Assembly: GCA_007674295.1 (NCBI GenBank)
Contig: CM017447.1
Coordinates: 248,001 to 312,000 of the forward strand
DNA: 64,000 nucleotides
Reading direction: 5' to 3'
Source: Antonospora locustae
Taxonomy: Eukaryota; Microsporidia
A program made the translations under genes and the position numbers. Each line of letters starts with the position of its first letter. Within the stretch, counting starts at the first letter, position 1. Positions 1 to 64,000 of the stretch are shown here, piece after piece. The notes beneath the pieces were generated by a model, which was given only the letters and a program-made list of their open reading frames with translations, did not search any database and was not told the origin of the DNA.

Positions 1-405
1 AGCAACATAGACTGTCCAGACTACTTCATGGTTGGACTTTGTAAAAATCTGGAGATACACGATTCTATCATGAGACTCAGTGACGGATACGACACGGTGG
101 TTGGCGAGCGGGGAAAGTATCTTAGTGGCGGTGAGCGACAGAAGATAGCTCTTGCAAGAGCGCTTCTCTGTGATACCGATATTCTGCTTCTTGATGAGCC
201 TACCGCGGCCTTGGATAAGGAGGCTGAGTGCAGCGTCATAAAAAAGATGTTTGAATTGTTTCCAGGAAAGACAGTAATCATGATTGTCCACAACTTTGAC
301 ATTCTCAAGCTATTTGACCGAATTCTGTGCATCACAAACGGAACGCTGAAGGAAATCAAGAGACCCGAGGATCTTCTCAGAGAGAACGATGTTATCGTTT
401 GGTGA
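1..405 (+). CDS. ABC transporter ATP-binding domain, C-terminal part (Atm1-like), 5' truncated by window
   Basis: The reading frame is open from base 1 and ends at TGA 403-405, so only the last 134 residues are visible. They are the second half of an ABC nucleotide-binding domain: a GYDTVVGERG lead-in, the signature LSGGERQ, Walker B ILLLDEP, a D-loop (ALDKEAE) and the switch histidine in IVHN. The GYDT..GERG..LSGGE..K order is typical of exporter half-transporters of the Atm1/ABCB7 type. Microsporidia keep Atm1 paralogues for mitosomal iron-sulfur work. The membrane domain lies outside the window, so subfamily and location are inference. The ABC call itself is firm. Confidence 0.85.
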   Translation, partial: SNIDCPDYFMVGLCKNLEIHDSIMRLSDGYDTVVGERGKYLSGGERQKIALARALLCDTDILLLDEPTAALDKEAECSVIKKMFELFPGKTVIMIVHNFDILKLFDRILCITNGTLKEIKRPEDLLRENDVIVW

Positions 406-616
406 CATGTCCCAGTATGCATGTTGGTAAGCACAGAACAAACTAACGTGTCGTAGTATACAAAAATAAATATTAGGTATTTACAAAAAAAAAGCAGTAT
501 GGAACACCAAAGAGAACTTTACATCAAACCCTCTTCTTTTTATTCACTGAATGCATAACCTGACTTTGTGTCTTTATTCTAATCAACGCATAAGTGGTAG
601 TTTCACAATTGTACTT

Positions 617-2302
617 CTAAAAGCCCGTCTTTCTGATTTCAAAAGATCTATTTTTGAGGCGCGTTAGTCTCTTTTCTACATCCTCGCAGCCTATCTTTTC
701 TGCCAGTAGCATCTCAAATCTCTTGACCTTTTCAATCAACGACAAGAGCGAGCTCTGTGCAGGTGATGCTCTAGAACACTTTTTCTTCTTCACATTGACG
801 CTATCTGCTGCATCCATTCTGTGCATGGCCAGCACAAACTTGGATAACACAGGCCATAGCCTTTTGTTCTGATGCAATACGTCTTCAACTGTCTCTGCAT
901 CTAAAACATTGCAGCTTTTGACGATGTTATGCATGTTGACAAATGTTCTGGAAATGGCCTTTGTAAGCTTAACTCGAATTCTGACAAGAAATTCTACACT
1001 AATTCTGCTGAAGACTAGCAGAAGCAGGTCCAGAAATTTAAGCAGCGGCTCAATTTTACTGCAGTGTGTGACTGCATGTACGCATTCGAAAATGTCGTCA
1101 AGTATGCACGTAATGTCCTCATATGTGCTGCATGACTTCTCAATCATTTTTCGGTACTTTTCGAAGCTAACGTTGCTTTTGATTTCAAACCAGAATTTCA
1201 GCGATTGGGTCCTCTTTCCAGTAGACGGAAGCTCTAGAGCTTCGCCTTGTACTTGGCTAAACATGTTGGTGTTGGCAAAGACTCCAAGAAGAGCCACAAA
1301 AAACTGGTAAACCGAAACCAGATGAGGATCTTTTTTTCCTTGTGACTTGCTTTTCAGAAATGAAAACACAATCTTCATGAGCTGTTCTACACCGACTGTG
1401 TGATATACAACAGTGCCGTAAAGAAACACGTTTTTGAGAAAACCTACCGCATACTCACGCAAAACATTTTCAGTGCTTTTTGTCAACCTTCTCATGAAGT
1501 CAGCAAACATGTCCGCAGAGACACCTTCCTTGCTCATGTATGTTCTGTAATAGACGTTTAAGAATCGTGACTCGTTGTAGTAATTTCCAAGTCTCTGTGC
1601 ATTAAGTACAAGGGAATCAATAAACTCGTCGCATGTTATGTGAAAGTCAAAGCGCAAGGGTGTCTTTGAAAAAAAAGGAGTGTTTGCTCTTAGCACACTT
1701 TTTATGCGAGCAGCTTTCGTCTTATCATTTCTTAGCACATAGAAATACGCCATTAAGGCTATGCTGAAAAAACAGGACCTTTCTCTTTTGCCATATACTT
1801 GTGGATCTTCTATAAGCTTTTCAATGAACATCATGATGCTCTGGTCTACGTAGGTGCCGCTCAGAATGATCTCAAACACCTCTATGTCGTATGCTTTGAC
1901 TGCCTGCTTTTCTGTAGACAAGTCGACAATTCTCCTGAAAAGGACATACGCCCTTGCATATGCAGTCATATCAGATCTCGCGTCACAGACAGGCTTTGGC
2001 AGCGGCAGGTGGGCTTCGAAAATTGGCAAGGACTCCTTATAAACGTTCAAAGAGCTGTTCAAGTGCATGTATACACGTCTTTTGAAGGAACGGTTATCCG
2101 CTGCATCACAGAAGGAAGAAGATTTGGTTCGGGGTTGGCGTCGTGTGTCTCCAACTGTCTCTTTGAGCTTTATCAGGCAGGCTGCGTGTTCTTTTCGTGC
2201 TTTTGCACCAGAAACACGCTGTCTAACTATGTCGAGCACATTTGGACACGTGCTTTCCACAACAGCCCTATTTCTATCAATCTTCTTAAATAGTCTTTCC
2301 AT
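617..2302 (-). CDS. Hypothetical helical protein, 561 aa
   Basis: Not recognised. The frame is open further upstream to 2449, but that part lies inside the divergent WD gene. The ATG at 2302 (MERLFKKIDRNR) is therefore the likely start. The protein is mostly alpha-helical and free of membrane segments, with a basic Lys-rich stretch near residue 490 and a charged C-terminus ending KTGF. The repeated leucine/phenylalanine-rich helices would suit a HEAT- or armadillo-like scaffold, which is inference only. It is divergent from the Pwp1-like gene, with 17 nt between the two start codons. Confidence 0.75.
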   Translation of the reverse strand: MERLFKKIDRNRAVVESTCPNVLDIVRQRVSGAKARKEHAACLIKLKETVGDTRRQPRTKSSSFCDAADNRSFKRRVYMHLNSSLNVYKESLPIFEAHLPLPKPVCDARSDMTAYARAYVLFRRIVDLSTEKQAVKAYDIEVFEIILSGTYVDQSIMMFIEKLIEDPQVYGKRERSCFFSIALMAYFYVLRNDKTKAARIKSVLRANTPFFSKTPLRFDFHITCDEFIDSLVLNAQRLGNYYNESRFLNVYYRTYMSKEGVSADMFADFMRRLTKSTENVLREYAVGFLKNVFLYGTVVYHTVGVEQLMKIVFSFLKSKSQGKKDPHLVSVYQFFVALLGVFANTNMFSQVQGEALELPSTGKRTQSLKFWFEIKSNVSFEKYRKMIEKSCSTYEDITCILDDIFECVHAVTHCSKIEPLLKFLDLLLLVFSRISVEFLVRIRVKLTKAISRTFVNMHNIVKSCNVLDAETVEDVLHQNKRLWPVLSKFVLAMHRMDAADSVNVKKKKCSRASPAQSSLLSLIEKVKRFEMLLAEKIGCEDVEKRLTRLKNRSFEIRKTGF

Positions 2303-2319
2303 TGGAGCCGTTGTAGATA

Positions 2320-3279
2320 ATGATATCCTCAATAGGACTTCTGGAAAAAAAATTTTCTCTGGAAAAGCTGGAGAAGTACGAGATAGACGAGACAACAAAA
2401 AGACAGTTTCCCCATTTGAACATATCTGAAGTCTGCGATTCGGACTCAAGTGAGTTGGAAGATGAGAGAATACTGGAAAGCGACATCACTCTGTTCTCCA
2501 CTTACAATGACGAGGAGTACAGCAGCATCATCTTCTATGTGTTTGGCGAAAGCTACTTCTACGCACATCACGACGCACCTGTATATGGAACAGCAGTTGA
2601 TTCGCAAAAGATCACACTGGATTCACGCAGCTACGTTGCGGTGGCCACATACGAGAATGATGTAAGTCTTTACGACGTCTGCGTGAAAAACATGGTATAT
2701 CCACAAGCGACACTCTGCGGACACCGTGACTCTGTTGTGTCTGTTGATGTGTTGAACAATCAACTGTACACAGGAAGCCAGGACAGGTCTGTAATAAAGT
2801 GGGATATTGCCAGAAAAGAACCCAGCGAGAGATACGAGTTTGGATATGAAGTGCACAAGCTGGGAGTAGGCAACGGGTTTGTGGTGGCTGCACATCGAGA
2901 CATCACAGTAATGCAGGAGAACGAGAAACTGGAGATAAAACACACAGCAGAAATTGAACACTTGCTGGTAAGAGACAACATGCTCTACGTTTCAAACATA
3001 CACGGTTACCTTCTGTGCTTCGATCTAAGGTTTCCTGATAGAACACTTCTTCAGAAGAAAGTACATGCAGATGCAATCAGCTCTTTTGACATAGGCTCCG
3101 GATACATTGTGACGGGTTCCTTTGATCAAAGCATAAAGGTGGTTGACGCAGACGACTTCTCAGAGAAAAAGCACATAAAAACAAATGATTTTGTGTCAAG
3201 CCTCAAGATTTGCGACTACACAAAGGAAATATGCTTCTACGGGGAACGAACTACGAAGCTGAGACATTTCTACATATAG
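2320..3279 (+). CDS. PWP1: Pwp1-like WD-repeat protein (ribosome biogenesis)
   Basis: This 319-residue protein has an acidic N-terminus (EVCDSDSSELEDE) followed by WD-type blades. One repeat reads GHRDSVVSVDVLNNQLYTGS..DRSVIKWD and another HADAISSFDIGSGYIVTGSFDQSIKVVD. The pre-propeller segment YFYAHHDAPVYG and the following VAVATYENDVSLYDV resemble the YVHHD and VAVGTMEP..EVWDLD region of Pwp1, a nucleolar WD protein needed for large-subunit rRNA processing. It is shorter than fungal Pwp1 (over 500 aa), as usual in this type of genome. The WD fold is clear; the Pwp1 assignment rests on two motifs. Confidence 0.7.
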   Translation: MISSIGLLEKKFSLEKLEKYEIDETTKRQFPHLNISEVCDSDSSELEDERILESDITLFSTYNDEEYSSIIFYVFGESYFYAHHDAPVYGTAVDSQKITLDSRSYVAVATYENDVSLYDVCVKNMVYPQATLCGHRDSVVSVDVLNNQLYTGSQDRSVIKWDIARKEPSERYEFGYEVHKLGVGNGFVVAAHRDITVMQENEKLEIKHTAEIEHLLVRDNMLYVSNIHGYLLCFDLRFPDRTLLQKKVHADAISSFDIGSGYIVTGSFDQSIKVVDADDFSEKKHIKTNDFVSSLKICDYTKEICFYGERTTKLRHFYI

Positions 3280-3653
3280 GTATCTGAAACTCTATCCGCT
3301 GTGATCTGTTTTTTTATTCGGTTGTCCCTGATATAAATGTTGCGCCTCTGCTTCTGCAGTCTCATCTATAAAGATACGGGACTAGATTGCAGAGCACATA
3401 GAAGACAAGCTGTTTCTGCTTAAAATCGTGTACTTCAAACTATATACATACTTCAGGTATAATAAATTTGTTGCGTAAACTTAGCTCACATAGCCCCAAT
3501 TGCTCTATTCCATGCAACAGTACATTCTGCCTTGGGCAGAGGACATGTATATACATGTATCTTTTGCCAGTATAAATGTAGGCAAGCAGTATGTGCATCA
3601 TGTACATGTGACAATGCGATTGTATGATAAATAGAATTTATATGTGCTAAGCA
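3280..3653. other. Intergenic stretch without a recognisable gene
   Basis: No supported coding frame was found. It holds a perfect 16-bp palindrome, ACATGTATATACATGT, at 3543-3558. An A/T-rich stretch near 3460 could carry the polyadenylation signal of the upstream gene. No snRNA or rRNA core was recognised. Confidence 0.5.
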
Positions 3654-3761
3654 GCCCCCATAGCTCAGTCGGTTAGAGCGCGGTACTTATATGCAACGCA
3701 TATGCCCAGGCTTAAAAGCTAAGACATGCCGATGTCGGGGGTTCGAGTCCCCCTGGGGGCA
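3654..3761 (+). tRNA. tRNA-Ile(UAU) with a 34-nt intron
   Basis: The acceptor stem GCCCCCA pairs with TGGGGGC. The D arm is GCTC/GAGC, the anticodon stem CGGTA pairs with TGCCG, and the T arm is GGGGG-TTCGAGT-CCCCC with discriminator A. The loop reads CTTATA, giving anticodon TAT at 3688-3690. The gene is continuous only if 3692-3725 is removed, between positions 37 and 38, the normal eukaryotic tRNA intron site. The intron contains GCATATGC (3698-3705), whose ATA can pair with the anticodon as needed for tRNA endonuclease recognition. A T5 run follows at 3762. Confidence 0.93.
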
Positions 3762-3766
3762 TTTTT
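3762..3766 (+). terminator. Pol III T5 terminator of tRNA-Ile
   Basis: Five T directly after the discriminator base of the tRNA-Ile gene, the usual RNA polymerase III stop signal. Confidence 0.7.
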
Positions 3767-3795
3767 ATACTGATTCTCTGCATGCAGAAACCCAT

Positions 3796-4854
3796 ATGAA
3801 AAAGGTGGACACAATTGTTCTGCACAGAATTCAGAACATGGGTCTGCAGGGAGACATGAAGGCCAGAACATACTTCCGACGAGACACTTTGATTGTTGAT
3901 GCAAGATCAGAAAACACCCCCAACTCCATACTGTGCTGGAAAAATGGCACCACAACAATCACGTGTTCATGGATCTTTCTAGAAATTAGTGGGCAGATGC
4001 TAAAGACGTTTAGAAGCAGTTGCTGTGTCCTCGAGGATGCAGTAAGAATTAAAGTGTACAACCACAACAGAAAATATGAAGAAATACCGCTTGCTACATG
4101 TAGAATGAACGTTGGGACCATTATGTTCAACTGCATCTATCTTCTGAGCGGCGTATGTAACATGAGCCACATGTGCGTTGCTGTTGTTAAGGCATATCTG
4201 CTTGCGATCACGTACCTCGCCGACAATCCTATGGGACTCAAGCAAAGCAGACTTCTGAAAACATACTTTGCAGAGTTCTTTGTGTGCGCCTCCAGACTCC
4301 AGATCAGGGTTGCAACAAGCAGGTATGCATGGTTGGTTCCCCCCAAATACCATCTATTGTGCGTAAGAGTCTTTAACACTCTAGTTTCCCAGCTCTACAG
4401 ACACACTATCTGCGTGCTGGTAGATTGCATAGGTATTTTTGGTGGAAGAAACTACAATTCTCTAAAAAAAAGAACTGACAAAACAGAGTACTCTTCTGAT
4501 GTCACTATTCTTGCAAGTATAGTTTTCTCATTCGCAACGCTTGTACTGTACAACATAATAGGCTTCTACATTTTGGCAGCCACATGCAAGGCTGTGGAGG
4601 CCATGATCGAAATACTTATCAGCACCATTGTGCTTGTACTCTCAACAGACAGCCTACTTCGCACTGTCAGTACAGTAAAGGTACAGATAGCAAGGAGTAG
4701 AAACTACGTGGAGTACGACATTCTGGACAGAAATGAGCGGCAGCACCCCAGTGTATTGGTATGCTTGCAGACTGTGCTGAGAAAGCGCTCTATTACAAAA
4801 GCAAAGCCCATTTTGAAAAGCTTGCTTTTGGGTAATACATTTTTGAAAGCTTGA
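3796..4854 (+). CDS. GPI1: Gpi1/PIG-Q-like subunit of GPI-GlcNAc transferase
   Basis: This 352-residue membrane protein belongs to the first enzyme of GPI-anchor synthesis, which transfers GlcNAc to phosphatidylinositol on the cytosolic face of the ER. The family mark NPMGLKQSRLLKTYFAEFF matches the Gpi1/PIG-Q block PAGFKLN..L...FL. The hydrophobic region SDVTILASIVF..LVLYNIIGFY resembles the conserved D..LLGT.LF...VYY segment, followed by further membrane helices to about residue 300. The frame runs upstream through the tRNA, so the ATG at 3796 is chosen as the first one outside it. A second subunit of the same enzyme, Gpi2, lies about 7 kb away. Confidence 0.75.
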   Translation: MKKVDTIVLHRIQNMGLQGDMKARTYFRRDTLIVDARSENTPNSILCWKNGTTTITCSWIFLEISGQMLKTFRSSCCVLEDAVRIKVYNHNRKYEEIPLATCRMNVGTIMFNCIYLLSGVCNMSHMCVAVVKAYLLAITYLADNPMGLKQSRLLKTYFAEFFVCASRLQIRVATSRYAWLVPPKYHLLCVRVFNTLVSQLYRHTICVLVDCIGIFGGRNYNSLKKRTDKTEYSSDVTILASIVFSFATLVLYNIIGFYILAATCKAVEAMIEILISTIVLVLSTDSLLRTVSTVKVQIARSRNYVEYDILDRNERQHPSVLVCLQTVLRKRSITKAKPILKSLLLGNTFLKA

Positions 4855-4922
4855 GGCAGTAATCTCTATGAGCAACCGTGCAGCCAAGTGCAAGCTCCAA
4901 AGTGTGAAAGCAGAAGAGCAAT

Positions 4923-5684
4923 TTAATTTGTCATGCTCTTTCGCCTGTTTATGTCAAGGTCGTTCATTGCTACAATAGATCTGACAAGGTTTGCAGAGTA
5001 GCACTCGACTCTGTTTTCTTCGTTGCACGATGTGAGGCAGGGAATGCTGTTTAGACAATCCTGCAGGCATGCAAGAATCTTTGGATTTCCTTCCATTGCG
5101 CCTTTCAAAACATTTTCAAGATAGTCCTCGATGACACCCAGGCTTTGCTCATAGCTTAGAAGCGACTCTTTGACAACCCTGTTTTTCTCGTAGTTCTCAT
5201 GCTTTATGTCTCTAATGAGGTGCTCAACACCAACTTCCTCGGCCTCCTCGGCCTCGATACATGTGTTGACATGTACAAGCTCTCTGTTCTGTGCTCTGAA
5301 CACCTTAATTGGAAACTCGCCCTTTTCCGCGTGTATGTCAACAACAAGGAGCAAGGGGTTCTGCACAAGCGATGTAAGCGACATAGTGATGTCGCGGTCG
5401 CTTTTGTGGAGATTGGCTCCAGAGTGGTACCACCCCAAAATCCGTTCGTTGGAGTGAATCTTTTTGAAGAGATCAAACATGTTCAGCTGAAAGGCCGTGT
5501 CGAAAAACCACACATCGTCTTTCTCGTCCTCTTCAAAGGGAACAGCAAAGCTATTGGTCACGTGAATGCCGTTTTCGGTTGTTCCCAGAATAAGCCCTGC
5601 AACACGGGGACTGTCTACTCTTGTGTAGTGGTCAAGAATAGAGAGTAGAACAAGCGGATGGACCACAACATCGGCTTCGTTCAT
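4923..5684 (-). CDS. RPN8: 26S proteasome lid subunit Rpn8 (MPN domain)
   Basis: This 253-residue protein opens VVHPLVLLSILDHYTRV and continues RVAGLILGT and ERILGWYHSGANLHKSDRDI, the signatures of Rpn8. It is the catalytically inactive MPN partner of the Rpn11 deubiquitinase in the proteasome lid. The JAMM zinc motif is absent, as expected: GWYHSGANLHKSD corresponds to GWYHTGPKLHKND of the family. A helical tail binding other lid subunits follows from about residue 150. The first in-frame ATG at 5738 would add 18 unrelated residues. The ATG at 5684 (MNEADVVVHP) fits the family start. It is somewhat shorter than yeast Rpn8 (338 aa). Confidence 0.95.
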   Translation of the reverse strand: MNEADVVVHPLVLLSILDHYTRVDSPRVAGLILGTTENGIHVTNSFAVPFEEDEKDDVWFFDTAFQLNMFDLFKKIHSNERILGWYHSGANLHKSDRDITMSLTSLVQNPLLLVVDIHAEKGEFPIKVFRAQNRELVHVNTCIEAEEAEEVGVEHLIRDIKHENYEKNRVVKESLLSYEQSLGVIEDYLENVLKGAMEGNPKILACLQDCLNSIPCLTSCNEENRVECYSANLVRSIVAMNDLDINRRKSMTN

Positions 5685-5850
5685 AAGGGTACCGATTTGT
5701 AAATAAAAGTAAAGTAGAGATGTACTCCTACTCAACATCTATTCGTTGCTCTGTTATATGCATGGCACGTGTGTGTTCTGGTACATTCCTCTTTGCACTT
5801 AGCACGTGATACAGAGGTGTAGCGCTAGAAACTCCACAACACAGCATCTG

Positions 5851-6276
5851 TCAGCTTTCGCTCGAATCAGAGCAGATATCCTTAAATCTTTCCCTAAAGC
5901 CCCTTTCTATTTCCCTTATCATGTTCAGCTTTCCCATTAGAAAGAACTTGTAGTCCTTTATCAGTGTGAATAACTTCGACCGATAGTCGTTCAGAAAAAC
6001 TTCTTTCTTTACAACTCTCCCTCCATTGTGGTCCTCGGCATATACATCAAAAAAGATGTCGCCTCCTATTCGGTACACGTCCTTTATTTGTTTTATCTCC
6101 TCGCATCCACCGCTCTCTGGACAAAGAAATCTTATGTGGTCCATTATGTGCACATAGGCATCCTCAAGCTCCTCCACGTTGTACTTCTGCAGCTGTGGGT
6201 CCTTCGCTATGTCGTAAAAGTCTGAGCCTTTTTTTTTGACTGCCTCGTAGAGAACTCGGTACTCTTCGCTCTCCAT
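5851..6276 (-). CDS. Hypothetical 141-aa acidic protein, possible chromo-shadow-like fold
   Basis: Not firmly recognised. From the ATG at 6276 (MESEEYRVLYEAVKK) the protein has a helical N-terminal half. A segment near residues 60-115 (IKDVYRIGGDIFFDVYAED...VFLNDYRSKLFTLIKDY) has the strand-strand-strand-helix look of a chromo-shadow domain. The tail is acidic and serine-rich (DICSDSSES). An upstream ATG at 6336 would add 20 residues that overlap nothing conserved. It sits between Rpn8 and Uba4, all three on the minus strand. The fold is a guess from pattern; coding status is likely from length and spacing. Confidence 0.65.
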   Translation of the reverse strand: MESEEYRVLYEAVKKKGSDFYDIAKDPQLQKYNVEELEDAYVHIMDHIRFLCPESGGCEEIKQIKDVYRIGGDIFFDVYAEDHNGGRVVKKEVFLNDYRSKLFTLIKDYKFFLMGKLNMIREIERGFRERFKDICSDSSES

Positions 6277-6350
6277 GGGAGGGCTTTTCAAAAGTAACTT
6301 CGTCGCTGGTCTCAGCCACACTCCAGTACACAGCAAGTGCAGGGCAGCTT

Positions 6351-7436
6351 CTATACAAAAAACCCATTGTCCACCTCGGACTTGAAGGCTATCAGCCCTC
6401 CCTTTGCAACAAATAGGTTTCTATGTGTCGTGCAAAGAAGATTCCAGGCTTTCTGTGCAGACACTCCCTTTCTGCACACAAGCAGAATACTTCTATCGGT
6501 GGGGATTTCTGCCTCTTTCAAGCACTCAATTGGAATGTTTACAGAACCCTTTATATGGCATATCTCAAAGAGGCTTCTCTTTCTGACATCTACAAGGTAG
6601 TACTGCCCAGGGTTGCTGATATATTCAGACCATGTAACCATGTAACTCTCGCAGACAGAGGCTTTTTCAGTGGAAGGTGCATACATACTATTGTGTGTGC
6701 CGCAGCTACTGCTTCTGCACCTTATCTTGATGTTTCTGAAGCGGCAGCCCATTGCATCATATGTTATGATCGTTGGCTCCTGTTTCTTTAGAAGCATTTT
6801 CACTACCTCAAGCGCCTGCAGAGAGCCAACAGCACCGCAAAGTGCACCAAGAACACCTGCCTCATCGCAGTTTTCTACAACGTCTCTTCTTTCTGGAAAG
6901 AGACATCTGAAGCACGGAGATCCGGCAGGTAGCACAAACATCTGGCCGCTGAACCTCAGTACAGACGCAAGAACCATATCCTTTCCGCTTTCCTTACAAT
7001 AGTCGCTGATCAGATATCGACACTCGCTACTATCTGTGCAATCAACCACAATATGGTACTTCTTTGCAATGCTAGCGATGTTCTTAGCACACAGCTTCTC
7101 GCAGTATGTATCAATCTGCACAGAGCTGTTAAAGCGCTTTGCAAACCTCTCTGCACATTCTACCTTAGACTTTCCCACAGACTCCTCTGTGTACACGATC
7201 TGCCGCTGAAGATTGTGAATCTCAACAGTGTCGTGGTCAACAATACCGATGGTCCCGATTCCAGCTGAACAAAGATATGCTAGGACAGGGGAGCCAAGTC
7301 CACCAAGGCCAACCACAAGCACTCTAGCGTTTCTAAGTATGCGATGCCCAGAAATACCAACGTCTGGCAGTACTATCTGGCGAGAATATCTCTCAATCTC
7401 GCCAGACGTAAGCTTCGTTTCGTAGAGCCGCGCCAT
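6351..7436 (-). CDS. UBA4: Uba4/MOCS3-type E1 enzyme with rhodanese domain
   Basis: Uba4 adenylates and thiolates the ubiquitin-like sulfur carrier Urm1, which feeds 2-thiolation of wobble uridine in cytosolic tRNAs. The 361-residue protein begins with the E1 lead YSRQIVLPDVGISGHRIL and nucleotide loop VVGLGGLGSP. It carries the zinc pairs CFRC and CRSSSC. A C-terminal rhodanese domain follows from about residue 265 (LVDVRKRSLFEICHIKGSVNIP) with its catalytic cysteine in LLVCRKG. Gene order E1-rhodanese is diagnostic of Uba4 rather than a ubiquitin E1. The ATG at 7436 (MARLYETKLTSGEIERYSRQ) is the family-like start. Confidence 0.95.
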   Translation of the reverse strand: MARLYETKLTSGEIERYSRQIVLPDVGISGHRILRNARVLVVGLGGLGSPVLAYLCSAGIGTIGIVDHDTVEIHNLQRQIVYTEESVGKSKVECAERFAKRFNSSVQIDTYCEKLCAKNIASIAKKYHIVVDCTDSSECRYLISDYCKESGKDMVLASVLRFSGQMFVLPAGSPCFRCLFPERRDVVENCDEAGVLGALCGAVGSLQALEVVKMLLKKQEPTIITYDAMGCRFRNIKIRCRSSSCGTHNSMYAPSTEKASVCESYMVTWSEYISNPGQYYLVDVRKRSLFEICHIKGSVNIPIECLKEAEIPTDRSILLVCRKGVSAQKAWNLLCTTHRNLFVAKGGLIAFKSEVDNGFFV

Positions 7437-7558
7437 GTATGTTACACTGGGGTTTGCCCGAAACCGACTGCTGCGCCCTAGAATTGGCTGAGCACTGGAA
7501 TGCAAGCATGGTTGCCAAGACGGAGAACATAGTTTATGGAACTGAGCAGCGCGGAGCA

Positions 7559-7631
7559 GGGGGCTTAGCTCAGTTGGTAGAGTGCTCGCTTAGCATGCGA
7601 GAGGTCAGGGGTTCGAATCCCCTAGCCTCCA
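7559..7631 (+). tRNA. tRNA-Ala(AGC)
   Basis: A 73-nt cloverleaf. Acceptor GGGGGCT pairs with AGCCTCC (one G-T pair), D arm GCTC/GAGT, anticodon stem CTCGC/GCGAG with loop TTAGCAT giving anticodon AGC, and T arm AGGGG-TTCGAAT-CCCCT, with discriminator A. No intron. A T4 run lies at 7638-7641. Confidence 0.97.
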
Positions 7632-7720
7632 CATCACTTTTGTCCTTCTCTTCTCTACTTCTTGTTTTCTGCCGATAAACTTGTCCTTTTGACATCTATG
7701 TCCTTGCGAAATCAAGCCCA

Positions 7721-8992
7721 ATGGTGAATGACAACATCAAAGTGTTTTTGCGAATAAAGCCTGCAATCGAAAAGAGCAAGGATATAAGAATCTGTGGCGA
7801 GACAGTCGAGGTCCGAAAGCGACCATTTGCGTTTGACAAGGTCTTTGAGCATGCTTCTCAGCAGGAGGTGTATACTCACATCGCAAATGACTTCATTGTG
7901 GGGTGCATGCAGGGATATAACTGTGTTGTCTTTGCATACGGGCAGACAGGGAGTGGAAAGACATACACCATTCAGGGAAGCAATGTAGACAAGGGGCTTG
8001 TTCCCCGAACTTTGGGGTTTCTGCACAGTGCAGGTGCATGTATAAAAATAACATTTCTGGAGATATACAACGAACAGCTGTTTGATCTTTTCAGACCAGA
8101 AAATCCGGTTGCAATGAGAGAGGACCCCTTCAAAGGCGTGTATGTGGAGAACCTGACAGAAGTCGAGCCCAAGAGCTACGAGGAGAGTATGTGTTTCTAC
8201 AGCAATGCTATATGTATCCGAAAAACAAGCACAACCATGATGAACAACGAGAGTAGCAGAAGCCACTCGATACTTACAATCCATGTGCAAAGCAAGAATG
8301 ACCCTCTGGATAAGCAGGCAAGAATTGTTTTTGTTGACCTTGCAGGAAGCGAAAGACTAGACACGCTGGATCCAACCAGAAAAGCAGAGACGTCAACCAT
8401 CAACAGGTCTCTTCTGTGTCTCGGCGAGGTCATCAAAAAACTGGGCAAAAATGAGGAGCATGTGAACTACAGAGACTCAAAGCTTACCTTTTTTCTAAGA
8501 GAGGCATTGGCGGGAAACTCCAGACTAGCAGTTATAGGCACAGTAAACCCTGGGCCAGACTACGTAGCTGAGACCATCAACACGCTAAAGTTTGTAAGCA
8601 GAGTGAAGCTTATCAAGAGCAGCCCTGTGCAGAACACTGACATGCACGGAGACATAGAGGACCTCAGAAAAAAAATAAGGATCCTAGACGCCGAAAATCA
8701 GAGACTCAAGATGCAGAACTACCTGAGACAGAATATAGAAGAGGCGTCAGGAGACAAAAAGTTTTGCAGCAAAATCGCAAACCAAGTCCTTGCTCGAGAG
8801 ATGTGCGAGGCATTTGGTAGTACAAAGGCCGCATTCTGCTCGCTGAAGGAAGCAATGCTGTCGCTGAACGACCAGAGATTTAGTCAAAGCGTCAAAATGT
8901 TGCAGGAAATATCAAGAAAGCAAGATGAAATTATTCAGATGGAAAGAATGAACATAGAAAAGCTCGAAAATACTATACATGGAAATACGTGA
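7721..8992 (+). CDS. Kinesin motor protein, N-terminal motor, short stalk
   Basis: This is a microtubule motor ATPase of 423 residues. The motor domain fills residues 1 to about 305: P-loop AYGQTGSGKTYT, switch I NNESSRSHS, switch II VDLAGSERL, and the NRSLLCLGEVI..L and YRDSKLTFFL helices. A coiled coil begins near residue 325 (DLRKKIRILDAENQRLKMQN), and the tail is short with no cargo domain visible. Motor-first order and the STINRSLL..LGEVI wording are compatible with kinesin-12/-15 or another N-kinesin; the class is not settled by reading. It is much shorter than usual kinesins, in keeping with genome reduction. Confidence 0.95.
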   Translation: MVNDNIKVFLRIKPAIEKSKDIRICGETVEVRKRPFAFDKVFEHASQQEVYTHIANDFIVGCMQGYNCVVFAYGQTGSGKTYTIQGSNVDKGLVPRTLGFLHSAGACIKITFLEIYNEQLFDLFRPENPVAMREDPFKGVYVENLTEVEPKSYEESMCFYSNAICIRKTSTTMMNNESSRSHSILTIHVQSKNDPLDKQARIVFVDLAGSERLDTLDPTRKAETSTINRSLLCLGEVIKKLGKNEEHVNYRDSKLTFFLREALAGNSRLAVIGTVNPGPDYVAETINTLKFVSRVKLIKSSPVQNTDMHGDIEDLRKKIRILDAENQRLKMQNYLRQNIEEASGDKKFCSKIANQVLAREMCEAFGSTKAAFCSLKEAMLSLNDQRFSQSVKMLQEISRKQDEIIQMERMNIEKLENTIHGNT

Positions 8993-9509
8993 TGTGTTAT
9001 GTACTGCAGAGCGAACTCAAACCTTTTGTCTTCTTCAAGGTATGTGCATCTTTACGCGGACAGCTGTGCCAGATTTACTAAAGAGTGGTTGTTCCGGCGT
9101 TATTCATGTTTTTGCAACACATGAAAACTGAGCTTGACTTCCAATACCTGCTTAATACCATGTACTCTGCATTCCTGACGTTCATACGACGAACTGAGTA
9201 CCGCCTTCACAGATTTTACATGGAAAAAAAGCAGATGAAATTCTTATATCCATATTCAAAAGAGTTTGAAGGCCTGCGCTCACAAAAGACCTGATTTAAG
9301 CATCTTTAGGCGATACAGCATAAGGACAGCTCTTTTTGCACAAGATACTTTTCAGCATGCTCTTGCCAGATCCTTTATGCTTGTACCATACGGACGCTCT
9401 GTGTGCTGAATGACTTTGCACTACGAAATGCTGGTCGCTTTGTTTTGTTACACTGTTTGCATACAAGTATGTCTATGTGATTAGCGCGGGGATTAATTGC
9501 ACCCAGTAA
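8993..9509. other. Long intergenic stretch, no firm gene
   Basis: This is one of the longest gaps in the window (517 nt). It contains a weak ORF listed separately at 9103-9294. No tRNA or other RNA core was seen on either strand. Confidence 0.4.
9103..9294 (+). CDS. Doubtful small ORF, 63 aa
   Basis: From the ATG at 9103 the frame reads MFLQHMKTELDFQYLL and is rich in Tyr, Lys, Glu and Arg with few rare residues. That is more protein-like than most random frames here. No family is recognised, and a non-ATG frame extends only slightly upstream. It sits alone in a 517-nt gap between the kinesin and the zinc-finger gene. It may be a real small gene or chance. Confidence 0.22.
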   Translation, partial: FMFLQHMKTELDFQYLLNTMYSAFLTFIRRTEYRLHRFYMEKKQMKFLYPYSKEFEGLRSQKT

Positions 9510-11390
9510 ATGACTAAAAAAGTTGTAAACAACGAGAATTTTAGAAACAACGAACAACCAGCAGATAGCACATACAAAAAAAGCACATCCTACGGCTGCA
9601 TTGTGCAAGGCTGTGATCTGCGGTATAAAACCTTGGCCGGGCTAAAGAAACACCTGGCCAAGTATGATCATGAGTTTTATGGAATGACAACCCTTAGCCA
9701 CCTTGCAGACCAGTTTCCTGCTCTACGCGAAGCGTTCATCACAAAAAGATGCAGTAAGAAGGTGTCTGCAGCAGCAAAGACAGGAAAGCGTGGATCTTGT
9801 GGCAGAATTGCGATAGATATCAGGGACATATTTCAGTGTGAGGAAAGATACGTGGCAAGTGTCTTTCAAAATGCATTCTACAATGGAATTATAAATGTAA
9901 AAAATGAGGAAGACGATGCAGATGTGTTCTTTTGCAGAATTCCAGGATGTGGAAAAAGTTTTAGAAGCCAACTTGCATATAAGTACCATTGCAAAACATT
10001 TGCACACTTTCTCATATGTCTAACAAACGAATGCGGAAATGAGAGCGCAGCTGTAGTGGATTTCAATAGGTTTGAGACCGTATTTTCCAGTGTGTTTGGT
10101 GTGAAAAATGAGTTTGAAATTCAGGGAATTACGCACCACATGTTCAAGACGCCTGATATATACACAAACATTAGGTTCAACATTAAGAAGGATAAAGCAA
10201 AGAGCAGGGCTAGAGATACACTGAAAATCAGCTATTCACAGCCATGTGTAGAGGAGATGACACCGATGCACCAGGGCAGCCAAGACTGTCCTATAGGAGA
10301 GCCTTTTTTTGTAAATATAAGAGGAAGAGAATACTGCGTAGACGATGTTCTTGTCCACGAAGATTTGGCTGTTCGAAATATGAATGCCTTTGCATCATGC
10401 TGTGCGTTTGTAGAAAGAGTCGATGATCTTTTTGTGTGCATTGCTCTGAAGGAAAGCAACAAGCCCACAAAGATGTTTGAGTTTGGGCCAGGACCATCTA
10501 GAATTGTTGTGATGGACAGGAAGTTAGATGTACTGCATAGAATTCGTCTTGAGTTTGGGTTTGTGAGGAAAATGGTTGTTTCTTTCCTAGAGGGTGTATT
10601 TAGCTTTATGGCGCTTTTCAATGATGGCAGATGCCGCGCGTTTAAGTTTCAAGAGCATGTTTTTGACATGTTTGAATATAACTTGGACAAGATCACCTCA
10701 TTTTGTTATGCGCCTGCATCTGACGTCATCATAGCCACAGACGGATTTATGCTCCACAAGATTGAAAACGGATGTGTAGTCCTGAGCTCTATGCGTCTCA
10801 AGTTTCCTATTGTATCCATAGCTATCAGGAACACAAAAGACATTGGCAGAGGAAAGAACAAAGCAGGAAATAAAAAGGTGGGCCTCCCCGTCTTTTTTTA
10901 TCTAGATACAAACGGTAGAGCAATGTGCTGCGACTCTGACTTCAGAAACGAGACGTGTGTTTACAAGCTAGCAGGAGTGACAGACATTATGTACATTGAC
11001 GATCTAGACTTCTTTTTGCTTGTTGACTCTTTTGAGCTGATTACACGCTACACACAACTGAAAACCCCAAAAAACACACACATTCTCTGCAGAAGCGGGC
11101 TCACATGTGTGGTATATGTTGGAGGGACTCTTCTTTCAGGTGGATTTGACGGCGTCTTGAGAAAGTGTATTTTGAAGAGAAAGCATCTGAAGACAACACC
11201 CATTTTCAGATGCATACGGAGAGAAAAGACTTTTTTTGTACAGAGCGAGGAGAGAAGCCTTGTGTCTGCTGATGCCAGAAGAGAGGAGTTTGACTACTCC
11301 GTCTCTGTGGTTGGTGTTTGTCATATCACAAACAACATCATAGCTGTTTATAGAGGCGGGTTTGTGTTTCTAGTTCCGGGTATATGGTGA
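9510..11390 (+). CDS. C2H2 zinc-finger protein with probable beta-propeller, 626 aa
   Basis: Two C2H2-type fingers are visible near the N-terminus. The first is C-IVQG-C-(x12)-H-(x5)-H around residues 30-50, the second CRIPGCGKSFRSQLAYKYH...H around residues 140-165. The rest, from about residue 250, is beta-rich with repeating short strands such as DLFVCIALKE, VFSFMALFNDGRCRAFKF, DVIIATDGFML and TCVVYVGGTLLSGGFDGVLRKCIL, which look like degenerate WD blades. Finger plus propeller recalls a TFIIIC tau-91/GTF3C2-type subunit, offered only as inference. The gene starts at ATG 9510 in a well isolated position. Confidence 0.8.
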   Translation: MTKKVVNNENFRNNEQPADSTYKKSTSYGCIVQGCDLRYKTLAGLKKHLAKYDHEFYGMTTLSHLADQFPALREAFITKRCSKKVSAAAKTGKRGSCGRIAIDIRDIFQCEERYVASVFQNAFYNGIINVKNEEDDADVFFCRIPGCGKSFRSQLAYKYHCKTFAHFLICLTNECGNESAAVVDFNRFETVFSSVFGVKNEFEIQGITHHMFKTPDIYTNIRFNIKKDKAKSRARDTLKISYSQPCVEEMTPMHQGSQDCPIGEPFFVNIRGREYCVDDVLVHEDLAVRNMNAFASCCAFVERVDDLFVCIALKESNKPTKMFEFGPGPSRIVVMDRKLDVLHRIRLEFGFVRKMVVSFLEGVFSFMALFNDGRCRAFKFQEHVFDMFEYNLDKITSFCYAPASDVIIATDGFMLHKIENGCVVLSSMRLKFPIVSIAIRNTKDIGRGKNKAGNKKVGLPVFFYLDTNGRAMCCDSDFRNETCVYKLAGVTDIMYIDDLDFFLLVDSFELITRYTQLKTPKNTHILCRSGLTCVVYVGGTLLSGGFDGVLRKCILKRKHLKTTPIFRCIRREKTFFVQSEERSLVSADARREEFDYSVSVVGVCHITNNIIAVYRGGFVFLVPGIW

Positions 11391-11481
11391 CACATGCAGA
11401 TGGCACTGCAACGACATGGGCGCTCTCTGTCTGTGTTCTGAAATGCAGGCTACAAACATAAAATTTTTAGAGACAATTTAG

Positions 11482-12045
11482 TTATATTCGTCGCTTCTTC
11501 TCAAATAACTTGACTGTCTCCACATGCAGATAGTAAACTACCGATGCACAGAAAAAAGCCTCGAAGATCAAGAGAAAGGTCATGAGTCTTTTTGAAGACT
11601 TCAGCGTTTTCTCGTGAATTCTTTGCCTTTCCAAGTGCTTTCTTTGAGATATGATAATATTCTCGAGAATGTCCTTCAACTCTGCCACAACACTGGAATC
11701 ACTTATAGGACCTTGAAGGCCCTGTGGCTCCTTGGACATGTCCGTGAGCATAAACCATATGTTCATGGTCTCGTTCGCTGGATTTTCAAAGGCAAATGTA
11801 AACAGAATTTTGTCTGTAGCTTTTGTGTGAAGTGTGGCACTTGATTGCTTGCTGTACACAGTTACAATTGCATTGTTGCTGTCAGTCACAAAAACCTTTG
11901 GAGACAGACCAGATTCCTCATTGAACTCAAACTTAACAAAGCAGTCGGCCTCAAATTCTTCTTCAAAAAAGAACCTCTGCCCAGGACTCAGCACAACCAT
12001 GCCACACCATGCCAGCGAAACGCAAGCAAGCAGCCTAGCAATCAT
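11482..12045 (-). CDS. p24/emp24 family cargo receptor
   Basis: A 187-residue type I membrane protein of the early secretory pathway; p24 proteins cycle in COPI and COPII vesicles and select cargo, including GPI-anchored proteins. The order is a signal peptide (residues 1 to about 19, MIARLLACVSLAWCG), a GOLD beta-domain, a coiled region with ELKDILENIIISQRKHLERQ, one membrane helix (LMTFLLIFEAFFCASVVYYL, about 151-172) and a short basic tail LFEKKRRI. A KK in the tail fits COPI binding. The member class (alpha to delta) cannot be told. Confidence 0.88.
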   Translation of the reverse strand: MIARLLACVSLAWCGMVVLSPGQRFFFEEEFEADCFVKFEFNEESGLSPKVFVTDSNNAIVTVYSKQSSATLHTKATDKILFTFAFENPANETMNIWFMLTDMSKEPQGLQGPISDSSVVAELKDILENIIISQRKHLERQRIHEKTLKSSKRLMTFLLIFEAFFCASVVYYLHVETVKLFEKKRRI

Positions 12046-12169
12046 AGGGGTCTGTCATTTTTTACGATTAGAGTTGTCTTGGATGGTGCCTACATATGAT
12101 ACCTTACCAACCTCCTTTTATGCAACACTTGCTTCTCCCTAGTACATACAAAACACCGCCCAGACTGCA

Positions 12170-13042
12170 ATGGAGAAGCAAAAGTGGTCAAGAAACCTGT
12201 ACACAAAACAGCCACATCCAAACAATTACATGGAGACTGTATGTAGAAAGCAGCTACAAGTGAACTACGACACAATGTATGAATTAAACAGGCTGTCAAA
12301 GAACGTGTCTGCCGTTTTCATGCACTTTTCGGCATACTACTACGTCAGGAAAAATACAGTGCACAGCGCCCAGTTTCTTCTTCTGAGCATGCTCTCCATA
12401 TTTATATTTGTTTTCTTCAAACAGACATTGTCCACAGAAACAGTTGCACAGGCTCTTATAATACTGAGCATAGTCTTTCTGACGACACCCATATTAAGGA
12501 CACTTGTTGACGAAATAAGCGACGACACCATTTACATGCACTTTGTGCTACTGAGCCTGTTCTTCGTATTTGACACAACGCGATGTGCAGTTATGAATGA
12601 CCCAGAGAGAAAGCCATGCATCGAAGACAGGCCACTTGAAATAGAGCACGTAGACATTTTTAAGGTCAAAACAACACATGTTCCAGTGGTTGGGTACAAC
12701 GCTATGCTTCTTTCATCAATTCTGCTAACTTCCAGACTAGACAACGATATTGATGCATTCTTTGTACATTGCTTTACCTTCTTCTGGTACTTCATCGTGG
12801 ATCACGGAGCAAGGAGCCGCAGAAGACGCTTTGATTTTGTCCTGTCCTTGCTTATTATTATTCTGACCTCAATAGCATGCATTTACGTTCTCGTAATTGT
12901 GTTTTATGTGTTTATTGCTGTACAGATTGTGCTGTACCTGGTGGGCTTCATTATAATTCACCTTGTAAATAAACTGTACTGTATCTGCGACTATCGCATG
13001 CCGAGGACAGGTGGCACCATTCATTCACAGTATCAAAATTGA
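12170..13042 (+). CDS. GPI2: Gpi2/PIG-C subunit of GPI-GlcNAc transferase
   Basis: This 290-residue multi-spanning protein belongs to the same enzyme as Gpi1. The N-terminal signature WSRNLYTKQPHPNNYMETV is the Gpi2/PIG-C hallmark (W..NLYEKQPYPDNYV). It is followed by the short hydrophilic lead and about seven or eight membrane helices. The conserved TLSTETVAQALIILS block corresponds to the family TIS.DTI.AL.... segment, and VPVVGYNAMLLSSILLTSRL is the C-terminal conserved region. Length matches yeast Gpi2 (280 aa). It is divergent from the p24 gene with 124 nt between starts. Confidence 0.92.
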   Translation: MEKQKWSRNLYTKQPHPNNYMETVCRKQLQVNYDTMYELNRLSKNVSAVFMHFSAYYYVRKNTVHSAQFLLLSMLSIFIFVFFKQTLSTETVAQALIILSIVFLTTPILRTLVDEISDDTIYMHFVLLSLFFVFDTTRCAVMNDPERKPCIEDRPLEIEHVDIFKVKTTHVPVVGYNAMLLSSILLTSRLDNDIDAFFVHCFTFFWYFIVDHGARSRRRRFDFVLSLLIIILTSIACIYVLVIVFYVFIAVQIVLYLVGFIIIHLVNKLYCICDYRMPRTGGTIHSQYQN

Positions 13043-13206
13043 CAGAACAAGAGAGACATGAATCAAGAAGGTAAAGCCGTTGCTAGACAGACATGCATGC
13101 AGGCAAACAAACACAAATAAGGGATCGACTGACGTGCCATTCTCAATGAACTGCCTGGCCTAAGTTAAGTCTTCTTCACAAAGTCTTTGTAAACGAACTC
13201 GAGTCT

Positions 13207-14742
13207 TTATTTTGTCTGTAGCTCAGGCTTCATTGTAGGAAAGAGAATCACATCGCGTATTCCCGCTGCATTCGTCAGATATACAACAAGTCTGTCGATG
13301 CCCATGCCCCATCCTGCGGTAGGTGGCAACCCAAACTCCAGTGCATTTATGAACACCTCATCAAGTCTCATTGCCTCTTCGTCGCCCTCCGACCTGCTTT
13401 TCAGCTGCTGCAGAAATCGGCTTCTCTGTTCTGTCGGGTCGTTAAGCTCTGTGTATGCATTGCATATCTCAGTTGAGTTTATGAACAGCTCAAATCTCTC
13501 GCTTATTCCAGGCCTGTATCTGTCTGCCTTTGCAAGAGGAGACATTAAAAGTGGATGGCCAGTTAGAAAGGTCGGGTTGATGCATTCTGGCTCTATGTAG
13601 TGCCCTATCATTTTGTCAAGAACTCGGCCCAGTGTTCTGGGTTCTCCTACAACAATTCCATGTTTTTCACAATGCTCTCTCAGTTTCACAGCCGTCTCTT
13701 CCCTCTCAAAATCTTCGTCCTTTAGGTCCAGTCCTGCTCTTTTGTTCAGCTCTGTCAGAATGTCCATTCTTCGAAATGGTCGCTCGAAGTTTATTTCCAC
13801 ATGTGAACCGCTCTTCTCTGGACTATAAAGCAGCTTTGGACTCTTGTTGACATCTAAGACCAACTTGTGCACCATGTGTTCTGTCATCTGCATTATACAC
13901 TCGCAGTCTGCATATGCCATGTACGCCTCGCATGAGGTAAATTCCGGATTGTGTGTCAGATCTATTCCTTCGTTTCGAAACAGCTTACCTATCTCGTATA
14001 CTCGCTCAAGACCACCAACTACAAGCTCTTTAAGATACAGCTCGGGACTAACTCTCATATAAAGATCCATCTTCAGCTCATTGTGATGCGTTATGAAGGG
14101 TTTCGCAGCAGCACCACCTGGTATTGTATTCAGCATAGGCGTCTCAACCTCCACAAAGCCCCTTTCGTTGAAGTAAGACCTTATAAAATCTATTATTCTT
14201 GCTCTTGTGCGAAACCTGCTCTTGACCTCGTTGTTTATCATCATGTCTAGATATCTCTTTCTGTAGCGCAGCTCTGTGTCCTTCAGTCCATAGAACTCGC
14301 TTGGAATTGTCCTCAGACAAGGCGCAAGAACCTGTATCTCGTTTACGTACACTGTCTGTTCGCCTGTCCTTGTGCGTCCAGGGCTTCCTGAGTAGCCAAT
14401 AATGTCTCCCCGCTTCAGTGTCTGTATATACTCTAGTTTCTTAGGGTCTCTTGAAAGAACATCGATCACCAACTGAATAAACCTTTCGCCGCTGGATATC
14501 TTGTAGAAGCTGAATCGCGATAGGTGTCTTATGGCCATTATACGTCCTGCAGCTTGGACTATCTCACCTTCAAAGCACTGGCCAGGCTCCGCTTCAGTAC
14601 ACCTCGCAATGATCTCGTCAATGCTGTTCTTAACATCGAATACATACGGATACAGAACTCTTCCATTGCGCTTCGCCTCCATAACGTACTCTAGTCGTTG
14701 CATGTAATAAGCCTCTTCTGAAACTTGCGACCCGTTCTCCAT
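13207..14742 (-). CDS. KRS1: Lysyl-tRNA synthetase (class II)
   Basis: This 511-residue enzyme charges tRNA-Lys. An OB-fold anticodon-binding domain (about residues 60-165) precedes the class IIb core. Motif 2 reads FRNEGIDLTHNPEFTSCEAY and motif 3 GWGMGIDRLVVYLTN; RYRKRYLDMMINNEV and EVETPMLNTIPGGAAAKPF are further LysRS marks. The eukaryotic N-terminal lysine-rich extension is short. Length is close to the family core. The start ATG at 14742 gives MENGSQVSEEAYYMQRLEYV, typical of the helix preceding the OB fold. Confidence 0.98.
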   Translation of the reverse strand: MENGSQVSEEAYYMQRLEYVMEAKRNGRVLYPYVFDVKNSIDEIIARCTEAEPGQCFEGEIVQAAGRIMAIRHLSRFSFYKISSGERFIQLVIDVLSRDPKKLEYIQTLKRGDIIGYSGSPGRTRTGEQTVYVNEIQVLAPCLRTIPSEFYGLKDTELRYRKRYLDMMINNEVKSRFRTRARIIDFIRSYFNERGFVEVETPMLNTIPGGAAAKPFITHHNELKMDLYMRVSPELYLKELVVGGLERVYEIGKLFRNEGIDLTHNPEFTSCEAYMAYADCECIMQMTEHMVHKLVLDVNKSPKLLYSPEKSGSHVEINFERPFRRMDILTELNKRAGLDLKDEDFEREETAVKLREHCEKHGIVVGEPRTLGRVLDKMIGHYIEPECINPTFLTGHPLLMSPLAKADRYRPGISERFELFINSTEICNAYTELNDPTEQRSRFLQQLKSRSEGDEEAMRLDEVFINALEFGLPPTAGWGMGIDRLVVYLTNAAGIRDVILFPTMKPELQTK

Positions 14743-15086
14743 TGGGGCTAGAGAGTTAATCTTGGTTTCTCTTTCTTCTTGCCATGCTCTACAGCAAGCC
14801 TTAGTGGCTCACAATTCCGCTTGTACATCTCAACATTTGAATAGAAAAAGTTTCTGATTGTGTGTGTTTTTGCATCTCATTGAGATTTTTAAACTGCATG
14901 TTATTCTCCTGCTCAGATACTAGACTTTTCAATGATCAAAAGTGTATGTTGTCTGACTGCACATTTACCGCTGCTTTGTTTGCATGCTCTGCACCAAATG
15001 GTGTGTGCTTCTGATGTCTGCTCTTTGCTCAATGCCAATTAGTTCCACAAAATAGCAGGAATATGTTCCCTCTATGGTTGTTCTGT
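14743..15086. other. Intergenic stretch before tRNA-Val, nothing recognised
   Basis: About 340 nt with no supported frame and no visible RNA gene other than the tRNA that follows. It would hold the upstream region of the minus-strand lysyl-tRNA synthetase gene. Confidence 0.5.
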
Positions 15087-15159
15087 GCTTTCGTAGTGTA
15101 GTGGTTATCACGTATCCTTTACACGGATAAGGTCCCCGGTTCAAACCCGGGCGAAAGCA
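15087..15159 (+). tRNA. tRNA-Val(UAC)
   Basis: A 73-nt cloverleaf. Acceptor GCTTTCG pairs with CGAAAGC, the anticodon stem TATCC pairs with GGATA around loop TTTACAC (anticodon TAC), and the T arm is CCCGG-TTCAAAC-CCGGG with discriminator A. No intron. Confidence 0.96.
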
Positions 15160-15164
15160 TTTTT
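15160..15164 (+). terminator. Pol III T5 terminator of tRNA-Val
   Basis: Five T immediately after the tRNA-Val discriminator base. Confidence 0.7.
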
Positions 15165-15318
15165 GCTCATCTGCTTATATATAACACACAAAGAATATTT
15201 TGAAACAGATATGCTTGACACATTCATTATACAGAATATGTCGGCATTTTTATAAGCGGGAGTTTGCAGACAGATGCACTGTTGCAGATGTGACAGTTTG
15301 GCAATGCGGATAATGCAA

Positions 15319-15846
15319 CTACTCGCTGCAGTGCTTATTTACGGCACAACTTCTGAGATTTGTGTCAGACGCACAGTCCTCATTGTCAACTATTGGCTCG
15401 GCATTGTGCTTGCTTTTGGTCGCAAAGCAGAGACCGCCTTTCGACACAGTAATGACAGGCACACAACATGCTTCCGCTAGCCTGTCAATTATTTGCGGAC
15501 TTGCTGTTGCAACAAAGAAATGGTGTCTGTTTCTTTTTCGTAGTATACCAAGCATACATTTCAGTGAGCTTTCGCATTGGTATGGGCATCCTTTTATCTT
15601 ACAATGCTTTATAAAGTCGTTATCGTGCATGTGCGTTTTCTTATAGACCTTGTAGCAGCACTCGCTTATAAAGAACTTTGGCTCGCTATGCATAAGTAGC
15701 TTGAAGGAATGCATACTATGCTTGTACCTGTTGAAGTTGTCAAGAAATGTGTCTTCAACCAGCACCTGGTAAGGCTTTCTGAAGTTTTCTCTTCTTTCTA
15801 GATATTGCAGATACTTTCTGCCGCTTCTTGTTCTTTTATATCTCAT
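15319..15846 (-). CDS. UTP23: Utp23, small-subunit processome PIN-like protein
   Basis: Utp23 is a nucleolar protein of the small-subunit processome involved in release of snR30 from pre-rRNA. The 175-residue protein opens MRYKRTRSGRKYLQYLERRENFRKPYQVLVEDTF, aligning with the MR.KR.K..R.YL.FY...FGFR.PYQVLVDGTF start of Utp23/Fcf1. HHFFVATASPQIIDRLAE matches HYFVATQD..LR..LR. Cysteines and histidine in the middle (CCYKVY...HCKIKGC) fit the Utp23 zinc site. The acidic catalytic set of true PIN nucleases looks incomplete, as in Utp23 rather than Fcf1. Confidence 0.9.
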   Translation of the reverse strand: MRYKRTRSGRKYLQYLERRENFRKPYQVLVEDTFLDNFNRYKHSMHSFKLLMHSEPKFFISECCYKVYKKTHMHDNDFIKHCKIKGCPYQCESSLKCMLGILRKRNRHHFFVATASPQIIDRLAEACCVPVITVSKGGLCFATKSKHNAEPIVDNEDCASDTNLRSCAVNKHCSE

Positions 15847-16205
15847 GGGTCATGTGATTCCATAAGCTCTTATTCTATAAAAATAGAAGCTTACGTACAA
15901 GTTTCTCAAACATAGACCACCCCATTCTATGTACATGCAACAGGATCTTGTGATGTGCCTTGCACTCCACAATTTGCCATTTTCAAACAAGGAAACAATA
16001 AAAATAACATTCCACCAATACATTACCGCACATGCATATGTTTTCTGTGATCACTGGTTGCGTACGATCAGACAGTGCGTGCGACGGCACAGAGACTGAT
16101 GAGTATCGCCGTTAACTCATATTACATAATAACACCAAGTAGCCTCTACGCGTTGTTGACATAACAACTTCTTTAAAGACAACCTGGACACAAACAAAAT
16201 AAGTC
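15847..16205. other. Intergenic stretch upstream of the decayed transporter
   Basis: About 360 nt without a supported gene. It may include the former promoter of the pseudogene that follows. No repeats or RNA cores were recognised. Confidence 0.45.
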
Positions 16206-17370
16206 ATGGAAGCAAAAAACAGAAAAATCCATTCTCTTCATTGCAACATGCTCATTCACATTTGGAACTAACCTAAGCATGCATAATGCAGTGATGCGCG
16301 TTTTTTTGGGAGATAAGAAGAGACTAAAGGGTCTGTTTGAAATGAGCAAAATGCAATGAGCATTCTGTGTCTAGGAGCCTTTTTGTCGAACATGCTTGTC
16401 ACAAGTGTCGCCTTACACAGAAAGCAGATGCTGATTGTTAATAACCTCGTATACATTCTAGGCCAGACCCTGATTCTGTTTTCAAAAAACAAGTACTACG
16501 TCATTGGAGAAAGATTTTTCGTCGAAATAGGCTCTGGAGTAACTTGCGCACTTGTACCGCTCTATTTCCAGAAGCTTTCACCGCTGAGAATGCGAGGAGT
16601 ATATGGATCACTGCACAAAATTTCGCTTTGTGCAAGAGTATTGTGCGTGCAGCTCTATTCCTTCCATTTTTGTATAAAAGACAAGTGAAAGACGGATCTA
16701 TTCATTGTTATTGGATTTCTGGTCCTCCACATGTTGATGCTTTGTTTTGTCCATATAGTAGAGGAAAGCACAAGCACAGAACCAGTATCTGTAGCATCTC
16801 TTTTTATGAGCCAATGGCCTAGGTGGCCCATGCTAACTGCATTGCTTCTACATGCAGGCCAGCAGCTCAGCGGCATCAGGGCCGTCATAATCTACTCACA
16901 GATCATTTTCAGAAACAAGAGCAATTCTAACTTTTATTCTGCTCTTCTAGGTCTCACATTGGTTACGGGCACTTTCATCTCAATGTTTGTTGTCGATAAC
17001 CTGAGTATAAAGAAGCTGTTACTCCTCAATATACTATATGTTCTGGGAAATCTTGTTCTTCTTGGATTCTGAGTGTGCGCGATTCTTGGCATTTTGGGTT
17101 TGTGATGGGCTACTTCATGGGTCTTGGGCCCATACCATGGTTCATAACAGGGGAGATATTCTCAGAAAAGTACAAAAGGGCTGGAAATCCTGTCAGCATG
17201 AGTGCAAACTAGATAGCAGCATATATCATCGCAATCATGTTTGGATTTTTATTTGAACGTCTTCACTCGTACGTCTTTCTGATTTTCAAAGCTACGTCCT
17301 CATTAGTTGTAGGCTTTACGTGATGCTGTTCTTTAAGGAGACAAGGGGCCGCAAGCCAGACTTTCTGTGA
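16206..17370 (+). pseudogene. Decayed MFS hexose/sugar transporter
   Basis: Fragments of one sugar-porter protein lie in order but in different frames. The first is ILFIATCSFTFGTNLSMHNA (from 16231). Next comes SILCLGAFLSNMLV... to about 16680, with GERFFVEIGSGV. Then AGQQLSGIRAVIIYSQIIF (about 16855-16910) and LGPIPWFITGEIFSEKYKRA (about 17126-17185). The end is FFKETRGRKPDFL with TGA at 17368-17370. QQLSGI.AVI.YS, GPIPWFI..EIF and the PETKGR-like end are sugar-porter signatures. At least four frame changes and several in-frame stops separate the pieces. The original would have been a little under 400 codons, short for the family. Confidence 0.88.
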
Positions 17371-17476
17371 GTGCACACGCAGCATTTGCATTTCGTAGCA
17401 ACATCCACTACAGCAACCATGTTTTCAAATGCATTGATTGTGCAGCTGCAGTAAGTCTCCAAATAAAACGTAGACT

Positions 17477-17516
17477 GGCATGCACAGGTCTACTTAACAG
17501 CAGACAGGCATGCACA
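17477..17516. repeat. Pair of direct 10-bp repeats GGCATGCACA
   Basis: GGCATGCACA occurs at 17477-17486 and again at 17507-17516, thirty bases apart. The first copy sits inside an inverted pair GTAGAC (17470-17475) and GTCTAC (17488-17493). They lie about 70-110 nt upstream of the topoisomerase II start and might be a regulator site. Function is unknown. Confidence 0.35.
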
Positions 17517-17585
17517 CAGCCAGATTACCAGGTCTCCTCGGCGGACACTCCTTATCTCAGCCTGTCGTAGCTATATAAACCAAAG

Positions 17586-20500
17586 ATGTGCAGGGGCATG
17601 AAACGGAACAAGAAGGCTAGCAGTCTCGACTTTGGCGAGATAATGGCTAGCAAAAAGACCGTGGAGGAGGTCTATCAGAAGAAGACACCAATCGAGCATA
17701 TTCTTCTGCGTCCAGACACATACATTGGGTCTGTTGAGAACGAGTCACAGCCAATGTATGTCTGGGACGACGAATCCGGGAAGATTTTGCAGAAGACAAT
17801 TAATTATGTTCCTGGCCTGTACAAGATATTTGATGAAATCATAGTCAACGCTGCAGATAACAAAATTCGCGATTCCAAAATGGACATGATAAAGATAACT
17901 ATAGACCGAGAGGAGAGCTCCATATCTGTGTACAACAACGGAAAAGGCGTTCCGATAAGAATGCACGCAAGAGAGAAGGTATATGTACCTGAGCTCATAT
18001 TTGGACAGCTTCTGACGTCTTCCAACTATGATGACAAAGAGGAAAAGGTGACTGGCGGAAGAAATGGGTATGGTGCTAAGCTGTGCAACATATTCAGTAG
18101 AGAGTTTATTGTTGAAACCAGCGACTCTGAGGTTGGATTGCGGTACTACCAAAGGTACTTTAACAACATGTCTGGAAGAGACGAACCAGTGATAACCAAG
18201 TGCAGTGGTAGCGACTTCACGCAAATCACGTTCAAGCCAGACCTTAAGCGCTTCAACATGGAGAGGCTTGACGATGACTTTGTGTCCTTGATAAAAAAGC
18301 GTGTGTATGACCTATCTGGAATAGTCAAAGACGTAAGAGTCTTTCTAAATGGCGAGCAAATTCACATTAGAAACTTCAAGGATTATGTAGGGTTATATCT
18401 GCAGAGCGATCAGAAGGTCGTGCATGAAAAGGTGAATGAAAGGTGGGAGGTTGTTGTGACGCTCTCAGAAGAACAGTTTCAGCAGGTAAGCTTCGTTAAT
18501 GGGATATGCACGTCAAAGGGTGGAACACACATAGTACATGTCTCGACCAGCTCATAGACCCGATAGCAGAGCAGGTGAAAAAGAAGGAGAAGGGCCTGGT
18601 TATTCGCCCCTTTCAGGTCAAGTCGTGCCTATTTCTCTTTGTCAACACGCTCATAGTGAACCCGGCGTTTGACTCACAGACAAAGGAAAACATGACACTG
18701 AGGGCATCGTCCTTTGGGTCAAGATGCACCATTAGTGACGAATTTGTAAAGAATGTCATGAAGACCGGCATAGTTGAAAGAATTACGGCCTTTGCTAAAA
18801 TAAAGCAGGCACAGCAACTGAGGAAGACAGACGGAACTAAGACGGGAAAACTAAGCGGAATACCAAAGCTAACAGATGCAAACATGGCTGGCACGCGGCA
18901 ATCACAGAAGTGCACGCTGATTTTGACTGAGGGAGACTCTGCAAAGACACTCGCAATAAGTGGGCTCAGCATTGTTGGCCGTGATCTCTACGGTGTGTTT
19001 CCTCTGAGAGGCAAGCTTCTGAACGTGAGAGAGGCATCGCACAAGCAAATTATGGAGAACCAAGAGATAAATGCTATAAAAAAGATACTAGGGCTTCAGC
19101 ACGGAAAGACATATGAGACAACAGAAAGCCTGAGATACGGGCATGTGATGATAATGACAGACCAGGACCATGATGGATCGCACATCAAGGGACTGATAAT
19201 CAACTTTTTTGACCACTTTTTTCCGTCTTTGCTGCTTATTCCTGAGTTTCTGCAAGAGTTTATCACGCCAATTGTCAGGGCAACGTGGAAGGGCGAGAGA
19301 ATCGACTTCTACACAATTCCAGAATACGAAAAGTGGAAGGAGGAGGACCCTGACTTCAAGCGGTACAGCATCAAGTACTACAAGGGTCTCGGAACATCAA
19401 CGGCGCAGGATGCAAGAGACTACTTTAGCAACATCTCAAAACATGTTAAAAGCTTCTGCCCTCTGTCTGCAGACGACAAAATGCTAGTCGACTTGGCATT
19501 CAACAAGAAAAAGGCAGATGCACGCAAGAACTGGCTGAAGAATTTCATTCAAGGAACGTTTTTGGACCATAGCAACTCAAAGATACTGATTTCGGACTTT
19601 GTCAACAAGGAGCTAATTCTGTTTTCCATGGCAGACAACGTGCGAAGTATTCCTTCGGTAGTAGACGGTCTTAAGCCTGGACAAAGAAAGGTCATATTTT
19701 GCTGCTTCAAGAGAAACCTGAAAGAAGAGATCAAGATCGCACAGCTTGTGGGGTATGTGTCCGAGAAGTCAGCATATCATCATGGAGAGGTATCCCTTGC
19801 ATCTACAATCATCAACTTGGCACAAGACTTCGTGGGGTCAAACAACATAAACCTACTCTTGCCCATTGGGCAGTTCGGAACACGACTCATGGGTGGAAAG
19901 GACTCGGCCTCTCCTAGATACATATTCACGTCGCTTTCTCCGCTAGCCCGGCTTATTTTTAAAGGATGCGACGACCCCATCCTGAATTTTTTAAATGAGG
20001 ACAACCAGAGCATAGAGCCTGACTTCTACGTGCCCATAATACCAATGGTCTTGGTAAACGGTGCGGAGGGAATAGGAACAGGGTGGTCTACATCAATTCC
20101 AACATTCTGTCCTCAAAAGATAGCACAGAACATAATAAACATGATAGATGAGAGAGATCCCGAGTCAATGATTCCTTTCTACAAAAACTTCAAGGGTACC
20201 ATAGAGGAGGTGGGAGAGGGAAAGTACAAGGTTAGCGGAGTGTTTAGCATAAGTGGAAACAGCATGGAGATAACAGAGCTTCCTGTTGGAGTATGGACAC
20301 AGACATATAAGGAGTTTTTGGACCAGCTTCTGGCTGATGGTGAAATAAGAGACTTCAAAGAGTACCATACAGAGAGAGATGTGAATTTTCTAATTAGGTT
20401 TTCGGGAGATTCAATGCTTTCAGGAAAGAAGTCTGATGTTGAGAAAAAAATGAAACTCTGCACAACGATAAGTCTAAGCAATATGGTGTGCTTTGACAGA

Positions 20501-21160
20501 AATGGATGCATAAAGAGATATGATACACCAATAGAGATTCTGCGCGAGTTCTACAATATAAGGCTGGAGTACTATGTCAAGCGCAAGGAGCAGCTTCTCA
20601 GGTCCTTGAGAGAAGAGGTAGACAGGCTTGAAAACAAGGTTTCCTTCATCAGTGAAGTTGTAAATGGCACACTTGCAATAAGTGGAAGAAAGAGGTCTGA
20701 GATTGTGAATGATCTTGTGCACAGAGACTACAAAAAAATAGATGATGACTATGAATATTTACTGTCTATGCCAATATTGAGCTTGACGCTTGAGAAGATA
20801 GATAAACTGAACCTGGAGAGAGATTCCAAGAAAAACGAGCTTGAGTGGCTTCTTAGCATGTCTCCTAAGATGCTGTGGAAGAGCGACCTTGAGATATTTG
20901 TTAAAGCTTATGAGCAGCACATAGCGTGTGAGCGCAGCAGCGACAGCGAGGCTCCAAAAAGAAAAAGGAAAAAGGCAAGTACAGAGAGCATTAGAAAAAG
21001 GAGTGCCAACAGAAAGCCAGATGCTGTGAAAAAGCATGAGTTTGAAGCACCTATATTTGAAAAGGGGAAGGCTACTGCTAGTAAGAATAAAACAAAGAAG
21101 ATAGATAATTCTGAAAAGCCGTGGGAAAAATACAACGTGATTCTCTCTGATTCCGAATAA
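17586..21160 (+). CDS. TOP2: DNA topoisomerase II, with a single frame break near 18542
   Basis: Type IIA topoisomerase of about 1190 residues that passes DNA duplexes through each other. All core parts are present: GHKL ATPase motifs (VYNNGKGVPI, GGRNGYGAKL), TOPRIM motifs LTEGDSAKT and MTDQDHDGSH, and catalytic Tyr (codon 19919-19921) in ASPRYIFT. The C-terminus is lysine-rich with nuclear-localisation-like PKRKRKK. The frame shifts by -1 in the ATPase-transducer region: KGGTHIVHV in one frame is followed after one missing base by DQLIDPIAEQ in another, with stop TAG in the first frame at 18555-18557. The ATG at 17586 is the first; 17598 and 17643 are alternatives. Confidence 0.93.
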
Positions 21161-21217
21161 ACAACATCTTTTATTACTCAACTGGACAAGCGGTGCCTAC
21201 AGAAGTTTTTATGATCG

Positions 21218-22375
21218 TCATTCTGATACAAAGAAAGACCATACCTTTACAACACCAACTAAAAGAGCCATTCCTATTATGTCTGAAAACGATGTGAGAA
21301 GTGGCAATGCAGACGTAGATATACCGTCGTTCAAGTTTGTGTAGTGCCTTGTTACGTGGTCCACACCGCTGAGCAATATGCATACATTCAGAAAGTAAAA
21401 CAAAATGAACAGAAAAAAGAAAGCAAGCGAAAGATGCAGAAACAGCATGTAGGCCAGAGCTGCATACATCACAGAGACAAGAGTGGAAAGAAAAAGAAGT
21501 GTATAAAAAATCCTGTCTATGTTCATGTCGGCCATGTTTTCTAGACTTGTCATCTTTTTGTTTAAGAAGATGTACGAAGTCGACCCACACAGTCCGCAGA
21601 ACACAGGTGAAAGAGCCGCCAAAGCACTGTTCTCTCTTGAGTAGTGGTCTAGCATGTACCCAGCTGTTGTGCTGAGGATGTATGTCGTCAAAAGAGCCAA
21701 GACTGTCTGCTGCGGCACACGTCTTTTGCTGGTGAGAGATATGTATATCAGAACAGGAAACAAAAAAGCAACACTTAGTGACGATATTGTGCATTCTCTT
21801 TCATAAAGCTTGTCGTACAATTCAATGAAAAAAACACAAGTTCCAACGCTTGTGAAGTCTCCAAATGACGAGATTGCTGGAAGAACGACGTTATCTGGGT
21901 TTATTTGGAGACCTAACGATACTTTTATGGCGACGATCATCATGAATATTATCAACAGGGAACTAAGAAAGCAGGACACGAGGCAGCTTGCAATAATACG
22001 AATGATGTATATGTGGCTTCTCCCTCTCATGTTTATCAAGATCTTGGCTGCAGAAAGAAGTCCCACGCTTAGGCCAATGACGATTGACTGTGACAGAACC
22101 ATGCACGAGTTGTCAAATATGTATTTGTTATACTGTGAATGCTGCATATTCGTCGAGTGGCTCATTGTTGAGAGATGCATGGCCAGTATCAATTCTGCAT
22201 TTCCCTTGAAGGACGAAATACAGCTGGATATCAGAAGTAGCGGGTACTTCTCAAAGATTCTTCTTGAAGAGCTCTGGTCAAGCCATTTACCAGTAAGCGA
22301 TAAGCCCAGAAGAGAAAAAAGAAGGCTTGGAAGCGCTTGCATAAAGAGTTGCTTTGAGAAATACCTGTGATTCAT
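21218..22375 (-). CDS. SLC41/MgtE-family magnesium transporter
   Basis: A membrane protein of 385 residues with about ten helices in two similar halves. The first half has ALPSLLFSLLGLSLTGKWLD, PLLLISSCISSFKGNAEL and LAMHLST, the last two matching the [20 protein letters not shown] block of MgtE/SLC41. A second-half equivalent is AALSPVFCGLCGST. PAISSFGDFTSVGT matches the P..SSLGD..T.G motif. No cytosolic CBS domains are present, as in eukaryotic SLC41. The start ATG at 22375 is followed by another at codon 12; either is possible. Confidence 0.9.
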   Translation of the reverse strand: MNHRYFSKQLFMQALPSLLFSLLGLSLTGKWLDQSSSRRIFEKYPLLLISSCISSFKGNAELILAMHLSTMSHSTNMQHSQYNKYIFDNSCMVLSQSIVIGLSVGLLSAAKILINMRGRSHIYIIRIIASCLVSCFLSSLLIIFMMIVAIKVSLGLQINPDNVVLPAISSFGDFTSVGTCVFFIELYDKLYERECTISSLSVAFLFPVLIYISLTSKRRVPQQTVLALLTTYILSTTAGYMLDHYSRENSALAALSPVFCGLCGSTSYIFLNKKMTSLENMADMNIDRIFYTLLFLSTLVSVMYAALAYMLFLHLSLAFFFLFILFYFLNVCILLSGVDHVTRHYTNLNDGISTSALPLLTSFSDIIGMALLVGVVKVWSFFVSE

Positions 22376-22692
22376 GTTTGTTGTTCTGGAATGGTTTCAT
22401 TCAAGAGTGATCTGGCGACGATATGTTTCGGACTGTATCAAAATATGCAACACTGACACATTCTGATTCCGCTTGAAAGTGCTTCAGGCACAGATGCGCA
22501 CCATGGAGGCTTTGGAGAAGTAAAACAGCATAAATAGTTATGAATCTTTGAGGTTTTTGACCCACAAGTCCGCTCAATTTCTTCCATGCCCTGTTCAACT
22601 GTAACAGCAAACATTTTCAAGCCTATTTCTGACTAGGCAAAGATCATTATAATCGTAGATCAAAAATAAATATTTTACCGCAAACAGAACCT
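22376..22692. other. Intergenic divergent upstream region, no gene
   Basis: The 317-nt region between the divergent SLC41 and HSF-type genes. A 60-residue minus-strand frame at 22438-22620 has no family features and is not accepted. The A/T-rich end (ATAAATATTTT near 22670) may be the HSF gene core promoter. Confidence 0.45.
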
Positions 22693-23439
22693 ATGGACAG
22701 CGCTGTAATATACAAGTCAGCAAAATTCGTAAAAAGACTCTACAAAATTGTAAATGACCCTGAGATTAGGGAAATACATTGGAGCAAATCTGGAAAATCC
22801 TTTGTCATTCCGAACAAAGAAGCTTTTATGAAAAACACACTGCCTCTCATATCAAAAACAAAGGAGTATGCTGCATTTGTGCGGCTTCTCAACCACTACG
22901 GGTTCACAAAAGTGCCCAGCCCCAGCGAAGGCTGGGAAGAGTACACACACAGTAATTTTGTGCGCGGAGGAGAAAGAAACCTTGTATTTATAACTCGTAC
23001 GAAGGGGAGACAAACAGCACGAAAGGACGAGCTGAGCACTTATAAAAAAGAAAACCAGATCATGAGGCAGAACATGGAATATCTGAGCAACAACCAGTAC
23101 CAGCTAAATGCAGAGCTGCTGGACTTGAAGGAACGAGTAGACAAGCAGGACAAAACAATAAGCGGACTGATAGAGGTTTTGTCACGTGTGTTTGAGGTGG
23201 GCATTCAGAGCCACAAGCACAAGGCTCTTACCGGAGACAGAAGTGAACAGAGAGATCTCATGCAAGCACGCACTGACGAGAACTTAGAACCAGAAAACAA
23301 AAGGCGCATGACAAAGGATGAGCTTGAAAGATGTCTGAGTGCAAGAGATGGCGACTCAAGTAGGCTAATGCTTATTGTGCCTTCTGAAAATAAGTCCGAA
23401 GGCAAGGACGACGACCTCAGTCTGAGCGACTTTTTCTAG
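22693..23439 (+). CDS. Heat-shock-factor-type transcription regulator
   Basis: This 248-residue protein has an HSF winged-helix DNA-binding domain at residues 7 to about 105: KFVKRLYKIVNDPE, IHWSKSGKSFVIPNKEAF, FVRLLNHYGFTKV and SNFVRGGERNL match the HSF pattern (F..KL....D......I.W...G.SF.I.....F; SFVRQLN.YGF.K; F.RG....L..I.R). A heptad region for oligomerisation follows, about 115-170 (ENQIMRQNMEYLSNNQYQLNAE). The tail is acidic and ends DDLSLSDFF. It could be Hsf1 or a paralogue such as Mga1/Sfl1. Confidence 0.95.
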   Translation: MDSAVIYKSAKFVKRLYKIVNDPEIREIHWSKSGKSFVIPNKEAFMKNTLPLISKTKEYAAFVRLLNHYGFTKVPSPSEGWEEYTHSNFVRGGERNLVFITRTKGRQTARKDELSTYKKENQIMRQNMEYLSNNQYQLNAELLDLKERVDKQDKTISGLIEVLSRVFEVGIQSHKHKALTGDRSEQRDLMQARTDENLEPENKRRMTKDELERCLSARDGDSSRLMLIVPSENKSEGKDDDLSLSDFF

Positions 23440-23686
23440 TCTACAAGGCAATCCCTTTTATGCTAGAAAATCACCTACGCGCCTTTTACTTGTTAGTTTT
23501 GCAGCAGTTATTGTGCATATTCCATAGAACCTGGGAATAAAAATGTTATTTGTCTTCACTCACACAGTAACGTTCTCTTGTCCCTTAAAGCTAGCTCCTG
23601 TGATTTCTGGACATTATCTGCACGATCGTCAGTGCTTTATGGGCTGCTGCTTGAATATTTCGCATTTAGTCGCAAACAATGCCCCT

Positions 23687-23944
23687 ATGGCACAAATACA
23701 AAATGTGCTACTAAAGAAAGAGATGAGTTTTGACAAAATGCTCGAGATGAAGATATTTGGAATGTTTTTACTGCTTTTCATTGTCCCCACTGGAATTATT
23801 CTTCTTTCGCACACATACTACAGCAAGAACGATACTCTGCTTTCTCTACTTGCCGTGACCTCGATGATACTCATACTGGCTCGAATATTCTACTATACCA
23901 GAAAGCTTGACTTTCGTGACGAGTCCTTTGAGAAGTATGATTAG
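23687..23944 (+). CDS. VMA21: Small two-helix membrane protein, Vma21-like
   Basis: 85 residues from the ATG at 23687 (MAQIQNVLLKKEMSFDKM). Two hydrophobic helices are separated by a short loop: MFLLLFIVPTGIILLSHTYY and LLSLLAVTSMILILARIFYY, followed by a charged tail ending DESFEKYD. Size, the proline in helix one and the topology fit Vma21, the ER assembly factor for the V-ATPase membrane sector. The tail does not show a clean dilysine signal. The match is by pattern only. An upstream non-conserved extension of the frame to 23543 is not used. Confidence 0.5.
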   Translation: MAQIQNVLLKKEMSFDKMLEMKIFGMFLLLFIVPTGIILLSHTYYSKNDTLLSLLAVTSMILILARIFYYTRKLDFRDESFEKYD

Positions 23945-24043
23945 CGTGTGTGCATTATGCATCTCTGAGAATATGGTAATTCTCTTCAAAGCATGCCTAC
24001 AGGTATTTATAATGATGTCTTCTAGAATAAAGATGCATTGCCC

Positions 24044-25840
24044 ATGCATTTTTATTTCCAGTATCTATCAACACGTAGCGGCAAGGCTGTTCTTCTTTTC
24101 TTCGACAAAAAACGCTACATGTTTAACTGCTTCGAGGGATTCCAGAGGTACTCTATTGAGAAAAGGATTAAACTTTGCTCCCTAAACGCCATCTTCTTAT
24201 GCACAGCAAATGCCATTCCACCGCTTATTGGCACATACTTAACAATTGGAGATTCCGGCAAAAGTGAAATATGCATTGTTGGCACTCCAAGATACGAGCA
24301 GATTTTTAAGCATGCCAGGGCTTTTGCATGCAGAAAGAACTTGAAGTGTTGTTTTTTAAGGCAGTACAGAGACGAGATTATAAGTGTCATTACGTTGAAT
24401 CTCGACAGCGAGTGTACGTATGTTGTGAGCCTCCCCACAATTCGGGGAAAGCTTCTGGTAGAAAAGCTTCCCAAGGAACTTCCTAAGGTGCTGTATTCGC
24501 AGCTTTGTAAAAGACAAAAGGTTGTGTGTAACGGTGCAACATATGACGGAAACAACTTTCTAGAGGAGGATGTATGTCCTGAACAAGTTGCTATTGTATA
24601 TTCCACCAAAAACTATGAAGCACTAAAAGCAAGGCTTGAGGGGTTTTCCGTTGGTGTTTTTATCGTTTTTCACAGAAGCTGTGCTGAGTACCTAAGGATC
24701 CACTTCGGTGGCACGTTCTATGTTCTTGAAGACACTTGCTTCGTGGAGTTCACATCCTTCTATGCAGCACAGGTAAAAGCCAACGAAGTCGACGAGAACT
24801 ACATTATTCCATCGCCAGGGTCTGTGTCTGATTATGCACAAAGTTCTTGCAAAGAAGCCTGTCTCAGAGCTAGCTTTCTGCACAGCGGAGACTCTCTTAG
24901 CTTCTGCAAAAAGCGCAACGAGTACCGTGTACTGAAGAGCGAGCAGACCCCTTATTATGCAACACAGAGACTGCCCAGTAAAGCACCGGCGTTGTTTTTT
25001 CTTGGAACCGGTTGTGCCATGCCGTCCAAGTACAGAAATGTCTCATCGATCTTGGTAGATGGAACGACAGCGTCATATCTTCTAGACTGTGGTGAGGACA
25101 CGCTCTACCAGATACATAGGGCATTTGGGTCCTTTGATATCATCAGGAACCTGAATTTTATATTTATTTCTCACTCGCATGCTGACCACCACCTAGGCCT
25201 TGTGAGTGTTCTTAGACAATGCCTTGTGCAAGGTGTCCATATAAGGGTGTTCGCACCGTCAAGCATCAGAGCATTTGTAAGTGCATTTTTTGATGAAACA
25301 TTCTTTGACTTTCACGAAACAGACAGGGCCGTGGCCCTGAGAGAGGCTTTTAGGCGTAAAAACACCACGAGCGATGCTTTTCAGAACTTCGTCTTGACGT
25401 TTGATTTTGGATATAAGCTTCATGTGTGCGGTGTGTCTCACAGCATAGATGCCTGTGGGGCTCTTGTGAGTATGGACTTCCTGAGTGTTGCATACTCTGG
25501 AGATACCATGCCAGACATGCTTTTCCAGACAATGGCAAGCAAGTGCGATGTGCTTGTGCATGAGGCAACGTTTGATGATGACCTTGACGAGCGTGCAAAG
25601 ATAACGAAGCATTCAACAGTTGGTGATGCATTGAGAGTCTGGAAGCACAGTGGTGCAAAAAGACTTGTCTTAACTCATTTGAGTCAGAGACATAAGTTAT
25701 ATTCGCTTTGCGACGCAAACGTCACGCTTGCATCTGATCTACAACGCTATCTTCCCGAAGAAAAGGAATGTCATGACAAAAAAAAGCTTGTCTGCAAAAT
25801 ACTCCGTGCTGAGTTTTCCCCAGAAAGCGATACGGAGTGA
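24044..25840 (+). CDS. TRZ1: Long-form tRNase Z (RNase Z)
   Basis: This enzyme removes 3' trailers from pre-tRNAs; the tRNA genes in this window carry no encoded CCA. The 598-residue protein has two metallo-beta-lactamase halves. The N-terminal half is degenerate and flexible-arm-like (YMFNCFEGFQRYSIEKRIKL, matching the FNCGEG.QR block). The C-terminal half is catalytic: FLGTGCAMPSKYRNVSSI, LLDCGEDTLYQI, the metal motif HSHADHH at residues 377-383, SGDTMP and HEATFDDDL, and LTHLSQR. The true start is taken as ATG 24044, since the frame further up has no ATG. Long-form architecture equals Trz1/ELAC2. Confidence 0.95.
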   Translation: MHFYFQYLSTRSGKAVLLFFDKKRYMFNCFEGFQRYSIEKRIKLCSLNAIFLCTANAIPPLIGTYLTIGDSGKSEICIVGTPRYEQIFKHARAFACRKNLKCCFLRQYRDEIISVITLNLDSECTYVVSLPTIRGKLLVEKLPKELPKVLYSQLCKRQKVVCNGATYDGNNFLEEDVCPEQVAIVYSTKNYEALKARLEGFSVGVFIVFHRSCAEYLRIHFGGTFYVLEDTCFVEFTSFYAAQVKANEVDENYIIPSPGSVSDYAQSSCKEACLRASFLHSGDSLSFCKKRNEYRVLKSEQTPYYATQRLPSKAPALFFLGTGCAMPSKYRNVSSILVDGTTASYLLDCGEDTLYQIHRAFGSFDIIRNLNFIFISHSHADHHLGLVSVLRQCLVQGVHIRVFAPSSIRAFVSAFFDETFFDFHETDRAVALREAFRRKNTTSDAFQNFVLTFDFGYKLHVCGVSHSIDACGALVSMDFLSVAYSGDTMPDMLFQTMASKCDVLVHEATFDDDLDERAKITKHSTVGDALRVWKHSGAKRLVLTHLSQRHKLYSLCDANVTLASDLQRYLPEEKECHDKKKLVCKILRAEFSPESDTE

Positions 25841-25982
25841 CTGTGTTCTCCATTACTTCCACTGCCTCATAACACAGAAGCATGGCATCACCGGTCTTGT
25901 GTCTAGTGAGAGAAAGAACACCTGATGCATTTCTCTTAGCAAGCTAATTTGCAACACCTAAATTGTTGGAAACCGAGAGCCC

Positions 25983-26264
25983 ATGCACCAAAATAAGCCT
26001 GCCATAAAAATAATAATGTGGAAGCCTGTCGCCCTATGGTCTCTGGACAAGAAAGTTGAAGTTTGTGCGATATGTAGAAACCACATCATGGACACGTGCG
26101 TGGAGTGTCAAACAACAACTACGTTGAACAAAATAGACTGTGCCGTATCCTGGGGAAAGTGCGAGCATGCATTTCATACACACTGCATTTCACAATGGCT
26201 AAAATCAAAGCACATATGTCCTCTGGACACGAAGCCATGGGAGTATATGGACAGTCATCCGTAG
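25983..26264 (+). CDS. HRT1: Rbx1/Roc1/Hrt1 RING-H2 subunit of cullin ubiquitin ligases
   Basis: 93 residues, nearly all conserved: VEVCAICRNHIMDTCVECQ, WGKCEHAFHTHCISQWLK and CPLDTKPWEY. The RING-H2 ligands C..C, C..C, C.H..H and C are all present. The IMD.C.ECQ zinc insertion and the PLD...WEY ending separate it from Apc11. Rbx1 recruits E2 enzymes to cullins in SCF-type ligases. The start is ATG 25983, or 26016 (MWKPVALWSL), which fits the usual short beta-strand lead. The gap downstream to the Rrp46 gene is about 210 nt. Confidence 0.97.
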   Translation: MHQNKPAIKIIMWKPVALWSLDKKVEVCAICRNHIMDTCVECQTTTTLNKIDCAVSWGKCEHAFHTHCISQWLKSKHICPLDTKPWEYMDSHP

Positions 26265-26478
26265 CTTCCATGTGTGCTGTAACATATGCCTCATAAAATA
26301 AGGTATGCAGAATGTTGTTCTTGTAGTAGAACACCCTGGTATTTTACTCGCATGTCCTTTGCAGAATTTGGTGTGGCTTCTGGTCACGTCTTTCAAGCTT
26401 TCGCCTCACTTTAAATACAGAGACTCTGCATAGTCTGCACCACATCTGTTTTTTTGTGGTGCCCCTCAGCTTATCCTA

Positions 26479-27033
26479 ATGAAAATAGAGTGCAGCACAG
26501 GCGTGCTCAACGAAGCCACAGGATCATCACGATTCTCACATAACGGAACGACTGTTTTTTGTGCAATACACGGTCCAGTAGACAGCCAGTGCCAGTTGAA
26601 AAATACCGCAGCCATTGAGATTAAGTGGTATGAGTCAACTATTCTCAACAACCGAATGTTAGAAAAGTATTTCTCGAGCGTCATGTCTTCCGTCATTCCG
26701 CACGTTATCATCGGAGAGCTTGATCCCTTCAAAACAATACACATTGACTTATATGTCAGTGATGCATGCAGAAACACACTATTTTGTGCATTCAATGCAG
26801 TTTTTCTTGCTCTTAGCGACGCTGGAATACCCCTTCGTGGGCTTTTTTATGCAACGTCCAGCTTTTTGGCAGAAGAGGAGGTTTTTGTCTACTTTCAGAA
26901 CAGACTTTGCTACAGACATGCGTTTGGCGAGATATCGCTAAAAGCCGAGGAAAATGCACGCAAAAACCTGGAAGAAGTGCAAGAGTATGTGGACTTTGCT
27001 TTAAAAGATAAGCTTGTGTCATCAATAATATGA
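26479..27033 (+). CDS. RRP46: Exosome core subunit, RNase PH fold (Rrp46-like)
   Basis: 184 residues with the RNase PH fold order. GVLNEATGSSRFSHNGTTVFCAIHGPVDS matches the G.L..A.GSA.F..G.T.V...V.GP.E opening of Rrp46. NTLFCAFNAVFLALSDAGIPLRGLFYAT corresponds to the A.NA..LAL.DAGI.M....A segment. Catalytic acidic and arginine residues are absent, as in the eukaryotic exosome ring. Mtr3 is the main alternative; the very short N-terminus favours Rrp46. Confidence 0.8.
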   Translation: MKIECSTGVLNEATGSSRFSHNGTTVFCAIHGPVDSQCQLKNTAAIEIKWYESTILNNRMLEKYFSSVMSSVIPHVIIGELDPFKTIHIDLYVSDACRNTLFCAFNAVFLALSDAGIPLRGLFYATSSFLAEEEVFVYFQNRLCYRHAFGEISLKAEENARKNLEEVQEYVDFALKDKLVSSII

Positions 27034-27226
27034 CTTTAAGTAACACTTTGTGAAAAAACGGATAGTCCAGCTTTCAAAACCTTTTGGTCAAAATTATGGG
27101 CACTCAGCAGTCTCTGTTTAGCGAGCAGTAGTCTCAGGGTCATCTTAACAGCTGAATTGAAACATGCGCTTAACACAGTCAAAGACACTAGCACCGTACA
27201 GCCCAAGTTACATCTGGTGCATTAAA

Positions 27227-28030
27227 TCATTCAGTGCTTGTGTCGCACTCTATCGACAGCGTATTTTCCGCAATTTCTTCTTTATATGCAGTCTTTGTAT
27301 CTGCATGCTTCTCTTCTGCGGCCAAAAAACGTTTTTTTCGTCTTCTAGGTCCTCTTTTTCTTTTTCGCTTTTTTTCTGTCTTAGAGGTGTTTGGGCATGT
27401 GATACTGTTTTCAAAAGTGTTATGTTTTTTGTGCGCTTTCTTAGTACATGTGCGCAGATTGCCTAGATCTGTGTTTCCACCAAAATAGCAGAGCTTTGCT
27501 GCAATCGAAACCATTCTGCAAATCATGCGTAATTTTCTGTTTTGGGCTTTGGTACCCTGTGCACTTAAGACGAGGGGATGGTGCGAAAGGTACGACCTCT
27601 GGCTATAAAAGCTGCTTTTGAAATATCCTATGCCTTTCAAGTTCTTGCTTGGAATTTCTGCAAGGCGCTTCAGAGAGCCTAGCTCGCAAACTATTGCTGT
27701 GCAAATGTTCTCTCCAAGTAGCTTTACAAGTACAGGAAGTTCTACAGATAGCAGTCTCTGTGCAGTTTCAAATGCCTCAAGCTGCATCTTTTCTATATCC
27801 TGAAACCGCTTCTCGCAATCGCCTACAGAGGCATGGTGTTCTTTCAGCTGGAATACAGCAAACTCCCAATTGGTGCTGTTGATACACGCAACAGGCCCTT
27901 GACTGGTGTTTCTAACTGTGAACATTGGAAACTGCCTTGTTGCTTCTGCAGTAACATCAGCACCTAGGCTTTTTATGCTTTCTACCTTCAGGCACTGCAG
28001 CTCCGTTATCTTTTTCAACAAAGGATCCAT
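27227..28030 (-). CDS. PRP31: Nop-domain protein, Prp31-like, reduced
   Basis: 267 residues. A helical stretch (about 70-100) leads into a Nop domain at about 105-185: LVKLLGENICTAIVCELGSLKRLAEIPSKNLKGIGY corresponds to the P.L..LVG...AA.L....G.L..L...P..N...LG pattern shared by Prp31, Nop56 and Nop58. HPLVLSAQGTKAQNRKLRMICRMVSIAAKL matches the H......P...R.KA.R..AAKC.LAAR block. A very basic tail (KKRKRKRGPRRRKK) follows. Small size and the tail favour Prp31 of the U4/U6 snRNP over the longer Nop56/58, but the choice is inference. Confidence 0.75.
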   Translation of the reverse strand: MDPLLKKITELQCLKVESIKSLGADVTAEATRQFPMFTVRNTSQGPVACINSTNWEFAVFQLKEHHASVGDCEKRFQDIEKMQLEAFETAQRLLSVELPVLVKLLGENICTAIVCELGSLKRLAEIPSKNLKGIGYFKSSFYSQRSYLSHHPLVLSAQGTKAQNRKLRMICRMVSIAAKLCYFGGNTDLGNLRTCTKKAHKKHNTFENSITCPNTSKTEKKRKRKRGPRRRKKRFLAAEEKHADTKTAYKEEIAENTLSIECDTSTE

Positions 28031-28236
28031 CTGCTACATGGGCTCTTTCATTGGTATTATAATTTCTTTGCACTCGTGTAGCATGTGATAAAATGCATGG
28101 GGTTTAGAATTCAAAGCGGCTTGTATGTGTCATGCACCGACACTCGCCCGTTCTGTGTGTTTATGCATCGTATCCGTAAATTAATAGCAAAGAGAAACCC
28201 TCAAAAACTAATAATAAAATATCCTTCTATTCAACA

Positions 28237-31200
28237 ATGAACGATGTGAAACCCTGCAAAGACGATGTGCCTACTGACGTTGAATCGCTTTTTAAGATCA
28301 TGAACAACAAAAACAAGCTGATAACACGAATATTCATAGCAAACAATGGCCTGTCTGCAGTAAAGTTTATAAAGTCCATGGTAGATTTCTCCTACCAGGC
28401 ATGTGGAAAAAACGTGTTTGAGTTTTGCGGAATGGCAACATTGGAGGATCTCGAGAGTGGATACGAGTACTGCACAAGGCTTACAGATTTTGAGATAGTT
28501 GACTCTGGTCCTTCAAAAACAAACTTTGGAAACGTAGAGCTTGTTGTACGTATAGCCTCTAAATTGCAATGCAAGTGTCTGTGGGCTGGGTGGGGGCATG
28601 CTTCTGAGAATCCTGAGCTCCCTGCGGCGCTGGATAAATCAGGTATTACTTTTCTGGGCCCATCATACCAGTCCATGTGGCTTCTTGGCAACAAAATATC
28701 ATGTGTTATTATGGCAGAAAAACTCGGCATAAGCCTACTTCCATATTGTATCGATGATGGAGTCCGAAAAATGCATCTAGAAGTATGCAACAACATTTTT
28801 ATGCACAGGCTTGATTTTACTCCGATTGAGAAGCATGTTGCGCATTTGCTACAGCTCAACGTGCTGAAGAGTAGGTGCAGGACGTTGAAGTTTCCTGTCA
28901 TGCTAAAAATGAGCCATACTGGTGGAGGACAGGGCATTCGCAAGATAGAATCCGCGGAAGAACTTGATTATGTTATTGACGACTGCAACAACGGGCTATT
29001 TCTTGTTGTAGAGTGTATCGAGAATGTTAAACACGTAGAAGTGCAGGCTGTCTCGGACAACTGCAACAACGTGTTGATTTTGGGAGAACGAGACTGCACA
29101 ACACAACGTAGACACCAAAAAGTGATTGAAACGTCTGTTTCTGGAATTGAACGCGGCATTATACAAAGCATGGAAAAAGACGCAGAAAGGCTCTTGAAAG
29201 AGGCCAGATACACGGGCTTGGCAACTGTTGAATTTTTGTTTGATGCGAAAAGCCATAGATACTACCTACTGGAGGTCAACACAAGAATACAGGTAGAGCA
29301 CACTGTTACCGAGATGATTTTTGGTGTAAACATCCCAGCAATACAATATATGATAGGCATGGGCGCCTCCGTACCGGATATTCAAAGGGCGTTTGAAATT
29401 GGCACAGCAAAAAAGTACGTCATGGGTGTTCGCATTACAGCAGAAAACCCAACATCCGGTTTTGACCCTGTTACTGGAAGAGTTTCTGTTAGATATGAGC
29501 CTGCACCTGACGAAACAGGTTACTTTTCTATTTATGATGGAGTAATTCATGAATACGGCGAATCCCAATTTGGACATGTTTTTGTTTGTGCAGACACAAG
29601 ACAAATGTGTATTGCAAAGTGCCTACGCACACTTTCTTCCATACAGGTAGAGTATATCGAAACTCCCATTAAGCTGATATCCATGTTTATTCAGACGCCT
29701 GAATTTATGTGCAACGAAATATCAACAAGCTCTCTAGAGACATTTGCCAGAAACATAAGCCGGGCTTCTTGTAACTCTGGGAGCCTCGCAACCAGGAATT
29801 CCCATACCTGTCAAATGCACGATGTAAGCAGCATCAGAAAACATCAGGACAAGGGGGAAGAGCGTGGAAGTGTTGTAGATATGGCGTACATCAACTTTAT
29901 CAACACAGGTGTGGACACGCCAGATCTTAAGAAGGAAGAACCCCCTGTAAACGTACCATTTAGCATGCCTGCAAGCTTTTCGAGAGAAAACCTGTGTATG
30001 GCGCCATGCCTTGTTGCAGCAGCTATTATAGCTGTGGACACCATGACATGCATTCAGAAGAAAATGCAGACTAGAATAAGCTTCTTGCTTGAAAATGTGA
30101 TATACACATTTGAAGCACACATAGCATCACCGTCACACATTGTGTTAGAGACCAAAATTGGCATTTCATGCATATTTTTTAGACAAATATCATCATCAAA
30201 AGTTGTTCTCAAAGAAAGAATCACACACATAGTTAAGTTTTTGAGGTCGGATACGGCATACTCCATCGTGTACAACGGGCAGACATATTTTCCACGCACA
30301 AAATTCAGCAGTAACGGCATATTGTCACCGAAGTGCGGAAAGCTTGTATCTATATGCAAGAAAAATGGGGATTTTGTGTTGGCGAACGACGCTGTTTTTG
30401 AGATTGAATCCTTAAAGATTCGGTCTTTAGTTCTTGCGCCGTTTGACGGCATAATCTCGTTTGCAAAAAAGGCTGGAGACAGAGTAGCTTCTCAGGAGCT
30501 AGTGTGCACCATAGAAAATGCGTCCGATAGATTCAGGACATTTGATGGCGTACATGAGACGTACATCGATGACGGGACACTTACTCTGGGTTCACTAGAG
30601 GGCTTTTCGGTTCCTCCACGAATGTGGCATGTCCCAGAAAGACCTGAAGACATTGACGCATTCATCGTGGCCTTTTTGAGAGATGGTGTGTGCATAGGGC
30701 TCTGCCACAGAGTCCTTGAGACTTTGAAGAGTCTTATTGCGAAGAACACCATTGGGGCAGCTCTTGGAAATAGGCTAATCAGAAACCTGCGCCGGTTGGT
30801 ACTTAGGTGTGATGATGGCCTTCCCTCGTTGTACAGCTGCATTGAGTTTTGTGTCGACGCCTTGGAAAACAGTGTACACGACGAACTTCTGGGCCTTCGG
30901 CCGTATCTGGAAGGTACGCTTGCAGAAAGCCCAATACGTATCCATTACACGAAAAAAAGCGCGTTAAGGCAGTGCATGTATGCAGAAACATCACGATTTA
31001 TTCCAGAAAAATCGTTTTTCATGTGTTTTCTTGAGGACAGAATGAGTGTTGAGACACATGCAGCTGTTTATTTGTCTGAGGATTTTTGGCCCACGCTACT
31101 TTCAAATATAATACTGAAGGTCATGAATGGCAGGTTAGCGTCAGGTAAATGCAATACAAGCACGGAAAGAAAGTACACAAGACTAATAATTAATTTGTAT

Positions 31201-33273
31201 GGAGACAGCGGTACAATTGTAGATGAGCTGCCACCGTCTGTGTTCGGCTATCTCGACACGTGTAAAATCGAGAACATAGTGCTTTTATACCAGGACCATG
31301 GCATGCAATATGAGATGTGTACTACTCGGGGGTTTCTTGAGACAAAGCTTGTTAAGGATGATGTTCTCTTGTGGTACAGACTAAATCTAAGGCCCGTAAA
31401 TAACATTCGCATGCAGGATGTAATGTTTGACAAGTCGATGTTCGCTAGTGAAAGGATGCTTGCACGAAAGAACAACACAGTGTACTATATAGACTTTATG
31501 GAGATTGTGAAAATATATTTTTTAAGTCTAGGGGTTGACTGTAAGGTCAATGAGATATATATGTGTGACAATTGCAGCATCAACGAGGTCTTTGAAAAAG
31601 AAGAAATGCCCTCAATCAGAGGAATCAATGGGCACAGGAAGTCTGATTGCAACTCAGAAGATACAAGCGAATATCCCTGGTACGTCCATGAAGGAAGAAA
31701 ATACACGTTATCTCAAGATGTAGGCTCTTTTGCTGCGATAGGTGTTAAAGGCTTTGTACTTGAATACAATAAAAGGAAGGTGGTGATGATAATTAACGAT
31801 ATATCTCATAAGCACGGTTCCTTTTCCATTCTGGAAGATATATTCTTTTACTTACTTACAAAGTACTGCCGCGTCAATAAGTATCCAAGAATATTTGTAG
31901 CAAGCAACAGCGGTGCAAGAGTGGGTATATGCGACGAGCTTGTGAAGAATGTTGAAGCTGTTTTCAAAGACGGAAAGATTGAGTATCTAGTGATCAAGGA
32001 GGATGCCAGTTTTTATGAAGACATCGTGCACGCCCACCCAGAGAAGGTGCAGAACGTGCTTGACATCGCTGCAGAACACGAATTAGGCAAGATGTTAGTT
32101 AAGAGTGTAGACAGAAGAAAAAAGATTCTGTCAATCTTTGGAAACACAGACAGTGGCCCCGAGAACTTATCTTTTTCTGCACTAATAGCTGCTGAGACTG
32201 CAAGGGCATACAAAGAAACGCTTACCGTAAGCTATGTAACAGGAATGAGCGTTGGCATTGGAGCATACCTTGTCAGACTTGGCGAGAGAATCATACAGAA
32301 GCAAGGTGCACCCATACTATTAACTGGATACAAAGTTCTGAACAGGCTGTTGCAGCAGGATATATACAAGTCGAATGCACAGATTGGTAGTTTTGATGTT
32401 CTAGGACACAACGGCGTGAGCCATTTGGAGGCATACGATGATCTACATGGTGTTGAGGAGATCTTTTGGTGGGTTGACTTCTACTTCTCAAGTAGAATTA
32501 TGCAAAGTAAAAATGTCCAACCTATTTCAGCTACAGATGCAGAGGAGGTGTACAGAGAGCAGATGCCTTACACTTTCAATGATAGCTTCAACGAAAGAGA
32601 AGTGCTCGAGAAAGTGCTTGACAGTGGATCATTCAAAGAGTACCAGAGACATTGGGCTCCGAACGTCATTGTTGGAAGAGGATATATCCACAGCACTGCA
32701 GTAGGCATAATCTGTCCCGAAATAGAGTCGAGGGTCACCAGTGTTCCTTGTGAGCCCTATGAAACGAGCACAAATGTAACATGGACAAAAAATGTGATGT
32801 TTTGTGAAACTGCAGCAAAGATAGCAAGCGCTATAGAAAACTTCAACAACGAGAGAGTCGACCTGCTTATAATAGCAAACTGGAAAGGCTTTAGTGGGTC
32901 AACCACCAGCATGTTCAAAGGTATAATGAAGACAGGTGCTGATATTATCAAGAACCTTACAGACTTTAGACAAAAGATTATAGTCTACATACCGCCACAT
33001 GGAGAGCTGCGAGGGGGAACCTACGTTGTGTTTGACAAAAAAATAAACCAAAAAATACACATCATTGCGCATCCCACTGCGGGTGTAGGCATAATACAGC
33101 CAGATGGGTTGAGAGAGATTAAGATGAGAAACGTAGAGGACAGGGCATTTGCTGAGGCATTCTGCACACTACATGACAATGTATACAGAATGGTACGACA
33201 CGGCATTATAGACGGCCTTGTGAAAACGCATGATCTGAAAAAGTACATCGCATCCTACTTAGGACTGAGATAG
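28237..33273 (+). CDS. ACC1: Acetyl-CoA carboxylase, eukaryotic multidomain, contracted
   Basis: This single chain of 1678 residues converts acetyl-CoA to malonyl-CoA, the two-carbon donor for fatty-acid building or elongation. Biotin carboxylase occupies about residues 28-500: RIFIANNGLSAVKF, WAGWGHASENPELP, GGGQGIRKIES, RDCTTQRRHQKVIE and LLEVNTRIQVEHTVTEM. A biotinyl-domain-like segment lies at about 690-760 with Lys727 in ESLKI, where the family has (V/A)MKM. The carboxyltransferase fills about 1150-1640 (ASNSGARVGI, TGMSVGIGAYLVRLGERIIQ, NWKGFSGSTTSMF, PPHGELRGGTYVV). Yeast Acc1 has 2233 residues; the missing length is mainly in the central region. It is the longest gene in the window and reads through with no frame break. 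Confidence 0.95.
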   Translation: MNDVKPCKDDVPTDVESLFKIMNNKNKLITRIFIANNGLSAVKFIKSMVDFSYQACGKNVFEFCGMATLEDLESGYEYCTRLTDFEIVDSGPSKTNFGNVELVVRIASKLQCKCLWAGWGHASENPELPAALDKSGITFLGPSYQSMWLLGNKISCVIMAEKLGISLLPYCIDDGVRKMHLEVCNNIFMHRLDFTPIEKHVAHLLQLNVLKSRCRTLKFPVMLKMSHTGGGQGIRKIESAEELDYVIDDCNNGLFLVVECIENVKHVEVQAVSDNCNNVLILGERDCTTQRRHQKVIETSVSGIERGIIQSMEKDAERLLKEARYTGLATVEFLFDAKSHRYYLLEVNTRIQVEHTVTEMIFGVNIPAIQYMIGMGASVPDIQRAFEIGTAKKYVMGVRITAENPTSGFDPVTGRVSVRYEPAPDETGYFSIYDGVIHEYGESQFGHVFVCADTRQMCIAKCLRTLSSIQVEYIETPIKLISMFIQTPEFMCNEISTSSLETFARNISRASCNSGSLATRNSHTCQMHDVSSIRKHQDKGEERGSVVDMAYINFINTGVDTPDLKKEEPPVNVPFSMPASFSRENLCMAPCLVAAAIIAVDTMTCIQKKMQTRISFLLENVIYTFEAHIASPSHIVLETKIGISCIFFRQISSSKVVLKERITHIVKFLRSDTAYSIVYNGQTYFPRTKFSSNGILSPKCGKLVSICKKNGDFVLANDAVFEIESLKIRSLVLAPFDGIISFAKKAGDRVASQELVCTIENASDRFRTFDGVHETYIDDGTLTLGSLEGFSVPPRMWHVPERPEDIDAFIVAFLRDGVCIGLCHRVLETLKSLIAKNTIGAALGNRLIRNLRRLVLRCDDGLPSLYSCIEFCVDALENSVHDELLGLRPYLEGTLAESPIRIHYTKKSALRQCMYAETSRFIPEKSFFMCFLEDRMSVETHAAVYLSEDFWPTLLSNIILKVMNGRLASGKCNTSTERKYTRLIINLYGDSGTIVDELPPSVFGYLDTCKIENIVLLYQDHGMQYEMCTTRGFLETKLVKDDVLLWYRLNLRPVNNIRMQDVMFDKSMFASERMLARKNNTVYYIDFMEIVKIYFLSLGVDCKVNEIYMCDNCSINEVFEKEEMPSIRGINGHRKSDCNSEDTSEYPWYVHEGRKYTLSQDVGSFAAIGVKGFVLEYNKRKVVMIINDISHKHGSFSILEDIFFYLLTKYCRVNKYPRIFVASNSGARVGICDELVKNVEAVFKDGKIEYLVIKEDASFYEDIVHAHPEKVQNVLDIAAEHELGKMLVKSVDRRKKILSIFGNTDSGPENLSFSALIAAETARAYKETLTVSYVTGMSVGIGAYLVRLGERIIQKQGAPILLTGYKVLNRLLQQDIYKSNAQIGSFDVLGHNGVSHLEAYDDLHGVEEIFWWVDFYFSSRIMQSKNVQPISATDAEEVYREQMPYTFNDSFNEREVLEKVLDSGSFKEYQRHWAPNVIVGRGYIHSTAVGIICPEIESRVTSVPCEPYETSTNVTWTKNVMFCETAAKIASAIENFNNERVDLLIIANWKGFSGSTTSMFKGIMKTGADIIKNLTDFRQKIIVYIPPHGELRGGTYVVFDKKINQKIHIIAHPTAGVGIIQPDGLREIKMRNVEDRAFAEAFCTLHDNVYRMVRHGIIDGLVKTHDLKKYIASYLGLR

Positions 33274-33425
33274 ATTGTGAATGGCATTTCAAATAAAGAT
33301 AAGATGTGTGTTTCCATATTTTGATGCTTCTGAGATTTGCATATAGCATGTTCTAGTTTGTATATACGAAACACTTGATGTGCTCTTTAACTGAAAGGTT
33401 AAGATGTATCAAATTCTACCCTGCA

Positions 33426-33608
33426 ATGGACAATGCTAGGTACGATGCATCTAAGGCTTGTCTTAAAAAATTTCTTTTGTCCATGAAAAATGCGTGTGAT
33501 GATCTCAAAAAAGGCACGCAGTCGTTACAGAGTTTTGAAACTGCATTAGAATGTCTGCGTACGCTGCAGAGAATCGTATTGTCTTGTAAGGCCGCAGAAG
33601 CAGAGTGA
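33426..33608 (+). CDS. Possible small helical protein, 60 aa
   Basis: From the ATG at 33426 the frame reads MDNARYDASKACLKKFLL and ends KAAEAE. It has helical, amphipathic composition without membrane segments. An in-frame ATG at 33378 would lengthen it to 76 residues. It ends just before the next gene's ATG at 33632, a typical spacing here. No family recognised; it could be a small complex subunit or a chance frame. Confidence 0.4.
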   Translation: MDNARYDASKACLKKFLLSMKNACDDLKKGTQSLQSFETALECLRTLQRIVLSCKAAEAE

Positions 33609-33631
33609 CGGCTTTCAGCATAGTATTGCAA

Positions 33632-34735
33632 ATGAGTAATATTGCATCGTTAAATGGAAAAATTCAAGAACGATCCCCAATGGATGCAAAGCTTCTGGAG
33701 GCTACAAAGCTTGTAGAGTCCAACTGTCTTTCCGATGTAATTGTAGGTGTTGAGAAGCTAAAATCCTTGTACAATGTCCACAAAAAGCCCGAGATTCTAG
33801 CTCTTCTGCTTGACTGTTTCTTTCAAAAAAACTCTACAGTCAAGCGCAACGTGGTCGCTGCACTTAGATTCTTTAGGTCGCTGTCTACATACATCATTTT
33901 GAGATACAAGGCTGACATGTTCAAGATTTTGTATTCTAACGACGAAGATGCTCTGGACGCTCTCTCCAGATTGATATGCATATTCTCTAGTGATCTCAGC
34001 GAGGACGACGAACTTTTCTTTGAGTTGTTTAGAAAGGCAAAGTACCGTTGTATTCTGCTACTTGCAAGATTTTCATATAAGCACAGAAAGTTCGTAGCAC
34101 TTCATTGCATGGATATACTTCGAAAAGATACAAAGATATTTTATATAGCTACAAAATGCAACGTGGAACACGCAAGAGACTTTGTCTTGCACTGCAAATC
34201 AACGAAAAACTACAAGTATCTGCTCAAAATAGTAGCACGATACCCATTTATTCCAAGACTCTATGAAGTTAGCATGGCCAAGTTCACAAAGCAAAGATGC
34301 GGAAGAGGGTTTCTGAGCTCTCGCGAAGCCAAGCGTCTGTATCAGTGCTTTGGATTTTTTGAGCCGGAGTTCTGCAAAAAGCAAATGTCAATTATCAGCG
34401 AAAAGGACTGCCTGAGCTATTGGAACATGTGGATGTTGCTGTTAGAGTGCCTTCGCAGAAGACATGTTAAAAAGGCTGCGACAATACTGAGAGTGCTTGG
34501 AAGCATTGAAGGACTGCATCTAAAGTTCAAATATGTGTTTCAGTTCTATCATGATCGTATGATGGAGCTTTGCGGATACTCCGCTGCAGAAAGGCCTGTG
34601 TCGCTGAGACTTTGCATGGAGATTTATGGCCTCCAGAATAGTTATGTCTATAAAGTGCTTAAGCAACACTACAAAAGGGCCACAAGAAACCCGCGTACTT
34701 CACATGATGCTTCCTCGCAGTTCAGCTGTGAATGA
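33632..34735 (+). CDS. Hypothetical helical-repeat protein, 367 aa
   Basis: Not recognised. The ATG at 33632 (MSNIASLNGKIQERS) is the first ATG of the frame; another lies at 33680. Throughout there are paired amphipathic helices (VGVEKLKSLYNVHKKPEILALLLDCFF, ALRFFRSLSTYIILRYKADM, DALSRLICIFSSDLSEDDELFFELF), as in HEAT-type solenoids. The basic C-terminus ends in Ser/Asn/Arg-rich residues. No catalytic motif or membrane helix is visible. It stands 15 nt upstream of KRR1 on the same strand. The name of an Integrator- or symplekin-like scaffold came to mind but cannot be supported. Confidence 0.75.
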   Translation: MSNIASLNGKIQERSPMDAKLLEATKLVESNCLSDVIVGVEKLKSLYNVHKKPEILALLLDCFFQKNSTVKRNVVAALRFFRSLSTYIILRYKADMFKILYSNDEDALDALSRLICIFSSDLSEDDELFFELFRKAKYRCILLLARFSYKHRKFVALHCMDILRKDTKIFYIATKCNVEHARDFVLHCKSTKNYKYLLKIVARYPFIPRLYEVSMAKFTKQRCGRGFLSSREAKRLYQCFGFFEPEFCKKQMSIISEKDCLSYWNMWMLLLECLRRRHVKKAATILRVLGSIEGLHLKFKYVFQFYHDRMMELCGYSAAERPVSLRLCMEIYGLQNSYVYKVLKQHYKRATRNPRTSHDASSQFSCE

Positions 34736-34750
34736 ATCGAGCGCCCCCAC

Positions 34751-35461
34751 ATGAAAAAAAAAATTGAGAAGCATGACGAGTCCGAGTTCTGCCAACCATT
34801 TGTAGCCGAGAGCGAATTTGAAGTACGCTATCCATCGTACCGAGAAGACTACATCAAGAGCAATATATCAAAAATCGAGGACACAATGAGCTCTAAAAAA
34901 CTGACACTAGAGATCGACTACAGTACAAGGACGCTTTTGGTTAAAACAAACAGAAAAACATGTGATCCATACATAGTTGTTAAGGGACACCAGTTTCTGC
35001 GCCTTCTGTGCCGTGGAATCACACTGAGAGAGGCGTCTCGTGTGCTAGAAGACGATGTGTTCTGCGAAATTGTGAAAGTAAATAACTTAGTAAGAAACAG
35101 GAAAGTTCTCTCAAACAGAAAAGAGAGACTTATTGGAAAGAACGAGGCTGTGATGAAGGCTCTGAGGCTTCTGACCAAGTGCCATGTGCAGATACAGGGT
35201 GATACGGTTGCATGTGTTGGGCCGTACAAAGGTGTCCAGGAAGTGAAACACGTTGTAGAAATGTCAATGAAAAACGTGCATCCAGTGTTTCTACTCAAAC
35301 AGCTTATGGCTAAGAGGAAACTCGAGAGTGATAAAAACATGAAGAACGAAAGCTGGGACAGATACATTCCGCCAATTCCAAAAGCACGCAAAAAACAAAA
35401 AACTACCATAGAGAAGAATAAATCAATGGACAAAACAGAGTCATCAATGCTAACGAAGTAG
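34751..35461 (+). CDS. KRR1: Krr1, KH-domain small-subunit processome protein
   Basis: A 236-residue nucleolar protein needed for 18S rRNA maturation. Diagnostic strings are FEVRYPSYREDYIKSNI (F.TLFP.YREKYL), RTLLVKTNRKTCDPYIVVKGHQFLRLL (TVRTTRKTWDPYII.KARD.IKLL), VNNLVRNRKVLSNRKERLIGKN and KNVHPVFLLKQLMAKRKL, then NESWDRYIPPIPK. Both KH-like domains are present. The C-terminus is lysine-rich and shorter than in yeast (316 aa). The assignment is secure. Confidence 0.98.
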   Translation: MKKKIEKHDESEFCQPFVAESEFEVRYPSYREDYIKSNISKIEDTMSSKKLTLEIDYSTRTLLVKTNRKTCDPYIVVKGHQFLRLLCRGITLREASRVLEDDVFCEIVKVNNLVRNRKVLSNRKERLIGKNEAVMKALRLLTKCHVQIQGDTVACVGPYKGVQEVKHVVEMSMKNVHPVFLLKQLMAKRKLESDKNMKNESWDRYIPPIPKARKKQKTTIEKNKSMDKTESSMLTK

Positions 35462-35560
35462 TGCTTATGGCAAATACAATCAGATGTGTATGCTTGGAGA
35501 GCAAACGTACTATACTATATGTATTTGTGCCTGAAAAATGCCTGGAGAGAGTCAATATGC

Positions 35561-37705
35561 TCATACAAGGTAGAACCCTTTTGTGTAGCTTATTGCAACG
35601 TCAAGTTTCTGCGCAAGTTTTTCTTTTGAGTTGTATTTTGGTATCATGAGTATGTTAAAGCATGTTTGTGCACTTGGAAGGTTGTCTGTGTTGCATCCAT
35701 TTCTCATAATTGCAAACCTGATGGACTTAGCCGTCACAGGTATTCTGTCATTTCCAGTGCAGAACTGCAAAAGCTTCTCGCGCATCTCTGCATCGTATTC
35801 TTCAACTATTTCCCAGAACCACGTTACAATGTCAGAGTTTGAGCTATATCCACGGTAAATACAGACCTCCTTGAGCTTTTGTATGTCTATGTACTTGCTT
35901 CCAACAATGATCTTTTCCAGTTCCTTTGCATGGAGAAACTCAAAAGATGTTGGCTGGATCACAGCAAGAAATCCTTTTCTAATGGATCTCATGTACGGTT
36001 CCACAGAATCAGACGTCAGAAACCTTGAGTACCGCTCCACAAAGAGCTCTACATTTTCCTTGGTCACTCTGATGGCTTGTCCGTTTTTTATCAGCGAGCG
36101 ACGCTGTATTCTTCCATTGGACTCGTATGTTATCTCAAAAGTCTGGTCGCAGAGCTCAAGTTCGTGTGCATTCAGTCTCCGCATGTTGCATAGAGAATTG
36201 AAGATGGCGGGCTCTATCTCTCTAAGGTCATTCAGCTCGGTGTCCTTGTTCAGAAGCCTCTTAAAAAACAACGTAGGAAAAGGTAGGTTCAGGACAACAT
36301 TGTTGTACAGCGCAATGCCTATAATCTTTCCAATTGACTCAAACTCAGACTTGACTCCGGAGTTGCCTAGTATAAACCACAAAGCCCTGTTTTTATGCTC
36401 AAAAAGACGTCTTTCCTCTCTTATTTCTTCACTTAAAAGCTGAAAGTACTCTTTCTTGATACCGCCTTGATCTTGGCCCTCTTCGTTATTGAAAGTCACC
36501 TTAACTTGTTTTCTCAAGTCGAAGTTTGGTGTTCTTTTCAACAGATTTAGTGTCTCGCCATATATAGTCTTTCTGTTGATCCGTATGAAAAGATACGGGA
36601 CCTTTTCACCTTCAAAAAGTGCTCGAAAAAACGTTTCCTGGAGCGATTCCTTTACCAGATCGTTGTTTTCGTATTTGATGAAGTCAGACTTCTTAGATAG
36701 AGGAAGTATGAACGTGTATTCAAATATGGATTTCTCACCTCTCTTGTGACACTTAAATTCTTCGTTGACGTCGATTCTCTTGCTAAAGCTGTGTAGATAA
36801 AAGTGCTCGTAACTGTACACTCGTATCTTTTCATTGACAATGTACAGAGCCTTTAGAATCTTCAAAAAGGACTCAACAAAAGAGCATTCGCGTATATTAG
36901 GCTTATTCGTGTTTTCAAGTGCATTCAGCACAATGCTGACTGACTTGATGTAGTCGTCAAGAGCCAGATGGGGATGGACAACGCAGATACATTCAGGACT
37001 AGAAGAAGAATTTCTCTGTGGCACCATTGCAAAGTAAAGCTCATCTATAACCCCTTTGCACATGCTTCTTGTGGAAAGGTATATGTCTAGAAGCGTATGC
37101 TGATAGCATGTTTTAACTCTTTTGTACCTGGACACAATATTGAAAATTCTTATTGAAAACGGCTTAAGTATGGCGCTGCTTGTCGCACGAAATCTCTCTA
37201 GAATGAGATACAAGAGACCTTCCATGAGGTGAACATCCTCTTCCACCAAGTTGCTCTGGGCAAAAAATTTACAGTAGATGTGACATTCGCTATCTTCGCT
37301 CTGTGCAGATACTGTATCCTTGTATAGAAAACGAGCCTCTATGCAGGATTCTTTGCAGCATGTTGTAGTCCCTTCTTCACAGGCAGCAAAGAACGGCGCA
37401 GTCTTGTTTTGACTGCCAATCTCACCAATATCGATTTGCATGGAATGGTTTGCATGCTCCTCAGAAAGGCTGACAATGTAGAAGTAGAGGCCGAGTATAA
37501 TGCAGCCTCTTTCCATATGTTTTGCAGACAGAGAGCTGTTTAAGACGGTCTTTGTGATGTTCTCACAGAGAAACGCATCTCCGTATTCTGCAAGCACGTG
37601 GGAAAGACTTCTGACGCATTTCTCATTGCAGCAGAGGTTGCAGAACACTCTCATGCACTTTTTATCACATCCTTGCCTGATCTGTGTAGCATACACTTGC
37701 TCCAT
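35561..37705 (-). CDS. HECT-type ubiquitin ligase with N-terminal AZUL-like zinc finger (E6AP/Hul4-like)
   Basis: 714 residues. A C-terminal HECT domain (about 365-714) carries FNNEEGQDQGGIKKEYFQLLSEEI, ALWFILGNSG, GKIIGIALYNNVVLNLPFPTLFF and the catalytic region LPSAQTCFNILMIPKYNSKEKL, with active cysteine at about residue 682. The first 35 residues, QVYATQIRQGCDKKCMRVFCNLCC, match the AZUL zinc finger otherwise known from UBE3A/E6AP. The middle is helical and unassigned. The frame starts at ATG 37705 and ends at TAG 35561-35563. It probably attaches ubiquitin through a thioester on that cysteine; substrates are unknown. Confidence 0.93.
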   Translation of the reverse strand: MEQVYATQIRQGCDKKCMRVFCNLCCNEKCVRSLSHVLAEYGDAFLCENITKTVLNSSLSAKHMERGCIILGLYFYIVSLSEEHANHSMQIDIGEIGSQNKTAPFFAACEEGTTTCCKESCIEARFLYKDTVSAQSEDSECHIYCKFFAQSNLVEEDVHLMEGLLYLILERFRATSSAILKPFSIRIFNIVSRYKRVKTCYQHTLLDIYLSTRSMCKGVIDELYFAMVPQRNSSSSPECICVVHPHLALDDYIKSVSIVLNALENTNKPNIRECSFVESFLKILKALYIVNEKIRVYSYEHFYLHSFSKRIDVNEEFKCHKRGEKSIFEYTFILPLSKKSDFIKYENNDLVKESLQETFFRALFEGEKVPYLFIRINRKTIYGETLNLLKRTPNFDLRKQVKVTFNNEEGQDQGGIKKEYFQLLSEEIREERRLFEHKNRALWFILGNSGVKSEFESIGKIIGIALYNNVVLNLPFPTLFFKRLLNKDTELNDLREIEPAIFNSLCNMRRLNAHELELCDQTFEITYESNGRIQRRSLIKNGQAIRVTKENVELFVERYSRFLTSDSVEPYMRSIRKGFLAVIQPTSFEFLHAKELEKIIVGSKYIDIQKLKEVCIYRGYSSNSDIVTWFWEIVEEYDAEMREKLLQFCTGNDRIPVTAKSIRFAIMRNGCNTDNLPSAQTCFNILMIPKYNSKEKLAQKLDVAISYTKGFYLV

Positions 37706-37800
37706 GTGGTCTGCCCAATGCTGCTTTTATAAGAAAAAGGAGACCACTTTGAACACTACTTCGATATATTACACTAACTGCACATGTACAAGGGACCCTC

Positions 37801-38919
37801 ATGAGACTGCCACACAACATAAAGACAATAACAACACCTACTTTGAACCAAGTGACGATACCAAACAAGTACGTACAGAGCTACTTCTTGAAGACAGATG
37901 TCTCTTACTACACAAGAGACAGATACAAGTTCAAGAACTACTGCTATACAACAGACAAGATTGTGTTTTGCTGCATATCGCATGATAGAGCGCTCTTTGA
38001 CGACGGCAGAACGGCTCATCTAGACAGACTCTTTGAGAACATGTTTATTAACAAAGATAAGTTCGAAAATGCAGCAGCCGCAATGGACGTGTTGGGAGAT
38101 GTTCTTTCACCCATGCTCAACGCAAAAAAAGAGACATTCCTTGGCCTATCCTTTGTTGATTGGTTGAGCAGAACGGAGCTGATGAGTCTAATTCGTGTCT
38201 GTCTTGGCAGTTTGCAAATAAAAGGCCTTTTTCTCGTGCCCTACAGCCTGAGCATCGCTGCATCGAAAGGATGCAGCTCCGCAATCGTGGTGCATGTATA
38301 CGACATGTTTCAGTCTGCTGCCGTTATTGACGACGGCTGTTTAATAGAAAAACAACGGTTCTGTGTAGAGGGCTTTGACTTCAGAACAAATGACGAGGAA
38401 GATTTTGTTGAGGATCTCTCGAAGAAGCCGGGCGAACAGGACATGTTCTTTACGTGCAAAGTATGCAAGCTTGAAAACACTCGCGAGAACATACTTGCCC
38501 ACCTTAAAAACAATCACTTGTGCGAAAGCGAAGACCTGTTGGGCTCTGCAGAGATAAACGAGAACTTATGCGTGGCAAACAGTGCAAAAAGATGTCGGGA
38601 CAGTGTCTCTTCATATGTAAAGAGTCATGTCTGTGGTTTTAAATCCGATAAAAACAAAAAAAACTTTTCCATCATTCTGTGCAATCAAACAAAAAAGAAC
38701 ACTGATGCTTTTGAGTGCATAAGAAAAACAATAACAGACGGAGAAGCACTGGACGAGACATGTTGCATCCTGGAACTTGAGGATTGTGACAAAAAGGCGT
38801 TGGACGGAACTGCACTGTTGGGCACACTAGACATGTGCAAGGACCTATGGTTGTCTGATTGTGAATGGCAGGATTTTGGGCTTAGAATTTTGAAGGAGAA
38901 GGTACTATTTCACGTGTAA
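37801..38919 (+). CDS. ARP8: Actin-related protein, Arp8-like, with zinc-finger insertion
   Basis: 372 residues with an actin-fold skeleton. LRSPFT-type motifs are weak, but LIRVCLGSLQIKGLFLVPYSLSIAASKGCSSAIVVHV fits the hinge strand block of divergent Arps. The C-terminus DLWLSDCEWQDFGLRILKEKVLF resembles the ...W....EW..FGVRMLRER..F ending of Arp8, a subunit of the INO80 remodeller. Between lies FTCKVCKLENTRENILAHLKNNH (38449-38517), a C2H2-like finger not usual in Arps. Nucleotide-binding residues are poorly kept, as in Arp8. Divergent from the HECT gene with 95 nt between starts. Confidence 0.7.
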   Translation: MRLPHNIKTITTPTLNQVTIPNKYVQSYFLKTDVSYYTRDRYKFKNYCYTTDKIVFCCISHDRALFDDGRTAHLDRLFENMFINKDKFENAAAAMDVLGDVLSPMLNAKKETFLGLSFVDWLSRTELMSLIRVCLGSLQIKGLFLVPYSLSIAASKGCSSAIVVHVYDMFQSAAVIDDGCLIEKQRFCVEGFDFRTNDEEDFVEDLSKKPGEQDMFFTCKVCKLENTRENILAHLKNNHLCESEDLLGSAEINENLCVANSAKRCRDSVSSYVKSHVCGFKSDKNKKNFSIILCNQTKKNTDAFECIRKTITDGEALDETCCILELEDCDKKALDGTALLGTLDMCKDLWLSDCEWQDFGLRILKEKVLFHV

Positions 38920-39230
38920 TCAAGTGAGTCCGTTATCACTGCATATGTATTGCTACACATTGCTGATGCGTGAGTTGAGTTGCCGCATGACACGTCAATT
39001 CAGTGAAATATAGAGGACTAGATTGCTTCAGATACTATTTATGAATGAAAAACTATCGCTGCATCCCATCCATTGTACACATGGGACCAAATCATGTGAA
39101 AATAATTGACTGTTTATTGCATCCATGCTGTTCTTACATGCAGAAAATGCAGAGGCGCTCTGATTGCAGCCTAAGGAACTAAGGGCACGATTTCCAAAGA
39201 AAGCTGCTTTTTTAGTAAACAACTATACAG
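38920..39230. other. Intergenic stretch between convergent genes, empty
   Basis: About 310 nt between the 3' ends of the Arp8-like and Utp15 genes with no supported frame, tRNA or repeat. Confidence 0.5.
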
Positions 39231-40457
39231 TCACCTGTTGTAGAGCATCTCCTCTGCAAACGAAGCAACAATACAGCATTCCTGCTGAAATAGAAGCTCA
39301 TCTGCAACATTCTTTGCCAACTCATCAAGATGCGGCTTCAATTCTGTATAGAACTGCACGTAGTCGTTTAAAATTACTTGTGCTACTTCGACACATATTT
39401 TTGTGTGTCCCGTCAAGTGCCAGCTCCTGTTTACTATCGAAAGGATAGAAACTAAGGAGTCCAGAGTGTAGTTGCTTAGCGCCTGCCTTAGTCCTCCTGC
39501 GTTGAATAGATACTCCAAAACACAGCGTAGCATTTTTATATTGTTTTTTTCTAACGCAAATAGAAGAGATCCTTTGTACTCGTATCTATTCATCTTTCCA
39601 TCAAGCAGACGATAAGCTGCCTCCTCCTCATTACTTTCTGACTTTTTCACAACAACACAGACATCGATACTGTTTTTCAGCACGTATGTTCTGCCATCTT
39701 TTACGGTGAAGTACGAGACGTCGTGTGTTATGAAACAGTCTATAGTGCTCAAACACATATCGACTGTTTTTACGCGCCCATCCTTGCTTAGTGTGTATAT
39801 GACACCGTCTCTCACCATCATTCTGCATATCTTGCACCTGTGAACTCTCTTCGCGATGACATTGTTTGTTTCTGTGTCTATAACTTTGATTTGGTTGTGG
39901 CAGTAGACCACTATTTTCGTGCTGCTCATGAAAGATAACCCGTCTCCCGTTACATGAAAAACTTTGATCTCGCCAAGTTGTACTGCATCCAGTAGTACTA
40001 TTCTGTATTCTGTAAGCACAGCCAACATGTTCTGCATGTGTGCAACCCCGCATAGTCTCTCATCAAATTTCAGTGTAGCGATAGGACTCTCTTCCTGAAA
40101 TTCGTAGATTCGCAAAGAGCTATCCTCACATATCACTGCAACTTTTAGAGCCTCTGTAAACTCGATGTCAACTACAGCAGAGCATGTCTCGTATCGTCTC
40201 ATCACTACTTTCTTTATCACCTTGACTGAGCCTTTGTCGTCTCCAGCAACTATAACTCCGCCAAACTCTTTCAAGACTCTTATTTTTCCATCGAACTTCG
40301 CAATTTTTGATCCTCTAAGTGTAACTTTGTGTGGTGCTGCCATGTACACGCCATCATCAGTTATCTCAAATAGCTCCAGAGAGTCTTCTGCTTGTGATAT
40401 CGGCCTGTACTCGTGATTGGGAATCTTGCTAGTGTATATGATATTTTGCAAGCTCAT
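39231..40457 (-). CDS. UTP15: Utp15, WD-repeat subunit of the small-subunit processome
   Basis: 408 residues from the ATG at 40457 (MSLQNIIYTSKIPNHEYRP); codons further up lack an ATG. Residues 1-270 are degenerate WD blades (GGVIVAGDDKGSVKVIKK, GVIYTLSKDGRVKTVD). The C-terminal region (about 285-400), YEYKGSLLFALEKNNIKMLRCVLEYLFNAGGLRQALSNY, matches the Utp15 C-terminal domain (F.Y..ALD.AL......V...LEEL..R..L..AL.NR). Utp15 belongs to the t-Utp/UtpA group that binds pre-rRNA first. The same-strand Hpc2-like gene lies upstream. Confidence 0.78.
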   Translation of the reverse strand: MSLQNIIYTSKIPNHEYRPISQAEDSLELFEITDDGVYMAAPHKVTLRGSKIAKFDGKIRVLKEFGGVIVAGDDKGSVKVIKKVVMRRYETCSAVVDIEFTEALKVAVICEDSSLRIYEFQEESPIATLKFDERLCGVAHMQNMLAVLTEYRIVLLDAVQLGEIKVFHVTGDGLSFMSSTKIVVYCHNQIKVIDTETNNVIAKRVHRCKICRMMVRDGVIYTLSKDGRVKTVDMCLSTIDCFITHDVSYFTVKDGRTYVLKNSIDVCVVVKKSESNEEEAAYRLLDGKMNRYEYKGSLLFALEKNNIKMLRCVLEYLFNAGGLRQALSNYTLDSLVSILSIVNRSWHLTGHTKICVEVAQVILNDYVQFYTELKPHLDELAKNVADELLFQQECCIVASFAEEMLYNR

Positions 40458-40651
40458 ACTGTGGGCTCCTTGCAACTAAATTAAGAGAATGCAAATGTAG
40501 CAGCACAATAGCATATCACCAATGACAGTCTTGCATCCTGTGCAGAAGAGCCATCTCTGACCAACGACTATGTTCACAGCGATGGCCGCTGCCAGCTGAA
40601 TCTGAATGGAAACTAGGCCTTTCACTGGCCTTACGTGATGTGTACCGTTTC

Positions 40652-41800
40652 TTAGTTGTCATCTCTTGAATCAGAAATATCGCCTTTTGCATTATCCTGC
40701 ATAGTTTCAAGCCATTGAGACTCAACTTTCTGTATCGAACAAGAGTTGTTGCCACAAATGACATCTTCTTTTAGTGCACATGCGGTGTACACCTGCATTT
40801 CCCCTTTATGTAGCGTATTCGTTCCCCTTTCGTTGCTTTCCTCGCACCAGGCGCTGGGCCTAGTGTATGTGTCTTCTTCTTTGCAGTCCCTCGCATGGTT
40901 ATCCAGGAACTCCTGTGACTTTTTAAACTCCTCTGTACTGCTGAAAGTGCCAGAGATTCTCTCAAACTGGAGGTCTTTCTCTCTCTTGGTGGTCAGGTAC
41001 TCAGGCTTAAACCCATTGTATCTTCCGATTTTTTGTTTTCGAGTGTACTTGTATACGTGGTATCCCAGCTGTTTGTAATTCTTGGTTCCCTCTCTCAGAA
41101 GCGAATAAACCTGTGTATATGCATTTTTACGTACGCTATTGTAGTTTATTTTTTTATTGCTTTCCACTTCCATAACGTACGCCTCTGTCTTTACTTTTGC
41201 GTCTATATAATGAAAGACAGCATCGCAGAGCTTATCTATAAAAACAACGTTGCTACCGTCATAGGTATCGTCTTCACTGAGAATTGATGCTATATTTTCA
41301 TGCAAAGAGACAAGAGATGACAGCAACTTGTCTATCTCTGACCTTATCAAATCTGTGCTGAGCAAAATCGTGGTGCCAAGAGACGCGGTCCTCTCCTTGG
41401 CCCTTTCAAAATTAAAGTCGTGATTGATTATAAGATCGTAGAGAAGAAAGTCAGCTACATCAGACTCAGAACATGCATTTTCTAGCATTTTTGAGTATAT
41501 AAGGTTTTGCATACAATATATGACGTCAAGAGGCCTTGCTGGTGCTTCCTTTTTGTTGCTTGTCTTTTTGCTGGCACGTGCATGTGTAGAAAGCACTTTC
41601 GAGGCTCTTTCTGGCAAGGAACCCTCGTACATGAAGAAATTCTCTATATGAGGCTCTAGCTCCACTGCATCGTCCTCACCCTCAAACTGTTCAATGAATG
41701 GGTCTGTGTAGTCGTAGTCATCAATCCGTTTTTTTCTTTTCCTCTCTTGTGGATTTATGTTGACCTCCCTTGAACCAAATACATCTATGTCAATATCCAT
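40652..41800 (-). CDS. HPC2: Hpc2/ubinuclein-type subunit of the HIR histone chaperone complex
   Basis: 382 residues from the ATG at 41800 (MDIDIDVFGSREVN). The Hpc2-related domain is at about residues 29-64: YDYTDPFIEQFEGED...ENFFMYEGSLPE, which corresponds to YD.DDPFIDDSEL......GFFV..G.L. It binds histone H3 in HIRA/HIR complexes. The rest is helical and charged with an NLS-like KRKKR before the domain. A ubinuclein middle-domain-like helical region follows, about 100-250, ending in an acidic/serine tail. Upstream codons to 41893 are not conserved and would overlap nothing. Confidence 0.78.
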   Translation of the reverse strand: MDIDIDVFGSREVNINPQERKRKKRIDDYDYTDPFIEQFEGEDDAVELEPHIENFFMYEGSLPERASKVLSTHARASKKTSNKKEAPARPLDVIYCMQNLIYSKMLENACSESDVADFLLYDLIINHDFNFERAKERTASLGTTILLSTDLIRSEIDKLLSSLVSLHENIASILSEDDTYDGSNVVFIDKLCDAVFHYIDAKVKTEAYVMEVESNKKINYNSVRKNAYTQVYSLLREGTKNYKQLGYHVYKYTRKQKIGRYNGFKPEYLTTKREKDLQFERISGTFSSTEEFKKSQEFLDNHARDCKEEDTYTRPSAWCEESNERGTNTLHKGEMQVYTACALKEDVICGNNSCSIQKVESQWLETMQDNAKGDISDSRDDN

Positions 41801-42396
41801 CAGCACTCGGGGCCTATTTTGCTCTCCTAAAGTGCCGCAAATGGAGAATATGCGCTTGCATACGTGTCTTCTGTTTTGTCTCTTTCTATACAAAGCGAGA
41901 TGCAGGGTTGTGAAATATAACGGATAGCTCTTTCTTCTCTCACATTGTCTCTCCTCTACATGCCGAGCTCAAAAAGCTAGCATATGTTCGTGTTTCTTAT
42001 CTTCAGCTCTTTTCTGCTTAATGCACTACCCGCCATTTTGTGAAAAAATACATTTTCAAGCTTCTTTTTTGTGTACAGCGCATCTTTCTCTTTAGTTTCT
42101 ATAACAAGCTCTTAGGCTCAGCAAACTGCACAGAACCACACGTCGCTGTATTTTCACGTGTATATATAAAATTGTGGCGCAGGTACAAGAGTCCTGAATC
42201 CATCTTTACCATCTGGAGCACCACCGCTGGCTTTACACGTGCACGTAGCAGCAAAGTTTATTCCTGCATCAGCATATGTGTGCTTTTTGTACTATAAACA
42301 CTAACTTGTGTATGCAGCAGCGCAAAAAGTGTAATATCGCAAAACACAGCGTCAGACATTATTTACATGAAAGTGCCCCAACTATTTTGATTAGGT
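41801..42396. other. Longest intergenic stretch in the window, no supported gene
   Basis: 596 nt between the divergent Hpc2-like and DHHC genes. An 85-codon frame at 42040-42297 lacks any ATG and has no family features. Nothing else was recognised on either strand. Confidence 0.45.
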
Positions 42397-43227
42397 ATGG
42401 CAATTATAGAAGATGAGCAAATCAAGTTCATGACGACACTTTCAATTTGTACAATGCACCCGATTTTGTCATGCATATTTATATTCTGCTTTTCTCATGC
42501 AATGTTTTACCGAAAAGAGTTTTTCATTGTTTTTGCTATACTTCTGTTTCTCACGCTTTTTTTTCTGGTAGTGTCCCACATAAAAAAAGGATTTGTTCGC
42601 GTGCACGCCGAAGAGCTGCCTCTAATTCGAGAACGTGCTAGAAGATACTGCAGAAAATGCCAAAACATAAAGCCAGAAAGAGCCCATCACTGCCGTAGGT
42701 GCCAAAGATGCATAAAAAAGATGGACCATCATTGTCCATGGATAGGTGCTTGTGTAAACAACGACAACTTGGCGCATTTCATACGCTTCACAACACTTGG
42801 TGCAGCTGCGGGAATTATACAAGGACTCTATCTCTCGTACGCTGTCATGGTGTTTTTGCAGGAAAGCAGCCATGCAACAAACAAGGTAGGCACGGTTGTG
42901 GGTATTGTTCTGGCATTTTCTTCCTTCTTTCTCGCCTTTGTCGGCATTTCCTTTTCATATCTTAACGTGAAAAACACGCTAAAAAACATAACGTTTATAG
43001 AGAGCTCGATGCTTGAAGACCTCCGTCTCTATGGAATGGAATGTCCAAAATCGCCGTATGACTTAGGGTGGTACGAAAACCTTACAAGCATTTTAGGAAA
43101 GCCATACTATCTGTTTCTCTTTGGTGAGAGCAACGGCGACGGTATGTCATTTAGAAAGACATACGACATAGAGAAGTGGCCGCCGTTGAGAATTCCAAAA
43201 TGGGGCAGTTTTGAGACAGATGTATGA
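42397..43227 (+). CDS. DHHC palmitoyltransferase (four-helix membrane protein)
   Basis: 276 residues. The order is two membrane helices (about 18-35 and 43-60), the cysteine-rich DHHC domain ([20 protein letters not shown], then [18 protein letters not shown], about 83-130), and two further helices. The DHHC cysteine forms the acyl-enzyme that passes palmitate to protein cysteines, on the Golgi or plasma membrane. CPWIGACVN fits the family closely. The tail ends near [16 protein letters not shown] second, more divergent DHHC gene is at 59664-60584. Confidence 0.96.
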
Positions 43228-43285
43228 TGTTATGTACACTCTGCAGACGTGTTGTCAAGCAGTAAATTACTGTAACTTTGTGTAT

Positions 43286-44209
43286 TTATATTTTCAAGTC
43301 AAGCTGCTTGAACTCCATGTACAACGATGCCGGTAAGGTGTCGTAGTTAAGCACTATAAGCTCGCTCAATATTTCGGACATAACAATAGCAGTCTTGTAG
43401 TCCAGGCAGAATCTTTTTGGAAAAAACGTGCATGGCATAACACATACCAGGTTTGAAATCGGCATTAGATTCACTGCCGACTTCTCGTCCAGGCCTCGAA
43501 ACAGCCTAACAAACCTCTGGAGCAGTACTCTTCTTTCTCCACAGAAAACAAACGGAAGATACATTTTTGCTCTTTTGGTCTGTTCGTAGCTTCTGCTTTT
43601 GTAAATCTTTATTAGGCATTCGCATATGGATTCTGGGATTATTCCACCCACTTCTTCTCTTATGTATGCCTTCAACGCAGACGCAAGGTCATCAATTGCG
43701 TATCTGCTGCATTCTACAATTCTATTTTCTGCAACTATACTCATTATCTCTCTATATACAGAAGAGTTTCCTGTAATGCGGAATATTCCCATATGCTCTA
43801 GGCCATTTTCCTGAATGTAGTCTATAACCTTGTATATCTGCGGGCTCACCGCAAAGTCCTGGTTTGTTGGCTGGCTTTTACCAATCAATCCACCTAGCTT
43901 TCTGAATAACAACTTGAAGCCTGGTTCCTGACAAAGCGAGTTGATCTTCTTTATACTGTACAAGCTAAGCCGCTCCTGATCTATGGCAGTCAGATGCTCA
44001 TACTTTATTCTTTTTTCGCGAATTTCCTCCGCCAGCTCCTTTCTTTTCTCTTCCTTTATCTGCAAAATACCGTCCGACAAAAGCCCACGCCCAGAACCAC
44101 CTACTATGCCACCTTTTGTGTAAACCCTGGATGCTTTCAGAAACCTGCTGTGTGCAAGGAGCATACGGTTTTCATCGGTAATCTCAATTATTTTTCTGTC
44201 GTCAAACAT
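43286..44209 (-). CDS. RhoGAP-domain protein
   Basis: 307 residues from ATG 44209 (MFDDRKIIEITDENR); ATG 44254 would add 15 residues and cannot be excluded. The RhoGAP fold lies at about 125-290. IYKVIDYIQENGLEHMGIFRITGNSSVYREI carries the arginine finger in GIFRITG. DDLASALKAYIREEVGGIIPES matches H..AS.LK.YLRELP.PL, and AVNLMPISNLVCVMPCTFF matches NKM...NLA.VF.P. It would switch off a Rho/Cdc42-type GTPase. The N-terminal part is charged and unassigned. Confidence 0.9.
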   Translation of the reverse strand: MFDDRKIIEITDENRMLLAHSRFLKASRVYTKGGIVGGSGRGLLSDGILQIKEEKRKELAEEIREKRIKYEHLTAIDQERLSLYSIKKINSLCQEPGFKLLFRKLGGLIGKSQPTNQDFAVSPQIYKVIDYIQENGLEHMGIFRITGNSSVYREIMSIVAENRIVECSRYAIDDLASALKAYIREEVGGIIPESICECLIKIYKSRSYEQTKRAKMYLPFVFCGERRVLLQRFVRLFRGLDEKSAVNLMPISNLVCVMPCTFFPKRFCLDYKTAIVMSEILSELIVLNYDTLPASLYMEFKQLDLKI

Positions 44210-44518
44210 GGGCCATTGTACAATTGTTTGTTTATTGGCAGGTGAGAGATGCATGGCTCTCTAGCTACTGCACCTTGTGCAGGAAAGCTTGCATATTTGG
44301 TGCTGATTCACTGATCTCTAGACCTAGTGCCAGCTTACACAGACAAGTAGTTATCAAAACGTTGCGCTATTTCTGTTCTTTTTACCCAAGCATGCACCTT
44401 TCAATGAACATCTAGCTGATAATACGCATATATTTGTATTAGCAAGCTCGACGCAGATGTCTATGCACCGCTGTTCCTACAGGATGAAAATTAATTTACA
44501 AAAAATTTTGGTCCTTAA
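44210..44518. other. Intergenic divergent upstream region
   Basis: 309 nt between the RhoGAP and CCT1 starts. An A/T-rich AAAAATTTT box lies about 10-20 nt before the CCT1 ATG, like start-proximal elements of other compact genomes. Otherwise nothing is recognised. Confidence 0.4.
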
Positions 44519-46117
44519 ATGAAGCAGATCAACATGAGCTCTGTGTTCGTTGGTGGAGAAAGCATACATGGGCAGATCGTTAGAGATAAGCATGAGCAGG
44601 CAGTCTGTGCAGTTGCATCGTGTGTAAACACATCCTTTGGGCCGCTGGGCCTCGACAAGATGTGTGTTGACAATGTGGGGGAAGTAACAATCACAAATGA
44701 CGGTGCAACGATACTGAAGAGCATTGATATTGACGATCCCGCCTCGAGAATGATGGTTGATCTTGCCAAGGAGCAAGATAGAGAAGTTGGTGACGGAACA
44801 ACTTCTGTGGTACTGCTAGCTGCTGGCCTTGTGGAAAAGGGCAACCATGTGATAAGAAAAGGCGTGCATCCGTCGATCCTTATTTCTGGATACAAGATGG
44901 CTTTCAAGGAATCTGTAAACTTTATAAGGGGACACCTGCAGGTAGAGACAAGCAAACTCAGCAAGCAGACGTTGAAGGGCATAGTGGAGACATCTATATC
45001 ATCTAAGATCATAAAAAGTGAAGCCGAGCACTTCTCTAAAATTACTATAGATGCGCTGAAGGCCATTGAGAACGACAAGACCTTGTACGACATCAGAACC
45101 ATTAACATTCTGAAGAAGCAGGGCGGGTCTATGAGAGACTCGTTCTTAGTCAATGGAATTGCACTCAACTGCATGCCTGCAAGTGTGCAAATGCCAAGAA
45201 AAATCAAAAGCCCTAAGATTGTGTGTCTGGGGTTTTCTCTGCAGAAGACCAAGATGCATCTGGGTGTGAGCGTTGTTGTTGACAATCCAGATGCCCTAGA
45301 AGAAATCAGACAAAAAGAAATCAGCATAACAAGGGAAAAAGTGAACAAAATACTGCAAACGGGTGCAAACCTAATTTTGACAAGTGGAGGAATCGACGAA
45401 GCATGCATAAAGCAGTTTTTGAACGCTGGAGCTATTGCTGTAAAAAGAGTTAAGGACGAAGAGCTGAAGGTTATTGCTAGCTCTGTTGGTACAACTGTGC
45501 TGGACTCTCTGAGCAATCTGGAGGGTAAAGACCACGTTGGGAACATTGGACATGCAGACTTCATTAGTATAGAGCAGGTTGGAGACAGTGATATAATCAT
45601 AATTGGCGGAACTAGAAAAAAAATCGCATCGATTGTCCTGCGAGGAGCCAACGAGCAACTTCTTGACGAGATGGAGAGATCTGTCCACGATGCACTCTGC
45701 GCGCTTAAGAGAACGATGGAGTCCAAGACGATAGTTTCTGGCGGTGGATCCGTTGAGACAGCGCTATCCCTCCATCTGGATCATTTTGCAAACACAATAT
45801 GCTCAAAGGACCAGATTGGAATTCTGAAGTTTTCGGAAGCTCTTTTGGCAATACCGAAGGCACTGGCTGTAAACGCAGGGCTGGATTCTAATGAAATAGT
45901 TGCAAAGCTGCTCTCGTTCATGAACAGAAACAAAGACATTCACGGCTACAAGCTTGGCATGGACGTTGCAAAAGGCACCATACAGGATAACATCAAGCTT
46001 GGAATCATCGAGCCTGCCATCTCCAAGTTGAAGGCGCTTAGGTCTGCAACAGAGGCTGCAATAGCAATTCTCAGAATTGACGAGGCCATAAAGCTTCCAC
46101 CTGAGACAAAAAGTTGA
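44519..46117 (+). CDS. CCT1: Chaperonin CCT1 (TCP-1 alpha)
   Basis: A 532-residue subunit of the cytosolic TRiC/CCT chaperonin that folds actin and tubulin. ATP-binding motifs VNTSFGPLGLDKM, VTITNDGATILK and REVGDGTTSVVLLAAGL are intact, and VSGGGSVETALS is the C-terminal nucleotide motif. GESIHGQIVRDKHEQAV (family G.R..G...R.QN...A) and TSISSKIIKSEAEHFSK favour the alpha subunit. Length is near normal (yeast Cct1 559). An internal ATG six codons in is an alternative start. Convergent with RPS0. Confidence 0.92.
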   Translation: MKQINMSSVFVGGESIHGQIVRDKHEQAVCAVASCVNTSFGPLGLDKMCVDNVGEVTITNDGATILKSIDIDDPASRMMVDLAKEQDREVGDGTTSVVLLAAGLVEKGNHVIRKGVHPSILISGYKMAFKESVNFIRGHLQVETSKLSKQTLKGIVETSISSKIIKSEAEHFSKITIDALKAIENDKTLYDIRTINILKKQGGSMRDSFLVNGIALNCMPASVQMPRKIKSPKIVCLGFSLQKTKMHLGVSVVVDNPDALEEIRQKEISITREKVNKILQTGANLILTSGGIDEACIKQFLNAGAIAVKRVKDEELKVIASSVGTTVLDSLSNLEGKDHVGNIGHADFISIEQVGDSDIIIIGGTRKKIASIVLRGANEQLLDEMERSVHDALCALKRTMESKTIVSGGGSVETALSLHLDHFANTICSKDQIGILKFSEALLAIPKALAVNAGLDSNEIVAKLLSFMNRNKDIHGYKLGMDVAKGTIQDNIKLGIIEPAISKLKALRSATEAAIAILRIDEAIKLPPETKS

Positions 46118-46264
46118 AATACATCATCCGATATCAAAGCGGTGTCCTCCTAGTTTCCACAACTCGACATACGAATGAGTGAAAGTGCAGAAGAAGATGT
46201 TTTAGCATGTCCATGAGACAAGCTCGCATGTCAAGTTTTGTTTAATAAAACTAGATTTACTTCC

Positions 46265-46999
46265 TCAAGCGTCTGCCCATTGTTCTGCTTCTGCAGGTAC
46301 CTCAGGAGCCGCATCCTTAACCTGGAAACTGGTTTCATTCTTCTCCTTCTGCTCCTGTATAATCATGTCAAGCTCAACCGGGTCTCTGTAGAAGTAGAGC
46401 TCTATCTCACTCCGCACATCCACATCAAAGCTCTCCTCACCTTTTATGTACTTGATAACCTTGGCAAAAAGATAAAAGCCACATCCTATGGACAGCGGAG
46501 ACCTGTTGTTCATGGGAATGACAACATCTACTCTGCTAAGGCTGTTGTCTGAGTTGCAGAATGCTATACATGGAGTGTTTACATAAGAAGCTTCCATAAC
46601 GGTCTGCTTGTCTGCATATGTATCAGAAACAACAACAAGACGAGACTCTTTCACGTCATTTATCACCTGGTTAGTAAACCCACCTGGAATAAAGCGTCCA
46701 ATAAGTGGTGTGGCTCCTGTCTCGCTGCAAAACCTCAGAACAGCTCTTTTTCCGAACTTCTTGTTGGATGCAACAATGATGCTACTTGGATCCTCAATGC
46801 TCACAAATAGCCGTGCAGCAATAATCAACTTCTTCCACATCTCGTTGATGTCAATTACGTGAATCAGGTCGTTTTTTCTGCGCCCATATATGTACTGCTT
46901 GAAGTTGGTTGTTGCAGTCGTGCTTCCAAGATGTGCGTTGGACAGGATAATCGCTTTGACAAAGTCTTCTGGAATCTCGATCTCCTTCTGCATTACCAT
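46265..46999 (-). CDS. RPS0: 40S ribosomal protein S0/SA (uS2)
   Basis: 244 residues. Conserved strings include SNAHLGSTTATTNFKQYIYGRRKND (AHLG..N.......Y...R...G), IVASNKKFGKRAVLRFC, GATPLIGRFIPGGFTNQ and VNTPCIAFCNSDNSLSRVDVVIPMNN. The C-terminus is slightly acidic (EVPAEAEQWADA), as in fungal Rps0. No intron is needed at the 5' end, where some microsporidian ribosomal genes have them. The start may also be the second ATG two codons on. Confidence 0.97.
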   Translation of the reverse strand: MVMQKEIEIPEDFVKAIILSNAHLGSTTATTNFKQYIYGRRKNDLIHVIDINEMWKKLIIAARLFVSIEDPSSIIVASNKKFGKRAVLRFCSETGATPLIGRFIPGGFTNQVINDVKESRLVVVSDTYADKQTVMEASYVNTPCIAFCNSDNSLSRVDVVIPMNNRSPLSIGCGFYLFAKVIKYIKGEESFDVDVRSEIELYFYRDPVELDMIIQEQKEKNETSFQVKDAAPEVPAEAEQWADA

Positions 47000-47066
47000 T
47001 AGGGCTCAAAAATTTTCACTAAGGCCTTTCGCTGCCGAGAGACTTCTCTTTTTATTGCAGGCATTG

Positions 47067-48848
47067 CTAGCACCTTTCAAACTGTCTGTAGAGCTCCTTG
47101 AGTGTTGTTAGAACGGAGAATTTTGCAAAGGCATGCCTGGTCCCAATCATCTTCTTCTTCATAATGTGAAACAACTTTCCTTCATCGCAAGGTGTCTGAG
47201 AGAACATTGCAGCAAGACGCGTAAGTACAGCTCTGAACACTCTTATTTCGTCGTCTAGAGTTTGCTCAGATACAAACGCAATAAACTCTGTCCACGCATC
47301 TACACTAACTTCTATTCCAAACTTCACCGGAAGGCTTTTCACAGTGTTCGCTGATACTCTGATACAGAAATAGTCGTCAAGGAAGTTTTTTATGTTTGTT
47401 GATAGCTTAGAAGCTGCTGCACTCAGCCGGTCCATATAGCGAGCTTTTTCTGTATTGTCAGTGGTTTCAACAAGTTTTCTCTCAAAATTGCCAAACTCAG
47501 TGACAAAGTTCTGATAGAAGAACACATTTTTGAGCTCCTTAAAATTGCAAAGCAGCAGGTACATTCCGTGCTGCACAAATATTCTATCACCAGCATGGCC
47601 TACATATGTAAGCGATTTAAAGAAGGTGGGATCTTCCTCCTTTATCTCCTCGGCAAGCCTTCTTATGGATGAGAGCTTATATAACTTGAATTTTCTGTAC
47701 TCATTCAGGTTGTCCAAGCTAGTATTGAGAGGACACGTGTATATTTTCAGCGCAGGTGACGAGTTGCTGCCATCAGAGGGAGGCCGCACAACGCTATCTA
47801 TACTTTGAAGCACGGCGGCGTGTTTCACATCGTTTGATGAGCACGGAACAACAAGCGTTTCTTGTGTCTCTAGTACGGATGTTATGATCTTCTTTATCTC
47901 CATAACAATAGATGTTTCGCTGAAAAGCACTTCTTTTTTTGACGGATGAATGTTAACATCCACTTCCTGTGGGTTTAGCTCAAGCTCGATGTATATCAAC
48001 GGGAACCTCTGTCTTGGTATTATGTTTGAATAAATTCTCAGCAACTCACTTTTCACAGTCCTGTTTTCCACCAACCGTTTGTTCACAAAAAGAATGAACA
48101 CCGGCTTTTTCAGATGAAGAGTAAGCTGCGAAAAAATGACTTTGACTCTACCCGCTGCACCACAGATAAGCTCATGTTTTATGTTGTAGAAGTACTTCAG
48201 TGCATTCTTTTTAGCCGCCAGAATCTCACTCTCACTGCTGCAGAATTGAGTTTCATAAGACTTGTACTTGAACCTTTCCTGGCGGTTGTCGTCTATGTAG
48301 ACAGAAAACCTTGTTTTATAGTTAAAAATAGAGTATATCGATATAAGATTCAGCACATTTCGGACTTCCTCTTTGTTGTGTGAAAAGTATGTTCTTCGTG
48401 CTCGGTTGTTATAGAACAAGTCGGAAATGATAAAATGTGTTCCCCTTCTAACACCAACTCTCTTTAAAGAAACAAGCTTTCCTTCTGTGTACCGCCCCTC
48501 AAAGCCCTGGCTGTGGTTTGACCTAACCGTCACCTTAGAGCATAGAGATATTGATGCAAGTGCTTCTCCCCGAAATCCATACATGTGGATGGACTTCAGA
48601 TCCTCAAGAGAACGCAGCTTTGAAGTGCAATGCCTTTCACAGAGTAGTGCAAAGTCGTCTTCTTCAATACCACTGCCGTTGTCTGCGACTTCTAGTGCTA
48701 GACAGTCGGAGCTTATTTTCACCTCGATCTCCGAGCTACCTGCGTCTATACTGTTTTCAACTAGCTCCTTGACCATGGACGTCACAGATGTTACAACCTC
48801 TCCTGCTGCTATTTTATCAATGACTTCCTTTGGAAGTTGCTGTATCAT
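47067..48848 (-). CDS. MLH1: Mismatch-repair protein Mlh1
   Basis: 593 residues from the ATG at 48848 (MIQQLPKEVIDKIAAGEVV). GHKL ATPase motifs are KELVENSIDAGSSEI, VADNGSGIEEDDF, HMYGFRGEALASIS and GTHFIISDLFYNNRAR. The C-terminus ends ELYRQFERC, the conserved FERC ending that completes the endonuclease site of the Mlh1-Pms1 partner. This decides Mlh1 over Pms1. Yeast Mlh1 is 769 aa, so the linker is trimmed. The codons before 48848 are not conserved. Divergent from the Sec10-like gene. Confidence 0.93.
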   Translation of the reverse strand: MIQQLPKEVIDKIAAGEVVTSVTSMVKELVENSIDAGSSEIEVKISSDCLALEVADNGSGIEEDDFALLCERHCTSKLRSLEDLKSIHMYGFRGEALASISLCSKVTVRSNHSQGFEGRYTEGKLVSLKRVGVRRGTHFIISDLFYNNRARRTYFSHNKEEVRNVLNLISIYSIFNYKTRFSVYIDDNRQERFKYKSYETQFCSSESEILAAKKNALKYFYNIKHELICGAAGRVKVIFSQLTLHLKKPVFILFVNKRLVENRTVKSELLRIYSNIIPRQRFPLIYIELELNPQEVDVNIHPSKKEVLFSETSIVMEIKKIITSVLETQETLVVPCSSNDVKHAAVLQSIDSVVRPPSDGSNSSPALKIYTCPLNTSLDNLNEYRKFKLYKLSSIRRLAEEIKEEDPTFFKSLTYVGHAGDRIFVQHGMYLLLCNFKELKNVFFYQNFVTEFGNFERKLVETTDNTEKARYMDRLSAAASKLSTNIKNFLDDYFCIRVSANTVKSLPVKFGIEVSVDAWTEFIAFVSEQTLDDEIRVFRAVLTRLAAMFSQTPCDEGKLFHIMKKKMIGTRHAFAKFSVLTTLKELYRQFERC

Positions 48849-48928
48849 TTTATAGGGACTGGAGCATAGAGAAGAGTAATGGACAGAACTACCCACGGAT
48901 ATTGAATAACAAGCGCAGGCCTACCCTC

Positions 48929-50815
48929 ATGACAAAGATAACGATGAACCAGCTGAAAGACAGGCTTGAGACTCCTTTTACAATTATGGATAGTCTTGTT
49001 GAGATAAACGAGGAAAACCTACATGAAACAGAGGAAGCTCTTCAAGAAACATTGTTGGAGCTGGAAAAGCTCAGAGAAGCATTGTTTTTCAAAGGTGAAA
49101 AATTGAGAGCCGAGAACGAAAGATACCGTGGGTTTTCTTTTGAGTCGCTATGCATTCCAAGCCAGCAGGTGCTGGAGGAGTGCGCCGATGTTTCGCACAT
49201 TTTGGAGTTACAGAAGGAAGTAAAAAGCTATGATCTAATGACTAGAGTTCTAAAAATGAAAAGTGATGTGAGCACAAATGTTGATGTATTTGGAAGTGTA
49301 TTTCAGGACCCTGATCTCGAGGAGCTTGAGGTTTTCTGCTTTTTTCTGTCTGAAGCAGTGCTTGATGATAAGGCCGATGAGAAGATACTTGAGCTAAGGC
49401 ACAGGGCAGAGCAGAGAATAATTGAGCTGTACGAAGGTGCTTTGGAAAAAAATGACCTTCACGAGCTCGGAAAGCTCTACAGAGCGTCCTATCACCTGAA
49501 CCAGGGATATCCGTTGGCCAAAATATTCATAAACAATATAGAGATTCTCAAGACACCGTTTTTCTTTCGTGCAGAGGAGATTGAGGTTGTAAACCTGGAT
49601 TCATACAGATATGGTGCTGGGTTCTTTGAGTTTCTGGACAGTATCAAGAACACTTATGAAAGCGAGCTATGTAGTCTTGACACGGTTTTTTTTGACGCAC
49701 CAAGCATTTTACAACAGATTAACAAGCGCATTTTTGATGACATTTTGTGTGTGAACCTGGATGCGTTTCTGGAAACAAAAGATCCTTTTGTCTTTTTGAT
49801 GAATCTTAACAACGCATACACTCAAGTGAAAGGCCTTTGCAGCTACATACAGTCACAGCACCCTACCTTTTACGCAGCAAAGACTCTGGATGACATATTT
49901 TCTTCCTACATATCACTGGTTCCCACGAAAGAAGCTGCTGCGTTTGACAAAGTATTCGACATTCTCGTATACAAAAAACCAGGCACTACACACTACGTTA
50001 TTCTGGGAGAGAAGCTAGAGCCGGACTACAACAATGACAATGTCTTTAGAAAGCTTTTTGTGGTGTTTTGTGCTGCTGTAGAAAGACATGAAACATTTCA
50101 TGCTCAGCAGCAAGAAAAGTACTTTGAGCACTTCTTCAGAAGAATGAACGAGTTCGTGTCTGAAGTTGAGACTGGATACAATGATCCAGAAAGGCTATGT
50201 CTTGTGCAGACACTTTCAAACTACTATCTTATTTTAAGGCAGTTCTGCAAAGCCAAGAAAATATCTGAGTTTGAGATATTCAATTCATTTCTGGAAAGTA
50301 AAATTCAAGCAATCATAAAGACTAGAGTTAGAGTATCAGACAGAGAGATCAGAAGGACATTTTCCTCAATGAGCTTCAGCGAGTACTCTTCCAAAAGTGG
50401 GACAACGCTGTGCACAAAGAAAATCATCCATTTTCTGCAGCTTGAGCATGATGCCGCAAAAAGGTATATTCCGGGAGAGAACAGCACAAGGTTCACCGGG
50501 GCTCTTCTAAACACAGTGTACAGCTCATTTTACAGAAACATGCTCGAACACACGTTTTCTCGCAGCGAGGCGGAGACTCTATGCAACGATGCTCGGGCGC
50601 TTCTTTCGTTTGTCAAGCGGTGTGCGTCTTATGTGTCTCCAAACTTTGAATACCTACTGGAAGCTGCACAGCTTATTGCTGTTTCAAGCAGTGATCTGAG
50701 AATATTTTTTGCAAACGCATTTGACAGAATTCCTGACAACGAAGCAAAGAAGATTTTAAAATGTAGGAGAGATTACAGGGAAATACGAGATGCACTTGTT
50801 GATGTGAAGTTCTAA
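48929..50815 (+). CDS. SEC10: Sec10-like exocyst subunit
   Basis: 628 residues, helical throughout, from the ATG at 48929. A coiled coil covers about residues 20-75 (INEENLHETEEALQETLLELEKLREAL). The rest has the rod-like helical bundles of CATCHR tethering subunits. FFEFLDSIKNTYESELCSLDTVFFDAPSILQQINKRIFDDIL, ...FLMNLNNAYTQVKGL and QEKYFEHFFRRMNEFV resemble Sec10 (FF..F...I..Y...L..LFP....VL..FI.RIF...I..YV). The exocyst tethers secretory vesicles to the plasma membrane. Other exocyst/COG subunits are possible. Confidence 0.65.
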   Translation: MTKITMNQLKDRLETPFTIMDSLVEINEENLHETEEALQETLLELEKLREALFFKGEKLRAENERYRGFSFESLCIPSQQVLEECADVSHILELQKEVKSYDLMTRVLKMKSDVSTNVDVFGSVFQDPDLEELEVFCFFLSEAVLDDKADEKILELRHRAEQRIIELYEGALEKNDLHELGKLYRASYHLNQGYPLAKIFINNIEILKTPFFFRAEEIEVVNLDSYRYGAGFFEFLDSIKNTYESELCSLDTVFFDAPSILQQINKRIFDDILCVNLDAFLETKDPFVFLMNLNNAYTQVKGLCSYIQSQHPTFYAAKTLDDIFSSYISLVPTKEAAAFDKVFDILVYKKPGTTHYVILGEKLEPDYNNDNVFRKLFVVFCAAVERHETFHAQQQEKYFEHFFRRMNEFVSEVETGYNDPERLCLVQTLSNYYLILRQFCKAKKISEFEIFNSFLESKIQAIIKTRVRVSDREIRRTFSSMSFSEYSSKSGTTLCTKKIIHFLQLEHDAAKRYIPGENSTRFTGALLNTVYSSFYRNMLEHTFSRSEAETLCNDARALLSFVKRCASYVSPNFEYLLEAAQLIAVSSSDLRIFFANAFDRIPDNEAKKILKCRRDYREIRDALVDVKF

Positions 50816-50923
50816 AGAAAAGGAGGCCACATGCTAGCAACATGCATTTATATGTGCAATTTTTTGTAGCAAATCCCAGCAAAGTTTGCTTAAAGCACCA
50901 GGTGAAACGCATTGTAACACTTT

Positions 50924-51169
50924 ATGCGTATTTGTTTTATTCAACATAGCATGTACAAGGCAGCAATATTCTTGTGTATTGCTACTGTAGTTATTACTTT
51001 ACTTTGGAGAAATGTTAACATGTCGCGATACACATTTCACTTTCCCGACAACAAGGAGAGCAATGGAGATTCGTCACCAGAAGAAAGAATTAAGGCTTTG
51101 GAGATGAAGATTCAGACTCTTATGGAAGTGTGCGGTAGTGACAAAAAGGAAAGCAACGGAAGCCAATGA
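50924..51169 (+). CDS. Doubtful small membrane ORF, 81 aa
   Basis: From ATG 50924 (or 50951) a single hydrophobic helix, MYKAAIFLCIATVVITLLW, is followed by a polar Ser/Lys/Glu-rich region ending KKESNGSQ. The frame stops in a stretch where another frame opens at once. It may be a small tail-anchored protein or the 5' part of a broken gene spanning 50.9-51.8 kb. Confidence 0.35.
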   Translation: MRICFIQHSMYKAAIFLCIATVVITLLWRNVNMSRYTFHFPDNKESNGDSSPEERIKALEMKIQTLMEVCGSDKKESNGSQ

Positions 51170-51425
51170 AGCTGAATGCATTAGAACCAATGGTAGAAAC
51201 GAGGAGCCTGATTTTCTGAAGTATGTTCTAAATAAAAAGTTGAATTTGGTGATCACCTACACTGGATCTGATCTTGTATGCAATGTGCATTCAAAGCATT
51301 TTGTTCTAGCAGAAAAGGCGACGACAGATGTTTCTGGTTCATGGTGTCTCAGATGGACGATGCAGTAACACGTACAGTGAGGTGGATTGGCAGTGAACAA
51401 AGATTGCCAATTGGTTCTGTATGTC

Positions 51426-51791
51426 ATGAAACCTAAGCAAAATGCGCAACTACTCATGCTAGATGCAAGTGTTGTGTTTCTTATCGTTATTTCTGCACTT
51501 GCAACTGTAATCTGGATAAGGGGAAACGTAGGTGATAAGCTGGGAAAAATAACAATAGACCAGAACAAGGAGAAGAGTGATCTTGGCAGAATGGAAAGGG
51601 AGGTTAGCAACATAACTCAGCATGTTGGAGGTACGTTTAGAAAAGGAAGAAAAGTGGCTGGAAAAGGAGAGAAAGACAAAGACAAGAATGTTGGTAAAAA
51701 CAGAGGTGAGAAAAAAAGGGACAGTAATAGCAAGAATAGCGTAAATTCTGAGCAAGGGAACAATCGCAACGGAAGAAAAAAGGGTGTTTGA
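51426..51791 (+). CDS. Small single-helix protein with very basic tail, 121 aa
   Basis: From the first ATG of the frame (51426, MKPKQNAQLLMLDA) one membrane helix, VVFLIVISALATVIWI, is followed by a coiled segment and a Lys/Arg/Asn/Gly-rich tail (KGEKDKDKNVGKNRGEKKRD). The family is not recognised. The layout resembles the small ORF at 50924: one helix then polar residues. The same frame is open before a stop at 51366-51368 with protein-like text. The two may be pieces of one damaged gene. Confidence 0.4.
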   Translation: MKPKQNAQLLMLDASVVFLIVISALATVIWIRGNVGDKLGKITIDQNKEKSDLGRMEREVSNITQHVGGTFRKGRKVAGKGEKDKDKNVGKNRGEKKRDSNSKNSVNSEQGNNRNGRKKGV

Positions 51792-51970
51792 AAATAAGTA
51801 AAAATAGGCAAAAGTGATACAGAAAGAATATGTGGTGATGCTGAAGAGTCACAGATGAAGTTATAATGCGTAAAATATGCTTTGTAGTGCAAATGTTCGG
51901 CAACTGCTGCATATTTTGACCACCTTCTGTGGACATACCATTGATGTAATGAAAAGCATTGTATATACTT

Positions 51971-52756
51971 ATGGAGGGCCCTCTTATGAAAAACAATCTG
52001 CATATCATTGCAGACACAAACATGTATTTGAACAAACTGGATATGTTGAAAAGGTTGCTTGATGATGACTGTCCCTTTTTTCCAGTTCTATGCATTATTC
52101 ACATCATTATGGAAGAGCTTGATCGAAAGAAGTCGATGAAGGCAACAAGAGACGCAATACGGTTTCTTGATTCGCAAAGAGATAGTGCGCACTTAGTATT
52201 TTTGGATAATTCAGACATTGTACTTCCAAATTTCACGAACAACGACGACATGATCATTGAGCTAGCAAAGCACGTGCAGAATAGCATTTTGATAACGCAG
52301 GACATTTTAATGTCCATAAAGGCCCATCAGAGGGGTGTGGTATGCATTCTGGTTGGAAAGAGATGTGCAGAGTACGAACAGGTGAAAGATCAGATAATAA
52401 AAGCAGTTGGTGTGGATTCGGTTGAGACGTACAAAAAAAATGCTCTTGGACAGAGCTATCTGCTGGATAGAACAAGGGACCTGCTGCTGTATCCTATTTT
52501 AAAGCGTCTTTACGAGGCCATGGGAGACTCCTTCACATACTTCCTATCTTGCCAGGTCTCCGAGCTGAGTCTGAACGACCTTCTTAACATAGTAATCAAG
52601 CACTACAGCCTGTTTCAAAACTATATACCAAAATACTCTGACATTGTAATAAAAAATCTGATGCAAAACATAGAGGAGAAAGATATCAAAGAAATGAAGA
52701 GTATTCTGGGACTTATACTTGCAATTTTCGGAGTTGTGGACGAAGAAATTAAGTAG
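51971..52756 (+). CDS. SWT1: PIN-domain RNA endonuclease, Swt1-like
   Basis: 261 residues from ATG 51971; 51986 is an alternative. HIIADTNMYLNKLDMLKRLL is the D-T-N first strand of a PIN nuclease. CIIHIIMEELDRKKS is the E-L-D segment and ILITQDILMSIKAHQRGV the distal D of the acidic site. This order, with the later helical domain (KRLYEAMGDSFTYFLSCQVSELS), fits Swt1, a nuclear endonuclease that acts on defective mRNPs at pores. Yeast Swt1 is longer (458 aa). Confidence 0.72.
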   Translation: MEGPLMKNNLHIIADTNMYLNKLDMLKRLLDDDCPFFPVLCIIHIIMEELDRKKSMKATRDAIRFLDSQRDSAHLVFLDNSDIVLPNFTNNDDMIIELAKHVQNSILITQDILMSIKAHQRGVVCILVGKRCAEYEQVKDQIIKAVGVDSVETYKKNALGQSYLLDRTRDLLLYPILKRLYEAMGDSFTYFLSCQVSELSLNDLLNIVIKHYSLFQNYIPKYSDIVIKNLMQNIEEKDIKEMKSILGLILAIFGVVDEEIK

Positions 52757-52999
52757 ATGGTAGCAATACACTAGGTAGACACTATTTCACATCACACTTG
52801 CACATCCTATCAGCGTCGACTAATCAAACATAGTGTACCTTAGTCGCATTGACCTGTTGTTAAGAGCAGAGGATAAACAGAATCTAAAATAAGTGAGTAA
52901 GGATGCACGCAGCAGCAGAAAGGTTATTGGTTGCAAGAAAACATGAAACGATGTGCATGCTTGTAAAATCCAATCAAAAAGCCACCCTCGCATACTAAG

Positions 53000-54688
53000 A
53001 TGGATACAAAGGAAGAGGAGGCTGATGTAGAGCCTGGCGAGATTATACCAGGAGATATCAGCACATACTTGAACTTGAAGCCAAGTAGCAACGGGCATCT
53101 TCTACGCTGCTTTGTAGAAAGGGGCCGTGAAACAGTCCACAGACAGCGTGCAAATGACACTGTAGAAGGCAGTTATGAGGTAAGATTGGACAACAGAAAC
53201 GCGTGCGCGTCAGAATGTGGTTTTAGTAGCGGGTTAGAGAAAGTCGAGAATGCAATTGAGAGGGACGCAAAGATGGAGCTTAATGAGCCCAAGGATAGTG
53301 TGGAAAGGCCAAAAGACATGCTCAAAAAAAGAAGCCTAGATAGTTGTGAAAGAAGTAATGCTTTACAACATGTGAATGACACAAACGATATGATGGAAGG
53401 GCACAAAGCTTTAAAGCGACCGCACTTTCAGAAGGAGTACAAAGTAGAGAAGGATTGCGCGTTTTGGGGAGGCTATGTATGCAATAACGAGTTTCTAGAT
53501 GCTCTCTGCAGCAACTGCGACAAAGTCAATTTCGATGCTTTTTCATCAGATGCTGATTCCGCAAGCACTGTGAAGTGTGAAAATTCAGAACACAACAGCA
53601 CTGAAAAAGTTGATACCGATGTAATCAAGAAAGACATAATTGAAAATGCGTTTTACAAGAAATGGTACCAGTGCTTCTTTCCAAAAAAACGTGCTAGTTC
53701 TAATGCACTGAGTCTGTACACGTTTCGAGAAAGAAAGCTTGCAGAGCATAGAGCAAGGGAAAACGAGGCAGTCCTGGACACCACAGATCCTGTTCTATTC
53801 ATAAGCAAGCGAGAAACATCAATAAAGTTTGATGAGCTGGATTGGTCAGAGAGCGAGCAAGAGGCATTCAAGACTTCGTTCGAGACATTTGGCAAAAACT
53901 TTACTGTTATAAGTAAGATCACAAATAGAGACATAAAGGAATGCATTACGTTCTACTATAGGACAAAGCGTAAAAACGAGTACAGAAAAAAGATAGGCAG
54001 ATATTCAGATGAACAGCTGAAGCTTGTTGTGGAGTCTGAGTGGAGCCCTTTTGAGATTAAAATGTACAGCCAATGCCTGAAGCTGTACAAAGGCAACCTG
54101 CTTAAGTTTGCAAGTCTATTTCCAAACAAGGATCTAAAGACATTCAGGAGGTACTACAAAAAGTTTCACGAAGACACAATGAAATGCAAAAGCACAGATG
54201 TACAGAAAACAGAAGAACGTGCAATTTGCTGCTTTGCCAATAGAAATTGTGCAAATGCTGTATGCAGAAAGAAGAATGAAGGTAAAGGAGGCAAGAACGC
54301 AGAAAAAAACATAGCAGGGGGGCACTACAAGGAAGAAATGTGCTGCAACTGGCGTGGAAGGAAGGAAGCTTCAGAGAATGTAGTAGAAGTTCTGCGTGAG
54401 TGGACAATGGATGAAAGACAGCTGTTTGCAATTTACTATCCCCATTTCAACAAAAACTGGGTGAAATTTGCCGAGTACATAAAGACAAAACGAATATCCG
54501 ACTTCAGCAGGTACTTTCGCTTCTACTTTAAGAAACTAACCAGGAATGAAAGGAACTTTGAAGCTTATCAGTGCGAGCTGGAGAAGGACATGTACAGAAA
54601 CCTATTTGTCGGAAAAAAGGCAATTAAAAGACATCTTGGCGACGACTACATAGAAAGCGCTGGTCTACTGTTCAGGCCGCATCAATAG
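53000..54688 (+). CDS. Triple SANT/Myb protein, Snt1/NCoR-like
   Basis: 562 residues. Three SANT domains are visible: about 280-325 (LDWSESEQEAFKTSFETFGKNFTVISK..NRDIKECITFYYRTKR), 349-395 (WSPFEIKMYSQCLKLYKGNLLKFASLF) and 468-515 (WTMDERQLFAIYYPHFNKNWVKFAEYI). The first, with ...CI.FYY..K, resembles the SANT of Snt1/NCoR corepressors. A Cys-rich segment (NRNCANAVCRKK..CCNW) lies between the second and third. The N-terminal third is polar and unstructured. Role in a histone deacetylase (Set3-type) complex is inference. Confidence 0.78.
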   Translation: MDTKEEEADVEPGEIIPGDISTYLNLKPSSNGHLLRCFVERGRETVHRQRANDTVEGSYEVRLDNRNACASECGFSSGLEKVENAIERDAKMELNEPKDSVERPKDMLKKRSLDSCERSNALQHVNDTNDMMEGHKALKRPHFQKEYKVEKDCAFWGGYVCNNEFLDALCSNCDKVNFDAFSSDADSASTVKCENSEHNSTEKVDTDVIKKDIIENAFYKKWYQCFFPKKRASSNALSLYTFRERKLAEHRARENEAVLDTTDPVLFISKRETSIKFDELDWSESEQEAFKTSFETFGKNFTVISKITNRDIKECITFYYRTKRKNEYRKKIGRYSDEQLKLVVESEWSPFEIKMYSQCLKLYKGNLLKFASLFPNKDLKTFRRYYKKFHEDTMKCKSTDVQKTEERAICCFANRNCANAVCRKKNEGKGGKNAEKNIAGGHYKEEMCCNWRGRKEASENVVEVLREWTMDERQLFAIYYPHFNKNWVKFAEYIKTKRISDFSRYFRFYFKKLTRNERNFEAYQCELEKDMYRNLFVGKKAIKRHLGDDYIESAGLLFRPHQ

Positions 54689-54806
54689 CTTTGTATATTG
54701 TAATAAACAAGATTTTGTGCTACTTTGAGCCTCATTGAGCACTATGCCTGGCCCATCGAAAAAGGCCTATCGGCAATTTGGTGTATAGACGTCACTATGC
54801 CCCTCA

Positions 54807-55790
54807 ATGAGCATGGCTTACTTTCAAAATAGGACCAAAGTTGCTGTTGTTTGTGACAGCTGCTTTTACGACATAACCAACGAAAATAGAATAAGGTGCA
54901 TAGTTTGCAAAGAGGACGAGTGTTCTAGTTGCTTTTTAATCGCAATTAAGCTGAAAACGCACGAGTCTCACACACTGCGAGTGGTAATACCGTCTGAACA
55001 CCAGAAGGCAGGCGAAAAGTGGTCTCTTATCAACAACTATGTGTTTTTTGAGGGTTTAAAATTGTATGGAATAGGAAACTGGGAGGACATGAGCTTGATC
55101 ATTCCGTCCATGACGGAAGGAGATATAGAGGAGCATTTCATCGACATCTTTTCCATATCTGTTGTGCCTGAAAAGAATGCGGGCTACATTCCAAAATCTA
55201 GCAATCCAAACTGCCACGAGATATGGTGCTACATGCCACTGCGCCAGGACTTCGAGGTTCAGTTTAGAGACGACTTTGAGAAGATTATGAAAGACATAAA
55301 GCTTGACAATGAGGATGGAATTGACATTGAAGTAAAGCTACATATGTTCGAGATATACAAAAGCATTCTGTTCATCAGAAGGTCCAGAGAGCTCTTTATG
55401 ATCAGACACGGACTTGTCAATATGAGAAAACTGCTAGAGAAGGAGAAAAGGTATGACAAAACCAAGCTTGAGCTTCTTGAGATCTATAAGCCTTTAGCGG
55501 CTCTGCTCTCGAAAAATGACTTCAATGCATTTCTTGATGGCTGCTTTGCAGAGAAAAAGCTCAAAACGGTGCTTGACAACCGTCTTTACTGTCTGACACG
55601 CAGGGAGATGAAACTTTGTATGGAGACAGGACTGAGTACAGCGCTGTTCAAAAGAATAAGGCGGTATGCGGTGAAGCTTATGTTGAAAAAGAAAAGTCTG
55701 ACTTCAGAAAGACTAAACAGGTACCTTCGTCACACAAAGATTGACAGGACCAAGGTTTTAAGTTTTTTTTTGCATCCAGACAATACGTAG
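54807..55790 (+). CDS. ADA2: Ada2, SAGA-type acetyltransferase adaptor
   Basis: 327 residues. A ZZ zinc finger lies at about residues 14-57: VVCDSCFYDITNENRIRCIVCKEDECSSCF...HESHTLRVV. A SANT domain follows at about 72-118 (WSLINNYVFFEGLKLYGIGNWEDMSLII). A C-terminal SWIRM-like helical region is at about 240-325 (LCMETGLSTALFKRIRRYAVKLMLKKK). This ZZ-SANT-SWIRM order is that of Ada2, which links Gcn5 to SAGA. It is shorter than yeast Ada2 (434 aa). Only about 120 nt separate it from the Snt1-like gene upstream; both are on the plus strand. Confidence 0.92.
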   Translation: MSMAYFQNRTKVAVVCDSCFYDITNENRIRCIVCKEDECSSCFLIAIKLKTHESHTLRVVIPSEHQKAGEKWSLINNYVFFEGLKLYGIGNWEDMSLIIPSMTEGDIEEHFIDIFSISVVPEKNAGYIPKSSNPNCHEIWCYMPLRQDFEVQFRDDFEKIMKDIKLDNEDGIDIEVKLHMFEIYKSILFIRRSRELFMIRHGLVNMRKLLEKEKRYDKTKLELLEIYKPLAALLSKNDFNAFLDGCFAEKKLKTVLDNRLYCLTRREMKLCMETGLSTALFKRIRRYAVKLMLKKKSLTSERLNRYLRHTKIDRTKVLSFFLHPDNT

Positions 55791-55833
55791 CGATTTTCGT
55801 ATCCTTTCCGTCCTTAGGCCAACAAAATAGCCC

Positions 55834-57189
55834 ATGGGGCTGGATACTGTGCACGACAAGGATCTAGAAAAAATTCTGAAACACTACTGCGGTACTCCGT
55901 TTTTTAGAGATAATCCGTACTACATAAGCTTGTGGGAACGGTACTATGTTCTATGTAACAAAAACCCAAGCATTCTCTTCTTTATGAAGCATAAGCGTAT
56001 TTCAAAAAACTACCACTTTCTGTACATAGAGCTGTCCCGGCATTTTGAACTAAAAGGCCTCAAGGATGTCTCGGCATGGATACTGCAAAGAGCCATAGAA
56101 GCAGGTGTATACCGAAGTGAAGTCCTTGTATCAGAGCTAATAAGGCTTGGAAGGCCACCTGGTGCATTGGCAATGGACGAGATTGCAAGAGAGCTGAATC
56201 CACAAGACTTTGTCCTCTGGGGAAAGAAATGGTGCTCCAAAGAAAGCACCTCTAAGTGCGAGAGGAAGTCTTTAGAAGATGGAAAACATAAATGTGCAAC
56301 GAATGTGCTAAAAGAGATAGGTAGCAGCGAAGGCTTGAGTTTCTCTGCAAGTGGAGGCGCTTCCAGTGCACAGAATGTTCACATAGCTGCACAATGCAAG
56401 TTGGGTTTGAATGAAAAAAAGTGTTCAGGTTTCAAAATGCAAGACTTTTCTATTGCACATGAAATGTCGTATGAACGTCATAACGAGTCTGAAAGCTCTG
56501 CTGTGTGCCTCGGAAGAGCAAACTCAAAGTGCAATGAGGAAAGAATTCATATTGGAGCAGAATTCACAATAGAAAATCGTGTGTTCTACGTTAAAAGCAG
56601 GATTAGCAAGCACCTGCTGTTTGCGATAGAAATGCCTGATAGTGCATCTGAGCACCAAGCAACTGAGGTAATGCATTACACTATACAAATAGATGGAAAT
56701 GGAATGTGCAGAGCACATTTTGACAAGTATATTCCAGATAGAATAGTGAGTCTAGGCCAAGTACTACTATATAAACATTATGAACTAGGGCTCTTGAGCT
56801 CTGCAGTCTGCTTGATGCCAGAGCTTAACATCTTCTTCTTTCTGAAGGCACTTGAAATCGCCATGTATTATGCGAAAAAGGGTGTTTTCTTTGCAGACCT
56901 TTCTGTGGACAACTTCTTTATAGACGACGACATGTCTCTGGTTCTTTGCACATTTTCCCAAGAAGAAAAGGGCTGTGTTTGGAAATACCGTGTTTTTTCG
57001 GAACTTGGCATAGAACATGCAAACACATACATGAACATGGAAATAGAGACGGCCCTTAGTGATTTAAATGCAAAGGTTCACATCATAGACACAGAGGATA
57101 TGTTGCTGCGACTCAGAATTGCTATTTTTGAAAAAAACATCGCAGAGCACAACAACAAACACAAACTATACTTTCGGGCAAATGCATAG
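55834..57189 (+). CDS. BUB1: Bub1/Mad3-like checkpoint protein with degenerate kinase domain
   Basis: 451 residues. The N-terminal region (about 15-105) carries a Bub1/Mad3 TPR unit: LWERYYVLCNKNPSILFFMKHKRISKNYHFLYIELSRHFELKGLKDVSAWILQRAIEAGV. The C-terminal half looks like a Bub1 kinase domain: FFADLSVDNFFIDDDMSLVLC stands where kinases have HGDIKPDN. Asp355 and Asn360 are kept. The Lys of that loop is Ser357, the DFG site reads CTF near residue 372, and the ATP lysine of VAIK appears to be Glu266. It thus seems to be a pseudokinase. The middle is Ser/Glu/Lys-rich. Confidence 0.75.
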   Translation: MGLDTVHDKDLEKILKHYCGTPFFRDNPYYISLWERYYVLCNKNPSILFFMKHKRISKNYHFLYIELSRHFELKGLKDVSAWILQRAIEAGVYRSEVLVSELIRLGRPPGALAMDEIARELNPQDFVLWGKKWCSKESTSKCERKSLEDGKHKCATNVLKEIGSSEGLSFSASGGASSAQNVHIAAQCKLGLNEKKCSGFKMQDFSIAHEMSYERHNESESSAVCLGRANSKCNEERIHIGAEFTIENRVFYVKSRISKHLLFAIEMPDSASEHQATEVMHYTIQIDGNGMCRAHFDKYIPDRIVSLGQVLLYKHYELGLLSSAVCLMPELNIFFFLKALEIAMYYAKKGVFFADLSVDNFFIDDDMSLVLCTFSQEEKGCVWKYRVFSELGIEHANTYMNMEIETALSDLNAKVHIIDTEDMLLRLRIAIFEKNIAEHNNKHKLYFRANA

Positions 57190-57263
57190 CTGATTTCAGA
57201 AGATGAATGCTGCATATGTGAACTTTGTGCACAGCATACAAGCACATCGTAGGTCCAGCACAA

Positions 57264-59252
57264 ATGGAGGTCTTTCCAATTTTAACACAGATGAGCCCCA
57301 TGAATGTGGAAGATTTGCCGATATGTGCATATCGCACACAGATACTGGAAACAATAAAGTCAAATGCTGTGACGATTATAAAGGGCCCGACAGGCTGCGG
57401 AAAATCAACTTTCATACCAATACTTCTGGCCAAGTACTATAAAGTCGCTATAGTCGAGCCTCGTCGCATTGCAGTTATTTCGCTTTACGAGAACATAAAA
57501 TCGCATTGCGACGCAGGATATAAAATTCGGTTTAGTAGAAAAAACACAGATGCCCAAGTGTGTATATTTACTGATGGAATGTTTCTAAACGAAAAATGGG
57601 ACTTTAACATGGTAGTTGTGGACGAAGTTCATGAGAGGACAGTAAGAATGGATGCTGTACTGAGTATTCTAAAGAGAAAACTCTGCGAATCTACGTCAGA
57701 CAAAAAAAATGACAGTTGTACAGAAAGTGGAGTGACCAAGGTGTTATTGATGTCAGCTACTGTGGACACACAAGCTCTTGAGAGGTTTTTCGGTGCTTCA
57801 CTGCTGGAAATACAATGTAACACGTTTCCTATTAAGGTGTTTTATGAGGAAAGGCCTGTTGCAGACTATGTTCTTGCATCATTTGTGAAGGTGAAGGAGA
57901 TACTTAGAGAATCACGGGGTGTGGTGGGACGCAAAAAGTCGCTGAGCGCGGAAGTTAGGTGTAGTAAGATGTGCAGCGCAGCAACCAGTCGTAAGATTCA
58001 GATTACGGAGCACAGGGAAGCTTCTAAAGAAGAGAGTCAAAGATGCGAGGATGTGCTGGTTTTTCTTCCTGGTGAGGAGGACATAAATGATTTACACGTG
58101 CTTCTACAGGGAATTCTTGACATTAACGTGCTTAGAATACACTCAACGCTAAGCGACAGAGACCAGCAGGCTATATTTGCCCCATCTTCTCTTCGAAAGG
58201 TCATTCTCTCCACAAACATATGCGAGACATCTCTGACAATTCCAGGTGTGGGATTCGTAATTGACTGTGGACTGCAGAAAGTAAAAATGCATGAAGCACT
58301 TTCCTCAATGTTTCTGTCTAAAGAAAAAGCTTTTGACAGAGAGAACAGCCAGGAAGAAGGTTTCTGTTATATAAGCCTAATGGGAATTATACCAGTTTCG
58401 AAGGAATCTGCGGAGCAGCGCGCTGGAAGATCAAACAGGTCGGGCACGGGAACTGTGTATCGCTTGTACACAGAGGAGTCATACAAAAGTCTTAAGAAAC
58501 CAGTGCCCGAAATCAAGACCGCTGATCTTAGAACTGTGCTTCTCCGCCTAATAGATCATGGTGTTGACATACTAAACCTGGATATGATAGATCTCCCAAG
58601 TCGAAGAAACTTCAAAGCAGCATTGAGTTTTCTGCTATGTATGGAATTTATTGAAATCAGCCACATGCACTCAACAGACAAAGACGAAATAGATGACATA
58701 TTTAATGCTGTGTCTGGTGCTGCTCAGAAAGAGAATGGCAGGAGTGACACCATTTGCAATGATATAAACATATCAATAACCACACTTGGAAAGAAGATGC
58801 TCAGGTATCCGCTGGATGTTCATCTAGCATACTTTTTTGACATGTGCTGCGTAGCAGGAGTCCAGGATACGGGTGCAATGTTGGTTTCTCTCATAAGTCT
58901 TGATAACTACAACTTTCTTCAGAAAAGGAATGGCAATGACATTCAAGACTTGCTGCAAATTTTCAAGTTGTATTTGCTAGGGGAAGTTCACATGTTGGGT
59001 CTAGACAAAGCCCGCAAAATATACATGCAACTGAAAGCCAAGAACAAGTCGCAGGAAGAAGCGATTGAGGCTGTGTTCAGTCAAGCCTTCAAGTACAATC
59101 TGAGCACACGGCAAAAAAATGGCAGCTACAGGCATGAACAAAGCGGAGTATTGTTTCATGCAAGAAGCAATGAAAAGAAAATTGTTTTTGTTGATCTAGT
59201 CTGCATTAACAGAACATATGCACGCATTATTGGAAGATACTGTAGCGAATGA
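57264..59252 (+). CDS. DExH-box RNA helicase (DEVH variant of the DEAH group)
   Basis: 662 residues from the ATG at 57264; the preceding frame has no ATG. The helicase core has Walker A GPTGCGKST (from residue 41), VEPRRIAVISL (Ia), VVVDEVHERT (motif II at Asp120, with Val where Ala is usual), LLMSATVDTQALERFF (III), STNICETSLTIPGVGFVIDCG (V) and QRAGRSNRSG (VI). An accessory winged-helix/ratchet and OB-like end follow (LDVHLAYFFDMCCVAG, LDNYNFLQKR). It is close to DEAH RNA helicases of the Prp/Dhr type, but which one cannot be told. Confidence 0.93.
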   Translation: MEVFPILTQMSPMNVEDLPICAYRTQILETIKSNAVTIIKGPTGCGKSTFIPILLAKYYKVAIVEPRRIAVISLYENIKSHCDAGYKIRFSRKNTDAQVCIFTDGMFLNEKWDFNMVVVDEVHERTVRMDAVLSILKRKLCESTSDKKNDSCTESGVTKVLLMSATVDTQALERFFGASLLEIQCNTFPIKVFYEERPVADYVLASFVKVKEILRESRGVVGRKKSLSAEVRCSKMCSAATSRKIQITEHREASKEESQRCEDVLVFLPGEEDINDLHVLLQGILDINVLRIHSTLSDRDQQAIFAPSSLRKVILSTNICETSLTIPGVGFVIDCGLQKVKMHEALSSMFLSKEKAFDRENSQEEGFCYISLMGIIPVSKESAEQRAGRSNRSGTGTVYRLYTEESYKSLKKPVPEIKTADLRTVLLRLIDHGVDILNLDMIDLPSRRNFKAALSFLLCMEFIEISHMHSTDKDEIDDIFNAVSGAAQKENGRSDTICNDINISITTLGKKMLRYPLDVHLAYFFDMCCVAGVQDTGAMLVSLISLDNYNFLQKRNGNDIQDLLQIFKLYLLGEVHMLGLDKARKIYMQLKAKNKSQEEAIEAVFSQAFKYNLSTRQKNGSYRHEQSGVLFHARSNEKKIVFVDLVCINRTYARIIGRYCSE

Positions 59253-59663
59253 CATGGTATTGCCACTTAAAAAGGTGCTTTTGCTAGTGTTCTGAGTATG
59301 TGTGTCATAGTATAAATAAGAAACAAGCTGTGTCTCGTGTACTCGTTCTGTTCTTGCAAATCGCTTCTCTGGCAAAAACTTAATTACAACAAGAATACGT
59401 GTTTTGGTGTTTTCGCAGATATACATAAACCAGAGACAAAGAGCAGGCAAGTAGTAAAGATTTGACTCTATGTACATCTAAGTTGGAGAATGTGATAACA
59501 GAACACTGATCAAAAATAATTTACTGTATACTGAACTCTAGGCAAGCGAAAACACACTATATGATGCGTAATTGAGACGAGAAGCACTTATACTAATGCA
59601 AAGACAACTTCTTACATGCTCATAACTACACAGATACTTTGTCTAATGTTCGAAAATTTGACT
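59253..59663. other. Intergenic stretch between convergent genes, empty
   Basis: About 410 nt between the helicase and DHHC genes; no supported frame, RNA gene or repeat was seen. Confidence 0.45.
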
Positions 59664-60584
59664 TCATACATCAATGTCACTGCTCTCTACATTCTTCTTT
59701 GGAAATGAAATGCCATCACCTTTTGTTGTGTATGTTGGCAAAAACCATTCAATCCAGTTATCCCCAAAGACCTCGCACCAGTTTTTAAACTTTCCTATGT
59801 TATATGGGTTCAGATACTTTTTGTTTCGGCTATTACTTCTATTTATGACAGGGCCTTCTTGGAAAACATCGTTGTGCGAGTTATCACCCAAAATAAAAGA
59901 GTTCAAGGCATAAAACTCCACTGTAGTCTCATTGTTTAATATTAACAATGTGTGAAACACCAGCAAGGTAATGTAATATATAATCAGAGGTCCCAGCAGA
60001 GCCACGTTAACGATGTAGTGCACCATGTAGATTGTATCGTTGTCTCTTCTTAAGATTTGATGAATATAGACATACACTGTGAATATCACCAGTATCGAGT
60101 TGTAGAACAGAAACTGATAGAAGAATTTGTATCGCTGAAACACGATGCATGTGCCAAGAAGAAAGCAGTGATGGTCGTACTTTAAATAACACTTTCCGCA
60201 TTTGGAACAGTGGTGTGCACGGGGTGGCTTGAATGTGTCGCATATAGGGCAAACGCGCAAGTTTTTCGTTATCTTTTCTATCATCTCAGATGCAAAGAAC
60301 GGGTTGCAATTAGTTGTGTCAAGTGTGTCTCTCGTCTCCAGTCTTGCCTTGGGAAAAAGATCCTTTGTACTGATGTCATCTGAAGACTGGATTCTCAGGT
60401 ACATGATCAATGAAATTCCTAGAAGAACATGATACACTATGAATATTATGATGAAGTAGACCGAATCTATTCGTTCCTGATCAATACAAAGAAGTCCAAC
60501 AAAGACAAAGTACGTGTATATATTCAAAGCTGTATAGGATGTGGTCAGCAAAAAGGTGAACAGGTCTCTAATAAATTCTAGCAT
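59664..60584 (-). CDS. Second DHHC palmitoyltransferase, divergent
   Basis: 306 residues. Two membrane helices near the N-terminus are followed by VCPICDTFKPPRAHHCSKCGKC and KYDHHCFLLGTCI (about 110-150), then two long hydrophobic helices. CFLLGTCI replaces the common CPWV.NC, yet the DHHC itself is intact. The tail reaches GDGISFPKKN. The PP-x-AHHC layout is typical of the zDHHC domain. It is longer than the plus-strand DHHC protein and clearly a different paralogue. It probably acts on the ER or Golgi membranes. Confidence 0.95.
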   Translation of the reverse strand: MLEFIRDLFTFLLTTSYTALNIYTYFVFVGLLCIDQERIDSVYFIIIFIVYHVLLGISLIMYLRIQSSDDISTKDLFPKARLETRDTLDTTNCNPFFASEMIEKITKNLRVCPICDTFKPPRAHHCSKCGKCYLKYDHHCFLLGTCIVFQRYKFFYQFLFYNSILVIFTVYVYIHQILRRDNDTIYMVHYIVNVALLGPLIIYYITLLVFHTLLILNNETTVEFYALNSFILGDNSHNDVFQEGPVINRSNSRNKKYLNPYNIGKFKNWCEVFGDNWIEWFLPTYTTKGDGISFPKKNVESSDIDV

Positions 60585-60653
60585 CTAAGGGTTCACAATT
60601 TGCGTCCAAATAGTTCACATGCACACAATATCTCTTCAGAACTGCCATTATAC

Positions 60654-61067
60654 ATGTTGTTTTCAGCAAGTAGTTTATCCGCATTCTATTCAGGGCATGC
60701 AACTGCATACTTGACGTATACGTTCTGGTCTTCGAGAACCCAAAACCTCTACTTTATTGTGTTCGCAAAATTTGCATCTGATGTTAGCATATTAAAAGCC
60801 CTGATGCGCTTAAAGTACATTTTCTGGCTGATTGTCGTTCCGTTGATTTATCCCCTGCTTCTTGTAAAGTATCTGCGAGTAGAAAGGTCTGGACTTATGG
60901 AGCTGGTTTTCTTTTGGCCGCTGATTCTTGTTGACTTTCTGCTTCTTGCTGTGCTTTTGTGGATAGGACTAGAGCTTTATCAAAAGAACAGCATCTGTCT
61001 ATTGAACAGTCCAATTGCCTTAACAGCAGCCAAATGTCCGGAGGACGGAAAGCAGTATAAAGCATAA
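60654..61067 (+). CDS. Hypothetical membrane protein, 137 aa
   Basis: The first ATG of the frame is 60654 (MLFSASSLSAFYSGHA). About four hydrophobic helices are visible, including YLTYTFW..., YIFWLIVVPLIYPLLLVKYL, LVFFWPLILVDFLLLAVLLW. The C-terminus is short and polar, ending DGKQYKA. No family was recognised; it could be an ER or secretory-path protein. It is divergent from the second DHHC gene, 69 nt away. Confidence 0.55.
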   Translation: MLFSASSLSAFYSGHATAYLTYTFWSSRTQNLYFIVFAKFASDVSILKALMRLKYIFWLIVVPLIYPLLLVKYLRVERSGLMELVFFWPLILVDFLLLAVLLWIGLELYQKNSICLLNSPIALTAAKCPEDGKQYKA

Positions 61068-61199
61068 CGTGCATTTAAACAATATTTAGTGATTATAGCT
61101 CAAAGCATCATGCTGCAAAAAATTATAGCGTTACAGTACATTCTACTTCTGGTGGTATGATATGAAGAGTAGTGCAGTTGCAAATAAATATTATTGCGC

Positions 61200-61550
61200 T
61201 CAGAACTCTGTTATCTTCTTGTTAATTACCTGGGGGTTTTCCTCCTTGAGTCTCTTCATTGTGATGTCTTTGATGTCAAACTGGCACGCATGCTGATCGA
61301 AAAATCTATGAATAGGGCAGAACACGTGTCCGCATCTGCAAACAAAGTTGTTGGTAAGCCTCAGCTTTCTTCCGCACTTGAAGCACTTTGTTGCAACATC
61401 TTTTCTCTTTTCTGGAGAAGTCCTACTTGCCTCAACTTTTGCGGTATCGCGGCGACGCTTGCTTACCTGGTTGTCTAATGTCCGTGCGGTTCTTCTCTTG
61501 TGCTTTCTGCTTATGATTTTTTCCTCGTCGCTGAACTCCCTCATGTTCAT
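61200..61550 (-). CDS. AN1-type zinc-finger protein
   Basis: 116 residues. The AN1 finger is at about 55-95: KCFKCGRKLRLTNNFVCRCGHVFCPIHRFFDQHACQFD, with the full C..C, C.CG..FC..HR...H.C ligand set. It is preceded by a basic helix (SRKHKRRTARTLD). There is no A20 finger. AN1 proteins bind ubiquitin or the proteasome/Cdc48 in stress responses. The start ATG is 61550 with another two codons on. Its neighbours are the hypothetical membrane protein and Ssl1. Confidence 0.92.
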   Translation of the reverse strand: MNMREFSDEEKIISRKHKRRTARTLDNQVSKRRRDTAKVEASRTSPEKRKDVATKCFKCGRKLRLTNNFVCRCGHVFCPIHRFFDQHACQFDIKDITMKRLKEENPQVINKKITEF

Positions 61551-62050
61551 ATTGGGGTGGGTTTGTTTTTTTGTTTTTGTGAATTTGTTTCGACAAAGAC
61601 ATTTTGTGTTATGTTGTCTGACTTAGTCCAACAACGAAATGTGTTTTTGTGTTTTCTTTGGTTATTTGAAGCGTTGTATGTCGTCGAAGGAATCAATAGG
61701 TTTCTGCATTGGCAATAACAGTGGCTGCTGTGGAGTGCAAACAATGTGCCCATCCGCGCTTTCTCTGCAACCTTGTGCTACCGACAACTTTATTCAGAAT
61801 ATGCGCTGTTTTGAATTTGCATATTTAACGGCAAGATTGCACCAAACATTTCACTAAGACATTTCGCGTACACGCTACCGTGCAAGCAGGTGCTGAAATA
61901 GCATCTCTTGTTGTGTATGCACCAACAGCCACCTTGTTTTCAAGAGTTGCCCTGAATGCAAGTCATGGGAATTTTCTCTGCATTTAACATCTACTCATAC
62001 CTCATGCAACGGCAAACGCCACATAAAAACTTTTTAAAAATGTCCTTGTT
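61551..62050. other. Intergenic divergent upstream region
   Basis: 500 nt between the AN1 gene and SSL1. A 72-codon Cys-rich plus-strand frame (61639-61857) has no family features and is not accepted. T-rich tracts occur near 61570. No RNA gene was recognised. Confidence 0.4.
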
Positions 62051-63073
62051 ATGTCTACACCGTTTGCTTGGGAGGAGGCATACAGACGTACATGGGAGGA
62101 GTCAAAAGCAACAGTAAATACAGCGGAAAACAAGGACATAAAGACACACAAAGATTATAAGCCATTTAGAAGAGGCCTCATACGGCACTTACACGTAATA
62201 ATAGACCAGAGCGAGAAGATAGATGGTGATGGGTACATTCCAAGCTTCAGATACAACATAATACAGGCACTGGATGCCTTCATTCCACGATTCTATCAGG
62301 AAAATCCTGTGTCCATTTTGACCATTCTATCTGTGTGCAACTCAGATGTTAGAGAGTATGCAGTCGTAGACAGCAACTTTCGCACAAAAAGCTTCTTGGG
62401 TAAGCTAGGTTCGGGGTACTTCTCTCTTCAAAGAGCGTTAGAGGCATCCATTTTACATCTGGAAAAAAGCAGTTATCTGCGCGAGATACTAGTTATCACT
62501 CCAAGCATCTCAATAAGAGACTCATGTAACCTCCATGATGTGTTCGAACAGCTAAAGACACTAAACATAAAGACACACTGCATCAACCTGTGCGGAGAGA
62601 TGCGTGTTCTGCAAAAAATGGCGATGGTTACAAATGGAGTTCATTACGTCCCGATGAACTGTGACCACTTCAAGCTCATTCTTGCCGAGCTTTGTATTCC
62701 CAAGCGCATTAGCTCAAGTCAGCGTGTAAGTCTTCTGAGGCTTGGGTTTCCCGACGTGGTTAGAGAATGGACATTGTGTGCATGCCATCTTGAAATAACA
62801 GAAAATGGATACATATGTGTCAAATGTTCAACAAAAGTCTGTAATTTGCCAACAAAATGCCCTATTTGCGACACACTGCTCGTTTCTCTTGTGAATCTCT
62901 ACAAGTCCATGTATCATCAGTATCCTCTTGATGAATTTGCGAGAAACGAAACACTAAAATGTAGGGTTTGTGCAAGAAAAAGCTTTTCCACATGTGTTAA
63001 GTGTAGCAGTGCATTCTGTTTTGAGTGCGATGTGTTCTTGCACGAGATGGTTGGTCTTTGTCCTTTTTGCTGA
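62051..63073 (+). CDS. SSL1: Ssl1/p44 subunit of TFIIH
   Basis: 340 residues. The N-terminus FAWEEAYRRTWEESK is the Ssl1 lead (W...Y.R.W..). A vWA domain occupies about 45-210 (RGLIRHLHVIIDQSE, LREILVITPSISIRDSCNL). Zinc-binding modules follow: CACHLEITENGYICVKCSTKVCNLPTKCPICD and the C-terminal CRVCARKSFSTCVKC...CPFC RING-like domain. Ssl1 stimulates the Rad3/XPD helicase in transcription and nucleotide-excision repair. Length is a little below yeast (461 aa). Start ATG 62051 is firm. Confidence 0.97.
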   Translation: MSTPFAWEEAYRRTWEESKATVNTAENKDIKTHKDYKPFRRGLIRHLHVIIDQSEKIDGDGYIPSFRYNIIQALDAFIPRFYQENPVSILTILSVCNSDVREYAVVDSNFRTKSFLGKLGSGYFSLQRALEASILHLEKSSYLREILVITPSISIRDSCNLHDVFEQLKTLNIKTHCINLCGEMRVLQKMAMVTNGVHYVPMNCDHFKLILAELCIPKRISSSQRVSLLRLGFPDVVREWTLCACHLEITENGYICVKCSTKVCNLPTKCPICDTLLVSLVNLYKSMYHQYPLDEFARNETLKCRVCARKSFSTCVKCSSAFCFECDVFLHEMVGLCPFC

Positions 63074-63277
63074 AACACAGGATCCTATAGTGCCATAGCA
63101 AAGTAGCGACTTTCCATCCTATGGTGCAATACATGTTCTCGTCCACGCCCATATGTTGCCAATTGCACATAAGCATGTATATTGTGTGATTAGTTGCTAT
63201 CCTAATTGAACAAATTGATTTCACCAAACGGTTAGCACACCAATTGTTAAATAAAATGTTTGATTTTCGAGATATAA

Positions 63278-64000
63278 ATGGACAGCGAAATCACAAACAA
63301 CAAGCTGCACTTGATGGAAGCAAACGAGTGCTCTGCTAACACACATCGTACGTCTTTTATTGCGGGTACCATGGCTTTTGTCACTGTGTATTGTGGTCTC
63401 AAATTCATAACAGGCAGGGCTATAGTATATTTTGTCAAAAGCGTTTTAAGACCACCTTCTGTGGATATAAATGATAAAAGACTGCTGCAACGCATAAAAT
63501 CATCGTTCTGGAGCTTCGTTGTGTACACGTTTCTGGCAACATACGGGCTGCTTTATATTACGCGTACAGACTGGCTGCTGCATCCATCGCAATACGTACA
63601 TATCATCAAAAACCCACCGGTATCAATTTTTTTTCATTACTACGCAGAGTTCATGCACTATGTTCTTGCACTGGGGTTTTTACTTGTAGAACCTCGAGGA
63701 AGAGACTTTTCTCAGATGTTTGCTCACCATTGCTTGACTTTGTTTCTTATATCAGTATCATACAGAAGCAGCTTGCTGCGCTATGGTGTAGTTGTGATGA
63801 TAATTCACGATACAGGCGATCCTTTTCTGGAGATGGCTAAGATATGCAAATACCTGAATCTTCAAGTTGCATCAGGCATCATCTTTGTGCTTTTTTCGAT
63901 AGTTTTTTTCTCCCTGAGAATAGTGTTCTTCCCGCTTTTTGTAATTGGATCAGCCATAAATTTCACGATACTGTCACCAGAGGTCAACTGGACGCATCGC
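63278..64000 (+). CDS. LAG1: TLC-domain protein, Lag1-type ceramide synthase, 3' end outside window
   Basis: ATG 63278 opens a frame of 241 codons that runs off the right edge. A first membrane helix is at about 25-50. Then come the TLC/Lag1 marks: FSQMFAHHCLTLFLISVSYRSS, corresponding to D....HH..T..LI..SY, and VVVMIIHDTGDPFLEMAKICKYLN, the LLHD.SDIFLE.AK..NY block. Ceramide synthases join fatty acyl-CoA to sphingoid base in the ER. The HH pair and the D..D pair are catalytic in the family. Confidence 0.9.
   Translation, partial: MDSEITNNKLHLMEANECSANTHRTSFIAGTMAFVTVYCGLKFITGRAIVYFVKSVLRPPSVDINDKRLLQRIKSSFWSFVVYTFLATYGLLYITRTDWLLHPSQYVHIIKNPPVSIFFHYYAEFMHYVLALGFLLVEPRGRDFSQMFAHHCLTLFLISVSYRSSLLRYGVVVMIIHDTGDPFLEMAKICKYLNLQVASGIIFVLFSIVFFSLRIVFFPLFVIGSAINFTILSPEVNWTHR

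Follow-up and report, generated by a model that had tools for sequence, protein, structure and literature searches.

A shortened acetyl-CoA carboxylase with an altered biotin motif in the microsporidian Antonospora locustae

The locus described here raises the question of whether an acetyl-CoA carboxylase (ACC) whose biotin lysine has lost both of its flanking methionines is still a working enzyme, and what it would be used for in a reduced genome. The gene lies in a stretch of 64,000 nucleotides from contig CM017447.1 of Antonospora locustae, which is called the window below. On the sequence evidence, it is very probable that the window protein is a working, biotinylated, streamlined single-chain ACC of the eukaryotic type that makes malonyl-CoA for elongation. 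We infer the biotinylation of Lys727, the synthesis of malonyl-CoA by a carboxyltransferase (CT) that carries Met1337 and Lys1550, and the use of this product in elongation. The one biotin-protein ligase detected in the genome would put biotin on Lys727 despite the motif ESLKI, the biotin carboxylase (BC) would carboxylate that biotin, and the carrier would then swing to CT, where malonyl-CoA would be made for an ELO-type elongase rather than for a fatty-acid synthase.

Domain order, relatives and shortened centre

An earlier note on this DNA had claimed a full-length multidomain ACC, and this was borne out by a single open frame running from ATG to stop (Table 1) with five Pfam domains: Biotin_carb_N, CPSase_L_D2, Biotin_carb_C, Biotin_lipoyl (residues 695-759, 24.6 bits against a cut-off of 22.1) and Carboxyl_trans (residues 1180-1637, 261.7 bits). 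According to Pfam and to phmmer alignments with yeast and human ACC, the BC, biotin carrier (BCCP) and CT regions follow one another on one chain in the order of eukaryotic single-chain ACCs. The yeast and human enzymes are also the best solved relatives of the protein, and the phmmer E-values, down to 2e-163, place the match beyond chance. Yeast Acc1 (PDB 5csl/5csk) has the same order of BC, BT, BCCP, central region and CT, and it has the BC catalytic positions and the biotin lysine in common with the window ACC; the predicted BT/BCCP fold and the folds of the CT halves are also alike. The window protein differs from yeast Acc1 in the motif ESLKI, in Met1337 and Lys1550, which replace two arginines, and in having no match to PF08326.

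Table 1. Location of the ACC gene and its features (window positions, with residue numbers of the protein where given)
Feature	Position	Strand	Remark
Acetyl-CoA carboxylase gene	28237..33273	+	1678 aa, one frame, stop included
Biotin carboxylase (BC) region, residues 24-503	28306..29745	+	Pfam, phmmer, catalytic positions
BT-like barrel, residues ~590-690, approximate limits	30004..30306	+	
Biotin carrier (BCCP) domain, residues ~691-762	30307..30522	+	
Biotin motif E724-S-L-K727-I728	30406..30420	+	DNA GAA TCC TTA AAG ATT
Shortened central region, residues 763-1172	30523..31752	+	Without Pfam match
Carboxyltransferase (CT) region, residues 1173-1678	31753..33270	+	Pfam, phmmer, model
Met1337	32245..32247	+	Arg in 199/199 listed non-microsporidian ACCs
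Lys1550	32884..32886	+	Arg in 199/199 listed non-microsporidian ACCs

For comparison, 211 distinct proteins were aligned. They comprise the best 120 of 6349 and the best 120 of 6231 matches of two main homologue searches, in which scores were given only to the 7993 candidates that shared the most words, together with all seven matches of a search with the central region. Twelve rows were assigned to microsporidia and the other 199 were not. The twelve consist of the window protein (P0001), eight proteins that were placed by the tree (P0002-P0008 and P0209), and three from named species that were matched by the central-region search. The latter are Conglomerata obtusa (P0208) and Binucleata daphniae (P0210), both Microsporidia in the NCBI taxonomy, and Gurleya vavrai (P0211), which we take to be a microsporidian. 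None of the 211 listed proteins was recognised as an ACC of T. hominis, S. lophii or N. parisii. A tree was made from 22 rows, namely the twelve microsporidian rows and ten of the 199 others. The twelve form one clade with a support of 100/100; for 19 of the 22 rows, the program warned of a letter composition unlike that of the alignment. The closest relatives cited below are P0002 and P0003, which are 80% and 78% identical to the window ACC, respectively.

The centre had been described as several hundred residues shorter than in yeast. Measured from BCCP to CT (744-1554 in the yeast chain, 757-1176 in the window ACC), the difference is indeed about 390 residues. From Lys727 to the Asn of the CT motif 'NDI', 460 residues were counted, whereas the 199 listed non-microsporidian ACCs have a median of 873 and no fewer than 712. 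A shortened centre was likewise found in the other microsporidian proteins (P0208, P0210, P0211, P0002-P0008 and P0209). The same spacing is 426-460 in P0001-P0005 and 582-591 in the six long proteins of the other subclade; the value of 461 for P0211 comes from a record of 1178 aa and is not comparable. The central domain PF08326, which is typical of ACCs and does not define them, gave no match in the window ACC at E-values up to 1, and the precomputed domains of the other eleven microsporidian rows lack it as well. The window ACC may hold a shortened remnant of this domain. The structure model of the fragment that covers the central region has a mean pLDDT of 50.1, with nearly all values below 50 at fragment residues 373-570, and the confidence there is too low for a fold assignment.

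Catalytic positions of BC and CT

Twelve BC positions were checked, which we take to be catalytic with residue roles after E. coli BC, and all twelve are kept: Lys153, Lys224, His266, Gln290, His293, Lys295, Glu332, Glu346, Asn348, Arg350, Glu354 and Arg399. Eleven of these are invariant across the twelve microsporidian rows, while His293 varies in four of them.

A separate observation concerns the glycine loop of BC (residues 228-232, 28918-28932 on the forward strand), which reads TGGGQ in the window ACC and TGGGR in P0002 and P0003. In at least 99% of the 199 listed non-microsporidian ACCs, residue 228 is Gly and residue 232 is Lys; among the twelve microsporidian rows, the window ACC alone has Gln at 232.

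With regard to CT, the earlier note had spoken of kept carboxyltransferase motifs. This holds for the domain as a whole, as the Carboxyl_trans match described above and a phmmer match of 290.4 bits to yeast CT indicate, but not for two arginines, which are replaced by Met1337 and Lys1550. An arginine at both sites is typical of the 199 listed non-microsporidian ACCs (199/199), not defining. We take the sites to be those of yeast Arg1731 and Arg1954. In yeast CT, these two arginines bind the carboxylate. The basis of the assignment is their distance of 223 residues in the yeast CT chain, counted by hand on the phmmer alignment. An arginine in the SGGQRD segment was considered as the second one and rejected, because the spacing in the yeast CT chain leads to the arginine of NWRGF. 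No published account of Arg1954 (R1954) was found in the papers searched.

The first of the two sites is Met in six microsporidian proteins (P0001-P0005 and P0208), Ile in P0210 and Arg in four (P0006-P0008 and P0209), and the first arginine was lost at least twice on the 22-row tree. The second is Lys in all eleven microsporidian rows that have the CT region. The beta subunit of a Streptomyces acyl-CoA carboxylase has Pro at both sites in a pairwise alignment of 24% identity, and therefore the two arginines are not found in every biotin-dependent CT.

The structure model of CT has a pLDDT of 79.2 and a pTM of 0.82, and its top PDB matches are the CT domains of ACCs. In Foldseek, the E-values were strong, whereas the TM-scores were low (~0.42) and the rmsd over the whole alignment was about 26. 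One CT half alone gave an rmsd of 1.6 over 229 residues. Since one half fits well and the whole alignment poorly, the folds of the halves are trusted and their relative placement is not.

The earlier note also argued that the protein is under selection, and signs of this were found in the identities to P0002 and P0003. These are 0.84 and 0.82 for BC, 0.81 and 0.89 for BCCP, and 0.85 and 0.86 for CT, which is above the values for the N-terminal tail (0.52 and 0.61) and the linker between BC and BT (0.62 and 0.48). Towards P0002, P0004, P0005 and P0006, no region is better conserved than CT; towards P0003, only BCCP is.

Met1337 lacks the charge of the Arg that all 199 listed others have there. 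This is a counterpoint to a working ACC, and two related explanations have to be weighed. It is improbable that the biotin motif of the carrier and the CT site changed in concert in this microsporidian lineage, in which case CT would read carboxybiotin or acyl-CoA differently and the protein would be a minimal ACC of changed specificity or regulation. On the tree, the loss of the methionine after the biotin lysine and the loss of the first CT arginine amount to three and two changes, with P0209 and P0210 going opposite ways, and no link between the two is claimed because the events are too few. It is improbable, too, that CT changed its substrate or its rate, so that a biotinylated protein with a working BC would use another acyl acceptor or act as a slow ACC. 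Such a change could result from the replacement of two arginines that would lie near the carboxylate (by Met in six microsporidian rows or Ile in one at 1337, and by Lys at 1550 in all eleven rows with this region). The repeated loss of the first of them speaks for it, and it finds a parallel in the Streptomyces CT, which has another specificity and lives without both arginines in the distant alignment described above. However, P0006-P0008 and P0209 retain the first arginine, Lys in place of Arg preserves the charge, CT ranks first or second among the regions in conservation towards the relatives named above, and the elongase of the genome fits ordinary malonyl-CoA. A CT that makes malonyl-CoA with Met1337 and Lys1550 in place is the preferred reading.

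Biotin motif, carrier domain and biotin ligase

The placing of Lys727 at 30415-30417 within E-S-L-K-I, and the loss of both flanking methionines, had been noted before; both agree with the DNA (Table 1), which codes for Leu726 before and Ile728 after the lysine. An alignment with ACC biotinyl domains, as the earlier note had proposed, confirmed that ESLKI is atypical among the 211 listed proteins. All 199 listed non-microsporidian ACCs and ten of the twelve microsporidian rows have Met before the lysine, a typical state from which Leu726 departs; Leu occurs only in P0001 and P0003 among the 211 listed homologues. After the lysine, the 199 others have Met (196), Leu (two) or Val (one). The microsporidian rows have Ile (P0001-P0004), Val (P0005 and P0208), Thr (P0209) or Met (P0006-P0008, P0210 and P0211) at this position. 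The full motif reads ESLKI in P0003, ESMKI in P0002 and P0004, and ESMKV in P0005, whereas EIMKM, EIMKV or EIMKT was found in the other microsporidian subclade. Lys727 and Glu724 are kept in all twelve rows.

On the 22-row tree, the methionine that follows the lysine underwent at least three losses and the one that precedes it a single loss, and by parsimony the change from Met to Ile after the lysine would predate that from Met to Leu before it. Because the flanking methionines were lost stepwise across the microsporidian rows and P0003 also has ESLKI, the motif appears to be the last stage of a gradual erosion that is common to the window ACC and a separate, 78%-identical relative. Among 217 positions that are near-invariant (at least 99%) in the 199 listed others, 46 are changed in the window ACC, including one of the six in the carrier domain, and the altered motif is in line with a general erosion of the ACC protein. 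The window protein keeps 171 of the 217 (0.788), which falls within the range of 0.726-0.806 of the other eleven microsporidian rows; its pattern consequently reads as fast evolution and not as a dead copy.

The structure model of this fragment (residues 500-1178), which includes the carrier and the central region, was confident only at about residues 590-759, with block means of 65-89. The BT/BCCP part (VIA-align list: residues 88-275) matches yeast ACC in a structure comparison, and the carrier matches the BCCP of P. horikoshii with an rmsd of 1.1 over 70 residues. The biotin lysine, residue 228 of the model, lies in a turn (227-228) between strands 220-226 and 229-234. The window carrier is thus predicted to fold like known BCCPs.

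The genome search for a biotin-protein ligase that the earlier note had suggested was run on the window's assembly (3,170,203 bases, 17 contigs). One match was found in the 3.17 Mb (PF03099, 44.2 bits, G000:C2:209240-209500). It lies in a frame of 224 aa (L002:1378-2052) of the BirA type, with a BPL_LplA_LipB domain of 45.3 bits against a cut-off of 21. GRGR and KWPND, which we take to be biotin-protein ligase motifs, are present, and the best PDB match is the biotin ligase of P. horikoshii (55.8 bits). The frame misses the cut-offs of two NCBIfam models that were built for bacteria and archaea, TIGR00121 (birA_ligase; 80.8 vs 83.1 bits) and PRK08330 (85.2 vs 311 bits).

A second biotin carrier, which the earlier note had considered as evidence against its reading, was not detected by PF00364 (Biotin_lipoyl) in a six-frame search of the same 3.17 Mb, where the ACC gene was the sole place matched (29 bits). 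A carrier elsewhere was rejected on this ground, with a profile that scores diverged carriers poorly: the match to the ACC gene itself is weak, and PF00364 is absent from the precomputed domains of P0003, so that a more diverged second carrier may be overlooked. The retention of a ligase for which the ACC carrier is the only visible substrate is the strongest argument that Lys727 is probably modified.

The synthetic acceptor peptide of BirA has Lys-Ile, and Ile after Lys727 should therefore be tolerated. Against biotinylation of Lys727 stands work cited in PMC2753649, in which mutation of the residue before the biotin lysine in yeast pyruvate carboxylase compromised biotinylation. According to the same paper, changing MKM of E. 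coli BCCP to DKA gave partial lipoylation.

The earlier note had left two options, either that biotinylation tolerates the change or that the protein works without biotin. The first is favoured, as a BirA-type ligase is kept and the ACC is the only Biotin_lipoyl match, and the second is unlikely. Indeed, it is very improbable that biotinylation has been lost and that the protein either acts without biotin or persists as a pseudoenzyme for structure or regulation. The absence of both methionines and the 46 changed near-invariant positions would fit such a protein, but the ligase would then be retained without its only Biotin_lipoyl match as a substrate, all twelve BC catalytic positions are kept, and the other eleven microsporidian rows retain near-invariant positions to a similar extent. 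The chance that a sequencing or strain error lies behind ESLKI, which relatives with a normal motif would have suggested and for which the Met before the lysine in the 80%-identical P0002 (ESMKI) might speak, is negligible, since the separate P0003, which is sister to P0001 on the tree (support 86/81, under the starred threshold) and comes from other contigs (5 member sequences, 6 contigs), has ESLKI as well.

Use of malonyl-CoA and neighbouring genes

If Lys727 is biotinylated and CT makes malonyl-CoA, the product needs a use. The earlier note had called for a search for fatty-acid synthase and elongases, and the profile search of the genome found an ELO elongase (151.7 bits) and no ketoacyl synthase over the cut-off. 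A PTPLA-type dehydratase (108.7 bits), three AMP-binding enzymes and three short-chain dehydrogenases were also found. The dehydrogenases are ketoreductase candidates, one of which (L009) matched many short-chain dehydrogenases and no clear one. The best ketoacyl synthase match, with 17.5 bits, lies inside a thiolase frame, and a fatty-acid synthase elsewhere in the genome was rejected on this basis. The genome gave no match to the TSC13 type of enoyl-CoA reductase (PF02544) and none to a desaturase (PF00487), so the elongation cycle is incomplete by these profiles. The missing PF02544 match could mean that the reductase gene has diverged or that elongation ends in an unusual step. Elongation of host-derived fatty acids would be the simplest use of malonyl-CoA.

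The thiolase frame itself (G000:C16, L005:1252-2400) codes for an acetyl-CoA C-acyltransferase of 382 aa (TIGR01930, 402.1 bits), which may act in isoprenoid synthesis or in the breakdown of fatty acids.

A comparable set of genes has been described in other microsporidia. According to the Spraguea lophii genome paper of 2013 (PMC3749934), ACC and its biotin ligase are present in S. lophii, T. hominis and N. parisii, as they are in the window genome. S. lophii is described there as having an elongase and a desaturase and no fatty-acid synthase; the window genome agrees in the elongase and the lack of a detected fatty-acid synthase and differs in that no desaturase was found in it. A 2024 review (PMC11426481) states that Microsporidia lost fatty-acid synthase and must scavenge lipids. 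The finding fits this picture, in which microsporidia without fatty-acid synthase retain a supply of malonyl-CoA for elongation. The earlier note had called an ACC in such a genome surprising. An ACC is indeed present without a detected fatty-acid synthase, but this kind of enzyme is not new, and the surprise is smaller with the enzyme of relatives already in print (PMC3749934).

The kind of ACC and its presence in microsporidia are thus known, and the variant features are counted as new: in the papers searched, neither the altered biotin motif nor the changes of the CT arginines nor the shortened centre of microsporidian ACC was seen described. None of the 199 listed non-microsporidian ACCs is as short from carrier to CT, and none is without Met before the lysine. 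The window ACC offers a natural experiment on how far an ACC can do without parts of its biotin motif, its central region and its CT arginines.

Two observations were made on neighbouring genes of the window. A frame with type II topoisomerase domains (18506-21160, forward strand) has a DNA_gyraseB match that begins at profile position 75, and the start of this topoisomerase frame is overlapped by an ATG frame in a different register (17586-18557); the N-terminus of the topoisomerase may thus lie upstream or be split. Near the ACC gene, a HECT ubiquitin ligase (35561-37705, reverse strand) and a gene of the Actin_micro family (37801-38919, forward strand) stand head to head.
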